A stretch of DNA of 64,000 bases from Ignavibacteria bacterium (GTDB taxonomy: Bacteria; Bacteroidota; Ignavibacteria; Kapaibacteriales; UBA2268), in NCBI GenBank assembly GCA_016844745.1, contig JAERMQ010000015.1, forward strand, positions 1-64,000, read 5' to 3'. Shown one piece after another: positions 1 to 64,000 of the stretch. A program made the translations under genes and the position numbers. Position 1 is the first letter of the stretch; every line of letters begins with the position of its first letter. The notes under the pieces were generated by a model. That model was not told where the DNA came from. It saw only the letters and a list, made by a program, of their open reading frames with translations, and made no database searches.

Positions 1-79
1 TTCCTGTCATTTATACCTAAGAAAACTCATTGTTTTTTGAATTTTAGTACACATTATTTTTTTATCAATTTTGTCCTTT

Positions 80-730
80 TTACGCTGGTGCAGTACAAAT
101 TCTTTTATCGTTTAGAAAACTTCCTCCGGGAGTACAAATAATAAGTTGCCCGGATTTATCCTCAAAAATGGTTGTAATGTAATCCCCTAACAGACAATTT
201 GAGTCTTTTTGATTTGCCCTGTATATTTTAAATTTCTCCTTTATTCTGTCAAATTTTATTAGACCCTTATCACAACCAATCCAGAAGTTACCCATTCTAT
301 CTTCAAGTATGCAATTTATTCCGATAGAATTATTTTTATTCGAATCAATTTTCGCAAATGAATATCTTTTAAAAGAATTTGTTTTTCTAACGTATTTGTT
401 TAATCCATTATCCGCACCTATCCAAACGGTACCATATTTATCTTCATAAATGCATGATATTCCATCATCATCACTAATGCTTGTAGAATCATTCTTATTA
501 TTCTGATAGATCTCGAAATTATTTCCATCATATCTATTCAGCCCACCTACATTTGTTCCTAACCATAAATAACCAAGCTTATCCTGTAATATACATCTAA
601 TCCAGTTTTCGGATAGGCCGTCGTCATTTGTTATATGGATAAATTCTAATGCAGGCTTAACAAAACTTTTTGAATTTACCAAAAATGAATTAAAAATTAA
701 CAATAATAGAATCTTAACTAATTTTTTCAT
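80..730 (-). CDS. Truncated two-component-regulator-propeller protein (possible gene remnant)
   Basis: Repeated propeller motifs (DKLGYLWLGTNVGGLNRYDG, DKYGTVWIGADNGLNKY, DRMGNFWIGCDKGLIKF) after a signal peptide. Only 216 aa, ending abruptly in GGSFLNDKRICTAPA, where full-length members are far longer. Confidence 0.6.
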   Translation of the reverse strand: MKKLVKILLLLIFNSFLVNSKSFVKPALEFIHITNDDGLSENWIRCILQDKLGYLWLGTNVGGLNRYDGNNFEIYQNNKNDSTSISDDDGISCIYEDKYGTVWIGADNGLNKYVRKTNSFKRYSFAKIDSNKNNSIGINCILEDRMGNFWIGCDKGLIKFDRIKEKFKIYRANQKDSNCLLGDYITTIFEDKSGQLIICTPGGSFLNDKRICTAPA

Positions 731-816
731 TATTGCACCTCAATATTTTAATTATTTTTTTTTAAGAAATAAGTTTATATTCACTTATTCTTTTATATCA
801 ATTTCATCAAGATACT

Positions 817-899
817 CATTCTCTTATGCCGGTTTCTCTAATTCCTTCTTAATAACATCGCTCAATTCCTTTTCCATATCCTTGCTATAGCCGGGCTGG
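817..899 (-). pseudogene. Remnant of a tlpA-like 3' end (last ~25 codons and stop)
   Basis: 83-bp near copy of 1558-1640 (7 mismatches by eye). Still reads PGYSKDMEKELSDVIKKELEKPA* on the minus strand. Confidence 0.8.
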
Positions 900-919
900 T
901 TCGTTATTTTTACAAATTT

Positions 920-1261
920 CTATTGCAATATTGTATTTAACAACAATATTACTTCATTCGTAATACTATCAGGAGCTTTTTCGATAAATTCGGCTTCTCG
1001 AGCCTGCCAGTCCAGACTTTTAATCTGGTCTGATAATACAACACCTTCTATTTCCTTTAAATGCCTTAATTTTACTTCGAAAGGATAGCCTTTTATCTGG
1101 CTTGTAACCGGACAGAAAAGAGCAAGTCCTACCTTTTGATTATATATTATTGGAGATAGCACAAAAGCCGGTCTCTTTCCTTTTTGCTCATGCCCGGATT
1201 GAGGGTCAAAATTTAGCCAGACGATATCTCCTCTATCCGGAATATAAGGTTTCTTTACCAT
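920..1261 (-). CDS. mazF: MazF-type toxin (PemK/MazF endoribonuclease)
   Basis: MazF signatures: RGDIVWLNFDPQSGHEQKGKRPAFVLSP, CPVTSQIKGYPFEV, VVLSDQIKSLDW. Overlaps the upstream MazE-like ORF. Confidence 0.9.
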   Translation of the reverse strand: MVKKPYIPDRGDIVWLNFDPQSGHEQKGKRPAFVLSPIIYNQKVGLALFCPVTSQIKGYPFEVKLRHLKEIEGVVLSDQIKSLDWQAREAEFIEKAPDSITNEVILLLNTILQ

Positions 1262-1491
1262 ACTTCATTTCCTTCCGGCTTACCATAACTAATTTCTTTA
1301 TGAATATTTTCTTCTGTAACTTTTAAAAGTAAATCTTTTAGTTCAATTTTATCCTTCGGTTTAATCACTAAAGTATGATTCTTTATCTCAATATCTACTG
1401 TCGAGCCATCCCTAATTGAAATTTTTTCGGAAAATACTTTAGGTATTCTTACTCCGAGACTATTTCCCCATTTTCTAATTACCGTCTGCAT
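1255..1491 (-). CDS. mazE: MazE/AbrB-type antitoxin
   Basis: MQTVIRKWGNSLGVRIPKVFSEKISIRDGSTVDIEI is a typical MazE swapped-hairpin domain. Overlaps mazF. Confidence 0.9.
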   Translation of the reverse strand: MQTVIRKWGNSLGVRIPKVFSEKISIRDGSTVDIEIKNHTLVIKPKDKIELKDLLLKVTEENIHKEISYGKPEGNEVW

Positions 1492-1564
1492 AAAATTCCC
1501 TTTTTTAAATTATACAATGTTTATACAGCAAAATAATAAAAATATAATAAAATTCATCATTCTG

Positions 1565-2761
1565 TTATGCCGGTTTCTCCAACTCCTTCTCAATAACATC
1601 ACTCAATTCCTTTTCCATATCCTTGCTGTAGCCGGGATGGACAAAGAGAATTTTCCCATCCTTACCGATAATGAAAAGTGTCGGATAGCCGGTAACGCCA
1701 TAATCTTTTGCTACATCATCGCCATGGATGAGCGTTTTATAGCTGAATCCCTTTTCACGGATGAATCCGGCAGGGTCTGCTTCGTTGGTTTCTCTACAAC
1801 TCACGCCGTAAAGCTCGAAAGGCTTTCCTTTGAATTTGTCGTAAATCGCCTGAATTTTCGGAATGGCAACAACGCACCATGGACACCATGTACCCCAGAA
1901 ATCCAGCACAATTACCTTACCGAGGAATGAAGATAACTTAACTTCATTTCCTTTGCTGTCCTTTAATGTGAAATCAGGCGCTGTATCTCCTTCTTGCAGG
2001 GTATGGGATTCTTCAGAATCATCTGCTTCATCCTGCTTCTCCGGACGGAAATATTCTACCTCATAATCGGCTGGAGGACGCGGTTTGAATAAAGAATCCG
2101 GTATCAGGACATTTAATTGAACATTTTTGAGAATGTACTTTTCTTCTTCTATTTTTATATTATTGACCAATAGCACATTTTCAAACTTTCTGATTACTCC
2201 GTCCTCGCATCCGTAATAATTTATCGAGATGTGATTGGAGTTTGGTCCGATATCTTCATTATCCAAAGGAGCTTCGCTTTTAACGAGCAGGCATTTTACC
2301 CCATCCGAATTAGCCGAACCCTGATAAACAAAAGAGGAATCTTTATTAATATTATCTTCGTATTTCTTATCTGTTGTGCGAATTACTGCTTTAATGATAT
2401 TGATATATTTTTTTATGAATTCTGAGGATTGAAAGATTTTTTCTACGATGAATACACTCTTGTTTTTCGGCATAAGCATTGCATAAGTTCTGCCGTTATA
2501 AGTTATTATATTGCCTTCTGAATCCTCCAGCCTGATTTTGGCATGAATTGCATTATCGTTTTCATTCCTTTTGAGCCATACTTTATATTCGGTTAATTTT
2601 TTTACGCCGGAAGATGAAATGCTTACCTCTGATACATTGAATTGAGCTGAAAGAATATTAAGCCGTTTTTGATAAGAAGAGATAATGATTTCCTTCGGGT
2701 CTTGCTTTGCACCACAAGCGCTAAATAATATTAAAGATAAAAAAATAAGGATGTTTCTCAT
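1565..2761 (-). CDS. Lipoprotein with C-terminal TlpA/ResA-like thioredoxin domain
   Basis: Lipobox-like N-terminus (ILFSACG); APDFTLKDSKGNEVKLSSFLGKVIVLDFWGTWCPWCVVAIP carries the WCPWC active site. Confidence 0.85.
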   Translation of the reverse strand: MRNILIFLSLILFSACGAKQDPKEIIISSYQKRLNILSAQFNVSEVSISSSGVKKLTEYKVWLKRNENDNAIHAKIRLEDSEGNIITYNGRTYAMLMPKNKSVFIVEKIFQSSEFIKKYINIIKAVIRTTDKKYEDNINKDSSFVYQGSANSDGVKCLLVKSEAPLDNEDIGPNSNHISINYYGCEDGVIRKFENVLLVNNIKIEEEKYILKNVQLNVLIPDSLFKPRPPADYEVEYFRPEKQDEADDSEESHTLQEGDTAPDFTLKDSKGNEVKLSSFLGKVIVLDFWGTWCPWCVVAIPKIQAIYDKFKGKPFELYGVSCRETNEADPAGFIREKGFSYKTLIHGDDVAKDYGVTGYPTLFIIGKDGKILFVHPGYSKDMEKELSDVIEKELEKPA

Positions 2762-2789
2762 TTTATCCTTCTTAAATATAAATTAAAAT

Positions 2790-2869
2790 AAGAGAAACCC
2801 CCTAACCCCCTTTGAAAAAGGGGGAATAAAAGTACCCCCTTTTTCAAAGGAGGTTAGGGGGTTTCTCTT
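2790..2869. repeat. Long palindrome, C/G-tract family (F5): AAGAGAAACCCCCTAACCCCCTTTGAAAAAGGGGG ... reverse complement
   Basis: Inverted arms; a near-identical copy lies at 61953-62033. Confidence 0.9.
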
Positions 2870-3021
2870 TTATTTTTCATATTTTATTAATTGAACCTTA
2901 ATGTTAGAGAACTATCAAAGTTTATTTCTCATTTATGTTAAATTATAAAAAAATTAAATTAAGGAAATTGATTGATTTGAACAAATTTTTCGGTTCGGGA
3001 AAATTTGGTTAAATTTGCATT

Positions 3022-3162
3022 ATGAGAAGTAAGACAATAAAAGCAGCAAGCTGCCTTGCACTGGGCGGTACGATACGTGGAAATTCCTTTATTTCATGTA
3101 TCGCCATTATGTATTTGCTGCTGCTGAGCGAACTTCTCTCCAGCTCTACAAGTCGTTCCTAA
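3022..3162 (+). other. 46-codon micro-ORF, candidate leader peptide (MRSKTIKAASCLALGGTIRGNSFISCIAIMYLLLLSELLSSSTSRS*)
   Basis: ATG-to-TAA ORF, GC-rich relative to its AT-rich flanks, with internal inverted repeats; about 155 bp upstream of the lysine aminotransferase start. Confidence 0.35.
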
Positions 3163-3180
3163 TATTATTCACACATTATT

Positions 3181-3228
3181 TTTCAACTTTAGTTTTGCTT
3201 ATTAAACTATTAGTTTATAAAGTTGAAA
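3181..3228 (+). promoter_or_regulatory. Stem-loop upstream of the lysine aminotransferase gene
   Basis: TTTCAACTTTA (3181-3191) pairs perfectly with TAAAGTTGAAA (3218-3228). Nested AAACTA/TAGTTT hairpin at 3204-3216. Confidence 0.5.
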
Positions 3229-3316
3229 GTTTATAAAGTAAAAAATAATTTTTGTGTTAGAAATTGAGATAAATGTTAATTGTAATGTATTTCCAAAATC
3301 AAATTTGTAAAAAAAA

Positions 3317-4669
3317 ATGAAAACCAAATCAATTCTTAGTTATAAGCCAAAATATAGCATTGGAGCCGACCAAGTACTTGATGAATTAAAAAAGCACATG
3401 CTTATTGACGGCTTCAATATCGTGTTGGACTTGTATGACAGCGCAGGTTCTACTTTTATCGATGCCCGGACGCGGCAAAAGTATCTGGACTTTTTTACTT
3501 GCTTTGCAACACTTCCTGTCGGCTTCAATCATCCTAAATTATTAGAAGAAAATTATCTCGAATACTTAGGCAGAATCAGCGTTAATAAACCATCGAATTC
3601 TGATATTTATACAGAAGCAATGGCAACGTTTGTTAATACCTTTTTCAAAATCGCAGTTCCGGATTATTTCAAATATTCATTCTTTATCTCCGGAGGGACA
3701 TTAGCCGTTGAGAACGCTCTTAAAGCGGCATTCGATAGAAAAGTCCGCAAAAATTTCTCAAATGGTTATAAATTCGAACATGGGCAGCAAATCCTGCATT
3801 TCAAGCATGCTTTTCATGGAAGGTCGGGTTATACTATGTCGCTAACAAATACAGACCCGGTAAAGACGGAGTATTATCCTAAATTTTCCTGGCCCCGGGT
3901 TTTGTCGCCATTTATCGAATTTCCGGAAAATCAGGAAAATATTGAGAGAACGATAGATAAGGAAAATGACTCCATACGTGAGATTCAGCAAGCTTTCTAC
4001 TCAAATAAGGATGATATTGCCGCTATAATAATCGAACCGATTCAGGGTGAGGGAGGGGATAATCATTTCCGAAAGGAATTTCTTCAACAGTTGCGGATTT
4101 TGGCTGATGAGAACGACGCATTGCTGATTTTCGATGAGGTTCAGTGCGGGCTTGGGATTACCGGTAAATGGTGGACTCATCAGCATTTTAATGTTCAACC
4201 CGATATAATGACTTTTGGAAAGAAAACACAAATTTGCGGAATTTTGGTTGGAGATAAAATTGACGATATTCCCGACAATGTGTTCCATACTCCCGGCAGG
4301 ATTAATTCAACATGGGGCGGCTCACTTGCCGATATGGTGCGCTCAACAAAATATTTGGAAATTATCGAAGAGGAAAATCTCTTACAAAACGTTAGTCTGC
4401 TTGGAACCTACCTGATGAATGAATTGAATGAAATTCAGGTTAACAATCCGGATTTAGTTTCCAATGTGCGAGGTAAAGGATTATTCTGTGCATTCGATTT
4501 GGCATCTACTGATTTGAGAAATAAATTCCGTCAGAACTGTTTCGATAATGGTTTACTTATTTTGCCATGTGGTAATCAATCTATTCGTTTTCGACCGGCA
4601 CTGAATATTAAAAAGGAGAACCTTCAAGAGGGACTGGAAATTATTCGAAAGGCACTTATTCAATTGTAA
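3317..4669 (+). CDS. lat: L-lysine 6-aminotransferase (class III PLP aminotransferase)
   Basis: 450 aa; IIEPIQGEGGDNHFRKEFLQQLR, DEVQCGLGITGKWW, FGKKTQICGI. The N-terminus is typical of lysine epsilon-aminotransferases. Confidence 0.85.
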   Translation: MKTKSILSYKPKYSIGADQVLDELKKHMLIDGFNIVLDLYDSAGSTFIDARTRQKYLDFFTCFATLPVGFNHPKLLEENYLEYLGRISVNKPSNSDIYTEAMATFVNTFFKIAVPDYFKYSFFISGGTLAVENALKAAFDRKVRKNFSNGYKFEHGQQILHFKHAFHGRSGYTMSLTNTDPVKTEYYPKFSWPRVLSPFIEFPENQENIERTIDKENDSIREIQQAFYSNKDDIAAIIIEPIQGEGGDNHFRKEFLQQLRILADENDALLIFDEVQCGLGITGKWWTHQHFNVQPDIMTFGKKTQICGILVGDKIDDIPDNVFHTPGRINSTWGGSLADMVRSTKYLEIIEEENLLQNVSLLGTYLMNELNEIQVNNPDLVSNVRGKGLFCAFDLASTDLRNKFRQNCFDNGLLILPCGNQSIRFRPALNIKKENLQEGLEIIRKALIQL

Positions 4670-4750
4670 ATTGTTAATGGTCAATGGTTAATGAAATAGG
4701 GACAGGAAGCAAGGGGCGAGGGACGTGGAAAATTGTAATTAGAAATCATA

Positions 4751-4790
4751 CATCCTATAATCCTTTAATCCTGTAAATCATGGTTCAGAC
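4751..4790. repeat. Interspersed repeat ATCCTATAATCCTTTAATCCTGTAAATCATGGTTCAGAC
   Basis: Near copy at about 6196-6241, each immediately 3' of a gene. Confidence 0.7.
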
Positions 4791-5034
4791 ATTTATTGAG
4801 CTATCAATTATCTATTGGACTGTCATAATAAAGTTGACAATTATTTTCTAATTTTTGTAAAAGTATTTGATTAGAATAGATTCCTGTATTCGATTTTGTT
4901 TTTAATTAAAATTATTATAATTTGTCATAATGATAGATGTCAAAATCCAATATCTATGAAGTACTTGAATTAATAAAAAAAAATATTAAATTGGATTTAT
5001 AATTAACGATTAATAAATTTTTGAAAGAGAGAAT

Positions 5035-6147
5035 ATGAAAAGATTACTTGTTTCAATTACAACAATTTTAGTTTTGAGTTTATCGTTTATATCCTGCTCA
5101 AAAGATAGTACTCCGGTTCAACCATCGCAGAACAAGATATTAACGACTGTTGTGAAAGCGCAACTTGACTCAATAGCCGATTTATGTTTTGGCGAGGTTA
5201 GTACTCCCGGTATGATGGCGCTTATCTCCGTTGAAGGAGAAGGTGACTATCTCATTAAGCGCGGAGTTAGCAACAGAGAGACCGGCGAACTTATGAATGA
5301 AAATCACTTTCTTAGAATTGCGAGCAATACCAAACCATTTACAGGCGCTGCAGTCCTGATTCTGGTTGATGAGGGAAAGATTAATTTAGATAGTTCAATA
5401 TCCTATTATCTGCCGGAATATAAGGTTCCGAATGGGTATAAAATTACAATTCGCATGCTTGGTAACATGACAAGCGGATTATTTAGCTATTCCGGTGATG
5501 CTGGGTTTTGGAATTCTTATGTGGCAAGTAATCATTCAAAGACTTTTCCACCCGATTCCCTTTGTGCAATGGCATTCCGTCATCCGGTAAACTTTGAACC
5601 GGGAGCAAAATATGATTATTGCAATACAAATACTGTTCTTCTTGGTTTATTGATGGAAAAAGTAACAGGGATGTCTGCTAAGAATGTTATTTCCGAGAAG
5701 TTGCTTAAACCTTTAAAATTAACAAATACCTATTGGCCCAACTCAATTTTTTTGCAATCACCCTATCTTCATGGATATAGCTTGATTGAAGGCTCGATAA
5801 TTGAAGCAACCAATTGGAATCCTTCGTGGGGTTACACTGCAGGGATTTTGGTTTCAACCTTATGGGATATGAAAACATGGGGGAAAGCCTTAGGTGAAGG
5901 TAAATTACTTTCTGAAAAAATGAAATCCGAGAGGTTTAAATGGGTTGAAGACCATTACGGTTTTTCTGTATCGAAGGCAGGTGATTGGGTTGGGCATGCC
6001 GGTACTATGCCAGGGTTTAATTCCCACATCTATTATAATCAGGCAAAAAAAATAACTCTGGTTGTAGTTTGCAACATGGATACCGATACTCCGGTAGAAG
6101 GATTTTCCTACTTTTTCCAGAAGATTTTAAGCGAGGCAGCTAAGTAA
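5035..6147 (+). CDS. Serine hydrolase, beta-lactamase/D-alanyl-D-alanine carboxypeptidase class C family lipoprotein
   Basis: Lipobox SFISCS; SxxK-like (ASNTKPFTG), YxN (YDYCNTN) and HxG-like (GHAGTMPGF) motifs. Confidence 0.8.
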   Translation: MKRLLVSITTILVLSLSFISCSKDSTPVQPSQNKILTTVVKAQLDSIADLCFGEVSTPGMMALISVEGEGDYLIKRGVSNRETGELMNENHFLRIASNTKPFTGAAVLILVDEGKINLDSSISYYLPEYKVPNGYKITIRMLGNMTSGLFSYSGDAGFWNSYVASNHSKTFPPDSLCAMAFRHPVNFEPGAKYDYCNTNTVLLGLLMEKVTGMSAKNVISEKLLKPLKLTNTYWPNSIFLQSPYLHGYSLIEGSIIEATNWNPSWGYTAGILVSTLWDMKTWGKALGEGKLLSEKMKSERFKWVEDHYGFSVSKAGDWVGHAGTMPGFNSHIYYNQAKKITLVVVCNMDTDTPVEGFSYFFQKILSEAAK

Positions 6148-6195
6148 TGGTCTATGGTTATTGGTCTATTTAGAATTAAGGATTATATGACTATA

Positions 6196-6241
6196 TCCTA
6201 TAATCCTATAATCCTTTAATCCTATAAATCATAATTCAGAC
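6196..6241. repeat. Second copy of the TCCTATAATCCTTTAATCCTATAAATCATAATTCAGAC interspersed repeat
   Basis: Compare 4751-4790. Confidence 0.7.
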
Positions 6242-6246
6242 AGATA

Positions 6247-7692
6247 TTATTTATAAAAGAAATTATTTATAAATATTACCGTATAAAGCAGTACCAAAGC
6301 GGAATAAGCTGGCGCAATTAATCCGGAAAATCGCTTCAAAATACTTTGCGGGAACGCATTGTTGTAGAAGACAAGCAATAGTATAGGTACGGCTGGGGCG
6401 AAATACCTGCCTTGTAATCCGAATACCATTTCAGCGCCTTTGGGAGAGTAGAGCAGAAGCCCACCCATAATCAAATATACCGTTCCTATTGCAATGAAAA
6501 ATGCAAGTAATTTCTGATAAAGATTCAATTTAATATTGGCTGATGAGTCTAACAATGCAACGGTTATAAGTACGATACCATGAAGAATGATAATTATTTT
6601 TGGCATCAACAGGTATGAATATCCGAACCTGCCAATTGTTCCGCTGACCCACTCCTGCCGGAAAAACAGGAAATTATTCGTCAATAAAGTGATATATTCA
6701 AACGGATGACTGAATATATAGGAAATTTTCTCAGACGTCCCGCCAAAATCGTATTCCTTCCTCAATTGCGGCACATTACCGAGATCATAATGTTGTGCCG
6801 CAACAAGCGCGCCCCATGTGAACGAATCCAAATAAAAGAATATAAGGACAAAGATTAATGCCATCGATGCGTAGATAGTAAGAGCTCGTTTCATATTTCC
6901 GAATTTACCTGGAGGTATCAGGAAGAATACAAATAGAATTAACGGATATCCGGATTTGGAATAATAATGCAGTATAGCCAATACCGTGATAAAAGCCAAT
7001 GAACGAATAGTGATTTTAGCATCGGGAACGAAGGCGTAATACAGACAGAATGCCAGATATAAGAAAGATATTCCATTGCTGAGCATGTCGTAGGTGACGG
7101 AAGCAGATTGATATAGAATCATTGGCGTTAAGGCATAAAGCAGCAAAACATATTTGAAAACAGGTGTATATTTGATTGCGTAAAAAATAATGATTATATA
7201 ACAGATTAATCCGAACAAACGTGCAAACCAGCCAAGCCACAAGGGTTTCGAATTAATTATTTTGCCGAATATTATTCCGATAGAGTAGGGTAGATATGGT
7301 ATTGGATTTGTAGAGTAAGAATGGTCGTGCCTGTATTCAGAGTTTCTTTCGTTAAGTGTGATTTTTCCGGCTTCTTTTTTTCGTTGGGACATGGTAGCAC
7401 GAAGGTTTTCCAATTGGGCATCATCCTTAGTTTGGAATGGTAATCCCTGGAAATAATTTACAACATAAGTTAGATTCAGTGGGACATTACCCCCAATTTG
7501 AGTTCCGTTTTGAGTTGGAAGTATATCGCCGGATGCAATATGATATGCATGAAAGAAATGCCTGTCTTCGTCATTGGTCTGGAACGGCGGATTGACGAAT
7601 ACAAGCACAATGCCGAAAATGGCTGCTATAAAGACAAATGCCCATTCGGGCTGTAATTGAAAGGAATTTAATTTTGAAGTTTTAACTTTCAT
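6247..7692 (-). CDS. Polytopic membrane protein, DUF2142-like
   Basis: Multiple hydrophobic segments; NPPFQTNDEDRHFFHAYHIASG near the N-terminus resembles DUF2142 proteins. Confidence 0.6.
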   Translation of the reverse strand: MKVKTSKLNSFQLQPEWAFVFIAAIFGIVLVFVNPPFQTNDEDRHFFHAYHIASGDILPTQNGTQIGGNVPLNLTYVVNYFQGLPFQTKDDAQLENLRATMSQRKKEAGKITLNERNSEYRHDHSYSTNPIPYLPYSIGIIFGKIINSKPLWLGWFARLFGLICYIIIIFYAIKYTPVFKYVLLLYALTPMILYQSASVTYDMLSNGISFLYLAFCLYYAFVPDAKITIRSLAFITVLAILHYYSKSGYPLILFVFFLIPPGKFGNMKRALTIYASMALIFVLIFFYLDSFTWGALVAAQHYDLGNVPQLRKEYDFGGTSEKISYIFSHPFEYITLLTNNFLFFRQEWVSGTIGRFGYSYLLMPKIIIILHGIVLITVALLDSSANIKLNLYQKLLAFFIAIGTVYLIMGGLLLYSPKGAEMVFGLQGRYFAPAVPILLLVFYNNAFPQSILKRFSGLIAPAYSALVLLYTVIFINNFFYK

Positions 7693-7705
7693 TTATGAAT
7701 CTCAT

Positions 7706-8872
7706 TTATTTATGTAATTTTAATTTCAGAATACTTAAAAAGAAACTCGAAAAAATGATCTGGCAGCCCAGAACCAATAAAGTAATCGATGTAATCACCA
7801 ATCTCATTGTGCTTTGCAAGCCTAACGCGCCGAATTGACCTTGTTCCGCTTTAATGACAGCATAAACCGACCCGCCTAAACCTAAAGCGACCATTAAAGA
7901 ACCAACGAACAGTCCACGTTCCAATGTTAATGGTTTGAGCAATTTCATTAATCTTTCATGTTCCGGTAGCAGTTTTTCCTGAATTGCAAATACTTTTGAT
8001 AGAATTGCAAACGATACTGCCTGGAAACCAATTATCAGGGCTGTACTTGCATAAAGCAATGTATGAAAGTCAAGAGAGAACCTGATTCCGGGTAGCAAAA
8101 GCAATCCAAGGCATATACCAAAAATGATAAAGGAAATTCCAGGGTATAGAAAAAGCCAGCGGGGGCTGTATAGAAGCAAAAATCGAAGATGCCGCCACCC
8201 GTCATGAATGGGTCTTAAATGAGCAGGGCGTGAGCGACCGGACGGAAAAATCTTAGTTGGAACCTCAGCTACTTTCAATTTGATAAAGGAAGATTTTACT
8301 ATCATTTCACTTGCAAATTCCATACCTGTTGTTCGCAAGTCGAGTTTAATGAATGCTTCTTTAGTAAAACCACGCAAACCGCAATGGAAGTCGCTTACCG
8401 GGCTTCGATAAAATATTTTTCCAATTAACGAGAGACTCTGATTACCTATTAACCTTGGCAAATATGATAAGGAACCTGCTTTTGACTCACCTTTGAAGCG
8501 GTTGCCAATAACCATATCATAGCCGTTACGAAGCATTTCGACAAACTGCATCAGATTTTCGAGGTCATGGCTGCCGTCTGAATCGCCCATGATTACGAAT
8601 TTGCCATAAGCTGCCGTTATACCGCCACGTAAAGCGCTGCCATATCCTTTCATTGGAACATCGACGATACGGGCGCCTTCGTTTATTGCCAATTGCTGTG
8701 ACCCGTCAATGCTGCCGTTATCGGCAACAATAACCTCACCTTTAATATTATTGGTTTCTAAGAATTTTCGGGCTTTAGCAACGCAATCTGCAATTGTTTC
8801 AGCTTCATCTAAGCAAGGCATGACAATTGATAATTCTATTTCTATATTTTCAGTATTTTTAATAAAATTCAC
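7706..8872 (-). CDS. Family 2 glycosyltransferase (dolichol-phosphate-mannose/glucose synthase-like) with C-terminal TM region
   Basis: LSIVMPCLDEAETIADCV, GEVIVADNGSIDGSQQLA, VIMGDSDGSHD. Confidence 0.85.
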   Translation of the reverse strand: MNFIKNTENIEIELSIVMPCLDEAETIADCVAKARKFLETNNIKGEVIVADNGSIDGSQQLAINEGARIVDVPMKGYGSALRGGITAAYGKFVIMGDSDGSHDLENLMQFVEMLRNGYDMVIGNRFKGESKAGSLSYLPRLIGNQSLSLIGKIFYRSPVSDFHCGLRGFTKEAFIKLDLRTTGMEFASEMIVKSSFIKLKVAEVPTKIFPSGRSRPAHLRPIHDGWRHLRFLLLYSPRWLFLYPGISFIIFGICLGLLLLPGIRFSLDFHTLLYASTALIIGFQAVSFAILSKVFAIQEKLLPEHERLMKLLKPLTLERGLFVGSLMVALGLGGSVYAVIKAEQGQFGALGLQSTMRLVITSITLLVLGCQIIFSSFFLSILKLKLHK

Positions 8873-9080
8873 TAATAAATTATTAATTCTCGAAAAAAAA
8901 TATCTCCAAATTTAACAAAAATTAGTATTTTATAACGTTGAAAATTTATTAACTTGAAATTTAACTAATTTTCATAGTGTCACGTGTTACACTTGAAATT
9001 CAGAGATGGGTCAAGAGGAACACTTAACTCAAGGCAATTAGCACTGAAAATAAATAATATTTTTTAATTTAGAGGCAGCT

Positions 9081-9482
9081 ATGACAATAGAACAAATACT
9101 TTCGAATTATAAAAACATAGCCGTTTACGGGATGTCAACAAATCCTGCGAAAGCGGCTTATCATGTACCAAAATACATGTTAGGGAACGGGTACAACGTA
9201 ATTCCCATCAATCCGATGGCTGATGAAATCGATGGAAGAAAGTGCTATCACAATCTTGCTGATGTTCCGGATGAAATCGATATCCTGGATGTATTTCGTC
9301 CTTCTGAGCAATGCCTGGCAGTCGTCGAAGAAGCCGTTCAAAGAAAAGCAGCACACGGAGATATTAAAGTAATCTGGCTTCAATTAGGAATCGTTTCGGA
9401 TGAAGCTGCCGCACTTGCAGCTAAACATAATATCGAATTTGTTCAGGATAAATGTATTAAGGTTGAGCACCAGAGGATCTAA
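9081..9482 (+). CDS. CoA-binding (YccU-like) protein
   Basis: NIAVYGMSTNPAKAAYHVPKYMLGNGYNVIPINPMADEIDGRKCYHNLADVPDEIDILDVFRP. Confidence 0.85.
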   Translation: MTIEQILSNYKNIAVYGMSTNPAKAAYHVPKYMLGNGYNVIPINPMADEIDGRKCYHNLADVPDEIDILDVFRPSEQCLAVVEEAVQRKAAHGDIKVIWLQLGIVSDEAAALAAKHNIEFVQDKCIKVEHQRI

Positions 9483-9594
9483 TTCTGAATTCTGAATTCT
9501 GAATTATAAGTTATAATATTGATTCAACTTTAGTGGGTTATTTTTTTAATATTCATATCATTAAAATTTTGAAAAATGTCATAATTGCACAAGG

Positions 9595-9870
9595 ATGAAG
9601 ATTATGAAAATACAAATTGAAAAATTGAGCGAGGAAGAAATAACTCGCCGGGGTATCAGGAAATGGTCGATTTGGGAAAAAGAAGTATCCGAATTTGACT
9701 GGTTCTACGATGAACAGGAACAATGCTTATTTCTTGAAGGACGAGTAATCGTTTCCTCCTCACTTGGAGATGTTGAAATCCGAAAAGGCGATTTTGTAAC
9801 ATTTCCGGAAGGACTCCAATGCGTTTGGAAGGTGCTGGAGCCTGTTCGTAAGCATTATTATTTCGGATAG
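9595..9870 (+). CDS. Small cupin-domain protein (DUF861-like)
   Basis: SIWEKEVSEFDWFYDEQEQCLFLEGRVIV...VEIRKGDFVTFPEGLQCVWKV. Confidence 0.8.
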   Translation: MKIMKIQIEKLSEEEITRRGIRKWSIWEKEVSEFDWFYDEQEQCLFLEGRVIVSSSLGDVEIRKGDFVTFPEGLQCVWKVLEPVRKHYYFG

Positions 9871-9887
9871 TATAAATGTAGAATTAA

Positions 9888-9920
9888 AGATGTCCAACAT
9901 CTGCCAGATGTTGGACATCT
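9888..9920. terminator. Bidirectional hairpin terminator between convergent genes
   Basis: Perfect 15-bp stem AGATGTCCAACATCT-GCC-AGATGTTGGACATCT between a plus- and a minus-strand gene. Confidence 0.7.
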
Positions 9921-9988
9921 AAATCAAACATGAAAAACCTTTAATTTCTGTGAAATGATTGGCGAAAGAGCATTATCAATTAGAAATT

Positions 9989-10216
9989 TCATATTGCAGC
10001 TAATATTGGCAGTTCCCGTTCACGTACAGCTTCCGAAGCAAATACAAGAGCTTCCTTTATATCTTCCAATTCAAGGTCAGGGTAAGCTTTCATAATTTCT
10101 TGGTTTGTCATCCCTTCTGCAACTAAGGTTACGATTGTAGAAACAGGTATTCTTAGGTTACGCAAGCATGGAACTCCTCCCATTTGGTTTATATTAATTG
10201 TTATTCTTTCAAACAT
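9989..10216 (-). CDS. DUF433 domain protein (antitoxin-like)
   Basis: GGVPCLRNLRIPVSTIVTLVAEGMTNQEIMKAYPDLELEDIKEALVFA is typical of DUF433. Confidence 0.85.
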   Translation of the reverse strand: MFERITININQMGGVPCLRNLRIPVSTIVTLVAEGMTNQEIMKAYPDLELEDIKEALVFASEAVRERELPILAAI

Positions 10217-10330
10217 AAAACATCTTAATGTAAATTAAATATTAAATATAATACGTAAAATGATTTATTCTATTTTATTTTTCGATAGTTAATACTGTTT
10301 TACATTGGAGTAATTTTTTTCTATACTATG

Positions 10331-10370
10331 AAAAACCTTCCGAAGGTTTCCCAACCTTCGGAAGGTTCAA
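10331..10370. terminator. Tandem palindrome AACCTTCCGAAGGTT-TCCC-AACCTTCGGAAGGTT
   Basis: Self-complementary elements just past the 3' end of the minus-strand gene. Confidence 0.6.
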
Positions 10371-10445
10371 TCTATCATTAATCTTTGAAATTTTAATTCT
10401 TAATTCTTAATTAGTAATTACTAATTAGTAATTCTTAATTAGTAA

Positions 10446-12542
10446 TTATCTTATTATCACAACAGGCAGCGAAACATACTTCCCACCGCTCCTCAAAACA
10501 AGGCTGTATCTGCCATTTGCGAGATTTGCATTACTTAAAAATGCATCATATTTTCCGGGCGTAAGAACATTATTTTTAAGCACTGATACTTCCTGACCAA
10601 GCATATCGAATAACGATAATCTCACTAACGAAGGGCTATCGCCATTCAGAGAAAAATTAATTGTAGCCTCCCTGTCAATCGGATTTGGCGAGATAGCTAA
10701 TGACAAATCATCTTTCTCAACTGATGCAGCATCTTCCTCAACACCAACGATACCGGATTCGAGCCATTGAATACTATTATAAACTAAAAGGTCACGATAT
10801 TTTTGACTTACAACTACATAAGGGCAAAAACTCATTAATATCAAACGGGATTCCGAAGCCAAAGTACGTACTGCAAATATAGCATCTTCAGCTTTGATTG
10901 GTATTGTATCCGTTCTACTATTGATATTGACATACCTTCCGTCATTCTGGAAATGGAGTAGTGGGAAAGTGTTGGTTTTATCTACAATTTTTAGAACAGG
11001 AAGCAAATAATTAATTAAATTTCCTTCCTTATTAGCTCCAAGAAATTCTGTTATTGGGTCGCCGGGAACCCCTGCTATCCATATCCGCCAGGGAGAATAG
11101 CCAAAACCTTCCATATTCCAGCCAAGGTATTGAACTCCAAAGAAGGGAAGTGCATTATATGTGTTTAAATTACCAACTGCCTGATTCCCGCAAACCAAAA
11201 CGTTAGCGCCATTGTTAATTGCATCGGTTATTGCCTTAGCTTTTGCAGATGTTAACTGACCGGCAGCTCCAATATCCCAAACTAAATTTCGTAAATCATC
11301 AAGGGAATTGGAAACAGTTAGGTAATTATCTCCTGAGATTTCTATATACTCACTCGCCGGTTTCCGTTTCATTATTGATTGATGAATTGAATATTTGGAG
11401 TCGTCATCGGTTACCTGCAGAGTCTTTACGTTTGTTGAAAGCATTGTTATCTGAGGACTGTTGATAACAAGCGAAGAATTTTCAACAAAAGAAATTTGCA
11501 TATAAGCATCCCCGATTCCAGTTGTTGCGCCTGGTGTAAAGTCCAAAGTTATATCTTTATAAGAATTGGCATTTATTACAAAGTTGTTCTTGATACTAAC
11601 TTCTGCTGTCCAATCCGATGGAGTTCTTGGAGTTTTTATAGCTTGAATGGAAACAGTTACAGGTTTACCGGAATTATTTTCAATTGAAAAATCTTTTGAG
11701 GAAGGCATACCTTTCACACCCGGATAGAAATTAGTAGAATTCGCAGAGGTAATCGAATATAACGGCGAAGACTCTATACTTTCAGCCTGTAAAATTTCTT
11801 TGGTTCCGTCATCCTGAACAAATGCAACAATGTTAAAATCGAAATTTATTCCGGGTTTGATATTCCAGTTGAAATTAAATTTTTTTGTTTCATTAGCTTT
11901 TAGTGTTAAAGTAGTGCCATTGAAATCGGGAAGCATAGCACGGGCTAAACATTCGAAATCCTTTTCTCCGTTATTACCGGCGGCGTCGTAATAATGGCTT
12001 TGTTCAACAACAATTATGCGAAGTTTTTTAAGGCTGATAGCAGATGTTGAAGTTACTGCAACTTCAATTTGACCGGTTAATCCGGTATTGATTGCAGTAA
12101 TATCAATTTTGATTGGAGAGGTTGTTGCAAATGAATCGACCTTCATGGTTAGAGCCACAGTGTCGCCAACGGCGCCATAATAATTCGTACCTGTTTTTTC
12201 GGCTACTAATCCATTGACTCTGCCGCATGGAACACCAATTTTATCCATACCATAATAAGTGCTGATGCGGTTTCTCTGCATAGCAGTATCATAAAGGTAC
12301 ATTGGGTCGGTTGCTCCGGGCCACTAAGCATGATAAATGACGGGAATGACAACATCCTTCCTGCTTTCGAGCCAGATTTTGAATCTTGGATTTTGGCTGG
12401 CGCATGGTCCGCAGCTTGCGTTAGTGCCTTCTTCCACAATATATTTTCTGGGAGTTTGGGCAAAAACAGATAATGAAAGAATAAGAATGAGTAGGAAGAA
12501 AATACTAATCTTGCGTAAAAAAGTTTTCATTTTTATCTCCAA
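10446..12542 (-). pseudogene. Omp28-like secreted protein with T9SS C-terminal sorting domain, interrupted by an in-frame TAG
   Basis: ORF 12324-12542 (signal peptide, EEGTNASCGPCASQNPRF) ends VVIPVIYHA-TAG. The same frame continues WPGATDPMYLYDTAMQRN into ORF 10446-12302, which ends in a T9SS-like SPNPIDREATINFSL...NGRYSLVLRSGGK domain. Confidence 0.8.
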
Positions 12543-12647
12543 ACATAAGTGATAAAATGCAATATTATAATACGAATATCAAACTTAATTTATTTTATCT
12601 AAATAAAAAATTATTTTTCATTAACCATTACCATTAACCATTGACAA

Positions 12648-14747
12648 TTATTTACAATATTCCTGCAGTACCTGCCATGCCTCCTGGCAGCCTAATTGAT
12701 AGGAATGATTCAAGTCGAAACAACCCACTTCCTTTTGCCCAAGCCGGTAATTTGCCAAACCCCGCTGGAAATATGCATATTTGGTATCCGGACGCAGTGT
12801 TATAACTTTATTGCAATCCTCGATAGTGCCATGAAAATCATTTTGGTAATATTTCGCAACGGCTCTTTCGTAATAAGCCATAATATATTCCGGCTCGAGT
12901 TTTAATACCGAAGAAAAATCATTAATTGCCTTTGTGAAATTGCCCATATCCATATTAACCATTCCTCGTTCGAAATATGCAGAGGACTTATCATGAGCCA
13001 ACTGAATAGATTTATCCAAATCGGCTAATGCTCCGTTCAGGTTTGCATTTTTGCGTTTAAGGGCAGCACGGTCAATTAACAACTGGATATTATTTGGTTT
13101 TAACTCAATAGCCTTGTCCAAATCAGCGATAGCACCTTTTATATCACCTGTTTTAGCTTTTGCTCCGCTTCTGTTTTCAGCATAAAAATCCGAACTGAGG
13201 AAGCGTTCGACTATCTTGAAACTTTCACCTTTCTGAAGGTTGATAAATTCAGGAATATTTGCGGCTAAATCCACTTCGGAAAAATTATCAAGCAATACAG
13301 GAGGTGAATCATTTCCGTCCTTATCGATATGAGTCAGATAAAGCTGGGTATAAGCGCCGCCTGCCTTAGATGCGAATACCAGCCAGCGTCCGTTTGGCGA
13401 CCAGGAATGCCAGGAATTCATCTCATTGGTATTGCATCTCATCAATCTTGGAGTGCCTCCTTCGGCAGGCATGATGTATAATTTACTATCCGGTTGAAGC
13501 AGCATGAAATCTTTCGATTGAGTGAATACGAGCCAGCGTCCGTCGGGAGAAATTTTCGGGAAGTAATTGCTCATACCATTTTGGGAAGCTCCTTTCAATG
13601 GTTGAGCCTCGCCACCATTGCCGTTATTGAAAGGAATCTTGTATATATCATAAAAGAATCGTTTCCTGCCTTCAATAAAATCTTTTGCTACGGATGTCGG
13701 TAGAATGGGTTTATCACTTTTTTCAATCTCTAGAGTAGTGAAAACTTCCGTTTTTGAAAAGTAGATATATTTACTATCGGGACTCCATGAAGCATTGCTC
13801 TGAACGTATTTAGGATTATCAGCCCCTGGCAATGCCTTAAATATTTTTGATTGGCGGTCATATATCGTCAATATACCTTTAATGGGAAAGAATAGCTGGG
13901 AATAATATGGGTCATTCTTTGAAACGAATATTGAACGGTCTTTAACAGTACTGACAGCATACTTGCCATCCGGTGATACCTGGGAAAGTAAGCCATAAGT
14001 TTTTGTTCCGTCGCCCCGCTTGAAATCCGACCAGGAAATAATATGGTCTATGGAAAGTTCTACTTCGTTTTTGATAGGTGCAATAGCATAGGAGCCCTTG
14101 TCGTTAGCATAGTCAACATCCATACCAATTGTTTTTCCATCTGCAGAAAAAGAATGGCAGTTCGCACAAACTGGAAGATTTGTCAGGGTTGTTTTTGCCC
14201 TATCCCATGAAACATAACCGATTTTCCATTGAATTTTTTCTGTATTATTCAATGCGAAAGTGAAGGGCAGTGGTACCATACGGAAAAATACCGGAGCGCC
14301 GACCTCATCCTTCGAAGTAAGAATTGATACGCTTTCTACAGCTATAGGCTTTGCTGTTTTATCATTCGATACACCTACAATTATAACATTAATTATTTTC
14401 TCTCGTGAAAAGGTTTTGATTTCGTTCCATAGCTTTGTATCCGGCTTCCAGTGCTGTCCGGTTACAATCTCCGAATTTGCTTTTACTTTACCGTCCACTT
14501 CGAACAACAGGATAAATTTTTGCACGATAGTAGAATCTGCCTGCCACCGGAAAGTTGGTGCAACGATATCAGGTGGGAATACAGTGCTGTCCTGAGGGTA
14601 GATTATTTCAACCGAGCCGGTCTTTTTGTTTGTTTTCCAATAATCCAGATATTCATTAATGTTGAAACCGCCGAATAACGGTTTAAAAATAATATATAAC
14701 AGTACCAAAAGCAGGATTACTGCTACGCTAATAATAATTTTCTTCAC
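12648..14747 (-). CDS. Secreted CXXCH + PD40/TolB-like propeller + TPR protein (paralogue 1)
   Basis: LPVCANCHSFSADG (CXXCH); PDGRWLVFTQSKDFMLLQPDSKLY and WSPNGRWLVFASK; C-terminal TPRs (GAIADLDKAIELKPNN). GTG start. Confidence 0.8.
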   Translation of the reverse strand: MKKIIISVAVILLLVLLYIIFKPLFGGFNINEYLDYWKTNKKTGSVEIIYPQDSTVFPPDIVAPTFRWQADSTIVQKFILLFEVDGKVKANSEIVTGQHWKPDTKLWNEIKTFSREKIINVIIVGVSNDKTAKPIAVESVSILTSKDEVGAPVFFRMVPLPFTFALNNTEKIQWKIGYVSWDRAKTTLTNLPVCANCHSFSADGKTIGMDVDYANDKGSYAIAPIKNEVELSIDHIISWSDFKRGDGTKTYGLLSQVSPDGKYAVSTVKDRSIFVSKNDPYYSQLFFPIKGILTIYDRQSKIFKALPGADNPKYVQSNASWSPDSKYIYFSKTEVFTTLEIEKSDKPILPTSVAKDFIEGRKRFFYDIYKIPFNNGNGGEAQPLKGASQNGMSNYFPKISPDGRWLVFTQSKDFMLLQPDSKLYIMPAEGGTPRLMRCNTNEMNSWHSWSPNGRWLVFASKAGGAYTQLYLTHIDKDGNDSPPVLLDNFSEVDLAANIPEFINLQKGESFKIVERFLSSDFYAENRSGAKAKTGDIKGAIADLDKAIELKPNNIQLLIDRAALKRKNANLNGALADLDKSIQLAHDKSSAYFERGMVNMDMGNFTKAINDFSSVLKLEPEYIMAYYERAVAKYYQNDFHGTIEDCNKVITLRPDTKYAYFQRGLANYRLGQKEVGCFDLNHSYQLGCQEAWQVLQEYCK

Positions 14748-16984
14748 TACTTCCCTTTCAAATCTTTACAATATTTTTCTATTTCAGGGTATGCTTCATT
14801 ATACCCTGCCGTATAAGCACGATTTAAATCATAACAAGCCTGCCGCTTATCATTAATTGCCAAGAAAACCATAGCCCTGTAATAATACGCAACAGCGAAA
14901 TCGGGTTTTATTTTTACTGCTTTGGAAAAATCGCTCAATGCGCCTTCAAAATCCTTTATGTTATACTTTGCAGTACCTCTCTCATATAAAGCCTCAGGAT
15001 AGTCTTTCTGAAGTTTTAATGCCCTGTTGAGATAATCTATTGCAAGTTCATTCTTACCATCCTGAACCATAATATATCCAAGTGCGTTGTAGGATTCGAA
15101 ATCTTTAGGGTTGAACAACACCGCAGATTTGAAATCTTCTATTGCTTCCGCTTTTTTACCGATGTCCAGATAAGCAAATCCACGCATGTTGTATAGTTTT
15201 GCCTCGTTATGTTTTAAATGAATTGCTTGGGTTAAATCAATAATAGCAGAATCATACTTTTTCATTTCGAGATAAGTATAGCCGCGGGAACCGAACACCA
15301 TAAAATTGTTTGAATCCAAGGCTGCAGCTTTGTTGAAATCAATGATTGCTCCTGCAAAATCACCCTCTTGTACCTTTCTTACTCCATCCTGGAATGCGAA
15401 ATAATCGCTTTCAAGAAATTTCGGTTTAATCGAATTGAAAGGATTATTTCCGATATTGACGAATTCCGGAAGATTGCATGCCTTGCCTGGATAGCTGAAA
15501 TTCTCAAGCCAGATAGCCGGGGAATCCTGACCGTTTTCATCAATATGGGATAGATAAAGATTAGTAAATGGTCCTCGTCTTTTCGATGAAAACACAAGCC
15601 ATCGGCTATTCGGTGACCATGAATGCCATGAATTCATTTTATTATCCGAATTACAATCTAATTTTCTGGGAAGAGTCGATAGGTCAGCCTGAACAATATA
15701 AAGTCTGCTATCGGGTTGAAGAAGCATGAAATTTTTTGCCTGGCAGTAAACGAGCCATTTCCCGTCGGGAGAAGCCTTAGGGAAATAATTACTCATATCA
15801 TTATTTGAAGCGCCGGGAACAGGAACCGGCTCACCACCTTTTCCTTCATTAAAAGGTATTTTATAAAGGTCAAATTTATGATTACGTCTTCCATAATAAA
15901 AGTCATCGACTAATTTCTGGTATTTGATTGAATCCCTATCGAAAGAAGTAATAAAGCCGCTTTCGTGGCTGGGAATTGCTTTAGCTTTGCAATAATACAA
16001 AAATTTTCCATCTGCGCTCCAGGTTGCATTCGACTGTACATAATTTGTATCGTCTGCACCTGGCAATGCAAAATACTTATCAGTTTCTTTATCGTAAATT
16101 GCGATGATTCCTTTAATCGGAAAAAATAATTGTGAATATGCAGTATCCGGCTGAACAACAAAAAATTCGTTATCCCTCAATGTACTGGCTAAATACCTGC
16201 CGTTGGGTGATATGTTGGTTAAAATCGCATAGGTCTTTTCGTTATTTTGGAATTGACTCCAGCGAATCATTCTATGTAGTACAATGTTTTTTTCAATCTG
16301 TGCTATTCCATAAGCATCTTTATCGCTGTGAGCATCGAGGTCCATACCAATTGTACTGCCGTCAGCAGAAAAAGAATGGCAATTGGCGCATACAGGGAGT
16401 TTTTCCATCACTACTTTAGCGCCTGAATCAGAGGAAACATAACCAAGCCTCCAGCGAAGCATTTCAAGGTGCCTGAGAATAAAACTGAACGGAAGCGGTA
16501 CTTCACGAAAAAAAATAGGTGCACCAACCGAATCTTTTGAAGTCCTGAATTTTACAATTGAGGAAGATACAGGCTTATCGAAACTTTTCAACATTCCATA
16601 AATTGAAACTGTTATTTCATCCTTCATTCCGTTCTTTTTCAGTTTTTCCCAAAGTTCCCGAGCCGGCTTCCAACTGTTTGTATTTGTTATTTGATTAGCT
16701 AATCTTGTGTTTTTCGAATCGGTAACGGCAACAACCCACCAGTCAACATTTTTGCTGCTATCCTCCCATTGAAAAGTAGGGCAGGCAAATTCCGGAGGAT
16801 AAATCGTTCCGTTTTGCGGATTTGTTATATAAATACCCTTTGACAAACTTTTCAAAGACAGTTCGGATACATCGATTGAGGATTGTGTCTGAGAAAAAAT
16901 ACCCTGATTTAGAAGAAATAATAAGAATAAATAAATAAATGAAAATATAATTGTTTTTCTTTTTAAATTTTTGTTAAAACTCAT
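14747..16984 (-). CDS. Secreted CXXCH + PD40/TolB-like propeller + TPR protein (paralogue 2)
   Basis: Same architecture (LPVCANCHSFSADGSTIGMDLD); stop overlaps the downstream paralogue's start by 1 nt. Confidence 0.8.
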   Translation of the reverse strand: MSFNKNLKRKTIIFSFIYLFLLFLLNQGIFSQTQSSIDVSELSLKSLSKGIYITNPQNGTIYPPEFACPTFQWEDSSKNVDWWVVAVTDSKNTRLANQITNTNSWKPARELWEKLKKNGMKDEITVSIYGMLKSFDKPVSSSIVKFRTSKDSVGAPIFFREVPLPFSFILRHLEMLRWRLGYVSSDSGAKVVMEKLPVCANCHSFSADGSTIGMDLDAHSDKDAYGIAQIEKNIVLHRMIRWSQFQNNEKTYAILTNISPNGRYLASTLRDNEFFVVQPDTAYSQLFFPIKGIIAIYDKETDKYFALPGADDTNYVQSNATWSADGKFLYYCKAKAIPSHESGFITSFDRDSIKYQKLVDDFYYGRRNHKFDLYKIPFNEGKGGEPVPVPGASNNDMSNYFPKASPDGKWLVYCQAKNFMLLQPDSRLYIVQADLSTLPRKLDCNSDNKMNSWHSWSPNSRWLVFSSKRRGPFTNLYLSHIDENGQDSPAIWLENFSYPGKACNLPEFVNIGNNPFNSIKPKFLESDYFAFQDGVRKVQEGDFAGAIIDFNKAAALDSNNFMVFGSRGYTYLEMKKYDSAIIDLTQAIHLKHNEAKLYNMRGFAYLDIGKKAEAIEDFKSAVLFNPKDFESYNALGYIMVQDGKNELAIDYLNRALKLQKDYPEALYERGTAKYNIKDFEGALSDFSKAVKIKPDFAVAYYYRAMVFLAINDKRQACYDLNRAYTAGYNEAYPEIEKYCKDLKGK

Positions 16985-16994
16985 AACTTATAAT

Positions 16995-18209
16995 TCATAA
17001 TTTATAATTAGTTACGTAGCCTTCAATCTCAACCAACAAGTCATTTCTGCAAACATCTGCTTTCAAAAATAAGAATTCTTTTACATTGAAAGACATTTTG
17101 CATACTTCCCTAATAATATCTATATACTTTGTGTTTTTAATATACACTCTAATGTAATTAAAAATTGGATTAGAATGAACCTCCAAACCATGTCTATTCA
17201 AATTTTCAGTTGAAATTAGCTTTTTGATATTTTCTATCGTAATTTCTGTTTGCCTGACTTCATTATCAGGTTCCTGAGTAAGCTCTCCCTTGATTGAAGC
17301 AGTTCCTGAAATATAAATTTCGAGAAAATCCTCATTGAGTAATGCCTTTGCCCGCTCGAATTTCGGTGTAGCCGGATTGGCATCGCCTGTTATAGAGTTT
17401 CCTAATAAACTTCTTTCGGAATATTTGTGAGAATCGATTTGCTCAGGATTCCCAATTGGAATAATTTGAATTTTATTATCGGGAATTTTATTTTTTCTCG
17501 CAATGAAATCAATCACAACTCCGCCGCAGTTCATACCTATTCCGGTTGCTGCCGGGTAGCCGTTTGGAAATTTCGATTCGGAATAAAATTTAGAACGTAC
17601 ATCATTGAAAATCTGATAATTTTGATATTCAGTTCCATTTATTGTTGTAAATTCAAGGAGGTTTTCAATGAAATTCCACTGCCGCACTACATCTCCGAAA
17701 GTCATTCCTTCTTCCAGAAGTATCTTTTTCATTGACTCATAAGCTTCAATAGATTGATTATAAACTCCTGATAGAACATCCTTTCCAGTTAATCCTCCAG
17801 CATAAATTTCGATATACTTCTCATTTTCAATTAGAGAATAATGTAAATTATCAATGGATTTGTGTTTGATTATGAAATCTTCCGCAACAAATATTAAGAC
17901 TTCCAAGACAACACAGTAAGTATCGGCGGGTGGTTCCGCAATAATGCCAATTGGTTGTGGAGTTGAAACGTATCTCTTTTGAAACTCGTTAATAATAAAT
18001 TTTTTTTTGGCAGGGAAATCCGATTGTTCGGCAGCTATAAATAAATTCAGTTTCAGTATATTTTCGAACTTTAGTTTTCTTTTTCTTAATGTTGAATTTA
18101 ATCTTTCAAAACAGCTTACTGCCTGTTCTTCAAAGCTGCGGGTTGTTGAGGGATATATAACTATAAATTCTTTAAATAAATTCATTGATTGATTATCAGA
18201 AAAATTCAT
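16995..18209 (-). CDS. Chorismatase-like protein (FkbO/Hyg5/XanB2 type, RidA/YjgF-like fold)
   Basis: VVRQWNFIENLL, GYPAATGIGMNCGGVVIDFIA and YISGTASIKGE...QTEITIENIKKLI resemble chorismatase-type motifs. Overlaps the aroC stop by 4 nt. Confidence 0.65.
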   Translation of the reverse strand: MNFSDNQSMNLFKEFIVIYPSTTRSFEEQAVSCFERLNSTLRKRKLKFENILKLNLFIAAEQSDFPAKKKFIINEFQKRYVSTPQPIGIIAEPPADTYCVVLEVLIFVAEDFIIKHKSIDNLHYSLIENEKYIEIYAGGLTGKDVLSGVYNQSIEAYESMKKILLEEGMTFGDVVRQWNFIENLLEFTTINGTEYQNYQIFNDVRSKFYSESKFPNGYPAATGIGMNCGGVVIDFIARKNKIPDNKIQIIPIGNPEQIDSHKYSERSLLGNSITGDANPATPKFERAKALLNEDFLEIYISGTASIKGELTQEPDNEVRQTEITIENIKKLISTENLNRHGLEVHSNPIFNYIRVYIKNTKYIDIIREVCKMSFNVKEFLFLKADVCRNDLLVEIEGYVTNYKL

Positions 18210-19192
18210 GTATTCTTTAAAGCATTATTTATTAGCATCAAATCAGCTAAAGCAATGGCTAATGCAGCTTCAACAATGACAGGTACACGCAGGGCAATGC
18301 ATGAATCATGTCTTCCTTTTATAATTAAAGTATCCAATTTACCAGTCTTGAAATTATATGTTGTTTGAGGTTTGCCAATGCTCGATGGAGGTCTCACCGC
18401 AACCCTGAACACCAATTCATTACCATTAGTTATTCCACCTGAAATTCCACCGTTATTATTTGTTTTTGTTCTTCCGTTTGAATCTATATAAACATCGTTG
18501 AATTCGCTGCCACGCATATTTACTGCATTAAATCCTGCCCCGAATTCAATTGCTTTTATTCCCGGAATAGCAAAAATCAATTGGCTGATAACCGATTCTG
18601 CTGTATCGAAGAATGGTTCGCCCAATCCGATTGGAACATTTGCTGCCTTACATTCAATCAATCCACCTATAGAATCCTGTTCATCGAGGGCTTTGCTTAC
18701 TTCTGTTTCAATATCTTTGCTGCCGCCTGCATTGATTAATTCTGCTTTTATTGATACAGGACTGATGATTTTTTTTGCGAGAGTGCTGGCTGCAACCAAT
18801 CCAACGGTCATCCTGCCGGAGAAGTGACCTCCTCCGCTTATATCGGAAAATCCTGCATATTTCTTAAAGGCAACAAAATCAGCATGTCCGGGTCTTGGAA
18901 TATCGATAAATTGTGAGTATTCCGTTCTCTTTACATTCTTGTTTGCGAATTTAATAAGTATTGGTGTTCCTGTAGTTTTGTTGTTGTATATACCGCTAAG
19001 TATTTCAGGTTTATCATCTTCGATTCGTGTGGTTGTGCCAATGGCGCCTGGTTTCCTTCTTTGCAAATCTAGGGAAAGTTCTTTTTCAGTTAATCTTATG
19101 CCCGGAGGTACACCGTCGATAACAACACCAACGTAGTTACCATGCGATTCACCGAAAATTTCTATTTTAAATATTCTGCCGAAACTGTTCAT
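18206..19192 (-). CDS. aroC: Chorismate synthase
   Basis: FGESHGNYVGVVIDGVPPGIRL, RRKPGAIGTTTRIEDDKPEILSG, RPGHADFVAFKKY, SGGGHFSGRMT. Confidence 0.97.
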   Translation of the reverse strand: MNSFGRIFKIEIFGESHGNYVGVVIDGVPPGIRLTEKELSLDLQRRKPGAIGTTTRIEDDKPEILSGIYNNKTTGTPILIKFANKNVKRTEYSQFIDIPRPGHADFVAFKKYAGFSDISGGGHFSGRMTVGLVAASTLAKKIISPVSIKAELINAGGSKDIETEVSKALDEQDSIGGLIECKAANVPIGLGEPFFDTAESVISQLIFAIPGIKAIEFGAGFNAVNMRGSEFNDVYIDSNGRTKTNNNGGISGGITNGNELVFRVAVRPPSSIGKPQTTYNFKTGKLDTLIIKGRHDSCIALRVPVIVEAALAIALADLMLINNALKNT

Positions 19193-19275
19193 GATATTTT
19201 TTTAAGTTGTCAATTATAAATTAATCGACAAACTATAATTTAGAATTACTTTTATTCATTTGAGTCATATTAAAA

Positions 19276-19339
19276 TTTTCAATTATTAATTTTCAATTTT
19301 CAATAAATTTTCAATTATTAATTTTCAATTTTCAATAAA
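19276..19339. repeat. Two tandem 32-bp units TTTTCAATTATTAATTTTCAATTTTCAATAAA
   Basis: Exact tandem duplication in the aroA-aroC intergenic region. Confidence 0.9.
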
Positions 19340-19430
19340 TAATTAATAATTATTTCATTAGAAATTGAATGCAAAATTATAAAATTGATAATTGAAAATT
19401 CCTTCCCATTTAAACATCCTTAAACCAAAA

Positions 19431-20696
19431 TTAACAAATAGACTTTTTCAGGACTTTCCAAAATCCCGGATAAGATTTTGAAACACATTCGGAATTTATT
19501 ATTTTAACCGGGCTGTCGCATCCAAGCGCTGCAATACCTAACGCCATTGCTATTCTGTGGTCATTCCAACTATTGACTGTTCCGCCATGCAATTTACCTC
19601 CTGTAATAATCATACAATCATTTTCAGTATCAATTTTAATATTAGCTCCCAATTTTGTTAATTCGGTAGATAACGCTTGTGCCCTGTTGCTTTCTTTGTT
19701 AACAAGCCGTGAGACACCTATTAGAACGCTTGTCCTCTCACAATAACATGCAAGAACGGCAAGAGGCGGAAATAAATCCGGATTGTCGGATAAATTACAA
19801 AAAATTGGATTCAACGACATTTTTTCAACAAATATGTAAGGTCCTTGAATTATAACTAATGCTTTTGTGTTTGCAAGATTATTAATAATATCCCAATCTG
19901 CAAGTTCCGAATCAATATCCAATCCTTTGATTTCCAGTTTACCTGCGATTGCTGCGGCAACCATCAGGAATGATGCGCCGCTCCAATCGCCATCTATACG
20001 AATTATACTCCTCCTGAATTGTTGTTTCTTTTTGATATTAAAGACTTCAAAATTGTTATTTTCAACGGCAATACCTAATTTTGAAAGCACATGTAATGTC
20101 ATTGTTATGTATGGTTTACTTTTTAAATTATTGACATTTATCCGGGTATCTTCATCGTATAACGGCATTGACATTAGTAATCCGGATAATACCTGGGAAC
20201 CTGTGGAACCGTCAATGGTAATTTGATGATTACAAATTTTCCCGGAAATTTCAAATGGCAGATATCCATTATTTGATTTGCATGTATATCCTAACTGGGT
20301 TAATGCCGATTCGAGTTCCGAAAAATTCCTTTTATTTAAAGTTGAATTGCCTGTAACGATTGTTTTTTCATTGTGAAGTGCAGAAATAAAGGAAAAAAGA
20401 TTAACTGTCAAAGCTGATTCACCGCAATCCAGAACAACCGGTCGCTTTTTTCTCTTTATTCCTCCCTTAACCCTTAATTCACGACCTGAAATGGTAAAAT
20501 TTAATCCGAGTGTTTTTGCACAATTAAGAGCTGCTCTTCCATCAAGACAATCTGAATAATCGTATATTAATAATCCTAATCTTGATAGGCATGCTGCTGC
20601 AATTGCGCGAATTGACATACTTTTCGATGATGGAGCTTTTGTTTCACATTTGAAACTGCCGGGATTGATAATTATTGAGCTGATAATTTCCTCCAT
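19431..20696 (-). CDS. aroA: 3-phosphoshikimate 1-carboxyvinyltransferase (EPSP synthase)
   Basis: APSSKSMSIRAIAAA, LDCGESALTVNL, NDHRIAMALGIAALG. Confidence 0.95.
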   Translation of the reverse strand: MEEIISSIIINPGSFKCETKAPSSKSMSIRAIAAACLSRLGLLIYDYSDCLDGRAALNCAKTLGLNFTISGRELRVKGGIKRKKRPVVLDCGESALTVNLFSFISALHNEKTIVTGNSTLNKRNFSELESALTQLGYTCKSNNGYLPFEISGKICNHQITIDGSTGSQVLSGLLMSMPLYDEDTRINVNNLKSKPYITMTLHVLSKLGIAVENNNFEVFNIKKKQQFRRSIIRIDGDWSGASFLMVAAAIAGKLEIKGLDIDSELADWDIINNLANTKALVIIQGPYIFVEKMSLNPIFCNLSDNPDLFPPLAVLACYCERTSVLIGVSRLVNKESNRAQALSTELTKLGANIKIDTENDCMIITGGKLHGGTVNSWNDHRIAMALGIAALGCDSPVKIINSECVSKSYPGFWKVLKKSIC

Positions 20697-22075
20697 AGAA
20701 TATATTCATTATAAATTTTATTTACAGGGTTTTCATCGAGACCTGATGGGACTATTAAATCGGATGCAGAGCAATAAATAGGAATCCGGGTCTTGAATAT
20801 TTTGCTTATATCTTCAGAAGAATTAAGGATAGGTCTTGTATCGGGCGGTATTCTATTCAGGCATTCCCTGAAATTAGCGAAAAGCCATATTACAATGCCA
20901 AGTTTTTTTAAATTTATTATGTTTTTGGGATTTAAAACAGCGCCGCCGCCACAAGAGATGACTGCCCCGGTCGTGCATAGCAATGAATTTATAATATTAG
21001 TTTCAAGTTCACGAAAATATGCCTCACCCTTATTTTGAAAAATATCCAAAACAGGACAACCTTCGGACTGCTCGATTAATTCATCAGTATCAATGAACCT
21101 ATAATCCAGCATTGATGAGAGTTCTCTTCCTGTCCAGGTCTTGCCTGCGCCCATAAATCCGATTAATACAATATTATCATTTCTTTCACAGATAGAGTGA
21201 TTTGTAGTACTTTTAAAGTCTGTCATTCCTGCGAATGTTGGAATCTCCTTCTGTAACAGTTTTGGGGATTCCTGCATTCGCAGGAATGACATATTACTAT
21301 CATAATCTACAAACTCTTTCATAAAAGATGAATCGGCTTTTATACCTGTCATAAGTTCAAACGCAGGTATAGCCTGTTCTTTCAGCCAATCGAGACCTGA
21401 AAAATAAAGGAATTTTCTCGTTCTTTCGTTTAACAAATCCGTAGGAATGACATAACAAGCCTCGATAAATATTTTTCCTTCTTTTATTTTGAAAGAATTA
21501 TCAATATCGATGCAATAAGGCAGGGTAGAAATAACAGCATCGAAATCGTTGATTTTACTTTGCGCTTCTTCGATTGAAACAAAATTTACATTGAACTTAT
21601 TAGCCAATATTTCTGCTCTCTCATTGGTTCGATTGGTAATTGTAACGTTGCAATGGAGCATCTTTAAAGCATAAGCGGCTGCCTTTGCTGCGTTACCGGC
21701 TCCAATAACCAGGCATTTCAATCCATTGATATGGGGCGATAGTAAAGTCATTGAATTAGTAATAGCAAGATAGTCGGTGTTGAATCCTGAATATTGGTTA
21801 TCATCAAGAACAACAGTATTTACCGCACCTATTTCTTTCGAATGGATATCGATATTATCAATAAAATTTATGATGTCGCTTTTGAAAGGCGCTGTGATAT
21901 TCATTCCATTCAAACTGATTTCTTTTGCTAATTCAATTGCTTGCTCTGCAGAATCAACGGCTAATCGCGTGTAAACCGCATCAATACCGGCATTTTGATA
22001 TGCATCTGAAAAAAGTTGTGGACTTTTGCTATGTAGAATTGGATTGCCACAAACGGCGAATAATTTTTTTTTCAT
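20672..22075 (-). CDS. aroE-aroK: Bifunctional shikimate dehydrogenase::shikimate kinase fusion
   Basis: AroE half: GNPILHSKSPQLFSDAY, NMNITAPFK-like, GAGNAAKAAAYAL. AroK half: IVLIGFMGAGKTWTGRELSSMLDYRFIDTDELIEQ, CGGGAVL. Confidence 0.93.
   Translation of the reverse strand: MKKKLFAVCGNPILHSKSPQLFSDAYQNAGIDAVYTRLAVDSAEQAIELAKEISLNGMNITAPFKSDIINFIDNIDIHSKEIGAVNTVVLDDNQYSGFNTDYLAITNSMTLLSPHINGLKCLVIGAGNAAKAAAYALKMLHCNVTITNRTNERAEILANKFNVNFVSIEEAQSKINDFDAVISTLPYCIDIDNSFKIKEGKIFIEACYVIPTDLLNERTRKFLYFSGLDWLKEQAIPAFELMTGIKADSSFMKEFVDYDSNMSFLRMQESPKLLQKEIPTFAGMTDFKSTTNHSICERNDNIVLIGFMGAGKTWTGRELSSMLDYRFIDTDELIEQSEGCPVLDIFQNKGEAYFRELETNIINSLLCTTGAVISCGGGAVLNPKNIINLKKLGIVIWLFANFRECLNRIPPDTRPILNSSEDISKIFKTRIPIYCSASDLIVPSGLDENPVNKIYNEYILWRKLSAQ
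21222..21290. repeat. Palindromic element GTCATTCCTGCGAATG...CATTCGCAGGAATGAC (family F2) inserted in frame within aroE-aroK
   Basis: Perfect 16-bp terminal inverted repeats; encodes SFLRMQESPKLLQKEIPTFAGMTD between the two enzyme domains. Confidence 0.93.
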
Positions 22076-22095
22076 AGATTATTTTGATAATTCAA

Positions 22096-22761
22096 TCAGA
22101 AATTGGCAATTATCGTTTTCATAGTTTCGAAATCCAATTGTCCGGGAGCCGTTTCCAATCCTTCCTGCAATGAACAATATGTAAAAGGCGCTCCCAATGC
22201 TAAATTTGATAGTCTCGTCATTTTTCCTTCTTCCCCCATTCCAATTGCAATCAATGGTTTATTATGATGATTTAGTAATTTGTTATTATATAAGGACAAC
22301 AGCCTCCTGCAATCTTTTGAATCTTTGACCATACATGCAATCTTTAAAATATCGAACTGCAAATCCATTGATGATTCAATCAGAGAATCGAGAAATTCTT
22401 CTGTTGGAGTATTCGAAAAATTATGATAAGAGAGAATGATTTTAACTTTTTTAATATTAGATTTAGAAATTAATTTTTTCCTGAATGTCGCATCAAGACT
22501 TAAATCTATATCAATAAAATTTGTACCGGCATTGATTGACATCTTAAGAATATCATAAATTTCTTTTGATGAAAGTAAGGAATTTCTACAGGATGAAATT
22601 GAAATCCCGGTATTTTTAAACAAACTCTTTAAAAATTTAATTGATAGGAATGTGTTGTCCAATCTATATTCAATAAAGTAATGCTTGCCGGAGGCTATTC
22701 TGCAGGCTTCAAGATTAGTTGCATCAACACTTATGCAAATCTTTTCATCGCCAATATTCAT
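22096..22761 (-). CDS. aroD: Type I 3-dehydroquinate dehydratase
   Basis: ICISVDATNLEACRIA, YIEYRLDN-like (HYFIEYRLDN), ILSYHNFSNTPT, KIACMVKDSKDC, GAPFTYCSL. The track ORF begins at 22884; the start is more likely MNIGDEK at 22761. Confidence 0.8.
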   Translation of the reverse strand: MNIGDEKICISVDATNLEACRIASGKHYFIEYRLDNTFLSIKFLKSLFKNTGISISSCRNSLLSSKEIYDILKMSINAGTNFIDIDLSLDATFRKKLISKSNIKKVKIILSYHNFSNTPTEEFLDSLIESSMDLQFDILKIACMVKDSKDCRRLLSLYNNKLLNHHNKPLIAIGMGEEGKMTRLSNLALGAPFTYCSLQEGLETAPGQLDFETMKTIIANF

Positions 22762-22867
22762 AAAACAGGTAACGATATTAATTAATTCAAAAAATAAAAT
22801 TAAATAAAAAAACCTTATGTAACAATAATTATAAAGAATGTAGGGATTTAGAGTTCGAAAACAGAGT

Positions 22868-24043
22868 CTAAATAAAGAGGACATAAATAAGGTATGCCGT
22901 CAATGAATAACGGAACAAATCCTTTGCATGAGAAGATTTAGCCATAGCGTAATCGATAAAATATGCTATTCCGATGGTCGATAATTCGATTAATATTACA
23001 TAACCAAATGCTGATGGAAGGCTGAGCGCCTTTTGATAGAATGAAGCAAATCCGGGGAATACAGGTGTACCATAAAGAATTAATAAATGGATTATATAAA
23101 TATAAATGGCTTTCTTTCCGAAAAAAGAATAATATTTTGAAAGATTTTTTGTTTTTTCATAAAGGTAAGCTATTAGCGGCATTCCAATGAATACACAACC
23201 CGAACGAATGAATACTAATCCTAAATCCACGCTTAACAAATTATATTTATAAAGATAAGTGAACTCTTGAAATAATAAAGCTAACGGTATTCCGATTGCA
23301 AAAAATGCTACCCCTATAACCAAGCTATTCTTCTTTAGAAATTCAATTCTTTTGTGTATGGGAACATTTTTAAGGTATGCACCAAAAGCAGCTCCGAAAA
23401 AAAGATAGGCTGTATATGGAAAGATTGAAAATATTGTTCCCTTTTGGTACGAAAAATAAGCGGCTATATACTCTGGTAAAAAAGTATGAAAATTAAATGC
23501 ATGAACAACAGGAGTAAGAAAAGTAATTGCCAAAGCTATAATTAGCGACCATTTGAACAGGGATTTATCATTTCTTGTAAAGATAAATAATACAAGAAGG
23601 AAAATTAAAGATACACCAATCAACTGGAGAATATTTACCTGGAAAAAACCCAACCAGTATTGTTTTTCGAGGAATATCAGATCGTAAATCCGTTTTACGG
23701 GAAAAACTACAAAGTAACCGATAAAAATTAATATTAATGCCATTTTTAAACGGCGGTGAGAAGTTTTAGGACTAATCCTACCGGAAGAATCCCTTTTATT
23801 AGCAAAAACATTGACTGCTCCCGAGACAATCAAAAATACCGGCGCTGTTATACCTCTGATAAAGTCCCAAACATTCCAGGGAAAAACATTGGTATTAATG
23901 ATATTGGGGCTGGTAAGTTCAAAAAGAGTATGACCCTGAATCATCATAACCATTGCAACCAAACGTACCAAATCAAGCACCGGCAGCCGCTGGGAGATGT
24001 CATCGGGAATAAATTCCTTTTCGTCGAACCAATGAAAACGCAT
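22868..24043 (-). CDS. Membrane acyltransferase-family protein (DUF1624/heparan-alpha-glucosaminide acetyltransferase-like)
   Basis: LPVLDLVRLVAMVMMIQGHTLFEL, WDFIRGITAPVFLIVSGAVN, about 10 TM segments. Confidence 0.7.
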   Translation of the reverse strand: MRFHWFDEKEFIPDDISQRLPVLDLVRLVAMVMMIQGHTLFELTSPNIINTNVFPWNVWDFIRGITAPVFLIVSGAVNVFANKRDSSGRISPKTSHRRLKMALILIFIGYFVVFPVKRIYDLIFLEKQYWLGFFQVNILQLIGVSLIFLLVLFIFTRNDKSLFKWSLIIALAITFLTPVVHAFNFHTFLPEYIAAYFSYQKGTIFSIFPYTAYLFFGAAFGAYLKNVPIHKRIEFLKKNSLVIGVAFFAIGIPLALLFQEFTYLYKYNLLSVDLGLVFIRSGCVFIGMPLIAYLYEKTKNLSKYYSFFGKKAIYIYIIHLLILYGTPVFPGFASFYQKALSLPSAFGYVILIELSTIGIAYFIDYAMAKSSHAKDLFRYSLTAYLIYVLFI

Positions 24044-24146
24044 CTATATCAAAAATAAATGTCAAATACAAACATGCAATTTAACACTTTTTTAAATATT
24101 TTTTCATAAAACTTATTTTACACTAAATAATTTAAAGGATTTGCTA

Positions 24147-24505
24147 AGAGCCTGTAGAAAAACAATTATTTAGAAGAATGTCATTCTGAACGCAAAAATA
24201 CTGGGCATAATAAAAATAAATAATGACAAATTCAAGAGAAATCCCCCCTACCCCCCTTTTTCAAAGGGGGATTTATTTCTTCTTCTACTTCTACTTCAAT
24301 GTTCTACTTCTATAACCGGGGTAGGGGGGATTTCTTGAATTGTTAATTATGAGATAATTTATTAAACCGTAAGTAGTAATAAAATAGTGATTATATAATT
24401 CTGTCATTTGTAACTTGTTTCAGAATCCATAAACCGCACTGGGATTGGATTCTGAATAAAGTTCAGAATGACATTCCTGCACAATTTATTATTTTTCAGG
24501 GTCTC
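24147..24505. repeat. Nested palindromic composite (F3/F4 arms enclosing an F5 palindrome)
   Basis: F3-like arm 24147-24161 and 24491-24505; F4 arm AGAATGTCATTCTGAACG at about 24174 and GTTCAGAATGACATTC at 24461-24476; F5 palindrome at 24231-24340. Confidence 0.75.
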
Positions 24506-24587
24506 AATAAAAATAGGTCAATCAGTAAAAAAAAACTCTGCAAAAGCAGAGTTTATAATTTTTCGATTAAATGAATAGATGAAACGA

Positions 24588-24854
24588 TTAACCCATCTTT
24601 TTTCTTAATTCCATCATAAATCTTTTTAATTGTTCTCTCGCTTGTTGCTCAGTTAATCTGCCGGCTCTGACGGCATTTTTCAACTCTTGCTGTTTAGCAC
24701 GAACCAATGCAACATATTCCTTGTTTGACATTTTTCTGTCTTTGGCATCCCTTGTCGGGGTTGGTCTTTTAGCATCGCGCGTTGGTTGGGAATATAAAAC
24801 TGTACTAAAAAGAATTCCTAAAGCGAAAATGGCTGTGATGATTTTTGTTTTCAT
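24588..24854 (-). CDS. Small exported hypothetical protein
   Basis: Signal peptide (MKTKIITAIFALGILFSTVLYS) followed by a charged helical region with a tandem PTRDAKRPTPTRDAK motif. Confidence 0.6.
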   Translation of the reverse strand: MKTKIITAIFALGILFSTVLYSQPTRDAKRPTPTRDAKDRKMSNKEYVALVRAKQQELKNAVRAGRLTEQQAREQLKRFMMELRKKMG

Positions 24855-25010
24855 AAAACTCCTTATAAAGTATTAAACAAACTAATTATTTACAATAATA
24901 TTTACAAAATAATAAATAATTTTATAAAAAACAAATATTTTTTTTTATCATTAAAAGTTTCGGATTAATTTAATAATTCTTTAATTTGTAAGTTTATTCA
25001 TGGATTTTTT

Positions 25011-26708
25011 TTGATAAATATGATTAAAACCTTTTTTGATAGATTAGTTTTAAATCTTTTAATAATTTCAATTTGCTTCTTTTTATTAAATGCTGAATTA
25101 ATTTCTCGTCCCAAAAAGAATAGTTCAACCTCAAAGAGAAAAATTATAAAGCAAATAAAACCTAATAAAAAATCCAGGCAATCGAATTACGATATTCCAA
25201 TTGACAGAATCCGGCTTGAAGAAACACTGGAATCGACATTTTCAGGTACCCAACTATCCAAAACACGCTATGGGATTGTTATTTACTCATTAGACAGTAA
25301 TAGATTTTACTTCGATAAAAATTCTTCATTATTGCTTACTCCAGCCTCTACTACAAAGCTGTTTACCTCATTTGCTGCGTTAAACGGAGTCGGATTCAAT
25401 TACCTGATTCCTACATCGGTTTATACCGATGGCAGCATAGAAAATGATGGAACGCTTAATGGCAATGTTTATATTGCCGGACAGGGTGATGCATTGCTTT
25501 CTGCGAAAGATATTGATTGGATAGCAGGTGAAATTTCACGCCAAAAAGTGAAAAAAATTAACGGCTCTATATTTGCAGATGGTTCTTTCTTCGATAGAAT
25601 TACCGACCGTAAGGCATATAGCGGAGATAGAGACGTTGTTCAACCGCTCCCTCCTGTTACGGCTTTGAGCATAAATAATAATGTGTTTACAGTGAGAGTA
25701 GTTGCAGGAGCGACACCCGGTGAACCTGTCAGTGTCCATTTCGAGCCTGAATCGGAATCTTTTATTAAAAACATAACAGCAACTGTTCGTGGCAGCAAAA
25801 AGCTTACTCCCGATAAACCTGCAATTAAAAATCGCAGAAATAATAAAAAAAACCGGAAGTTCAGTAGAACTGCCATTACTAAAGAGATGAATATGTATGG
25901 CGGGCCGGTTCGTTATTTAGCTGCCCGTACAGGTGCTTCTTCGAGAAGTAACATCAGAATATCAATCAACAATTCTCAAAACGGTAAACAAATTATTTCA
26001 ATTAGCGGTTCGCTTCGGGCAAATCAATCCGTTACGTATAAATATCATATTAAAGACCCGGAATTAACCTGTGCAGGTACATTGAAAAGCAGATTACAGG
26101 CAAATGGAATCCATATTTCAGGCGGTATCGGGAAAAAATCATTTACGGATTTCAATTTCAAAAAGAAAGTATTGACAGTATTCCGCAGACCTTTAATTGA
26201 TTTGCTTTATCCGGTTAATAAATACAGCGATAATTATACGGCAGAGCATGTATTCAAGATGTTAGGCGGAATAACCGGCAATCACGAGGATTGTGCCACG
26301 GCAGCATCAGAATTTATTTTCCAAAGTCTCGAAAAAGTCGGCTTCGATTGCGATGGATGCAGGATAAATGACGGCTCCGGGCTTTCCCGAAGGAATAAAG
26401 TGACAGCTATGTCTATTGTTGAGATATTGGCATTTCTTTACCATCAACCCTACTTCGCAAAGTTTGATTCTACCTTATCGATTGCGGGAATTGACGGCAC
26501 CCTGCACAAAAGAATGATTGGTACCAAAGCGCAGGGTAATTTTCATGGCAAAACGGGGACTCATGCAAACGTCAGCGCACTTGCCGGTTATGTCAGGACT
26601 TTATCCGGCGAAAGATTGGCGGTAGCAATGATTTTCAATGGGGGGTCTGTGCATAATTATAAAATAGTTGAGAATAGTGTTGCAATTATTTTGGCGAATT
26701 TAAAATGA
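25011..26708 (+). CDS. dacB: D-alanyl-D-alanine carboxypeptidase/endopeptidase (PBP4 family)
   Basis: TPASTTKLFTSFAAL (SxxK), KYSDNYTAEHVFKMLG (SxN), GKTGTHANVSALAGYV (KTG). Confidence 0.92.
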   Translation: MINMIKTFFDRLVLNLLIISICFFLLNAELISRPKKNSSTSKRKIIKQIKPNKKSRQSNYDIPIDRIRLEETLESTFSGTQLSKTRYGIVIYSLDSNRFYFDKNSSLLLTPASTTKLFTSFAALNGVGFNYLIPTSVYTDGSIENDGTLNGNVYIAGQGDALLSAKDIDWIAGEISRQKVKKINGSIFADGSFFDRITDRKAYSGDRDVVQPLPPVTALSINNNVFTVRVVAGATPGEPVSVHFEPESESFIKNITATVRGSKKLTPDKPAIKNRRNNKKNRKFSRTAITKEMNMYGGPVRYLAARTGASSRSNIRISINNSQNGKQIISISGSLRANQSVTYKYHIKDPELTCAGTLKSRLQANGIHISGGIGKKSFTDFNFKKKVLTVFRRPLIDLLYPVNKYSDNYTAEHVFKMLGGITGNHEDCATAASEFIFQSLEKVGFDCDGCRINDGSGLSRRNKVTAMSIVEILAFLYHQPYFAKFDSTLSIAGIDGTLHKRMIGTKAQGNFHGKTGTHANVSALAGYVRTLSGERLAVAMIFNGGSVHNYKIVENSVAIILANLK

Positions 26709-26721
26709 AAGGAACTTTAAT

Positions 26722-26975
26722 GTCATACCTGTGAATAAGGCTTTGTGAAAAATCAAAAATTGATGATAGCAAGAAAATCCAAGAACCCCTCCCTTACCCT
26801 CCCCGAAGGGGATGGAATGCGCAACTATCTTATTTTTCAATTCCCTCCCCTTCGGGGAGGGTAAGGGAGGGGTTCTTGGAATAATTAATAATGGCTCAAT
26901 TTTTATTTTTCACACAGGCTCGAATTCAGGAATCCAATCGCAAAGGCTGGGGATTCCTGCATTCTCAGGAATGAC
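26722..26975. repeat. Nested palindromic composite F2>F3>F5
   Basis: Outer GTCATACCTGTGAAT/ATTCTCAGGAATGAC; middle AGGCTTTGTGAAAAATC/TTTTTCACACAGGCT; inner CCAAGAACCCCTCCCTTACCCTCCCC/GGGGAGGGTAAGGGAGGGGTTCTTGG. Confidence 0.9.
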
Positions 26976-27033
26976 AGTTTTTGACAAATCATAAATAAGA
27001 AAATAAAATTACAAACAAATTAGAAAAATAGTT

Positions 27034-28641
27034 ATGAATCGCTTCAAATCCAAGATTTCAACAAAATCTCCTGCTTATAAGGAAAATTATGAAAATTCAC
27101 TCGAAATAGTCAAAGAACTTAAAGATAAGCTCGAAATAGTAAAATTAGGAGGTCCGGAAAAAGCCCGTCAGAGGCATTTGGACAGAAAAAAATTACTCCC
27201 ACGCGACCGCGTTGCCAAACTCTGCGATAAAGATACACCATTTCTCGAGTTATCAGCTTTTGCCGCTTGCGATATGTATGAAGGCGCTGCTCCTGCAGCA
27301 GGTGTAATTACGGGAATAGGCATTGTTAAAGGCAGGGAGTGCATGATTGTCGCAAATGATGCAACAGTCAAGGGCGGCACCTACTATCCGATGACAATCA
27401 AAAAGCATGTTCGCGCACAGGAAATAGCCATTAATAACCGGCTGCCCTGTATATATCTCGTTGATTCCGGTGGAGTATTCCTGCCACATCAGGCGGAGGT
27501 TTTCCCTGATAAAGAACATTTCGGAAGAATTTTTTATAACCAGGCACAGATGTCTGCGATGGCAATACCACAGGTTGCAGTAGTAATGGGTTCCTGTACG
27601 GCAGGCGGCGCTTATGTTCCTGCTATGAGTGACGAAACCGTCATGGTGCGTAATCAAGCAACCATTTTCATTGGCGGTCCGCCATTAGTTAAAGCAGCAA
27701 CCGGAATGGTCGTAACAGATGAAGAACTTGGCGGCGCAGATGTGCATTGTAAAATTTCCGGCGTTTCCGACCACTTAGCTCAAAATGATGAACATGCACT
27801 CGATATTGCACGCAACATAGTGGAGAATTTCGAGAAGAAGAATAAATTTGAATTAGCTCGCCTACAGCCCGAAGAGCCATACTACGACCCAATGGAATTA
27901 TATGGTATCCTGCCGAAAAACGTTAGGATTCCTTTTGATATTCGTGAAGTAATTGCCCGCATCGTGGATGGCAGCCGCTTCCAGGAATTCAAAGAAAATT
28001 ACGGCACAACTTTGATTACCGGATTTGCTCATATCATGGGCTATCCCGTTGGTATTCTGGGAAATAACGGTGTTCTGTTTTCCGAATCGAGTTTGAAGGG
28101 CGCTCATTTCATCGAGCTTTGCACCATCCGGAAAATTCCGTTAATCTTTTTGCAAAATATCACAGGCTTTATGGTTGGCAAGCAATATGAGCATGGGGGC
28201 ATTGCCCGCGATGGAGCTAAACTTGTTCATGCGGTTGCCAATGCCCAGGTACCGCGATTTACCGTCATGGTTGGCGCTTCGAACGGTGCCGGCAATTATG
28301 CAATGTGCGGACGCGGCTATAATCCCCGCCTGCTTTGGATTTTGCCACACGGAAGAATATCGGTGATGGGAGGCGAGCAGGCTGCCGACGTTCTCGCACA
28401 AGTGAAAATCAAGCAATTGGAAGCGGACGGAAACAAGCTGACATATGAAGAAATACAAGCTATACGTGAGCCGATTCTGAAAATGTACGAACATGAGGCA
28501 AGCCCATACTTCTCATCCTCGAGGCTTTGGGATGATGGTATTATTGACCCGTTGGATATGCGCAATGCCTTGGCTATGGGCATTTCAATGTCGCTCAATA
28601 TGCCGATTCCAGAACAGAAGTATGGTGTATTTAGGATGTAA
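27034..28641 (+). CDS. Acyl-CoA carboxylase carboxyltransferase subunit (methylcrotonyl-CoA carboxylase beta-like)
   Basis: [100 protein letters not shown]. Confidence 0.92.
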
Positions 28642-28649
28642 AGGATGAA

Positions 28650-28708
28650 AATTAAGAACCCCACCCTAACCCTCCCCTTCGGGGAGGGTTAGGGTGGGGT
28701 TCTTAATT
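28650..28708. terminator. Perfect 28-bp stem / 3-nt loop hairpin with G-quadruplex-capable arm (F5 family)
   Basis: AATTAAGAACCCCACCCTAACCCTCCCC-TTC-GGGGAGGGTTAGGGTGGGGTTCTTAATT, 9 nt past the preceding stop codon. Confidence 0.85.
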
Positions 28709-28888
28709 TAATTAAAGTGGAAGAATTGTTAATTATGCACAACGTTTTTAAAATATATACATAGATGGGATTTGGAGTTCGTATTGGTTAAAACAAATTC
28801 ATTAATAGTTTTGGTAATATAACTAAAGGGTGTTTTAACTTAATAATTCCCGGAAATATTATTTTTATACAAACCAAAATGTATTGAT

Positions 28889-29782
28889 ATGGCACAAAAT
28901 CACAATCATACTAACGAACAAATAAATTATAACAAAGCATTTGCTTTTGGTATCACTTTAAATGTAATTTATGTTGTTATCGAATGTGTGTTTGGATTGC
29001 TCATAAATTCGATGGCTCTTCTTGCCGACGCCGGACATAATTTAAGCGATGTTTTGGGATTATTACTTGCATGGGGAGCATCTTACCTTGCAAGAACTTC
29101 TATTACAACTAAAAGAACTTACGGACTTAGAAAATCAACAATTCTTGCTGCATTTTTCAATGCCATTATTTTATTGATAGCAGTAGGAGCCATCTCAATT
29201 GAAGCTGTCAGGAAAATAATTTACCCCGAACCGATTCAAGGGACTACAATGATGATTGTTGCCGGTATTGGTGTTGTAATAAATACTCTGACTGCACTAC
29301 TCTTCTTCAAAGGTAAAGAGAACGATATTAATATAAAAGGCGCATTCCTGCACATGGCTGCCGATGCAGGTATTTCGATTGGTGTTGTTTGTACAGGACT
29401 TTTGATAACTTTGACAAACTGGCTGTGGCTTGACCCTGCAATAAGCCTGATAATCGTTCTTGTAATAACAACGGGTACATGGGGACTTTTGAAAGAATCC
29501 TTTATGCTTTCGATGGATGCAGCGCCCTATAAGGTCAATGTTAATCATGTAAGGGAATATTTGAAATCATTGCCATTCGTTAAAGATATACATGATTTGC
29601 ACATTTGGGGAATGAGCACAACTGAAACAGCGCTTACCGCACATTTGGTTGTAGAAAAATTCCCAACGGATAATCAATTGGTTGAAACAATAAATACTAA
29701 GTTAGAACGTGACTTCGGTATTGAGCATCCAACAATCCAGTTTGAGTTAAATTCCGAATCGGATAGTTGCTGCAAGTGCTGA
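28889..29782 (+). CDS. Cation diffusion facilitator (CzcD/ZitB-like) transporter
   Basis: NSMALLADAGHNLSDVLGLLLAWGA, HMAADAGIS; C-terminal VKDIHDLHIWGMSTTETALTAHLVV. Confidence 0.93.
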   Translation: MAQNHNHTNEQINYNKAFAFGITLNVIYVVIECVFGLLINSMALLADAGHNLSDVLGLLLAWGASYLARTSITTKRTYGLRKSTILAAFFNAIILLIAVGAISIEAVRKIIYPEPIQGTTMMIVAGIGVVINTLTALLFFKGKENDINIKGAFLHMAADAGISIGVVCTGLLITLTNWLWLDPAISLIIVLVITTGTWGLLKESFMLSMDAAPYKVNVNHVREYLKSLPFVKDIHDLHIWGMSTTETALTAHLVVEKFPTDNQLVETINTKLERDFGIEHPTIQFELNSESDSCCKC

Positions 29783-29820
29783 TTGTGTATTATGAAAGTA
29801 ATCTATTAAATATAGATTCC

Positions 29821-29938
29821 ACTATAAAAAGTATTTTTAGTGAAAATTACAATCCAAAATCGGAATTTTGGAATGAGATATATCAGGGACTTACTAATTC
29901 CAAAGTTGCACTTTGGAATTCAATTTTTGGTTTTTAGA
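29821..29938. repeat. ~117-bp repeat, copy A (inverted relative to 37136-37252)
   Basis: ACTATAAAAAGTATTTTTAGTG...GGAATTTTGGAATGAGATATATCAGGGACTTACTAATTCCAAAGTTGCACTTTGGAATTCAATTTTTGG. By-eye alignment with the reverse complement of copy B shows about 10 differences and one indel. Confidence 0.92.
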
Positions 29939-29977
29939 TAGGATTCCTGTTTTTAAAGTTTTTTAGTATTTTTGTAG

Positions 29978-30388
29978 TTGATGAAAAATAAAATAAAAAT
30001 ATTATTTATTCTTTTGGTTTACATGCTGAATTTTATTCATGATGTTCAATTGCATGAACATCATGAGGAAGCATTATCCGGCTTGGTTAATCATCGTGCA
30101 ATCGAGCATCTTCATGATATTTTTACCGGATGCCATCACTCGGAAAGCGAAAATCAGGAACTACCATTCAAGCATTGTCATCTTCAACAAGCTCATTTTA
30201 ATCTTCAATTAAAAAATTCTCCTACATCATCACTTATTTCCGATATATCTCAAACCTTTGAAACTATTTATTGCTATCAACCACTTGAAAATTATTTAAA
30301 AGAATACATTCCCAAAAATGAAGGTAATAATTATCATCCTTTTATTGGTTTATCACTTTTCTTAAGAGCGCCACCTAAAATATCCTAA
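29978..30388 (+). CDS. Small exported His-rich protein, possibly metal-binding
   Basis: Signal peptide then many His (HDVQLHEHHEEAL, HRAIEHLHDIFTGCHHSE, HCHLQQAH); directly upstream of cusB-like gene. Confidence 0.65.
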   Translation: MMKNKIKILFILLVYMLNFIHDVQLHEHHEEALSGLVNHRAIEHLHDIFTGCHHSESENQELPFKHCHLQQAHFNLQLKNSPTSSLISDISQTFETIYCYQPLENYLKEYIPKNEGNNYHPFIGLSLFLRAPPKIS

Positions 30389-30435
30389 TTTTCATTTTTC
30401 ATTCAAAATTTTTTTATTAACAAATTAGGATAATT

Positions 30436-31947
30436 ATGTCTAAATTTATCAGTTTAGTTCTGTTCATGTTATTTGTTATAGCATGTTCCAAAGTTACATA
30501 CGATACTCATGACCATTCATCAGAGAAAGCCGGAAAAGCCGGCAACGAACATGATGGAGAAGAAATTGAAAATATAAAATTTACGGTATTTTCATCTCAT
30601 CACGAATTGTTTGCTGAAATGACGCCTCTTATTAAGGAGCAAGCCGGACAATTTACCGTTCATTTCACAAAGATTGCAGACTTCAAGCCTGTTACAAGCG
30701 GCTCACTCAAAATCATTATAAGCGGTACAATTAACGAAACGTTATCTGCCGATTCACTTACAAGAACCGGAATATTCATCATTCCTTTTACTCCGAAGAC
30801 TACCGGTAACGTAGATGTTATCTTCATCTATACTGATGGAACATTGTTCGATTCAATCAAAATTCCAAACCAGCATTGCTATTCCTCATTGGAAGAAGCA
30901 AAAAAAGCACAAAGAACACCTGAAAAAGGAATTACTTTTCTAAAAGAAGAATCATGGAAAATTGATTTTGCTATGAAGCATGTTATACCATCAGATTTTT
31001 CGGAAACAGTCAAAGCAACCGGAAAGTTAATCAATAATCCTGCTGATGAGTTCATTATCACAGCAAATACGTCCGGTGTTGTTGAAATTCTTGATAACTC
31101 TCTAACTCCCGGCAAGAAAGTATCGGCTGGCAGTAGAATGTTCTCTATTAAACCCGGCAGTTTGAGAGAGGACAATATGGAATTGAAATACTCTCAGGCA
31201 AAATCAAATTATGAAAGAACCAAGAAAGAATATGAAAGAGTCTCCGAGTTGTACAAATCAAGGATTTCGTCAGAGAAAGAATATATTGAAGTAAAATCTT
31301 CGTTTGAGAATGCAGAAGCAATTTTTAAGAATTATTCGCAATCCTCGGAAGGCAAAAATATAACGCTAAAATCTCCCAAATCAGGTTATTTGAAAAGACT
31401 TCTCGTTCAGGAGGGACAGTTTGTAGAAGCCGGTACAACACTTGCAATTATGGCTAATAATAATAAATTAATGATTCAGGTAGAATTGCCTGCTAAGGAA
31501 TATTCAAAATTAGGCAAGAACAACAATGCAAATTTTGTCATTGGTAACAAAACAATAAATATCAAAGAACTAAATGGTAAATTTTCAGGTAGTCCGATAA
31601 TATCAGGTTCTTCGGGATTTATAACGCTTTTCCTTCAGTTTGAAAATAAAATCGAATTACTGCCTAATTCTTATATCACTGTTTATTTATTTGGAAATAA
31701 CATCCCAAATTCAATTACAATTCCAAAAGAAGCTTTATGGGAAGACCAGGGGAATTACTTTGTTTTTGTTCAGAAAAATGGTGAATTATTTGAAAAAAGG
31801 GAAATTTCAATTAAAGGATTTGATGGAAATAATTATCTTATCGGTAACGGTTTGAATAATAGAGAAGTCATAGTAACGAAGGGTGCATACAGGGTAATGC
31901 TTGCTTCAAAATCGTCGGAATTACCGGCTAATTCACATGCTCATTAA
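30436..31947 (+). CDS. Periplasmic adaptor (membrane fusion) protein of heavy-metal RND efflux (CusB/CzcB-like)
   Basis: Lipobox VIACS; barrel-sandwich motifs (ANTSGVVEILDNSLTPGKKVSAG, LKSPKSGYLKRLLVQEGQFVEAGTTLAIMA); helical hairpin YERTKKEYERVSELYKSRISSEKEYIE. Confidence 0.9.
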   Translation: MSKFISLVLFMLFVIACSKVTYDTHDHSSEKAGKAGNEHDGEEIENIKFTVFSSHHELFAEMTPLIKEQAGQFTVHFTKIADFKPVTSGSLKIIISGTINETLSADSLTRTGIFIIPFTPKTTGNVDVIFIYTDGTLFDSIKIPNQHCYSSLEEAKKAQRTPEKGITFLKEESWKIDFAMKHVIPSDFSETVKATGKLINNPADEFIITANTSGVVEILDNSLTPGKKVSAGSRMFSIKPGSLREDNMELKYSQAKSNYERTKKEYERVSELYKSRISSEKEYIEVKSSFENAEAIFKNYSQSSEGKNITLKSPKSGYLKRLLVQEGQFVEAGTTLAIMANNNKLMIQVELPAKEYSKLGKNNNANFVIGNKTINIKELNGKFSGSPIISGSSGFITLFLQFENKIELLPNSYITVYLFGNNIPNSITIPKEALWEDQGNYFVFVQKNGELFEKREISIKGFDGNNYLIGNGLNNREVIVTKGAYRVMLASKSSELPANSHAH

Positions 31948-31959
31948 AAGGAAAAAATT

Positions 31960-34900
31960 ATGCTAAATAAAATATTAAATTTTTCTTTGAGCAATAGAAT
32001 TGTTGTTCTTATAACCGGAGTTATTATCATGGTTGTTGGAATATTCGTTGCCAAAGATATGGAAGTAGATATATTTCCCGACCTGAGCGCTCCTACCGTT
32101 GTCGTTATGACCGATGCCAACGGAATGGCTCCGGAAGAAGTAGAGAAAATGGTTACATTCAGGATTGAAACTGCCGTTAATGGCTCGCCTTCTGTCAGGC
32201 GTGTTCGCTCGAACTCAACAATGGGTTTCTCAATTGTTTGGGTTGAATTCGATTGGGGAACCGATATTTTCAAGGCAAGGCAAACCGTAACTGAAAAGTT
32301 AGCCCAGATAGCAGGGAATTTTCCGGAGGGAGTATCGGCTCCTATTCTCGCCCCCCAAACTTCGCTATTGGGTGAAGTTATTATATTTGCAATGACCTCC
32401 GACTCACTTAGTTTGATGGATTTAAGAACATTGGCTGATTGGAACGTCAAACCAAGAATTCTTTCTTTAGGTGGAGTGGCACAAGTTACTGTTATGGGAG
32501 GGGATGAAAAGCAATACCAGATTCAGGCTGATTTGCAAAAAATGAAAAACTTCGGAATTACTTTCGATGAACTTACTCAGGCATGCAAAAGTATCAATGA
32601 AAATTCAAATGGCGGTTTCTTTAATCAATATGGGAACGAGTATATTATTCGTGGCATGACAAGAACCACCCTTACGGAAGAATTTGGGAAAAGTATAATC
32701 AAAATGAACGATGGTTATCCTGTCAGGATAATCGATGTAGCAGATGTACAAATTGCTCCTGCACAGAGAATCAATGATGCCTCGTATAAAACTAAGCCTG
32801 CTATAATATTAACCGTTGTAAAACAACCCGGAATAGGAACCATTGATTTAACAGAAAAAATAGTTAGAAATCTTAATGAATTGAAAAATACACTTCCAAG
32901 TACTATTGAATTCAAAACCGAACCATTTCATCAGGCTAATTTTATTAAAACAGCAATTTCAAATGTTGAAAAGGCTTTGTTAGAAGGCTCGGTTTTTGTA
33001 ATTATAATCCTGTTCATTTTCCTAATGAGTTTCAGGACTACCTTTATATCTTTGATTGCAATACCTCTTTCGCTGTTGACTACAATAATTATTATGAGAT
33101 TACTCAACTTAAACATTAATACGATGAGTTTGGGAGGTATGGCTATTGCAATCGGTTCGTTGGTCGATGATGCTATTATTGATGTAGAAAACGTATTCAA
33201 ACGGCTAAAAGAAAATTATTATAAACCAAAGGAAGATAGAGAGAAACCATTAAAAGTAATTTTTGAAGGTTCAAAGGAAATCCGGGCTTCGATTATCAAT
33301 GCTACTATTATCATTATTGTAGCATTTCTACCCCTATTCTTTCTGGGTGGAGTAGAGGGAAGAATGCTTCAACCTCTTGGTATAGCATTTATTATTTCAC
33401 TTTTTGCTTCCCTTATAGTATCAATTACTATTACTCCTGTCCTGTGCAGTTTCCTGATTTCAAATGATAAGTTATTGGGTAGGCGGGCGGGTGACAATAG
33501 ATTGATTGCTTTCTTGAAGAGAATCTATAAATTTACTTTAACCTTAGCTTTTAATCATAAAAAGAAAATATTGATAACTGTTGGATTGATACTTTTATTA
33601 TCACTTGTTTCTACTCAATATCTCGGCAGGAATTTTCTACCGACATTCAACGAAGGCTCTCTTACAATAGTTGTTGCTTCTACGCCGGGTATTTCTCTCG
33701 AAGAATCAAAAAAAATCGGTAAACAAGTAGAAGATGCTCTTCTTTCTATCCCCGAAGTTGTTTCAACTGCAAGGAAGACAGGCAGGGCAGAATTATCGGA
33801 ACATTCATTCGGTTCGAGTATATCCGAGATTGAAACTCCTTTTGTATTGAAAGACCGTTCGAGGGATGAGTTCCTGAAAGATGTAAGGAAAAAGTTGTCA
33901 ACCATTACGGGAATAGTTTTCAATCTCGGACAGCCGATAAGTCATAGAATTGACCATATTATTTCGGGAGCAAAGACAAGTATAGCAATAAAGCTCTTCG
34001 GTACGGACCTTGAGAAAATGTACAATTTAGCAAATGAAATAAAAAGTAATATTTCAACTATTAATGGTGTAGCAGACCTAAGCGTTGAGCAGATTGTTAC
34101 TGTTCCACAGATACATATCAAGCCAAACAGGGAAATGCTTGCAAGACTTGGTATATCGATGGAAAGATTTAATAGTTTTGTGAATACCGCATTTGCCGGT
34201 CAGGTAGTTGGTAATGTATTTGAAAATGAGAGGTCTTTCGATATTTTTCTCAGGTTGAAGGAAGAATACCGGAATAATCTCGATGCTATCTCCAATGCTA
34301 TGATTTATACATGGAACGGGGAAAAAGTTACCTTTGCACAAGTTGCTGAAATTAAGTCAGATAAAGGGTCAAATGTAATAAACAGGGAAAATGTTAAAAG
34401 AAAAATTGTTATTTCTGCTAATGTTGCCGGTAGGGATGTAAGAAGTGTTGTAATTGACATTAAAAATTCAGTTGCTAAAAGTATCAAATTACCGGAAAAT
34501 TACTTTTTAGAGTATGGCGGGCAATTTGAAAGCGAAGAGAAGGCATCAAAAATAATATTTATGGTATCCATAATTTCATTGCTGATTATTTTCTTCCTGC
34601 TCTATCAGGAATTTAAAAATTACATAACTGCCGGAATTATTTTAATCAATCTGCCTCTGGCTTTAATAGGAGGTATTGCAACCGTATGGATATCATCCGG
34701 CATATTGAGCATACCGTCTCTAATTGGCTTCATAACTTTATTTGGCATAGCTACCAGGAACGGAATATTAATGGTGTCCAGATATAACCGTTTAATTGAT
34801 GAAGGTCAGAATATAAAAGATGCAGTTATTAATGGCTCATTGGATAGGTTAAATCCGGTACTAATGACAGCCTTAACCGCCGCTTTAGCTCTTATCCCAT

Positions 34901-36243
34901 TAGTATTTGCCGGAGACAAACCCGGCAATGAAATTCAAAGTCCGATGGCGGAAGTAATTTTAGGCGGTCTGATTAGTTCTACATTCCTTAATCTTGTGAT
35001 TTTGCCTATTGTGTTTTATATGATAAAAAGCAGGAAAAGAAATATTAACAATGGAGCATGCTCCATTGTTAAATATACTTTGATATTTATACTGTCTTTT
35101 AGTAGTGCAAATGCACAGTCCTACAAAGATGTTTTGAAGCAGATTATCGCCAACAACAAGGAAATAAAAGCTTACAAAGAATATTTGAATAGCATCAATA
35201 TCGAGAGCAGGACAAATAATTTGCCGCTAAATCCAAAAGTTGAGTATTCATTTTTATCAGGCAAAGGAAGCATTGAAGGCAACAAGCAGGAGTTGATAGT
35301 ATCACAGCCGTTTGAATTCCCGACTGTATATTTTTTGAAATCAGACATTGCTTTGTTGAGGAGTTCGGCTAATAAATTTCATTTAAAAGAATTTGAGAAA
35401 AGTATTTTAATCTCCGCGCAAAATTTATTAATAGATTTCATCTACTTAAAGAAGAAAGTCGAGGAATTGACAAAACGGTATGCTTTGGCTGAAACTATGC
35501 TGAAAACCGTCCAAATAAAGTTCGATAAAGGCGATGTTGGTATTTTAGAGTTGAATAAAACAAAATCGGCTCTGTCAATAGCAAATTCCAAACTAAACAT
35601 GGCGAAAATTGAGAAGAACTCAACTCAATCGGAATTGGTGAATATCAATGGAGGAGAACAACTTCAATTTAATATTGCCGATTATTGGCAAATCGAATTT
35701 AGTCCCGATTTTGATTCACTATTCAACAAGTTAAAAGAAGCTGATTACTACAATAAGTCTTTGGAAGAAGAGAAAAGGCTTTACGGCAAGAAACTCAGCC
35801 TTGCAAAATCAGGCTGGCTCCCCGGTTTTGATATTGGCTATCGTCAGGAAACAGAAAGTGATTTCAGTTATAAAGGTGTCCGTCTGCAGATGTCTTTGCC
35901 GCTTTTTGAGAATACGAACAAAGTACCGAAAGCCGAAAGTGAGCTTAATTTATCTGATTTGAAAATTCAATCGTATAATTCAAAATTCTATATAGAAAAG
36001 AAGCGATTACTTGCTCAATCAGTTGAGCTTAAATCTTCATTGAATGAGCAAAGAGGGCTTACAGATTTCAGCCAGCTTGAATTGAACAAAAAGTCTTATG
36101 AACTCGGTCATATATCTCTAACCCAGTTTTATATTGATAATACAATTTATTATGAGATTATTGATTCAATGCTGGAAACAGAAAGAGAATATAATAAAGC
36201 TGTTGTAGAATTATTGGTAGAACTAACTGTTAGTGACCTCTGA
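31960..36243 (+). CDS. CusA/CzcA-type heavy-metal RND transporter fused to a C-terminal TolC/CusC-like domain
   Basis: RND motifs (MEVDIFPDLSAPTVVVMTDANGMAPEEVEKMVTFRIE, GSLVDDAIIDVENVFKRL, TPGISLEESKKIGKQVEDAL); after about residue 1020 a signal-peptide-like segment, then TolC-like coiled coils. Confidence 0.93.
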   Translation: MLNKILNFSLSNRIVVLITGVIIMVVGIFVAKDMEVDIFPDLSAPTVVVMTDANGMAPEEVEKMVTFRIETAVNGSPSVRRVRSNSTMGFSIVWVEFDWGTDIFKARQTVTEKLAQIAGNFPEGVSAPILAPQTSLLGEVIIFAMTSDSLSLMDLRTLADWNVKPRILSLGGVAQVTVMGGDEKQYQIQADLQKMKNFGITFDELTQACKSINENSNGGFFNQYGNEYIIRGMTRTTLTEEFGKSIIKMNDGYPVRIIDVADVQIAPAQRINDASYKTKPAIILTVVKQPGIGTIDLTEKIVRNLNELKNTLPSTIEFKTEPFHQANFIKTAISNVEKALLEGSVFVIIILFIFLMSFRTTFISLIAIPLSLLTTIIIMRLLNLNINTMSLGGMAIAIGSLVDDAIIDVENVFKRLKENYYKPKEDREKPLKVIFEGSKEIRASIINATIIIIVAFLPLFFLGGVEGRMLQPLGIAFIISLFASLIVSITITPVLCSFLISNDKLLGRRAGDNRLIAFLKRIYKFTLTLAFNHKKKILITVGLILLLSLVSTQYLGRNFLPTFNEGSLTIVVASTPGISLEESKKIGKQVEDALLSIPEVVSTARKTGRAELSEHSFGSSISEIETPFVLKDRSRDEFLKDVRKKLSTITGIVFNLGQPISHRIDHIISGAKTSIAIKLFGTDLEKMYNLANEIKSNISTINGVADLSVEQIVTVPQIHIKPNREMLARLGISMERFNSFVNTAFAGQVVGNVFENERSFDIFLRLKEEYRNNLDAISNAMIYTWNGEKVTFAQVAEIKSDKGSNVINRENVKRKIVISANVAGRDVRSVVIDIKNSVAKSIKLPENYFLEYGGQFESEEKASKIIFMVSIISLLIIFFLLYQEFKNYITAGIILINLPLALIGGIATVWISSGILSIPSLIGFITLFGIATRNGILMVSRYNRLIDEGQNIKDAVINGSLDRLNPVLMTALTAALALIPLVFAGDKPGNEIQSPMAEVILGGLISSTFLNLVILPIVFYMIKSRKRNINNGACSIVKYTLIFILSFSSANAQSYKDVLKQIIANNKEIKAYKEYLNSINIESRTNNLPLNPKVEYSFLSGKGSIEGNKQELIVSQPFEFPTVYFLKSDIALLRSSANKFHLKEFEKSILISAQNLLIDFIYLKKKVEELTKRYALAETMLKTVQIKFDKGDVGILELNKTKSALSIANSKLNMAKIEKNSTQSELVNINGGEQLQFNIADYWQIEFSPDFDSLFNKLKEADYYNKSLEEEKRLYGKKLSLAKSGWLPGFDIGYRQETESDFSYKGVRLQMSLPLFENTNKVPKAESELNLSDLKIQSYNSKFYIEKKRLLAQSVELKSSLNEQRGLTDFSQLELNKKSYELGHISLTQFYIDNTIYYEIIDSMLETEREYNKAVVELLVELTVSDL
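35045..35072. repeat. Perfect 28-bp palindrome TTAACAATGGAGCATGCTCCATTGTTAA at the CusA/TolC domain junction
   Basis: Fully self-reverse-complementary; translated in frame as (I)NNGACSIVK. Confidence 0.97.
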
Positions 36244-36267
36244 AAAATTGTCAAATAAATAAAGAAT

Positions 36268-36352
36268 GTCATTCCTGAGAATGCAGGAATCCCCTCCCAG
36301 AGCGGTTCAGGGCATTTCTTCATTCACAGGATGATAATTTTTAGAACTCCCC
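36268..36352. repeat. Partial nested palindrome (F2 arms + F1 right arm)
   Basis: GTCATTCCTGAGAATGCAGGAAT...AATTTTTAGAACTCCCC. Confidence 0.7.
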
Positions 36353-36590
36353 GAATATTGAAGCGAAAAATAATTTTGAAAATACGGATATAATTATAAG
36401 TATTTGAAGGAAAAAATGTAATTTTGCGTGACTTACAATGCAAAAGAAAAATAAAAAATAGGGTTAAATAATAGCAAGGTAAATCTTTGATACTTTGTAA
36501 TTGCCTTATATCTTAAACCAGAAATTAAATAAAAATACTAAACTTAAAATATGATTAGATATTTTCAACAATTACTTTATTAGAAATAAC

Positions 36591-37109
36591 ATGAAATATC
36601 CAAAACAATTATCAACCGGAGCAAATAATACGGTTATTGTGATAAATGATTATGAAGTTGGTAAATTGTTTGTTGGCGATACTCGCTCCGATATTGGTTC
36701 GGAAGCAGAAAAAATGCAATTTGCAAATTCCATCAATAATTTGGTTGTCAGATTTATCCGCCTTGAATATAATGAACCCCTAAAAGCAGAAATGCTCGTT
36801 ATGGAACGAATACACCCCATTGATTTCAGGGCTTACGAAGTGGAAATACGTGAGCTATGGATTGATGTATTCGAGGATGAATTACGGGTTTTACACAAAG
36901 CCGGATTTGTGCATCGGCATTTAAAAAGACCATCAGATATCGGAGGTTTGGCTTTTGATAATATACTCCTTACGCAAACTGGTCTTAGATTGATAGATGT
37001 AGGGATTTCGGCATTGAGACATCAGGTAGGCGAAACAATATTTGAAAGATACATTGAAATTGAAAACATAGAAATTGCAACCTTTAGAGAATATTTTTTG
37101 AATAGATAA
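36591..37109 (+). CDS. Compact, degenerate protein-kinase-like protein
   Basis: LHKAGFVHRHLKRPSDIGGLAFDNILLTQTGLRLIDVGIS resembles catalytic loop (HRD to HRH, then K and N) and DFG (DVG); hinge-like MLVMERI; 172 aa. Confidence 0.5.
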   Translation: MKYPKQLSTGANNTVIVINDYEVGKLFVGDTRSDIGSEAEKMQFANSINNLVVRFIRLEYNEPLKAEMLVMERIHPIDFRAYEVEIRELWIDVFEDELRVLHKAGFVHRHLKRPSDIGGLAFDNILLTQTGLRLIDVGISALRHQVGETIFERYIEIENIEIATFREYFLNR

Positions 37110-37135
37110 TGTGTAGTTCTTATTATTGAATCCTT

Positions 37136-37252
37136 TATAAAAACTAAAAATTGAATTCCAAAGTTCAACTTTGGAATTAGTAAGTCCTTGATATATCTCA
37201 TTCCAAAATTCTGATATGGAATGTAATTATCACAAAAAATACTTTTTAGAGT
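37136..37252. repeat. ~117-bp repeat, copy B (inverted relative to 29821-29938)
   Basis: See copy A. Confidence 0.92.
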
Positions 37253-37346
37253 TGACTCAATCTTTATAAATACCTTTAATTATATTTTGGTATTTAATAA
37301 TAAATTCGTAATTTTGTAAGTTTAGAAGTTTATAAACAGTGAAACT

Positions 37347-37664
37347 ATGAATGACAAAAACATATACGAATTACATTCGAAAATTTGCAAAGCCCTTGCG
37401 AATCCTATAAGAATTGAGATAATTGAAATTCTAAATAAAGGAGAGTTAAACTTTGGGGATTTATTGAAATTTCTTGATATTTCCAAATCGAATCTGTCCC
37501 AGCACCTGTCGGTAATGGTATCAAACGGATTAGTCATACAAAGAAAAGAAGGGATTAATTCATACTACAAATTATCATCAGTAAAAGTAGCCACGGCATG
37601 TCAAATCATGCGTGAAGTTATGATTGAAAATTTAAATGGAAAAATTAATTTATTAAACAAATAA
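37347..37664 (+). CDS. ArsR-family winged-helix regulator with two cysteines (C14, C85)
   Basis: HSKICKALANPIRIEIIEILNKGELNFGDLLKFLDISKSNLSQHLSVMVSNGLVIQRKEGINSYYKL. Confidence 0.9.
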   Translation: MNDKNIYELHSKICKALANPIRIEIIEILNKGELNFGDLLKFLDISKSNLSQHLSVMVSNGLVIQRKEGINSYYKLSSVKVATACQIMREVMIENLNGKINLLNK

Positions 37665-37711
37665 GATTTTTTAGAAAATAATTAGTTATAAATATATAGG
37701 AGATTGAAACG

Positions 37712-38161
37712 ATGAAAAAAATAAAAATTAACCTTTTATCATTTCTTGCAATAGTATTATTAACATTTGCAATACAAATTATTAATGCTTCAGGTCAGGA
37801 ACCCTGGAAGGCAAATCAATTATTAGCGCCTGCAGATTTGAATAAAACATTTAATAACCCTAAATCACCGCAACCGGTAATTTATAGCATTGGATTCCAG
37901 GCAATAATCAAAAATTCAATTGATATTGGACCGGGACGTGATAAAGAGAGTCTAAAGAAATTAAAACTTCAGCTTAGCAAATTGCCTAAAGATGCTAACA
38001 TTGTAATATATTGCGGATGTTGTCCTTTTAATGCCTGTCCCAATATTAGACCGGTATTCAATTTATTAAACGAAATGGGATTTAAAAACCATAAACTATT
38101 AAATTTACCACAAAATATAAAAGTTGACTGGATTGATAAGGGTTTTGCAATTAAAAAGTAA
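37712..38161 (+). CDS. Exported rhodanese-like protein
   Basis: Signal peptide; DANIVIYCGCCPFNACPNIRPVFNLLNEMGFKNHKLLNLPQNIKVDWIDKGF. Confidence 0.75.
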   Translation: MKKIKINLLSFLAIVLLTFAIQIINASGQEPWKANQLLAPADLNKTFNNPKSPQPVIYSIGFQAIIKNSIDIGPGRDKESLKKLKLQLSKLPKDANIVIYCGCCPFNACPNIRPVFNLLNEMGFKNHKLLNLPQNIKVDWIDKGFAIKK

Positions 38162-38178
38162 AATATGGGAATCCGGTT

Positions 38179-38700
38179 ATGAAAAAATTAATATTGATAG
38201 CAACTGTGCTGTGCTTACTTTTTTCGATTTCATTTTCTCAATCCAAAGAACTAAACATAGGAGACATAGCACCTGATATAAGACTGCCGAATATTAAGGG
38301 CGATACGGTTTCATTATATACCCTGAAAAATAAGATTGTATTGATTGATTTTTGGGCTTCCTGGTGTGCTCCTTGCGTAAATGAACAACCCAAATTAGCA
38401 GCACTCTACAAGAAGTATAAAAATTCAGTTTTTACCGTTGGAAAAGGGTTTGAAATTTATGGAGTATCATTAGACAACAAAAAGAAATCCTGGCAGGGTA
38501 TTATTAAAAAATATAACATTAACTGGATTCAGGTTAGCGATTTACAATTCTGGGCTTCTCCCGTAGCTAAAACTTATAATTTACAGGAATTACCTTTTAA
38601 TTTATTGATAAACGGCAAAGGAGAAATCATTGCTAAAAATCTTCATGGTGATAAATTGGAGAAAGCCATAAAAAAAATTCTAATACGAAGTGATAAATAA
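38179..38700 (+). CDS. Exported TlpA/ResA-like thioredoxin
   Basis: IVLIDFWASWCAPCVNEQPKLAALYKKY. Confidence 0.9.
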   Translation: MKKLILIATVLCLLFSISFSQSKELNIGDIAPDIRLPNIKGDTVSLYTLKNKIVLIDFWASWCAPCVNEQPKLAALYKKYKNSVFTVGKGFEIYGVSLDNKKKSWQGIIKKYNINWIQVSDLQFWASPVAKTYNLQELPFNLLINGKGEIIAKNLHGDKLEKAIKKILIRSDK

Positions 38701-38743
38701 AAAACAGATTAATTATTAGAATTTTAGAAGAAGGAAGAAAAAT

Positions 38744-39904
38744 ATGTTTTCAAAAATATTACTCATTTCGCTGTTGATAATACTTGATATAATTACGGCA
38801 AATCCGTGCGTCTCGCAAACAATCGTCTTTATTGAAGATTTTGAAGAAGCCACACTTCAGGATATGAAAGACCGCTGGAATGAAGCTGTCAACTTAAATG
38901 GCATGTCTTTTTCAAACGATATCCCGCAGGCAAGCACTGGAAAGCAATCATTGATGATGACTTACGAAGCTGAAAAAAATTCCGGTGGGCATCTATACAA
39001 AATGTTCCCTCAAGGTTTCGATTCAATCTATGCAAGATTTTATGTAAAATTCGCTCAAACACATCATCCGGTTCATCATTTCGTCCATTTAGGCGGCTAT
39101 AATCCCCCGACAAGATGGCCTCAAGGCGGCGCCGGCAATAAGCCATCAGGTAATGATAGGTTCTCAACCGGTATAGAACCTATGGGCGATAAATGGAGAT
39201 GGGATTTTTATACCTACTGGATGAATATGCGGGGCAATCCTCAGGCAGGATTTTATTGGGGAAATGATTTCAACCCTGTCCCGCCGGCATCTGTTACAAG
39301 AGGCGAATGGATTTGCGTTGAATTAATGATGAAGATTAATAATCCCACAAACTCTTTCAATGGAGAACAGGCTTTCTGGATTAATGGAAAGAAAATTCAT
39401 CATCTTGGTCAGGGCTTTCCCCGGGGTAACTGGGTTTGGGACAGCTTCCATCCAAATAACGACAGCCTCCCCTTTGAAGGATTCCGATGGAGAAACGACA
39501 ATAACTTAAAACTAAATTATTTCTGGTTATTGTATTATATGACTGGTGGAGCACTTGGACAAAGAGATACAGTTTGGTTCGACGATGTAGTTGTTTCGAG
39601 TAGCTACAACGGCCCTATTGTTACAGAAGTCGAAGATGATTTTTCCATTAGTAAAGATAAATTTTTATCAGCCTTTCCCAACCCTACAACAGGGAAATTC
39701 ACTATTGAAATGAAAAATGCAAAAAGTCGGATGGGAAATGAAGTGATTGAAATTTACAATATGTTTGGAGAGAAAGTTTTTCAATCCGAAATCACAAATC
39801 CTAATTACGAAATAAACCTGAACTTGCCGAGTGGAATGTATTTTTATCAAATGAAAGACAAACATCAAACTATTTATACAGGAAAAATAATAATTCAATA
39901 TTAA
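38744..39904 (+). CDS. Secreted T9SS-sorted protein with jelly-roll/polysaccharide-lyase-like N-terminal domain
   Basis: C-terminal FLSAFPNPTTGKFTIEMKN...VIEIYNMFGEKVFQSEITNPNYEINLNLPSGMYFYQM is T9SS type A-like; N-terminal VFIEDFEEATLQDMKDRW...YARFYVKF. Confidence 0.75.
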   Translation: MFSKILLISLLIILDIITANPCVSQTIVFIEDFEEATLQDMKDRWNEAVNLNGMSFSNDIPQASTGKQSLMMTYEAEKNSGGHLYKMFPQGFDSIYARFYVKFAQTHHPVHHFVHLGGYNPPTRWPQGGAGNKPSGNDRFSTGIEPMGDKWRWDFYTYWMNMRGNPQAGFYWGNDFNPVPPASVTRGEWICVELMMKINNPTNSFNGEQAFWINGKKIHHLGQGFPRGNWVWDSFHPNNDSLPFEGFRWRNDNNLKLNYFWLLYYMTGGALGQRDTVWFDDVVVSSSYNGPIVTEVEDDFSISKDKFLSAFPNPTTGKFTIEMKNAKSRMGNEVIEIYNMFGEKVFQSEITNPNYEINLNLPSGMYFYQMKDKHQTIYTGKIIIQY

Positions 39905-39926
39905 ATAACTAAATCCTAAAAAAAAT

Positions 39927-41162
39927 ATGAAAACAATTTTAATTTTAGGCGGCGGGATAGGCGGAATTGTTTCTGCTAATGAGTTAAGGAAAGCACTGCC
40001 TTCAAATCATAAAATTATTTTAATTGAGAAGAACCCTATACATTCCTTCGCTCCATCATTTATATGGTTAATGACGGGCGCTCGAAAAATTTCTGATATT
40101 CAGGTTAAATTGGAAAAATTATTACTTCCCGGAATTGAATTGATTATTTCTGAGGTTAATAATATTGATGTGTCTAATAAAACCATCAAAGCCGGCAATA
40201 AAATATTTTCTTTTGATTATCTAATTATTGCTCTTGGCACAGAATTAAACCCCGAATCAATTCCCGGATTAACTTCCGCAACTAACACTTTTTATACTCT
40301 CGAAGGTTCACTAAAAATTTACGAAGATTTAAGTAATTTCAAAGGCGGTTCTATCGCAGTTGTTGTATGCTCACTCCCATATAAATGCCCGGGCGCACCT
40401 CATGAAGGTTCACTACTGATTTCCGACTATTATAGAAAAAAAGGTATGAGGGATAAAGTTACTATAAATTTTTATACACCTGAATCCCAGCCGATGCCTG
40501 TAGCCGGTCCGGAACTTGGTTCGGCAGTAGAAGATTTAATCAAATCGAAAAACATCGCATTTAATCCTATTCACAAACTAAAAAGCGTTGATAACGAAAA
40601 TAGATTGTTATTTTTTGAAAACAAAGAACCTGTAAATTATGACCTTCTAATTATCATACCACCCCACAGAAGTCCGGCAGTTTTGAAGGAATCAGCATTA
40701 GCAAATGAAAGTGGCTGGCTCCCGGTTGATATAAATACTCTCGAATCAAAATACGATAATGTCTTTGCAATCGGAGATGTTACATCAATATCTATTCCGG
40801 GAAGATGGAAAAAAGATATACCAATGAACCTGCCCAAAGCCGGTGTATTTGCTCATAGCCAAGCGGAAACGGTCGCAAAAATTATCTCTGACAGAATTGC
40901 AGGAAATAACTCTGCGAGTAAATTTGAAGGATTTGGTTATTGTATGATTGAAGCCGGAAACGGAGAATCCGGTTTTGCTTACGGTAATTTTTATGGCGAA
41001 CCTAATCCTATAATTCATCTTAGTAATGTTAAAAGAAGATGGCATTTGGGAAAGGTTCTATTCGAAAAATGGTGGCTAACGCCAATAGGTTTGAAACGTT
41101 CATTTTATCAATATCTGTTAAAAATTAGCGTCAAAATATTAAGAATTCCAATAAATATATAA
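39927..41162 (+). CDS. Sulfide:quinone oxidoreductase-like FAD-dependent oxidoreductase
   Basis: ILILGGGIGGIVSANELRKAL; VVVCSLPYKCPGAPHEGSLLISDYYRKKG; VFAIGDVTSISIPGRW...MNLPKAGVFAHSQAE; GYCMIEAG. Confidence 0.85.
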   Translation: MKTILILGGGIGGIVSANELRKALPSNHKIILIEKNPIHSFAPSFIWLMTGARKISDIQVKLEKLLLPGIELIISEVNNIDVSNKTIKAGNKIFSFDYLIIALGTELNPESIPGLTSATNTFYTLEGSLKIYEDLSNFKGGSIAVVVCSLPYKCPGAPHEGSLLISDYYRKKGMRDKVTINFYTPESQPMPVAGPELGSAVEDLIKSKNIAFNPIHKLKSVDNENRLLFFENKEPVNYDLLIIIPPHRSPAVLKESALANESGWLPVDINTLESKYDNVFAIGDVTSISIPGRWKKDIPMNLPKAGVFAHSQAETVAKIISDRIAGNNSASKFEGFGYCMIEAGNGESGFAYGNFYGEPNPIIHLSNVKRRWHLGKVLFEKWWLTPIGLKRSFYQYLLKISVKILRIPINI

Positions 41163-41185
41163 TTATTTCTTTAAGGAGAACAAAG

Positions 41186-41791
41186 ATGAAGACTTATCGA
41201 ACAATAATAATTGGTTTTTGGCTTTTTATAGCTTTTGCCAATACAACCTATGCATATCCTCCGGCAGTAGGTATTATGAGTAAATCAAAATCCTGCTTAA
41301 GCTGCCATGTTAACAATGGTCCCTGGACTGATAATGAAAGAACAATTATAGATATCATTGATAAGGAAACAATGAAATCAGTTCGCCGGACAGACGGCAC
41401 TTTTCTTTTGGAAGTAAAGCGAGGCGAACAAAAAACCTTTTTTACCGTTATCGGGCGCACTTCGGGAGATAACTTACCCCCTCCAAATCGTAATGCATGG
41501 ATTTACATCGACCCTGCAAAAATTGAGAGTAATGAACTATCAAAATTTGCACCCGGATGGGAAGTGAATTTACCAATATCATGCCGTGTGGTAGGAGATA
41601 AGTTACATGGATTCGAAGGTGCTGTGATAACTGCTCTTCCCATGACTATTCAACCTACGAAAGAGGCTAAAGATTCGGAACTTCAATTACAATTGATGCT
41701 TACAAAAGGGGAATCCATCAAGGGTGAAGCAAAAAAGGGTATGCTTGGGAATTATTTTGAACGAAAAGTAATTTTGAAAGTTATTGAATAA
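41186..41791 (+). CDS. Exported CXXCH protein (putative single-heme c-type cytochrome)
   Basis: Signal peptide; MSKSKSCLSCHVNNGPWTDNE. Confidence 0.75.
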   Translation: MKTYRTIIIGFWLFIAFANTTYAYPPAVGIMSKSKSCLSCHVNNGPWTDNERTIIDIIDKETMKSVRRTDGTFLLEVKRGEQKTFFTVIGRTSGDNLPPPNRNAWIYIDPAKIESNELSKFAPGWEVNLPISCRVVGDKLHGFEGAVITALPMTIQPTKEAKDSELQLQLMLTKGESIKGEAKKGMLGNYFERKVILKVIE

Positions 41792-41817
41792 TTGTTAAAT
41801 AATATTAAATTAAAATA

Positions 41818-42171
41818 ATGAAAATATTATTAGTAATCAACGATGCGCCTTACGGCACGGAAAAAGCTTACAATGCTTTAAGGCTTGCAATGACACTTCA
41901 GAAGGAACATACGGATGTCGAAGTGAGAATTTTTTTAATGGCTGATGCCGTTTTTTGCGCATTGCCGGGTACTAACACTCCACAAGGCTATTACAACATT
42001 GAAAGAATGATGAAAAGTGTTTTGAATAGGGGTGGAAAAGTTAAAGCATGTGGCACTTGTGCGCAAGCAAGAGGAATTTTTGACCTACCTGTTTTAGAAG
42101 GTGTAGAGCGAAGCAATATGAGCGAATACACGCAATGGGTAGTTGAGAGCGATAAAGTTATCAATTGTTGA
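41818..42171 (+). CDS. DsrE/DsrF-family protein
   Basis: MKILLVINDAPYGTEKAYNALRLAMTLQ, VRIFLMADAVFCALPG, GGKVKACGTCAQARGI. Confidence 0.88.
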   Translation: MKILLVINDAPYGTEKAYNALRLAMTLQKEHTDVEVRIFLMADAVFCALPGTNTPQGYYNIERMMKSVLNRGGKVKACGTCAQARGIFDLPVLEGVERSNMSEYTQWVVESDKVINC

Positions 42172-42188
42172 CATTTATCGATAGGGGA

Positions 42189-42397
42189 GTTCTAAAAATT
42201 GTCATTCCTGCATTCGAGACTGTGTGAAAACTAATAAAAATAGAAGAATGTCATTCTGAACGAAGTGAAGAATCCAGTCCCAATGCAGCTTCTGGATTCT
42301 TCACTTCGTTCAGAATGACATTCTTCTTGACTTTTCACACAGCCTCATCCTCAGGAATGACTGTTCCAGGAACAACCTCATAGATAATTTTTAAAAC
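42189..42397. repeat. Four-layer nested palindromic composite F1>F2>F3>F4
   Basis: GTTCTAAAAATT/AATTTTTAAAAC; GTCATTCCTGCATTCGAG/CTCATCCTCAGGAATGAC; GACTGTGTGAAAA/TTTTCACACAGCC; perfect 35-bp arms GAAGAATGTCATTCTGAACGAAGTGAAGAATCCAG (42243-42277)/reverse complement (42292-42326). Confidence 0.95.
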
Positions 42398-43698
42398 ATT
42401 ACCCTCATATTCATAGATATTCTATCTATGAGTTCCTTTGCATCTTTATCAGAAAGTTCTTTTTCATAATAAAGAGACATCCGGATATTTTGGTTTATTA
42501 TATAGGTAATTACCGGTACAACTCTTTGATATTCAAAAATATATTTCCCGGTAGCAGCAACTTTATCATCCGAATTAAATTTATCGTAATGCAAAGCAAA
42601 ATGCCATTCATCATTTGGCATGAAGCCTGCTTCGACAGCCAAACCGCTATATTTGAATTTATCAGCGGGCTTGGTAGCTGCCAAGTCCCAATTCTCGTCT
42701 TCAGCCATTACATAAGCTGCTTGTAGATCGAACATATTGCGATAACGAATATTCAACTGAGGTGAGATTCTGGTGAATTTATTTTCTATTTGTGCCTTAT
42801 CAGGGACTGTTACGCCGGTGTTTTTTGTATCTGTGCCTGTATAATAATGAAGAGTAACAGTTGAACCTTCTAAATCTTTAGAAATAGATTCAGGCACATT
42901 CAGAACCAAGCCGCCCCAAAAATTCTGGAATTGAGTTAATGCTAATGAATTCTTAATAATGACGGGTGAGGCTCCTAAATATAAAGTACCATAATCATTA
43001 TATCCGAAATATTGTAAACCTGGACGAGCGCTCGACATATCAACAGAAGTTTCACCGCCACCGTTAGATGATTTTTTCAAAAATACTTCACCTTTTATTG
43101 CAGGAAGTTGTGGTAGCCTGTTCGGATATGATGCAAATTCCAATGGCGAGATATTACCGACCTGTAAATTCAAGTATGAAGTCGATAAGAGATTTGTAAA
43201 ATTGAAGTAAAACCAATTGAATTTAAAACCTCCGGAAGCATACTCCAATTCAGTGAAAAAGGATATATTGTTGTAAATCGAACCGGCAACAAAGAATTGT
43301 ATCCAATTCGGATTGCCAATCGTCAAAAGTCCGGATTTATCTTTTCCTGAATCTTGTAGGAAGGAATTTGTTGCATACATGAATGGCGTTACATTCAAGC
43401 GAAAGCCGAATAGTTGCGATACATCACTAAGAGAAACACCACCGGCGTTTATTGAATAATCTTTTTTGTCTGGTTTGCCCAACACGTATCCGTTTTTAAG
43501 GAACTGGTCTCCTGCAAGATTCAGACGGGGAAATACCGTGTGGCAATAATTACAAGCCATGCCTGTCTTTCGGGACCATTGCGATGTTGCGTAAGTAAAG
43601 TTGGTAGAAGCAACAAAAAAGAATGCTATTAATCCGATTATAGCAATCTTGCCGAATAAATTATTTTTTAAAATTTGGTCATATAAACCCTTTCTCAT
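42391..43698 (-). CDS. CXXCH-containing putative outer-membrane beta-barrel protein
   Basis: TGMACNYCHTVFPRLNLAGDQFLKNGYVLG at the N-terminus, then alternating aromatic beta-strand pattern ending MNMRVMF. Confidence 0.7.
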   Translation of the reverse strand: MRKGLYDQILKNNLFGKIAIIGLIAFFFVASTNFTYATSQWSRKTGMACNYCHTVFPRLNLAGDQFLKNGYVLGKPDKKDYSINAGGVSLSDVSQLFGFRLNVTPFMYATNSFLQDSGKDKSGLLTIGNPNWIQFFVAGSIYNNISFFTELEYASGGFKFNWFYFNFTNLLSTSYLNLQVGNISPLEFASYPNRLPQLPAIKGEVFLKKSSNGGGETSVDMSSARPGLQYFGYNDYGTLYLGASPVIIKNSLALTQFQNFWGGLVLNVPESISKDLEGSTVTLHYYTGTDTKNTGVTVPDKAQIENKFTRISPQLNIRYRNMFDLQAAYVMAEDENWDLAATKPADKFKYSGLAVEAGFMPNDEWHFALHYDKFNSDDKVAATGKYIFEYQRVVPVITYIINQNIRMSLYYEKELSDKDAKELIDRISMNMRVMF

Positions 43699-44028
43699 TC
43701 GTTATTTAAAATTTTTCCACGACAATTAATTAAATGTGGAAAATCATTTTTTTTTTTAGCTTTATATCATTTCAATTTTCATTTCAATTATAAATATTTC
43801 AATAAATATTAAAATTTAATTTTTAAAAATACTAAAATTTTTCTTAATTAACAATAAATTATATTTACTTATTTTGGTTTGTAATTGAAATGTTTTCTTC
43901 GTTATGAGAATCTAAAAGCTATAGAAATGTCATTCAAGAGAATTCAATAATGAAAATTTACAGTACCATCTCTTATAATATTTTTATTTATTGTAAATTT
44001 GTAATATCGGAATTTTAAGGGAACCCAG

Positions 44029-45144
44029 ATGAAAATAGGAATGGTATGCTATCCGACTTACGGTGGAAGCGGTATTGTAGCAACGGAATTGGGGATGAAA
44101 CTTGCCGAACGTGGGCATGAAGTGCATTTTATCAGCTATTCTCAGCCAATGCGTTTGGATAATTTCCAGGAAAGGATTTTTTTTCATGAAGTAGATTCAA
44201 CTAACTATCCTTTGTTCGAATTTAATTTATATACCCTTAATCTTGCCGGAAAAATCATTGATGTAGTCAAGTACGAAGAGTTGGATGTGCTGCATGTTCA
44301 TTATGCAATTCCACATGCCGTTAGCGGATATTTAGCAAAGCAAATTTTACAGCAGAACAAACCAATCCGCCTTGTAACAACCCTGCACGGAACCGATATA
44401 ACGCTTGTCGGAATGGAGCCATCCTTCCTGCCGATTGTGAAATTTTCATTGGAAAACTCGGATGCAGTCACAGCCGTATCGGGCTATTTGAAGGAAAAGA
44501 CATTGCAGAATTTCAATATTAAAAATAATATTAAAGTCATTCATAATTTCGTCGATACGAAAGTTTACAAAAGATTGCCATGTATTCAAATCAGGAAACG
44601 CCTTGCAGAGGAAGACGAGAAAATCCTGATGCACATATCGAATTTCAGGCCCGTTAAGCGTGTATGCGATTGCCTGAGGATATTCGTTGAGGTGCATAAG
44701 GAAATCAAATCGAAATTAATCTTAATCGGGGATGGTCCCGACCGCCACGAAGCGGAAGAATTAAGCAAGAGACTTGGCATTGAGAAGAACGTTAAATTTT
44801 TAGGTAAGCAGAACGCATTGGTAGAGTTGCTGTCATGTGCTGATTTATTCCTGCTGCCAAGCCAATCGGAGAGCTTTGGACTATCGGCATTGGAGGCGAT
44901 GAGCTGCGGTGTGCCTGTGATTGGTTCGAATATCGGTGGAATCCCGGAATTAATCGACCAGGGTGAGACTGGTTATGTTGCCGAGTTTGGCGATACCGAG
45001 CGCATGGCAAGATATGCCAAGGAGCTATTAGGCAATCCAAAAAAATGGAATAAATTTTCCGAAAATGCACGCCAGCGCTCCGTCGAGATGTTCGATATTG
45101 AGTTGATTGTGCCTAAGTATGAAGAAGTGTATTTGGAGATATGA
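44029..45144 (+). CDS. bshA: N-acetyl-alpha-D-glucosaminyl L-malate synthase (bacillithiol pathway glycosyltransferase)
   Basis: MKIGMVCYPTYGGSGIVATELGMKLAERGHEVHFISYSQPMRL...VLHVHYAIPHAVSGYLAKQIL...SNFRPVKRVCDCLRIF; LPSQSESFGLSALEAMSCGVPVIGSNIGGIPELI. Confidence 0.93.
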   Translation: MKIGMVCYPTYGGSGIVATELGMKLAERGHEVHFISYSQPMRLDNFQERIFFHEVDSTNYPLFEFNLYTLNLAGKIIDVVKYEELDVLHVHYAIPHAVSGYLAKQILQQNKPIRLVTTLHGTDITLVGMEPSFLPIVKFSLENSDAVTAVSGYLKEKTLQNFNIKNNIKVIHNFVDTKVYKRLPCIQIRKRLAEEDEKILMHISNFRPVKRVCDCLRIFVEVHKEIKSKLILIGDGPDRHEAEELSKRLGIEKNVKFLGKQNALVELLSCADLFLLPSQSESFGLSALEAMSCGVPVIGSNIGGIPELIDQGETGYVAEFGDTERMARYAKELLGNPKKWNKFSENARQRSVEMFDIELIVPKYEEVYLEI

Positions 45145-45241
45145 TACCAGGAGATAATATTTAATAATATTCTGGACTATCGTCAGGTATTTAAATTGAT
45201 GAGTGATGATATACTTTTAATATACCTACGACAAATGAACA

Positions 45242-45319
45242 TTCAAATTCAATCCCATCGGGATGAAATATATATAGAAAAAAGAAAGTGCAAATACGAT
45301 AATCCCTTTAGGGATGAAA
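45242..45319. repeat. 78-bp exact direct repeat, copy 1, containing TCCCATCGGGATGA and TCCCTTTAGGGATGA palindromes
   Basis: Identical to 45490-45567 (period 248 bp). Confidence 0.97.
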
Positions 45320-45489
45320 AAAATTTGTCTCGAAATAATCCTTCAATATATGTCAACATAACGGGATTTCCTGGACTGTTATTTGTCATCATGCTATAAA
45401 TATGTCATCCCTCCGGGATTCATTTGAGCCAAGAATTAATCTTAACAATTAAGGATTTGGTTTTAAAAGAACCAATTGACCCAAGATTT

Positions 45490-45567
45490 TTCAAATTCAA
45501 TCCCATCGGGATGAAATATATATAGAAAAAAGAAAGTGCAAATACGATAATCCCTTTAGGGATGAAA
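45490..45567. repeat. 78-bp exact direct repeat, copy 2
   Basis: Identical to 45242-45319; each copy is followed by a shared ...CCTNNNGGGATT... tail containing ATGCTATAAATAT. Confidence 0.97.
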
Positions 45568-45721
45568 TAATAATTCCGGCAAAATCTTATCATTATATGT
45601 CATTCCTAAAGGGATTTCATGGGCTTTTATTTGATGCTATGCTATAAATATTTCATTCCTAAAGGGATTCCTTTTACACCGAAAGAAACTCTTGAGCGAG
45701 GAAAATAGTTAAAATGACAAA

Positions 45722-47551
45722 TTATTTCCTGCAATATTTGTCGATAAGGGGTTTGACTGCTTCCTTGCCTAACTGCAATGCTGAATTCAAATCGGAACAG
45801 GCTCCATCCTTATCTCCTGTATTGATACGAGCCAAAGCACGATTTATGAAAGCATCTCCATATAACCGGTTAAACTCGATAGCTTTGGTATAATCAATTA
45901 TCGCAGCATTATAATCGCCTAAATTAAAATATGCGCCGGCTCTGTTATTGTAGGCTTCGGGAATATCGGGTTTCAGTCGGATCGTTTCGGAAAAGCGGGC
46001 TATGGCTGAATGGAAATCCTTCATATTGAAATAGCATATACCGAGATTAGTAAATGCTTCGGCAAAGTCGGGTTTGAGCTTTATGGCATGCTCGAAATCC
46101 GCAATAGCGGCGGAATATACTTTTAAATCGCAAAGCGCCAAACCACGGTTATTATAAACATCGCTATTTGTAGGATGCAGCCTTAGAGCTTCGTTATAAT
46201 CATCAATAGCGCCTTTATGGTTGCCTTCGGCATTAAGAATCAAACCTCGGTTAGAGTGTGCGATTGATGAGTTAGGGCTGGTGAGAACGGCATAATTATA
46301 GAATGTTTTGGCATCCTTGTAATTACGGCTGTAGTAAATATTGACACAAGAGTAAATAAAAATAATGATGAATGATGAGGTCATTACATAATTGTATTTT
46401 CGATTTAACCATCGATTAGGAATGATATAAAAAATAAAAAGAAGAAATCCCAAAGCCGGTAAAAATGCGCGGCTCTCTAAATAATCAAACATGAAATTGC
46501 CTTGCGAAGTAAACATGCCTGGAATAATCAATAAAACAAACATGAGTATTCCAAATAAGAAACGGCGAAAAGCAGGGGACTTTCTATTTCTAAAGATTTC
46601 ACCGATTATTATTACAAAAATTATAGAGCCGAATATAGTTCTGAAAATATCGAACATTGGCATGGGATTAGGTTTCGAAGGGAAAAACAACTTTTGCAAG
46701 AGTTCAGGCAGTGTGGCTAATTTATCGATAAAAATTGAAAGTCCAAGCACATCGGAGCTCGGAACTCCTTTGATAGCCATGTTTCGCATCAGCATAAAGA
46801 ATACAATAGCGACAAACCAGCAAAGGTAAAAGGCAAACAATCGTTTGTCGAACAGTTTTTTTTCGAGCCAAAGAATAGCAAATAACAAGTATATAAGCGG
46901 GAAGACAACTGCAAGCTCTTTTGATAATAATGCAAGGAAGAAAGAAATTAGATGCAGAAAAATTAACACCGGTTTCTTTGATGAGAAATATTTGAGCAAT
47001 GTGATAATTCCAAAAAGGAAGAAGAACATTGCCAGTATATCATTCCTTGCAACAACCCAATTTACGGTAGATGCCAATAGGGGGTGGGTAGCATAGAACA
47101 AACCGGCAAATAGTAAAAATATTACCGGTAATTTAAGTAGCTTTAAGAAATATACGATTAATAAGCAGACAAATCCATGCAGGAGGATGTTGCTCAAATG
47201 ATAAATCCAGGGCTCCTTGCCGCCGGTTTGAGCATCAAGCATGAAAGATAATGTTAAGAGGGGCCTGTAATAATGCGATTTCTGCTGGAAATAAGCATCG
47301 GTTTTGAATGCTTCTGATACTTTGGATATGTCACTAAGATTATGGAAATTATTGACAATGATAACATCATCATCGAAGTTGACGAATCCGAACCATAATG
47401 ATTGTCCATAAACGGCAAGAGCAGCAATGAAAACAATTAAATATACCCAACGGGAAATGAAAGCATCTGTTTTATTAACGGATTTTTCCTTCTTCTGTGC
47501 CGGTGCATTGTCCCGTGGAACAGGTTTATTCTTTGTTTTTTTATTTCCCAT
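45722..47551 (-). CDS. Multi-pass membrane protein with C-terminal TPRs (TMTC-like), paralogue 1
   Basis: Polytopic N-terminal half (FVNFDDDVIIVNN, WVVARNDILAMFFF) and TPRs (GAIDDYNEALRLHPTNSDVYNNRGLAL). Start probably MGNKK at 47551 rather than the track start 47605. Confidence 0.8.
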   Translation of the reverse strand: MGNKKTKNKPVPRDNAPAQKKEKSVNKTDAFISRWVYLIVFIAALAVYGQSLWFGFVNFDDDVIIVNNFHNLSDISKVSEAFKTDAYFQQKSHYYRPLLTLSFMLDAQTGGKEPWIYHLSNILLHGFVCLLIVYFLKLLKLPVIFLLFAGLFYATHPLLASTVNWVVARNDILAMFFFLFGIITLLKYFSSKKPVLIFLHLISFFLALLSKELAVVFPLIYLLFAILWLEKKLFDKRLFAFYLCWFVAIVFFMLMRNMAIKGVPSSDVLGLSIFIDKLATLPELLQKLFFPSKPNPMPMFDIFRTIFGSIIFVIIIGEIFRNRKSPAFRRFLFGILMFVLLIIPGMFTSQGNFMFDYLESRAFLPALGFLLFIFYIIPNRWLNRKYNYVMTSSFIIIFIYSCVNIYYSRNYKDAKTFYNYAVLTSPNSSIAHSNRGLILNAEGNHKGAIDDYNEALRLHPTNSDVYNNRGLALCDLKVYSAAIADFEHAIKLKPDFAEAFTNLGICYFNMKDFHSAIARFSETIRLKPDIPEAYNNRAGAYFNLGDYNAAIIDYTKAIEFNRLYGDAFINRALARINTGDKDGACSDLNSALQLGKEAVKPLIDKYCRK

Positions 47552-47570
47552 ATTTTTGGTTTTTCTCCTC

Positions 47571-47593
47571 GAGTCAAGAGTTCCTCTTGACTC
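47571..47593. promoter_or_regulatory. Perfect 10-bp hairpin GAGTCAAGAG-TTC-CTCTTGACTC between two paralogous genes
   Basis: Self-complementary; lies in the gap (or extreme 5' end) between ORFs 47602-49524 and 45722-47605. Confidence 0.7.
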
Positions 47594-47601
47594 AAAGAAT
47601 G

Positions 47602-49524
47602 TCATTTACAAAACTGTTCAAGCATCCTGCGGGCTTCGGGATGACCGAAAACAAGGGCTTTCTGCCAATTATCACAAGCAAGGGTTCTATTGCCGATTTG
47701 ATAATGAGCAAATCCCCGATTGAAATAAGCATCACCATAGTCGGGTTTGATTTTAACAGCTTCATCGAAATCTGCAATAGATTCTGGAAAAGCTCCTTGC
47801 ATACCGAGAATGACACCACGATTGTTATGCGGCTCGGCATAGTTGGGATTCAGTTGTATAGCTTTGGTATAGTCAGCTAATGCGGAATCATAGTGACCGA
47901 GTCCGGCAAAAGCTATTCCCCTGTTATAGTAAAATGATTCGTTCTTTGGCATTAATGATATTGCGATATCATAATCAATTTTAGCATCTGAAAAATCCTT
48001 TAATCTGACTCTTGCCAAGGCTCTGTTATTATAAGCTGCGGCATACTTCTTATTCAGGGAAATTGCGCTTGAAAAGTCATTGATTGCTATGTTAAAATCA
48101 TCTTTGAAATACCATGCAAGTCCCCGATTATAGTATGCTTCATCATATCCGGGATTGATTTCGATGGCACGAGTGAAATCCTGAATCGAAGAATCAAACT
48201 TCTTTTTTTCTTTGTAAATAATTCCACGGTTATTCAAAGCCATAGCAGAGCGGGGGCTGGTTTCGATTGCCCTCGAATAAAAAGAAATTGCATCCTGGTA
48301 AACAATATTATTATTCCAATTTAAAATCAATAATATTATTATTATGGGTAAAGTATTGAAAAGTATTTTGTTTTCAGTTTTACTGTAATTCATTATTAAT
48401 GCATTACACATAATGAATAAGCCTATTGCCGGAAGGTAAGCCCTGCATTCAAGATAATCGAATACAACATCCCCTAACTTTGAAAACATTCCGGGAATAA
48501 TGAGCACAACAAACCACGAAAAACCGAAAATAGCCGTCGACCTGTAACCAGAACTTTTTTTTCTATTTATCATTATTATTATTAGGACTAAGAAAATCAA
48601 TCCTACAATGGTTGAAGTTGAATTGAACATAGGTAATGGAGATAGGTTCCGGATATAGAAAAATTTGCCTAACAATTCCGGCAAAGTTGCGAGATTCATC
48701 AGGAAGTAGTCAAATGAAAATCTCGTTTCGGCGGGCAATCCCGCGAATGCAATATTACGTAAAATTAAATATGTGGATGCAGATAAAGTCCAAACAAGGA
48801 ATAAATAGATATAATTGATTTTCGATAACTTATTATCTTTGATTATTAAAATATATAAAATGAATATTCCCGGTATGAACAAAGAAATTTCTTTTGAAAA
48901 AACGGCAAAAATATAAAAGACAAAATGGATAAATAACAGACTGGAAGCAGGTTTCCTGTGATATTTAATCAGATATATAAAAGCTCCCATCGAAAAAACC
49001 GTAGCAAGCAAATCATTACGGGCAACAATCCAACATACTGCATTATTGAACAAAGGATGAACTGCGAACATTAATGATAAAGCCAAAGCCAATTGTTTCG
49101 GGGAGCCGAGCAGTCCTAATAAATAAAATAACAGGCAGGCTACTATGCAATGGTAAATAATATTAGAAATATGATAAACCATAGGAGATGCGCCACCAAT
49201 CTGGGCATCCAGCATAAAAGAAATGCTAAGTATGGGTCTGTAATAAACCCCGATTTCCTTACTGAAATACGCATTTGTCATAAATGCGTTCGGGAGTTTC
49301 GTTATGTCTGATATTGTTTTATTATTATCGACGATTATCTGGTAATCATCCAGATGGACAAAATCGAAAAATGCTGTACGACCGTATGCAGAAAGGCAAA
49401 ATATAATGATTAACAAATAAGAGTGTTTTGTGATTTGAACGAAGAACTTCGGGGTATGGACCGGTTTTATACTAATCTTAGAATTACTTGTTTTTCTCGA
49501 GCTTTTCTTCATAATAACAAACAT
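47602..49524 (-). CDS. Multi-pass membrane protein with C-terminal TPRs (TMTC-like), paralogue 2
   Basis: FVHLDDYQIIVDNN, WIVARNDLLATVFS, multiple TPRs to the C-terminus; tandem paralogue. Confidence 0.8.
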   Translation of the reverse strand: MFVIMKKSSRKTSNSKISIKPVHTPKFFVQITKHSYLLIIIFCLSAYGRTAFFDFVHLDDYQIIVDNNKTISDITKLPNAFMTNAYFSKEIGVYYRPILSISFMLDAQIGGASPMVYHISNIIYHCIVACLLFYLLGLLGSPKQLALALSLMFAVHPLFNNAVCWIVARNDLLATVFSMGAFIYLIKYHRKPASSLLFIHFVFYIFAVFSKEISLFIPGIFILYILIIKDNKLSKINYIYLFLVWTLSASTYLILRNIAFAGLPAETRFSFDYFLMNLATLPELLGKFFYIRNLSPLPMFNSTSTIVGLIFLVLIIIMINRKKSSGYRSTAIFGFSWFVVLIIPGMFSKLGDVVFDYLECRAYLPAIGLFIMCNALIMNYSKTENKILFNTLPIIIILLILNWNNNIVYQDAISFYSRAIETSPRSAMALNNRGIIYKEKKKFDSSIQDFTRAIEINPGYDEAYYNRGLAWYFKDDFNIAINDFSSAISLNKKYAAAYNNRALARVRLKDFSDAKIDYDIAISLMPKNESFYYNRGIAFAGLGHYDSALADYTKAIQLNPNYAEPHNNRGVILGMQGAFPESIADFDEAVKIKPDYGDAYFNRGFAHYQIGNRTLACDNWQKALVFGHPEARRMLEQFCK

Positions 49525-49602
49525 TATTTATTCAATGTCATAATGTTTAAATTACTGGAAATTCCTGAAATATTCAAATGTTTCCGGATTCTAATAAGGA
49601 GA

Positions 49603-49658
49603 GTTCTAAAAATTGTCATTGCTGCAATCGCAGGAATGATATTTTATATTTTTAGAAC
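49603..49658. repeat. Nested palindrome F1>F2
   Basis: GTTCTAAAAATTGTCATTGCTGC...GCAGGAATGATATTTTATATTTTTAGAAC. Confidence 0.85.
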
Positions 49659-49675
49659 ATACATTCAGATAAATG

Positions 49676-51553
49676 TTATTTCTTTACAACTAACACAGGG
49701 ATATTAATGAGTCGCTGTACTTTATCCAGAGTTCTTCCAAATAATATGCTCATAATTCGATTATGACCATGCGAACCCATGACAAGCAGGTCTGCTTTTA
49801 ATTCATTAATAAGTTTGGGTAAAATCTGATTAGGGTTCCCGAAACCAAGTTGGACACTTACTGAATATCCTAAATTTTGCAGGTAAGAGGAGTATTCAAG
49901 CAGGTAATTCTTATCTTCACTGGTTTCAATATCGAGGATATCATATTGCATCATTCTTGCGCCGGCAGTTTCGACTACGTGAAGCAGGATATATTCAGCT
50001 TCCTTGCCGCCCTGGCTAACAGCCTGGTTAATAATTGCATCGTCCATGTTCGAGAAATCAACAGCAACGGCAATTCTCTTATAAGCGGCAGGTTTAACGA
50101 TAAGAATATCCTTCTGTGCGCCGTGAGGTGTGCCGAGAACAACGAGCTTGAACCGTTGGACCAAGGGTTCGAATGTTATGAAAAGAAGCAATGAGAAAAT
50201 GGCAATTGATAACGGTATAACAATAAAATAAATCCAAATTGGGGAAGGAGAACCTTGAATCCAATTGCTAATCTCATTCAACACCATTTTAATATTTAAT
50301 GAAACAATGATTCCTGCAGAGAGCCAAGCGAGAAGTTTTGTTTTTTTATTAATATAAAAGTCATTCATTATCATTTTGCTCGATACAAAGTGAATAAGTG
50401 GAATAACGGCAAAACCAAGCTGGAGGCTTAAAATAACCTGGCTTAAAATTAGTAATTTAGTTGTTGAACCCTCTCCCAATAATGAAATACAAATCACAGC
50501 CGGGATGATTGCCAATAAACGTGTAATCAAACGGCGCAACCATGGTTGGAGCCTTATGTTTAAATATCCCTCCATGACAATTTGTCCGGATAGTGTTCCT
50601 GTAAGTGTGGAACTTTGTCCGGCTGCAATCAGAGCCACAGCAAATAAAATCGGAGCTAATTCTGAACCAAGTAACGGAGCCAGCAACCTATGAGCATCCT
50701 TGATTTCCTGAACAAAGAAATTCCCTGTTGTATAGAATGTAGAAGCTGCAAGAATAAGGATAGCAGCATTAACGAATAAAGCCATATTCAACGCTATTGC
50801 AGAATCAATAAAATTGTATTTGATTGCTTGCTTTAATCCCTTTTTACTTCTATCAATGTTTCGTGTCTGAACAAGAGAAGAATGAAGATACAGATTATGC
50901 GGCATTACTGTTGCACCGATAATCCCTATTGCAATATATAATGCCTCTTCGGATGGCATATTCGGGATAATGTTTTTGAAAATATCTCCTACAACAGGCT
51001 GTGCGAAAATCATTTGAATAATAAAAGCTATACCGATTATACTGATTAAGCCAAGAATAAAAGCCTCTAATCTGCGCATACCTCGGTTCATCAAAAGCAT
51101 TATGATAAATGTATCCAGCACGGTTATTGATACGCCTGTTATCAAATCTAATCCGAAAAGTAAATTCAAGCCGATTGCCATTCCGAGAACTTCAGCCAAA
51201 TCTGTAGCTGCAATCGCTATTTCAGCAAAGAACCATAAAAAATAATTTACATACTTTGGATAATAAGCCCTTGACATTTGTGCAAGGTCTAATCCCTTAA
51301 CTATTCCCAACCTTGCAGAAAGACTTTGTACTAATAAAGCTATAAGATTGGACATTACAAGTACCCAAACTAATGAGTAACCGAATTTACTTCCGCCGGC
51401 TATATCGGTTGCCCAGTTTCCAGGGTCCATATATCCGACACTAACTAAATAGGCTGGTCCGATGAAAGCAAATAATTTCCTCCAGCTTCCGGTAACGTTT
51501 GTTGTATCAACCGAACTATTAATTTGTTCAAGGGATTTTCTAAAATGTTTCAT
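49676..51553 (-). CDS. Nramp-family divalent metal transporter fused to a C-terminal UspA domain
   Basis: VGYMDPGNWATDIAGGSKFGYSL, GATVMPHNLYLHSSLVQTR, AAGQSSTLTGTLSGQIVMEG; C-terminal YKRIAVAVDFSNMDDAIINQA...ADLLVMGSHGHNRIMSILFGRTLDKVQRLINIPVLVVKK. Confidence 0.93.
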   Translation of the reverse strand: MKHFRKSLEQINSSVDTTNVTGSWRKLFAFIGPAYLVSVGYMDPGNWATDIAGGSKFGYSLVWVLVMSNLIALLVQSLSARLGIVKGLDLAQMSRAYYPKYVNYFLWFFAEIAIAATDLAEVLGMAIGLNLLFGLDLITGVSITVLDTFIIMLLMNRGMRRLEAFILGLISIIGIAFIIQMIFAQPVVGDIFKNIIPNMPSEEALYIAIGIIGATVMPHNLYLHSSLVQTRNIDRSKKGLKQAIKYNFIDSAIALNMALFVNAAILILAASTFYTTGNFFVQEIKDAHRLLAPLLGSELAPILFAVALIAAGQSSTLTGTLSGQIVMEGYLNIRLQPWLRRLITRLLAIIPAVICISLLGEGSTTKLLILSQVILSLQLGFAVIPLIHFVSSKMIMNDFYINKKTKLLAWLSAGIIVSLNIKMVLNEISNWIQGSPSPIWIYFIVIPLSIAIFSLLLFITFEPLVQRFKLVVLGTPHGAQKDILIVKPAAYKRIAVAVDFSNMDDAIINQAVSQGGKEAEYILLHVVETAGARMMQYDILDIETSEDKNYLLEYSSYLQNLGYSVSVQLGFGNPNQILPKLINELKADLLVMGSHGHNRIMSILFGRTLDKVQRLINIPVLVVKK

Positions 51554-51671
51554 ACTATCATTAACAATAATTTAATATTTAGTCATGCCTAAATTATTAA
51601 TTTAATATATTTATCCTTAATAAACAAATAGATTTAATAATTTTAGATAATAATATAGGAATGTTTAAAAT

Positions 51672-53516
51672 TCAAATAAGGGAATTTCCGATCTGAATAT
51701 CGTATAATTTTTTATAAACGCCATTTTGGTTAAGTAAAGCAGTGTGGGAGCCGTGTTCAACTATATATCCGTTATCGAATACTAAAATTTCATCGCAATT
51801 GATAATAGTTGCCAAACGATGTGCAACAATTATTGCCGTTCTATCCTTCAAAGATTCGTTGATAGCATCCTGAACAACTCTTTCCGATTCGGAGTCAAGA
51901 GAAGAAGTGGCTTCGTCGAATATGAGTATCTCAGGATTACGTGCTAAAGCACGGGCAATTGAAATTCTCTGACGTTCTCCCCCGGATAAATTTAATCCGC
52001 GGTCACCTATTATTGTATCAAAACCTTGTGGTAAATTTGTTATAAAATTATATGCATTTGCAATACGGGCAGCGTTTAGAATCTCTTTATATGAAATTGA
52101 TAGGTCTCCAAAACGGATATTGTTGGTTACTGTGTCATTAAATAAAATACAATCCTGCGAAACTACTCCGAATTTTGAGCGATAAGATTCGATTGTCAAA
52201 TCCCTGATATTTACTCCATCAATGGTTATTTCCCCATCGATTGGGTCATAAAATCTGATGATTAAATCCAACATAGTGGATTTGCCACTGCCGCTTGCTC
52301 CAACGAATGCTACTTTTTTCGATTTTTCAATCCTAAAATTTATATTTTGTAATACCGGAGTATCGTTATAAGCAAAGTTCAAATTTTTGATTTCTATCTT
52401 ATCATTGAAGGATTTGCACTCTTTATCGCCCGATACAACTGTTTGCTCCCGCTCTAAAATTGTGAATACACGTTCGGAAGCAACAATTCCTCTTTGAAAT
52501 TGAGAAATTCCGTTTACGACGGTTCCAATTGGAGACATAATAGCAAATAATGCAAAAAGGAATGTCATCAAATCATCTGCTTTCATGATACCGTTTATAG
52601 TTTGTAAACCACCTATAAACAGGACTACGGTCAGGGCAACTATTGCAAATACTTCGTTAATTGAAGGAATTATTGAAATTATTTTGTTATACTTAAGGGC
52701 TGAACGAACATAAGATGCAGTATCTCTTGAAAAACGCTTATTCGAAACTTCCTCAGCATTGTAAGCTTTAAAAATGCGTATCCCGGATATCGTTTCCTGA
52801 AGCGCTGTCGTAAAATCCGCCATTGCAGACTGCATTCGGGATGCGTACCGCCGAAGGAATTTAATTCCTATCCTCATCAGCAAAAAGCTGATGATAGATG
52901 TACTAAAAGCGATTAAGGTTAAAAATGGCGATAGGGCAATTAATAAAAAAAGAAATAAAATAATCTGGATTGATTCGCGTAAAATCGTAACTAAGTTTGA
53001 TACTGTTGTGCTGTAAAGAATACCAACATCATTTGTTATTATCGATATTAAGGAGCCTTCCTTGCTGCGGTCGAAGAATTCAACGGATAACGAAGTTAGT
53101 TTTTTGAATACATTATCGCGAATTGATTTGATAATGCCTTCTTCTACCTTTGCCGTTGTGATTGAACCCGTATATTTGAATATATTTTTCAGGAGGAATA
53201 TGGCAATTATCAGTATGCTCAAATTGATTAGATTCCCTGACATATCGTTACTTCCCGAAACTAATCCGGAAATAAAATTATAAAAACCGTTTTTGATATT
53301 ATCTGCTGCAGAACCTGATGGAATCTGGGCAATGTCGATTTTTTGATAAAAAATAATCTGGAAAATCGGTTTTATCATTGCAATTGAAATGGCATTCAAA
53401 GCAGAAAAAATTGTATTCAATACTAATGCAAAAAACAGTAAACCTCCGAAAGGCTTTATGAATGGGGATAATCCACTCAGGACGTATATTACTTTATTTT
53501 TTTTATTCAATAACAT
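51672..53516 (-). CDS. ABC exporter (MsbA-like, TMD-NBD)
   Basis: Walker A GASGSGKST, signature LSGGERQRISIARAL, Walker B ILIFDEATSSLD. Confidence 0.93.
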   Translation of the reverse strand: MLLNKKNKVIYVLSGLSPFIKPFGGLLFFALVLNTIFSALNAISIAMIKPIFQIIFYQKIDIAQIPSGSAADNIKNGFYNFISGLVSGSNDMSGNLINLSILIIAIFLLKNIFKYTGSITTAKVEEGIIKSIRDNVFKKLTSLSVEFFDRSKEGSLISIITNDVGILYSTTVSNLVTILRESIQIILFLFLLIALSPFLTLIAFSTSIISFLLMRIGIKFLRRYASRMQSAMADFTTALQETISGIRIFKAYNAEEVSNKRFSRDTASYVRSALKYNKIISIIPSINEVFAIVALTVVLFIGGLQTINGIMKADDLMTFLFALFAIMSPIGTVVNGISQFQRGIVASERVFTILEREQTVVSGDKECKSFNDKIEIKNLNFAYNDTPVLQNINFRIEKSKKVAFVGASGSGKSTMLDLIIRFYDPIDGEITIDGVNIRDLTIESYRSKFGVVSQDCILFNDTVTNNIRFGDLSISYKEILNAARIANAYNFITNLPQGFDTIIGDRGLNLSGGERQRISIARALARNPEILIFDEATSSLDSESERVVQDAINESLKDRTAIIVAHRLATIINCDEILVFDNGYIVEHGSHTALLNQNGVYKKLYDIQIGNSLI

Positions 53517-53546
53517 ATTGCAAAATTACTATTCGTTCTTTAAATA

Positions 53547-53606
53547 TTCAGAATGACATTCTTCCCATTATCTATGTTTTCACACAACCTCGAATGCAGG
53601 AATGAC
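53547..53606. repeat. Right-half remnant of nested composite (F4-F3-F2 right arms in order)
   Basis: TTCAGAATGACATTCTT...TTTTCACACAACCTCGAATGCAGGAATGAC. Confidence 0.8.
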
Positions 53607-53627
53607 ACTACTTGATTATTATTCAAT

Positions 53628-54698
53628 TTATTTAATTTCATAACCTCTGCCAAATACCGGTAAAATGAATTCGGAATTGTAGATTTCTTCATTATGCAAT
53701 ACTCTTTCCAATTCCAATGGCGCTTCATCCTGTTCATCGGAAAATTGTGCAAAGGTACCGAAATGCATGGCAAAGCTAACCTTCGATTGCAGAATTTTGT
53801 GTGCTGTTGCCGCATCAGATGGGGACATGTGGATTTCCTTCATAAACCATTCAGGATTTATTGGACCGATTGGCAGCAATGATACAGCCTGTGGTCCGAA
53901 TTTATCGAATATCCGGCGGAAGTGTATTCCGAACCCGGTATCGCCTGCAAAGAAAATAGGTCCCTTTTTCGAATTGATGACGAACCCACCCCAAAGAGTT
54001 TTCCTGGTGTCGCATATTCCGCGCATTGATATATGCTTTGCCGGAACAAGTGTTATTGGTAATTTTTCCCGGATTGAATAGTTCTGCCACCAATCCAATT
54101 CAATAACATTATAAATATCATTTTGCTCCAAAAATACCTTATTTCCAAGAGGAACAATAAATAATGGATTGAACTTTGCCTTCAGCTTTTCGATAGTAGG
54201 CAAATCCAGATGGTCGTAGTGATTATGGCTAATTAATACAACATCTATATTTGGCAAATCATCAAAATGAATTCCGACTGAATGCATTCTTTTCCAAGAT
54301 GGCCATGAGAGGGGTCCAACACTTTCCGACCATATTGGGTCGGTAAGAATATTAAAGCTATCCGTTTGAATTAAAAATGAAGCGTGATTAACGAATGTTA
54401 CTTTGATTTTACCAATACCTATGTGTTCCTCCGGAGCTGAACCTGGTAATAAATCAAGTGAATCCTTCCATAAATAATGAGGTCTGGTTAGAAAGAATTT
54501 TGGAAGGGAAAATAGATTACGTTCGGTATTATTAATCGAATCTAAATTGTAAAATGACTCCCCGTTGAAATGGTCTGATACCGGTCCCTTATAAGGCGGA
54601 ACCGAGAATGTGCAACATCCAACTAAAGATAACAATGCGAAAAAAGATAAATATTTGTTTTTTATCAAATCAATAACGCCGGATTTTGGGAACATCAA
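53628..54698 (-). CDS. MBL-fold hydrolase, N-acyl-phosphatidylethanolamine phospholipase D-like lipoprotein
   Basis: VTFVNHASFLIQTDSFNILTDPIWSE, LISHNHYDHLDLPTI, FFAGDTGFGIHFRRIFDKFGP, ALLPIG-like VSLLPIGPINPEWFMKEIHMSP. Confidence 0.9.
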   Translation of the reverse strand: MMFPKSGVIDLIKNKYLSFFALLSLVGCCTFSVPPYKGPVSDHFNGESFYNLDSINNTERNLFSLPKFFLTRPHYLWKDSLDLLPGSAPEEHIGIGKIKVTFVNHASFLIQTDSFNILTDPIWSESVGPLSWPSWKRMHSVGIHFDDLPNIDVVLISHNHYDHLDLPTIEKLKAKFNPLFIVPLGNKVFLEQNDIYNVIELDWWQNYSIREKLPITLVPAKHISMRGICDTRKTLWGGFVINSKKGPIFFAGDTGFGIHFRRIFDKFGPQAVSLLPIGPINPEWFMKEIHMSPSDAATAHKILQSKVSFAMHFGTFAQFSDEQDEAPLELERVLHNEEIYNSEFILPVFGRGYEIK

Positions 54699-54702
54699 CT
54701 AC

Positions 54703-55209
54703 CTATTTCGAAATCTTTTTGATTTGCTCGTACAGAACCTTCTCATCCCCATCGGCAAAACCGTTATGTTCCCAGACTATTTCGCCTTTTCCGTTGCAGA
54801 GAAATGTATGAGGTGGATTATTGACGTTCATGGCACGTTTGAAATCGCTGTTTTCATCAAGGTAGATATCGTAAGTCCATCCCTTGCCATTAATGAGAGG
54901 GGCTACCTTTTTGCTATTCCGTGAATCATCTATAGATACGGCAATGAATTTCACTCCCGTTTCTTTTTGCCATTTCGGATATAAATCCTTAATTACATTT
55001 AGTTCGTGAATACAAGGCTTGCACCAGGTTGCCCAGAAATCTATAACGAATGGTTTGCCGTCATTTGAAAAATTCTTTGTATCTATTGTTTCGCCTTTTA
55101 GGTTCTTAACTTTAGCCGAAGGAATTTTTTTACTTCCAGAAATTCCGGATTGTAAAAATAAAACCGATATGATTGTTATAAAGATAGCTGCCAGGATTGT
55201 TTTTTTCAT
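54703..55209 (-). CDS. Exported TlpA-like thioredoxin
   Basis: FVIDFWATWCKPCIHELNVIKDLYPKW. Confidence 0.9.
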   Translation of the reverse strand: MKKTILAAIFITIISVLFLQSGISGSKKIPSAKVKNLKGETIDTKNFSNDGKPFVIDFWATWCKPCIHELNVIKDLYPKWQKETGVKFIAVSIDDSRNSKKVAPLINGKGWTYDIYLDENSDFKRAMNVNNPPHTFLCNGKGEIVWEHNGFADGDEKVLYEQIKKISK

Positions 55210-55302
55210 AAACCACCAATATTTTCATTCAAAAAATAATTTTTTTCACAATACTACGTTATATTAACGAATTAGTTTTGTAAAACTTTTATTAATAATT
55301 TT

Positions 55303-56034
55303 ATGAAAAATAATATACTCATAATTTCCCTGGCGCTAATCACACTGACTCTTACTTCAATACCATTAAAAAGCCAGAGTCTGAAATTAGTATCAATTGA
55401 TTCGCTTGTCGAGCGGGAAACAATTGATGAAGAAGTAAAAGCTCATTACCAGTTGCAGAATATTTCTTCTTCCGAAAAATCTGTCTTATTGAATATAAAA
55501 GTAAAATCAATATCCGACGGACATCAATATCAATTTTGCTTTGGAGGGGTTTGTAAACTCCCACGCACAACAGATTTTTATGAAACAACCGATGTCTCAA
55601 TGAAGCCCGGAGAAATCACAGGGGATGATACTTATATGGTATTATTGCCATTTGGGGCAACCGGTACTACTTCACTTGAAGTAACTTATTATATCAAAGA
55701 TTCTCCAAATGATAAAATCACTTTTAATATTACTTATAAAATTGGTGTCACTTCAGCAAAAGAGGAATTATCAGGTTTGGAATTGGAACCTGTCATTTCG
55801 CCCAACCCAGCAAGGGATTATGCTATTCTGAAATTGAATAATTTTTTGAATACATCAAATTATTCAGTTAGAATTTTCGATTTAAGTGGTAAAATTCTAA
55901 CCGAGTCATTTATACCGGCATCTCAAAGTGAGGTTAAACTTGATTTGGCGAACCTTTCGGAAGGTAGTTATTTAGTAGGTATTATTTCTGAGAATAAATC
56001 AATTATCTCAAGAAAATTTCAGGTTATAAGATAA
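55303..56034 (+). CDS. Secreted protein with T9SS C-terminal sorting domain
   Basis: Signal peptide; LEPVISPNPARDYAILKLNNFLNTSNYSVRIFDLSGKILTE...LANLSEGSYLVGIISENKSIISRKFQVIR. Confidence 0.8.
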   Translation: MKNNILIISLALITLTLTSIPLKSQSLKLVSIDSLVERETIDEEVKAHYQLQNISSSEKSVLLNIKVKSISDGHQYQFCFGGVCKLPRTTDFYETTDVSMKPGEITGDDTYMVLLPFGATGTTSLEVTYYIKDSPNDKITFNITYKIGVTSAKEELSGLELEPVISPNPARDYAILKLNNFLNTSNYSVRIFDLSGKILTESFIPASQSEVKLDLANLSEGSYLVGIISENKSIISRKFQVIR

Positions 56035-56090
56035 TGGGTTTATATATAAGATTTTTTATTAGTTGTTAGGACAATTATTGAAAAAAAGAA

Positions 56091-56195
56091 AGAATGTCAT
56101 TCTGAACGAAGTAAAGAATCCACTCTCAATACTATTTTCTGGATTCTTCACTTCGTTCAGAATGACATTCATCTTGTCTTTTGAACCAGCCTCGA
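56091..56195. repeat. F4 palindrome with flanking F3/F2 arm remnant
   Basis: AGAATGTCATTCTGAACGAAGTAAAGAATCC...GGATTCTTCACTTCGTTCAGAATGACATTC, then ...TCTTTTGAACCAGCCTCG. Confidence 0.85.
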
Positions 56196-56207
56196 TTATT
56201 AAATTTA

Positions 56208-56387
56208 TTAAGCAAAATCCATATCAAGAGAAAATCTTTTCATCGGACGTTTCCGTAATCTATAATCAGGAAGGGCATTTATACGGTAAACGATAGGATT
56301 AGGCCTTTGGAATGAAGGCAATTTCCCATCAAGGGATAAAGTAGCGAATGTGAACGCTATTATTGCCGATAGAAATAACTTTTTCAT
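56208..56387 (-). CDS. Small exported basic protein (59 aa), absent from the ORF track
   Basis: ATG-to-TAA: MKKLFLSAIIAFTFATLSLDGKLPSFQRPNPIVYRINALPDYRLRKRPMKRFSLDMDFA*; N-terminal signal-peptide-like segment. Confidence 0.45.
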   Translation of the reverse strand: MKKLFLSAIIAFTFATLSLDGKLPSFQRPNPIVYRINALPDYRLRKRPMKRFSLDMDFA

Positions 56388-56421
56388 AATTTAAATTACA
56401 AATATTTATTAAAGAAACAAA

Positions 56422-57261
56422 ATGACCATACTACAGGCAATTTTATTAGGTATTCTGCAAGGCTTAACCGAATTCCTGCCAATCAGCAGCACAGCTCATT
56501 TAACTTTAGCAGGAAAATATCTGGGGCTGATTGACCCGGCTCATCCCGAAGCATGGACGGCATTTATAGCCACAATCCAACTTGGTACCATGCTTGCAGT
56601 TATTTTTTATTTTGCCAACGAAATACGTGAAATTGCCTCAGCCTTTACTTCCGAAAATTTTACTAAAAGAAAACAACCGTTCAAAATACAAAGCCAAAAT
56701 TCTAAAATGGGGTGGTATGTTATTCTTGGTACAATCCCGGTCGTCATAGTAGGTTTGTTATTGAGTAAGGTGATTGAAGGCGGCTTGACGAAGAGTTTGC
56801 CTGTAATAGCAACAAGCTTGATTGTACTTGGACTATTGCTTGCTTTAGCAGAAAAAACAGCAAAATTCACGAAAAAGTATAATTCTATTAAATTGAAAGA
56901 TGCATTATTGATAGGATTAGCTCAATGCTTAGCTTTAATACCCGGTGCTTCGCGTTCCGGAACGACTATAACAGCGGGATTATTTCTTGGATTAGAGCGG
57001 GAATCGGCAGCAAGATTTTCATTTTTACTGAGCATTCCGGCAGTATTTGCCAGCGGGATTTATGAATTTTACAAAACAAGGCATTTTTTAATGGCTAATA
57101 GCGGTTTAGCATTGGTTGTTGCTACGGTTGTATCAGCATTAAGCGGGTATATTGCGATTGCATTCCTACTGAGATATTTGAGAACAAGAACATCCTATAT
57201 CTTTGTAATATATAGGATATTGCTGGGTGTTGCCATTTTAGGAGCATTTATTTTGCTTTGA
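56422..57261 (+). CDS. uppP: Undecaprenyl-diphosphate phosphatase
   Basis: LQAILLGILQGLTEFLPISSTAHL and LIPGASRSGTTITAGLFLGLERESAARFSFLLSIPAV. Confidence 0.95.
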   Translation: MTILQAILLGILQGLTEFLPISSTAHLTLAGKYLGLIDPAHPEAWTAFIATIQLGTMLAVIFYFANEIREIASAFTSENFTKRKQPFKIQSQNSKMGWYVILGTIPVVIVGLLLSKVIEGGLTKSLPVIATSLIVLGLLLALAEKTAKFTKKYNSIKLKDALLIGLAQCLALIPGASRSGTTITAGLFLGLERESAARFSFLLSIPAVFASGIYEFYKTRHFLMANSGLALVVATVVSALSGYIAIAFLLRYLRTRTSYIFVIYRILLGVAILGAFILL

Positions 57262-57684
57262 AAGTTTCTGTTTCAATTTGCAATTATATTATTTTTAAGA
57301 TAATTACCCCATTCCGATTAAAATCCGAGATATTTAACTTATTAAATAGGATTTATTTTGATTTTAGTAGCTACTTGCATTCTCCCTTTTCCAACAAACA
57401 AGATTACAAAATAAATTATTAATTTGAAAAATGTCTTTAATCATATTAATAATTTATATATTACCAATGATATATAAGAAAATATATTATTAAAATTTAA
57501 TAACTATTTCATAAGTATAAATATTATATTGTTTAATTTTACCTAAAATTTAGATAAGTCATTTTGAAATTAATAATTCAGTTCTTGAGAATATTTTTGT
57601 TATTTCGTAATTTTGCATTTGTTAGTTATTACATTCGGGTATTGAATGTTTTTGAAATTTTTAAAAGTAAAAAAGAAAGTTAAA

Positions 57685-58962
57685 ATGCATTTTATAGTTG
57701 TAGGAACAAATTTTAAAACAGCCGATGTTGTAAACCGTGAAAAATTTCACTTCTCAAAAGAAAGTTTACCGGAAGCATTAGCAAATCTGAATAAAAGAAA
57801 ATCGATACAGGGCAGCGTTATACTTTCAACATGTAACCGTGTTGAAATTTACGCTTCAGTCGATAATGTAGATAACGGATTCAATGATATAATTAATTTT
57901 ATGAGTTCTTATCATAACATTCCTCCCGATGATATTAATCCCCTCGTTTATAAGAAGAATTGTCATGAAGCTGTATTTCATTTATTAAAGGTTGCTTCAA
58001 GTCTGGATTCAATGGTAATCGGGGAATATGAAATCCAGGGTCAGGTAAGGGATTCATATAATTATGCCCAGGAAAATAATGCTACCAATGGTTTACTCAA
58101 CAAATTATTTCAGGCAGCTATACAAACAGGCAAAAAGGTTCGCTCTGAAACAAAAATAGGCGAGGGAACCGTATCGGTTGCCAATATGGCGCTTGATATT
58201 ACTAAGAAATATTACGGTTCGAAGGATTGCTTCAATTTATTGATAATCGGTGCAGGTAAAATGGCATCACTAACGGCGTCGAATTTCCGTAATCATTTTG
58301 CTAACTGCAACGTTTGCGTTACAAATAGAACACAGAGCAATGCAATAGCTTTTGCCCAAAAATATTTCTCAGATGTTATTGATTATGAAAATCGTTACAA
58401 CGAAATTGCCAACAGTGATGTAATCGTAGTATCTACCAGTTCGGAAAATTATGTAGTTTCCTCACAGGAATTAAGCCAATTAGTTAATGGAAACAAAACA
58501 AAGAAAAGATTATTTATTGACCTTTCAATTCCGAGAAATATTGCTCCCGGAATTGGAGAAATACCGAATTGTAAATTATTTTCGATTGACGACATAAATA
58601 AAATAATCGAAACCAATCTGGGTAGAAGAGCCGAGGAAATCGAAAGCGCTCATAAAATTATCAATGAAGTTGCAGAAGAATATTTCGAATGGTATATGAA
58701 GCAATCCATTATGCCTACAATGATGGCTATTAAAAATCAAATGGGTATAATCAAGGATAGAACAATTGCTTCGTATGATTCATTCTATAAGAATCTTGAA
58801 GAAAAGCAAGCTACAACAGTTAGTGAAATGCTTGATTCTTATGCAGATAAAATCATTCGTGTAATAATGAAAAATATCCGCCGGGCAGCCACCAAAGAAG
58901 AATTAATTTCGATTACCAATACTTTAAAAGATACTCTTACTCTTGATATAAATAATGAATGA
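57685..58962 (+). CDS. hemA: Glutamyl-tRNA reductase
   Basis: STCNRVEIYA, VASSLDSMVIGEYEIQGQVRDSY, LLIIGAGKMASLTASNF. The track start is 57646; the start is more likely MHFIVVGTNFK at 57685. Confidence 0.95.
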   Translation: MHFIVVGTNFKTADVVNREKFHFSKESLPEALANLNKRKSIQGSVILSTCNRVEIYASVDNVDNGFNDIINFMSSYHNIPPDDINPLVYKKNCHEAVFHLLKVASSLDSMVIGEYEIQGQVRDSYNYAQENNATNGLLNKLFQAAIQTGKKVRSETKIGEGTVSVANMALDITKKYYGSKDCFNLLIIGAGKMASLTASNFRNHFANCNVCVTNRTQSNAIAFAQKYFSDVIDYENRYNEIANSDVIVVSTSSENYVVSSQELSQLVNGNKTKKRLFIDLSIPRNIAPGIGEIPNCKLFSIDDINKIIETNLGRRAEEIESAHKIINEVAEEYFEWYMKQSIMPTMMAIKNQMGIIKDRTIASYDSFYKNLEEKQATTVSEMLDSYADKIIRVIMKNIRRAATKEELISITNTLKDTLTLDINNE

Positions 58963-59003
58963 TAAATTATGAATGCTGAATGCTGAATTATGAATGCTGA
59001 ATT

Positions 59004-59936
59004 ATGAATGATAATTTTAAAAAGAAATATATTGTTGCAACAAGGCCAAGTCTTTTAGCATTTACACAGACTGAACAGACTGTAAATAAACTTAGAGAAA
59101 AAAATCCCGATTGCGAATTCGAAATAATCAAATTCAGCACCCATGGCGATAAAGTAACAGATAAACCTTTAACGGAATTCGGAGGTACCGGTGTATTTGT
59201 AAAAGAATTGGAAAATGCTATCCTCGAAGGCAAGGCTGATTTTGCAATACATAGCCTGAAAGATGTACCCAGCGACCAACCTTCAGGATTAATATTAGCC
59301 TGCTTTCCAAAAAGGGAAGACCCAAGGGATATTGTTTTAACTAAATCATGTAAATCTCTTATAGAATTAGATGATAATTGTATTATTGGGACAGGAAGTC
59401 CCCGTCGTATCGTACAAATTGCCCAATTTAAACCTAATGCTAAATTCAAGGATTTAAGAGGTAATATTGATACTCGTCTTAAAAAGTTGCATGAAGAAGA
59501 TTACGATGCTATAGTTTTGGCGGCAGCAGGTATGAAAAGACTTGGTAAGGAAATTCCACACAATGCATATTTACCTGTTGAAGGGTTTGTGCCTGCAATA
59601 GGACAGGGCATAATCGGAATCGAGTGTAAATCGGATGATTATGAAACAATTGAAATGCTGAGAACAATAAATTCTAATGAATCTGAGTTGGCAGCGCGTG
59701 CTGAAAGAAGTTTCATGAAAACAATTGGCGGCGGATGCAAATTCCCATTAGCAGCTTATGCTACGATAAATGATAATATTCTTACATTATCGGTAATGCT
59801 TGGAAATCATATTACTTATTTAATCCATAAGGAAACCGCAAGTTCGGAACTTAGCATATCCGAACAATTAGGTATCGACCTGGCAATGAAAATTAAAGCC
59901 ATAGCAGGCGATTTAGGTATAACGTTAAACATTTAG
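59004..59936 (+). CDS. hemC: Porphobilinogen deaminase (hydroxymethylbilane synthase)
   Basis: FVKELENAILEGKADFAIHSLKDVPSDQPSGL, GTGSPRRIVQIAQFKPNAKFKDLRGNIDTRLKKL, GGGCKFPLAAYA. Confidence 0.96.
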   Translation: MNDNFKKKYIVATRPSLLAFTQTEQTVNKLREKNPDCEFEIIKFSTHGDKVTDKPLTEFGGTGVFVKELENAILEGKADFAIHSLKDVPSDQPSGLILACFPKREDPRDIVLTKSCKSLIELDDNCIIGTGSPRRIVQIAQFKPNAKFKDLRGNIDTRLKKLHEEDYDAIVLAAAGMKRLGKEIPHNAYLPVEGFVPAIGQGIIGIECKSDDYETIEMLRTINSNESELAARAERSFMKTIGGGCKFPLAAYATINDNILTLSVMLGNHITYLIHKETASSELSISEQLGIDLAMKIKAIAGDLGITLNI

Positions 59937-59952
59937 GATTGAAGTTAAGGTG

Positions 59953-60044
59953 GGTTCTAAAAATTCAATTTAGACTGTCATTCTGAGCGAAGCGAAGAAT
60001 CTATCTTGTTGATTTTAAAGAAGACTGGATTCTTCGCTTCGCTC
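59953..60044. repeat. F1 left arm + F4-variant palindrome
   Basis: GGTTCTAAAAATT...GTCATTCTGAGCGAAGCGAAGAATC...GGATTCTTCGCTTCGCTC. Confidence 0.8.
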
Positions 60045-60093
60045 TTAAATTTTTTCTTTACAAACTTTATTAACTTTCAACTTTAATTTAGTA

Positions 60094-60864
60094 ATGAGTA
60101 ATTTATCAGGCAGGACAATAATATCAACGAAGCCTCTTTCTGATGAGGATTATATGAAGGATTATTTCATAAGCAGGAGTGCAAATTACTTATGGATGCC
60201 TCTAATTGAGATTTTACCTTCTCGTGAAAGTGAAAATATCAAGTATATATTTCAAAACTTAGAAAATTTCGACTGGGTGCTTTTTACAAGTAAAAACGGA
60301 GTAGAGTATTTTTTCAGATATTTCCATTCATTGCAACATAATAATAAATTTCCCGAGAAGATAAAACTTGCGGCTATCGGGGATAGAACAGCTTTAGAAC
60401 TACAGAAATTTGGTTTTACTCCCGATTTTATTTCAAATGGAACTACTTCGAAAGAATTTCTTAGAAATATTATAATAAAATATGATTTGAATGGAAAAAA
60501 AATTCTTCTTGCTTTGGGGGAATTAGCTAAGAACACACTGGAAGCGGGTTTGCAGGGAATTGCTGAAGTTACACGAATTAATGTTTACCGAACAGTGCCT
60601 ATTGAAAATTACTCAAAAGAAATTATTCATAAAATAAAATCCGATAATTACGACATTATCATATTTACAAGTCCATCCGGATTTGAACATTTCCTTGATA
60701 TAGCTAAAATCGAGGGAATTGGAAGAGAAATTAAATTTGCCTGTATCGGCACAACAACCTGTGAATCTGCATTGAATCAAGGTTACAAACCATTACTGGT
60801 ATCCTCAAAACCTGACGGATTAATTTTTGCTCAGGAAATTGAGGAATTATTATTAAAGAACTAA
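60094..60864 (+). CDS. hemD: Uroporphyrinogen-III synthase
   Basis: FDWVLFTSKNGVEYFF, YDIIIFTSPSGFEHFLD, FACIGTTTCESALNQGYKPLLVSSKPDGLIFAQEI; position between hemC and hemB. Confidence 0.9.
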   Translation: MSNLSGRTIISTKPLSDEDYMKDYFISRSANYLWMPLIEILPSRESENIKYIFQNLENFDWVLFTSKNGVEYFFRYFHSLQHNNKFPEKIKLAAIGDRTALELQKFGFTPDFISNGTTSKEFLRNIIIKYDLNGKKILLALGELAKNTLEAGLQGIAEVTRINVYRTVPIENYSKEIIHKIKSDNYDIIIFTSPSGFEHFLDIAKIEGIGREIKFACIGTTTCESALNQGYKPLLVSSKPDGLIFAQEIEELLLKN

Positions 60865-60878
60865 ATAAAGGTGAAAAA

Positions 60879-61856
60879 ATGGCATTTCCAATAACAAGAC
60901 TTCGCAGATTGAGGAAAAATCCAATCCTTCGCGATATGATAAGCGAAACTCATTTGGAATTAAATGACTTCATTATGCCCTTGTTTGTTTGTCCCGGCAC
61001 AAATGTAAATAATCCGATATCTTCGATGCCGGGAAATTCACAACTTTCTGTTGATTTATTGGTCGAGGAATGTAAGAGAATACATGATTGCGGAGTTAGT
61101 TCAGTTCTTCTGTTTGGAATACCGGAAAGCAAAGACGAGCATGGTCATGTAGCCTGCAGCGATGATGGAATCGTACAAAAAGCAATCAGGGCTATCAAAG
61201 ATACTCTTCAAAATAAATTGCTTATAGTTGCAGATGTCTGTAATTGTGAATACACAACGCACGGGCATTGCGGTACAATAGTCGATGGAGATGTACATAA
61301 TGACCTTACGCTTGAGACTCTCGCAAGTCAGGCTCTATCGCTTGCTAAAGCCGGCGCTGACGTAATAGCGCCGAGTGATATGATGGATGGAAGGGTTAAA
61401 AGAATTCGCCAAATCCTGGATGAAAACAGCTTGAGTAATATACCAATCATGTCATACTCTGCTAAATATGCATCCGGATTTTACGGACCATTCCGTGAAG
61501 CTGCTGAATCAGCGCCCAAATTCGGTGACCGCCGCAGTTATCAGATGAATCCGGCGAATTCTGACGAGGCTATGCGGGAAATAGCCCTCGATATCGAAGA
61601 AGGTGCCGACATCGTAATGGTGAAGCCTGCTTTGAGCTATTTAGATATAATTTACCGTGCTAAACATGAGTTCAATATTCCGGTTGCAGCATACAACGTT
61701 AGCGGTGAATTTTCCATGGTGAAGGCTGCAGGAGCAAATGGCTGGATTGACGAAGAACGAATTATGATGGAAGTAGCAACATCAATAAAAAGAGCAGGTG
61801 CGGATATTATCATTACTTATTTTGCAAAAGAAATAACTGCAGTATTGAATAGATGA
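60879..61856 (+). CDS. hemB: Delta-aminolevulinic acid dehydratase (porphobilinogen synthase)
   Basis: DVCNCEYTTHGHCG, GADVIAPSDMMDGRV, SYSAKYASGFYGPFREAAESAPKFGDRRSYQM, GADIVMVKPALSYLDI. Confidence 0.97.
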   Translation: MAFPITRLRRLRKNPILRDMISETHLELNDFIMPLFVCPGTNVNNPISSMPGNSQLSVDLLVEECKRIHDCGVSSVLLFGIPESKDEHGHVACSDDGIVQKAIRAIKDTLQNKLLIVADVCNCEYTTHGHCGTIVDGDVHNDLTLETLASQALSLAKAGADVIAPSDMMDGRVKRIRQILDENSLSNIPIMSYSAKYASGFYGPFREAAESAPKFGDRRSYQMNPANSDEAMREIALDIEEGADIVMVKPALSYLDIIYRAKHEFNIPVAAYNVSGEFSMVKAAGANGWIDEERIMMEVATSIKRAGADIIITYFAKEITAVLNR

Positions 61857-61952
61857 AAATTTCGAATTTTAATAATTTGCATTTATCCCAAAAAAAGAAC
61901 TTTGGAAATCTTTATTCAGAGTTCTTTGGGAAGTTTTCAAATACAAGATAAA

Positions 61953-62033
61953 AAGAGAAACCCCCTAACCCCCTTTGAAAAAGGGGGATTTTATTGTTCC
62001 CCCTTTTTCAAAGGGGGTTAGGGGGTTTCTCTT
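61953..62033. repeat. F5 long palindrome (near-identical to 2790-2869)
   Basis: AAGAGAAACCCCCTAACCCCCTTTGAAAAAGGGGG...CCCCCTTTTTCAAAGGGGGTTAGGGGGTTTCTCTT. Confidence 0.95.
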
Positions 62034-62061
62034 AATTCCAATACTAACTAAAAATAATCTA

Positions 62062-63351
62062 ATGAACACAGAAAAAAGCATAAAAGAATATAAAAAAGCA
62101 TGTGAAATAATACCCGGTGGAGTTAATTCTCCGGTAAGGGCATTTAAAAGCGTAGGACTCAATCCGCTTGTTATTGCCCGAGCCAAAGGTTCCAGGATTT
62201 ATGATATTGACGGAAATGAATTTATCGATTATGTAGGTTCATGGGGTCCCATGATTTTAGGTCATGCTTACGAACCAATAATCGAAGCCATCCGGAAAAC
62301 AGCGGAAAACGGCACCAGCTTTGGCGCTCCCACTCACCAGGAAACTGAAATAGCAGAACTCATAGTTTCCATGGTTCCCTCTATAGAAATGGTGCGAATG
62401 GTTAATTCCGGTACCGAAGCAACTATGAGCGCTATTCGGCTTGCACGTGGTTTTACAGGGCGGAATAAAATTGTAAAATTTGCTGGTTGCTATCATGGTC
62501 ATGCTGATAGTTTTCTTATTAAAGCAGGTTCCGGCGCTGTTACACTGGGTTTACCGGATAGTCCAGGCGTTACCGGTAACATAGCCGCAGATACACTGAT
62601 TGCAGAATATAATGATTTGCAATCTGTGTCAAAACTATTCGAAGCGGCAGGAAAGGATATTGCTGCAATAATAGTTGAACCTGTAGCAGGTAATATGGGA
62701 GTTGTGCTTCCGAATGATGGCTTTCTGCAAGGCTTAAGAAATATTACAAAAGAATTTGAAGCTTTACTAATATTCGATGAGGTAATCACCGGATTCCGTT
62801 TGGCAAAAGGAGGCGCTCAGGAGTATTACAATGTTATGCCGGATATTACAACATTAGGAAAAATAATCGGGGGGGGATTGCCTGTTGGCGCTTATGGTGG
62901 CAGTCGTGAAATAATGAGCCGCCTTGCTCCTTCCGGACCGATTTATCAGGCGGGTACTCTCTCTGGCAATCCATTGGCAATGAGCGCTGGGATAATAATG
63001 CTGAGTGTATTGAATGATACAACTGATTTTTACAAGGATTTGGAGCGAAAAGCACTACGCCTTGAAAACGGACTTAAGGACAATTTAAGGAAGACCGGTG
63101 TAAAAGGTGTTATTAACCGCATTGGCTCTATGTTAACGATGTTCTTCAATGATGAGTTACAAATAGATACTTTTGAAAAAGTTATGAAATCGGATAAAGA
63201 AAAATATTCGAAATACTTCTGCAAATCTCTCGAATCCGGCATATATTTAGCGCCATCACAATTCGAAGCTTCATTCATTTCTGCAGCCCACACTGATGCC
63301 GATATCGACTCAACCATTGAAGCAAGTTTTAACGCAATGAAGGAACTTTAA
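62062..63351 (+). CDS. hemL: Glutamate-1-semialdehyde 2,1-aminomutase
   Basis: [67 protein letters not shown]. The track ORF begins at a TTG inside the F5 repeat (61975); the start is more likely ATG 62062. Confidence 0.96.
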
Positions 63352-63352
63352 T

Positions 63353-64000
63353 TTGAAACATACACTCTTAACCGATACATTAAAAGGTGAGAAAAGGGAA
63401 CGACCACCGGTTTGGTTCATGCGTCAGGCAGGAAGGGTACTCCCGTCATATTTGAAATTGCGGGAACAATACAGCTTTCGTCAATTAATGCACGACCCCG
63501 AGCTGACAGCAGAAGTCACATTGCTGCCTGTTCATGACCTTGGAGTCGATGCTGCTATTCTTTTTTCGGATATTCTTGTAATTCCCGAAGCATTGGGTAT
63601 GAAGGTGCATTTTACCGATAAAGGACCACGATTCGATAGCCCACTGAAATCACTAAAAACCGTTGGTTCCAATTTATCTGCCGACTCCTCGAAGCTCAAT
63701 CATATATTCAAAGCTATTGATATAATAAATACTAAAATTTCTCCTGAATGCTCGCTCATCGGCTTTTGCGGAGCGCCTTTTACAACTTTCTGCTATATGG
63801 TAGAAGGAAGCAGTGCAAATCATGAATTTTCCAATGCTATAAATCTGATTTACCAGAATAAAAAGGCAGCGATTGAGGTTTTAGAAAAAATCACTGAATT
63901 ATCAATTGAATATGCTGTCAATCAAGCTAAACATGGTATAGCGGCATTCCAGTTATTCGAAACACATGCCGGATTAATACCTTCGGAGTTATATATAGAA
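63353..64000 (+). CDS. hemE: Uroporphyrinogen decarboxylase (5' part, runs off the window end)
   Basis: TTG start; LKHTLLTDTLKGEKRERPPVWFMRQAGRVLPSYLKLREQYSFRQLMHDPELTAEVTLLPV; no stop before the window end. Confidence 0.92.
   Translation, partial: MKHTLLTDTLKGEKRERPPVWFMRQAGRVLPSYLKLREQYSFRQLMHDPELTAEVTLLPVHDLGVDAAILFSDILVIPEALGMKVHFTDKGPRFDSPLKSLKTVGSNLSADSSKLNHIFKAIDIINTKISPECSLIGFCGAPFTTFCYMVEGSSANHEFSNAINLIYQNKKAAIEVLEKITELSIEYAVNQAKHGIAAFQLFETHAGLIPSELYIE

Follow-up and report, generated by a model that had tools for sequence, protein, structure and literature searches.

The locus considered here (positions 42189-42397) lies in a window of 64,000 nt, i.e., the whole stretch of DNA that was analysed, which is located on contig C66 in the draft genome (5.0 Mb, 128 contigs, 93% complete) of an Ignavibacteria bacterium. 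It is flanked by a DsrE-family gene (PF02635) and by a convergent gene (42391-43698), the 435-aa product of which has no Pfam match and has its closest named relatives in Ignavibacteria. Folded as a single strand, the site reaches -63.8 kcal/mol (z = -13 vs. shuffles), a low energy that by itself merely restates the palindromy of the site. Scanned for Rfam families and tRNAs, the window returned nothing, and no relevant literature was found through the repeat sequences. Of the genomes that carry the convergent gene, the nearest (L128 in G036; 75% identity) shows another neighbour beside it and lacks the element, and thus supplies no orthologous empty site.

An earlier note on this DNA had described four concentric pairs of inverted-repeat arms at the site, F1 (outermost) to F4; F2, F3, F4, and the left arm of F1 are indeed there, on the forward strand. 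The left terminal inverted repeat of a unit termed M1 (F1; GGGGAGTTCTAAAAATT, 42184-42200) matches the end of an IS5-family insertion sequence on contigs C103/C88. Its left-arm 12-mer, GTTCTAAAAATT, has 100 copies in the genome (vs. 7 for the reversed control), usually joined to GTCATTC. This repeat is followed by the left stem half of the hairpin core of M1 (F2; GTCATTCCTGC, 42201-42211; 115 genomic copies of the 11-mer, control 0), then ATTC (42212-42215), which is the hairpin loop and the left copy of a 4-bp target duplication. Next comes M3 (42216-42346), a 131-bp non-autonomous unit with copies of equal size elsewhere, bounded by F3 ends (GAGACTGTGTGAAAA ... TTTTCACACAGCCTC) that match those of an IS1182-family insertion sequence in a related genome. 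Its F4 core (42242-42327) is an inverted repeat with a 14-nt loop, perfect as previously described and 36 bp in length (42242-42277/42292-42327) rather than 35 bp. On the far side lie ATCC (42347-42350), the right copy of the duplicated loop with one mismatch, and the right half of the F2 hairpin (TCAGGAATGAC, 42351-42361). The host hairpin of M1 is thus CCTGC-ATTC-GCAGG, with M3 within its 4-nt loop.

The seeming right arm of F1 (42386-42397, reverse strand) was ruled out as element sequence, as it falls on the conserved 3'-terminal codons (V-M-F-stop) of the convergent gene and resembles F1 by coincidence. Element-free relatives carry GTTTTAA or GTTCTAAAAATT at these last codons, with the exact 12-mer in two of them (L129 and L133). 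M1 is therefore represented here by its left end and core, without a recognisable right end.

Two units, M1 and M3

When the whole site was compared with the genome by BLAST, about 40 places scored, with partial to near-full matches. From these, the nested palindromes resolve into two units rather than four: M1, with F1 ends and an F2 core, and M3, with F3 ends and an F4 core. Both are seen directly as units of fixed size that also occur outside any nest; in the manner of MITEs, they are short, non-autonomous, intergenic, and geneless, with the ends of full insertion sequences and a strong hairpin, and in M3 with short target duplications. The F1>F2 and F3>F4 steps are therefore those of an end to its own core, such that the proposal of successive insertions, each into the loop of the previous palindrome, holds for the F2>F3 step only. 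The order F1>F2>F3>F4, said to be fixed, is mostly kept genome-wide because each unit places its end outside its core and a single one-way insertion step joins the two. It is not strict because cores have been exchanged between end types, as at L075, where an F3-like end lies outside an F2-type core.

The M1 core is mostly F2, at times of the CCCGC-GAAA-GCGGG type or the F4 type, the latter directly in M1 without F2. In its full form, F2 consists of two hairpins, GTCATTCCTGC-GAAT-GCAGGAATCC and GGATTCCTGC-ATTC-GCAGGAATGAC, and in its short form of one. A putative 4-bp target duplication of M1 is exact in 3 of 13 copies, compared to 0.84 in shuffles (p = 0.047). M3, the end of which has 38 exact matches in the genome (control 0), falls into size classes of 131 bp (F4, its most frequent core; further copies at L210, L221, L224, L243, and L246), 185-186 bp (CCCTAACCC-type core), and 306-320 bp (two palindromes). 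Hairpin cores are swapped among elements with different ends, and M3 has the hairpin loop of another element as its standard target. An M3 at G000:C16:28741-28869 (L213) has an AT-rich core that is unrelated to F4 and forms no clear palindrome, with a clean GAAT/GAAT loop duplication. An apparent F1 inside an M3 (L259) was due to a false left end and was dropped.

Subsets of the families are present at the other window sites named in the earlier note, with all four together at 42189 only. At 26722-26975, the first hairpin loop of a full F2 holds a 185-bp M3 with a CCCTTACCC palindrome, flanked by the duplication GAAT/GAAT. An M1 at 49603-49658 retains a single unoccupied hairpin (GTCATTGCTGC-AATC-GCAGGAATGAT) and has the look of an empty target, while an M1 remnant at 36268-36347 comprises an unoccupied F2 and the right F1 end. 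The right end of an M3 precedes the right half of F2 at 53577-53606; at 59954-60051, an M1 left end adjoins an F4-type core with no F2, a case of core exchange. An F4 core with degenerate flanks, ending in ...CTTTTGAACCAGCCTC, marks the remnant of an M3-like element at 56081-56195 (all of these on the forward strand). The site at 24147-24510 is a composite of the sister element treated below, with the left end CTAA-GAGCCTGTAGAAAAAC and, inside it, CCCTACCC and F5-like palindromes. Elsewhere in the window, strong palindromes at 2785-2874, 28649-28709, and 61953-62033 contain AGAGAAACCCCCTAACCCCCTTTGAAAAAGGGGG or CCCACCCTAACCCTCCCC as their basic module, and both modules recur in the core position of certain M3 copies. 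The repeats at 45240-45670 belong to a separate family, the short hairpins of which (AATCCCTTTAGGGATGAAATA / GGGATTTCAT) recur in both direct and inverted orientation.

Junctions at the F2 hairpin loop

Across the genome, ATTCCTGC (with at most 2 mismatches) lies exactly 4 nt off 70 of 81 F3 ends, compared to 0.65% of window positions. Left and right flanking tetranucleotides are identical in 14 of 34 paired M3 copies (vs. 4.6 in shuffles), a number of pairs reached in 0 of 20,000 shuffles in which right flanks were redealt; these shuffles preserve column make-up, not relatedness between copies, and exact p-values are therefore not to be leaned on. More weight falls on the faithful duplication of rare loops (GGAT, GAAA, TTTC, GATT, and ATCC) and on the sister-element control below. 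An element that entered just one of the two hairpins in a full F2 should have an inner stem half on one side and an outer stem half on the other, and the loop is directly duplicated in 13 of the 15 M3 copies so flanked. Of 17 unoccupied F2 hairpins, 16 have a loop of 4 nt. A minority of junctions show poor matches or inverted loops (GAAT on the left, ATTC on the right), the latter mostly with outer halves on both flanks; the inverted loops could reflect replacement of the inner F2, which is the published outcome for IS1272, or else later palindrome correction or recombination. With these junctions in hand, we hold with high confidence that M3 inserted into the loop of the M1 hairpin.

The sister element provides a control for the part played by the core. 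It has the core and linkers of M3 and different ends (GAGNCTGTKGAAAAA; 56 exact matches in the same genome, control 0). Its duplications are CTAA or TTAA (YTAA), and 0 of its 28 ends adjoin F2. When both elements were scored in common for stems, with the loop fixed at 4 nt, such stems flanked 0 of 15 sister elements vs. 14 of 32 M3 copies. As the same core with different ends goes to a different target, it is the ends, presumably via the transposase, and not the core that set the target.

The earlier note had also offered a single modular element that loses layers. Such an element, if made of four or five concentric layers, copied whole, and since stripped of layers in some copies, would account for the several copies in which F1-F4 lie together or nearly so, and for F3 and F4 travelling as one unit of fixed size. 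It is, however, contradicted by the covariation of loop duplications between copies. M3 is found, moreover, in the first, the second, or the single hairpin of F2 and in the CCCGC-GAAA-GCGGG core, loops of one kind harbour M3 types whose cores differ widely (131, 185, and 306-320 bp), and some F2 hairpins with 4-nt loops are intact and unoccupied; the modular reading is thus very improbable. A proposal that REP-like palindromes were spread by a RAYT/TnpA_REP (HUH) transposase and nested by single-strand hairpin processing would fit the small size, palindromic make-up, intergenic position, and high number of these elements, all of which recall REPs. An HUH enzyme would not be expected to leave direct 4-bp duplications or to act on terminal inverted repeats that are identical to the ends of DDE insertion sequences, and both features make such an origin unnecessary as well as extremely improbable. 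HUH transposition is not known to make target duplications.

Candidate transposases and the choice of target

M1 shares its ends with an IS5-family insertion sequence of its own genome, which has F1-type ends (GGTGGGTTCTAAAAATT ... AATTTATAGAACTCCCC), its transposase gene on C88 (NF033581, 263.9 bits; cut-off 140), and its other end on C103, these two contigs overlapping by 91 bp and being treated as adjacent. For M3, the corresponding match is in G051, which belongs to another family of the same order. There, an IS1182-family transposase (L173/L315; 549 aa; NF033551, 398.7 bits; cut-off 270) is bounded by exact F3 ends (GAGGCTGTGTGAAAA and TTTTCACACAGCCTC). A PF01609 search of the M3-bearing genome found four transposases, none with F3 ends, and DUF772 and NF033551 searches returned one gene of the IS5 family, one fragment, and, on C49, an IS1182-like gene with other ends, but no F3-ended partner; such a partner would thus be lost, unassembled, or too diverged. 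The gene on C49 (L127, about positions 165-2030) scores below the NF033551 cut-off and has the ends TGAGTCCCCTCTAAAAA / TTTTTAGAGTGGACTCA; short elements with ends similar to these occur near L075 and L103. With the F3-ended match in another family of the order, the transposase of M3 is assigned from end sequence alone, and an IS1182-type enzyme probably made the M3 insertions.

Taken together, the site very probably represents M3, with its IS1182-family ends, inserted into M1, with its IS5-family ends, by a transposase acting in trans and with the loop duplicated by repair. In this scheme, (i) an IS1182-type transposase, supplied in trans, would cut out M3, (ii) M3 would be joined to the F2 hairpin across its 4-nt loop, and (iii) repair would then duplicate the loop, giving the ATTC/ATCC pair at 42212-42215 and 42347-42350.

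F3 ends also abound in a handful of related genomes, with 121 in G010, 49 in G006, 22 in G019, 8 in G004, and 7 in G051, and with none or single counts in most other relatives. In two of these, from other genera, the pattern recurs: stems with a 4-nt loop flank 5 of 18 copies in G006 (0.14 expected) and 3 of 12 in G019 (0.09 expected). Several G006 copies lie in an unrelated stem, CATTCCCAAAT-CGGA-ATTTGGGAATG, in which the loop-adjacent bases differ from those of F2; at the right junction, GGA follows the terminal C, such that either 3 bp, or 4 bp counting a shared C, may have been duplicated.

Two accounts of target choice can be set against this evidence. Were M3 to read the conserved sequence ATTCCYGC-NNNN-GCRGGAAT and not a shape, the nesting would be ordinary sequence-specific insertion. 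Nearly all targets in its own genome share that sequence, and many G019 targets resemble it, such that this account retains a substantial minority likelihood. Against it stand the G006 copies in CCCAAAT-CGGA-ATTTGGG, which have other bases beside the loop, the G051 IS1182-family insertion sequence, which itself lies in a palindrome (CTCCCCTTT...AAAGGGGAG), and the published IS1272 targets, which share structure rather than sequence (PMC5678879); these counter-cases are few, or come from other genera whose transposases may differ. Whether the transposase would read hairpin or cruciform shape rather than stem sequence is, on this evidence, about evenly balanced. The fuller proposal, that an IS1182-family DDE transposase may act on an extruded hairpin with any stem and join both ends of its element across the 4-nt loop, and that the duplication would thereby equal the loop in size, is advanced tentatively, at somewhat below even confidence.

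Relation to known palindrome-targeting elements

IS1272, of the IS1182 family, and the composite TnSha1 insert in inverted repeats and are reported to remove all or part of the hairpin, without duplication (PMC5678879, PMC4923244); the IS1272 model includes a predicted pathway in which the loop alone is duplicated (PMC5678879). These elements resemble M3 in their IS1182-family ends and in their hairpin-capable inverted-repeat targets, and are reported to depend little on stem sequence. M3 differs in that it is a 131-bp geneless unit, and in that its main class of junctions retains both stem halves and duplicates the 4-nt loop, whereas the GAAT/ATTC minority resembles replacement. Insertion sequences that target REP palindromes are also known, e.g., IS1397 (PMC1525189), and in Coxiella burnetii, IS1111 lands in QMITE2 elements (PMC10969869). 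There too, a repeated palindrome serves as the landing site, and that of QMITE2 is itself part of a mobile element; IS1397 and IS1111 are, however, full insertion sequences, unlike M1 and M3, which are miniature elements of different parent families. Here, one miniature element inserts into another with loop duplication as the main outcome, a variant of known palindrome targeting. As to the landing site itself, the F2 half-units (ATTCCTGC-NNNN-GCAGGAAT) resemble dRS3-type repeats of Neisseria, which are 20 bp with an inverted-repeat layout, a likeness of the 20-bp layout only.

The way in which a transposase finds a palindrome is unsettled, with published work on IS1272 proposing hairpin recognition and deletion. 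For this branch, the junctions, the control with the same core and different ends, and the parallel cases in other genera point to loop duplication, and not deletion, as the usual outcome. Nested palindromes are thereby explained as ordinary insertion of element into element, which yields a testable target rule. Dozens of independent M3/F2 junctions are visible in this one genome; if shape is indeed what is read, each of these would be a natural record of transposition guided by a cruciform, and the pathway of loop duplication, which for IS1272 has only been predicted, would be among those recorded.
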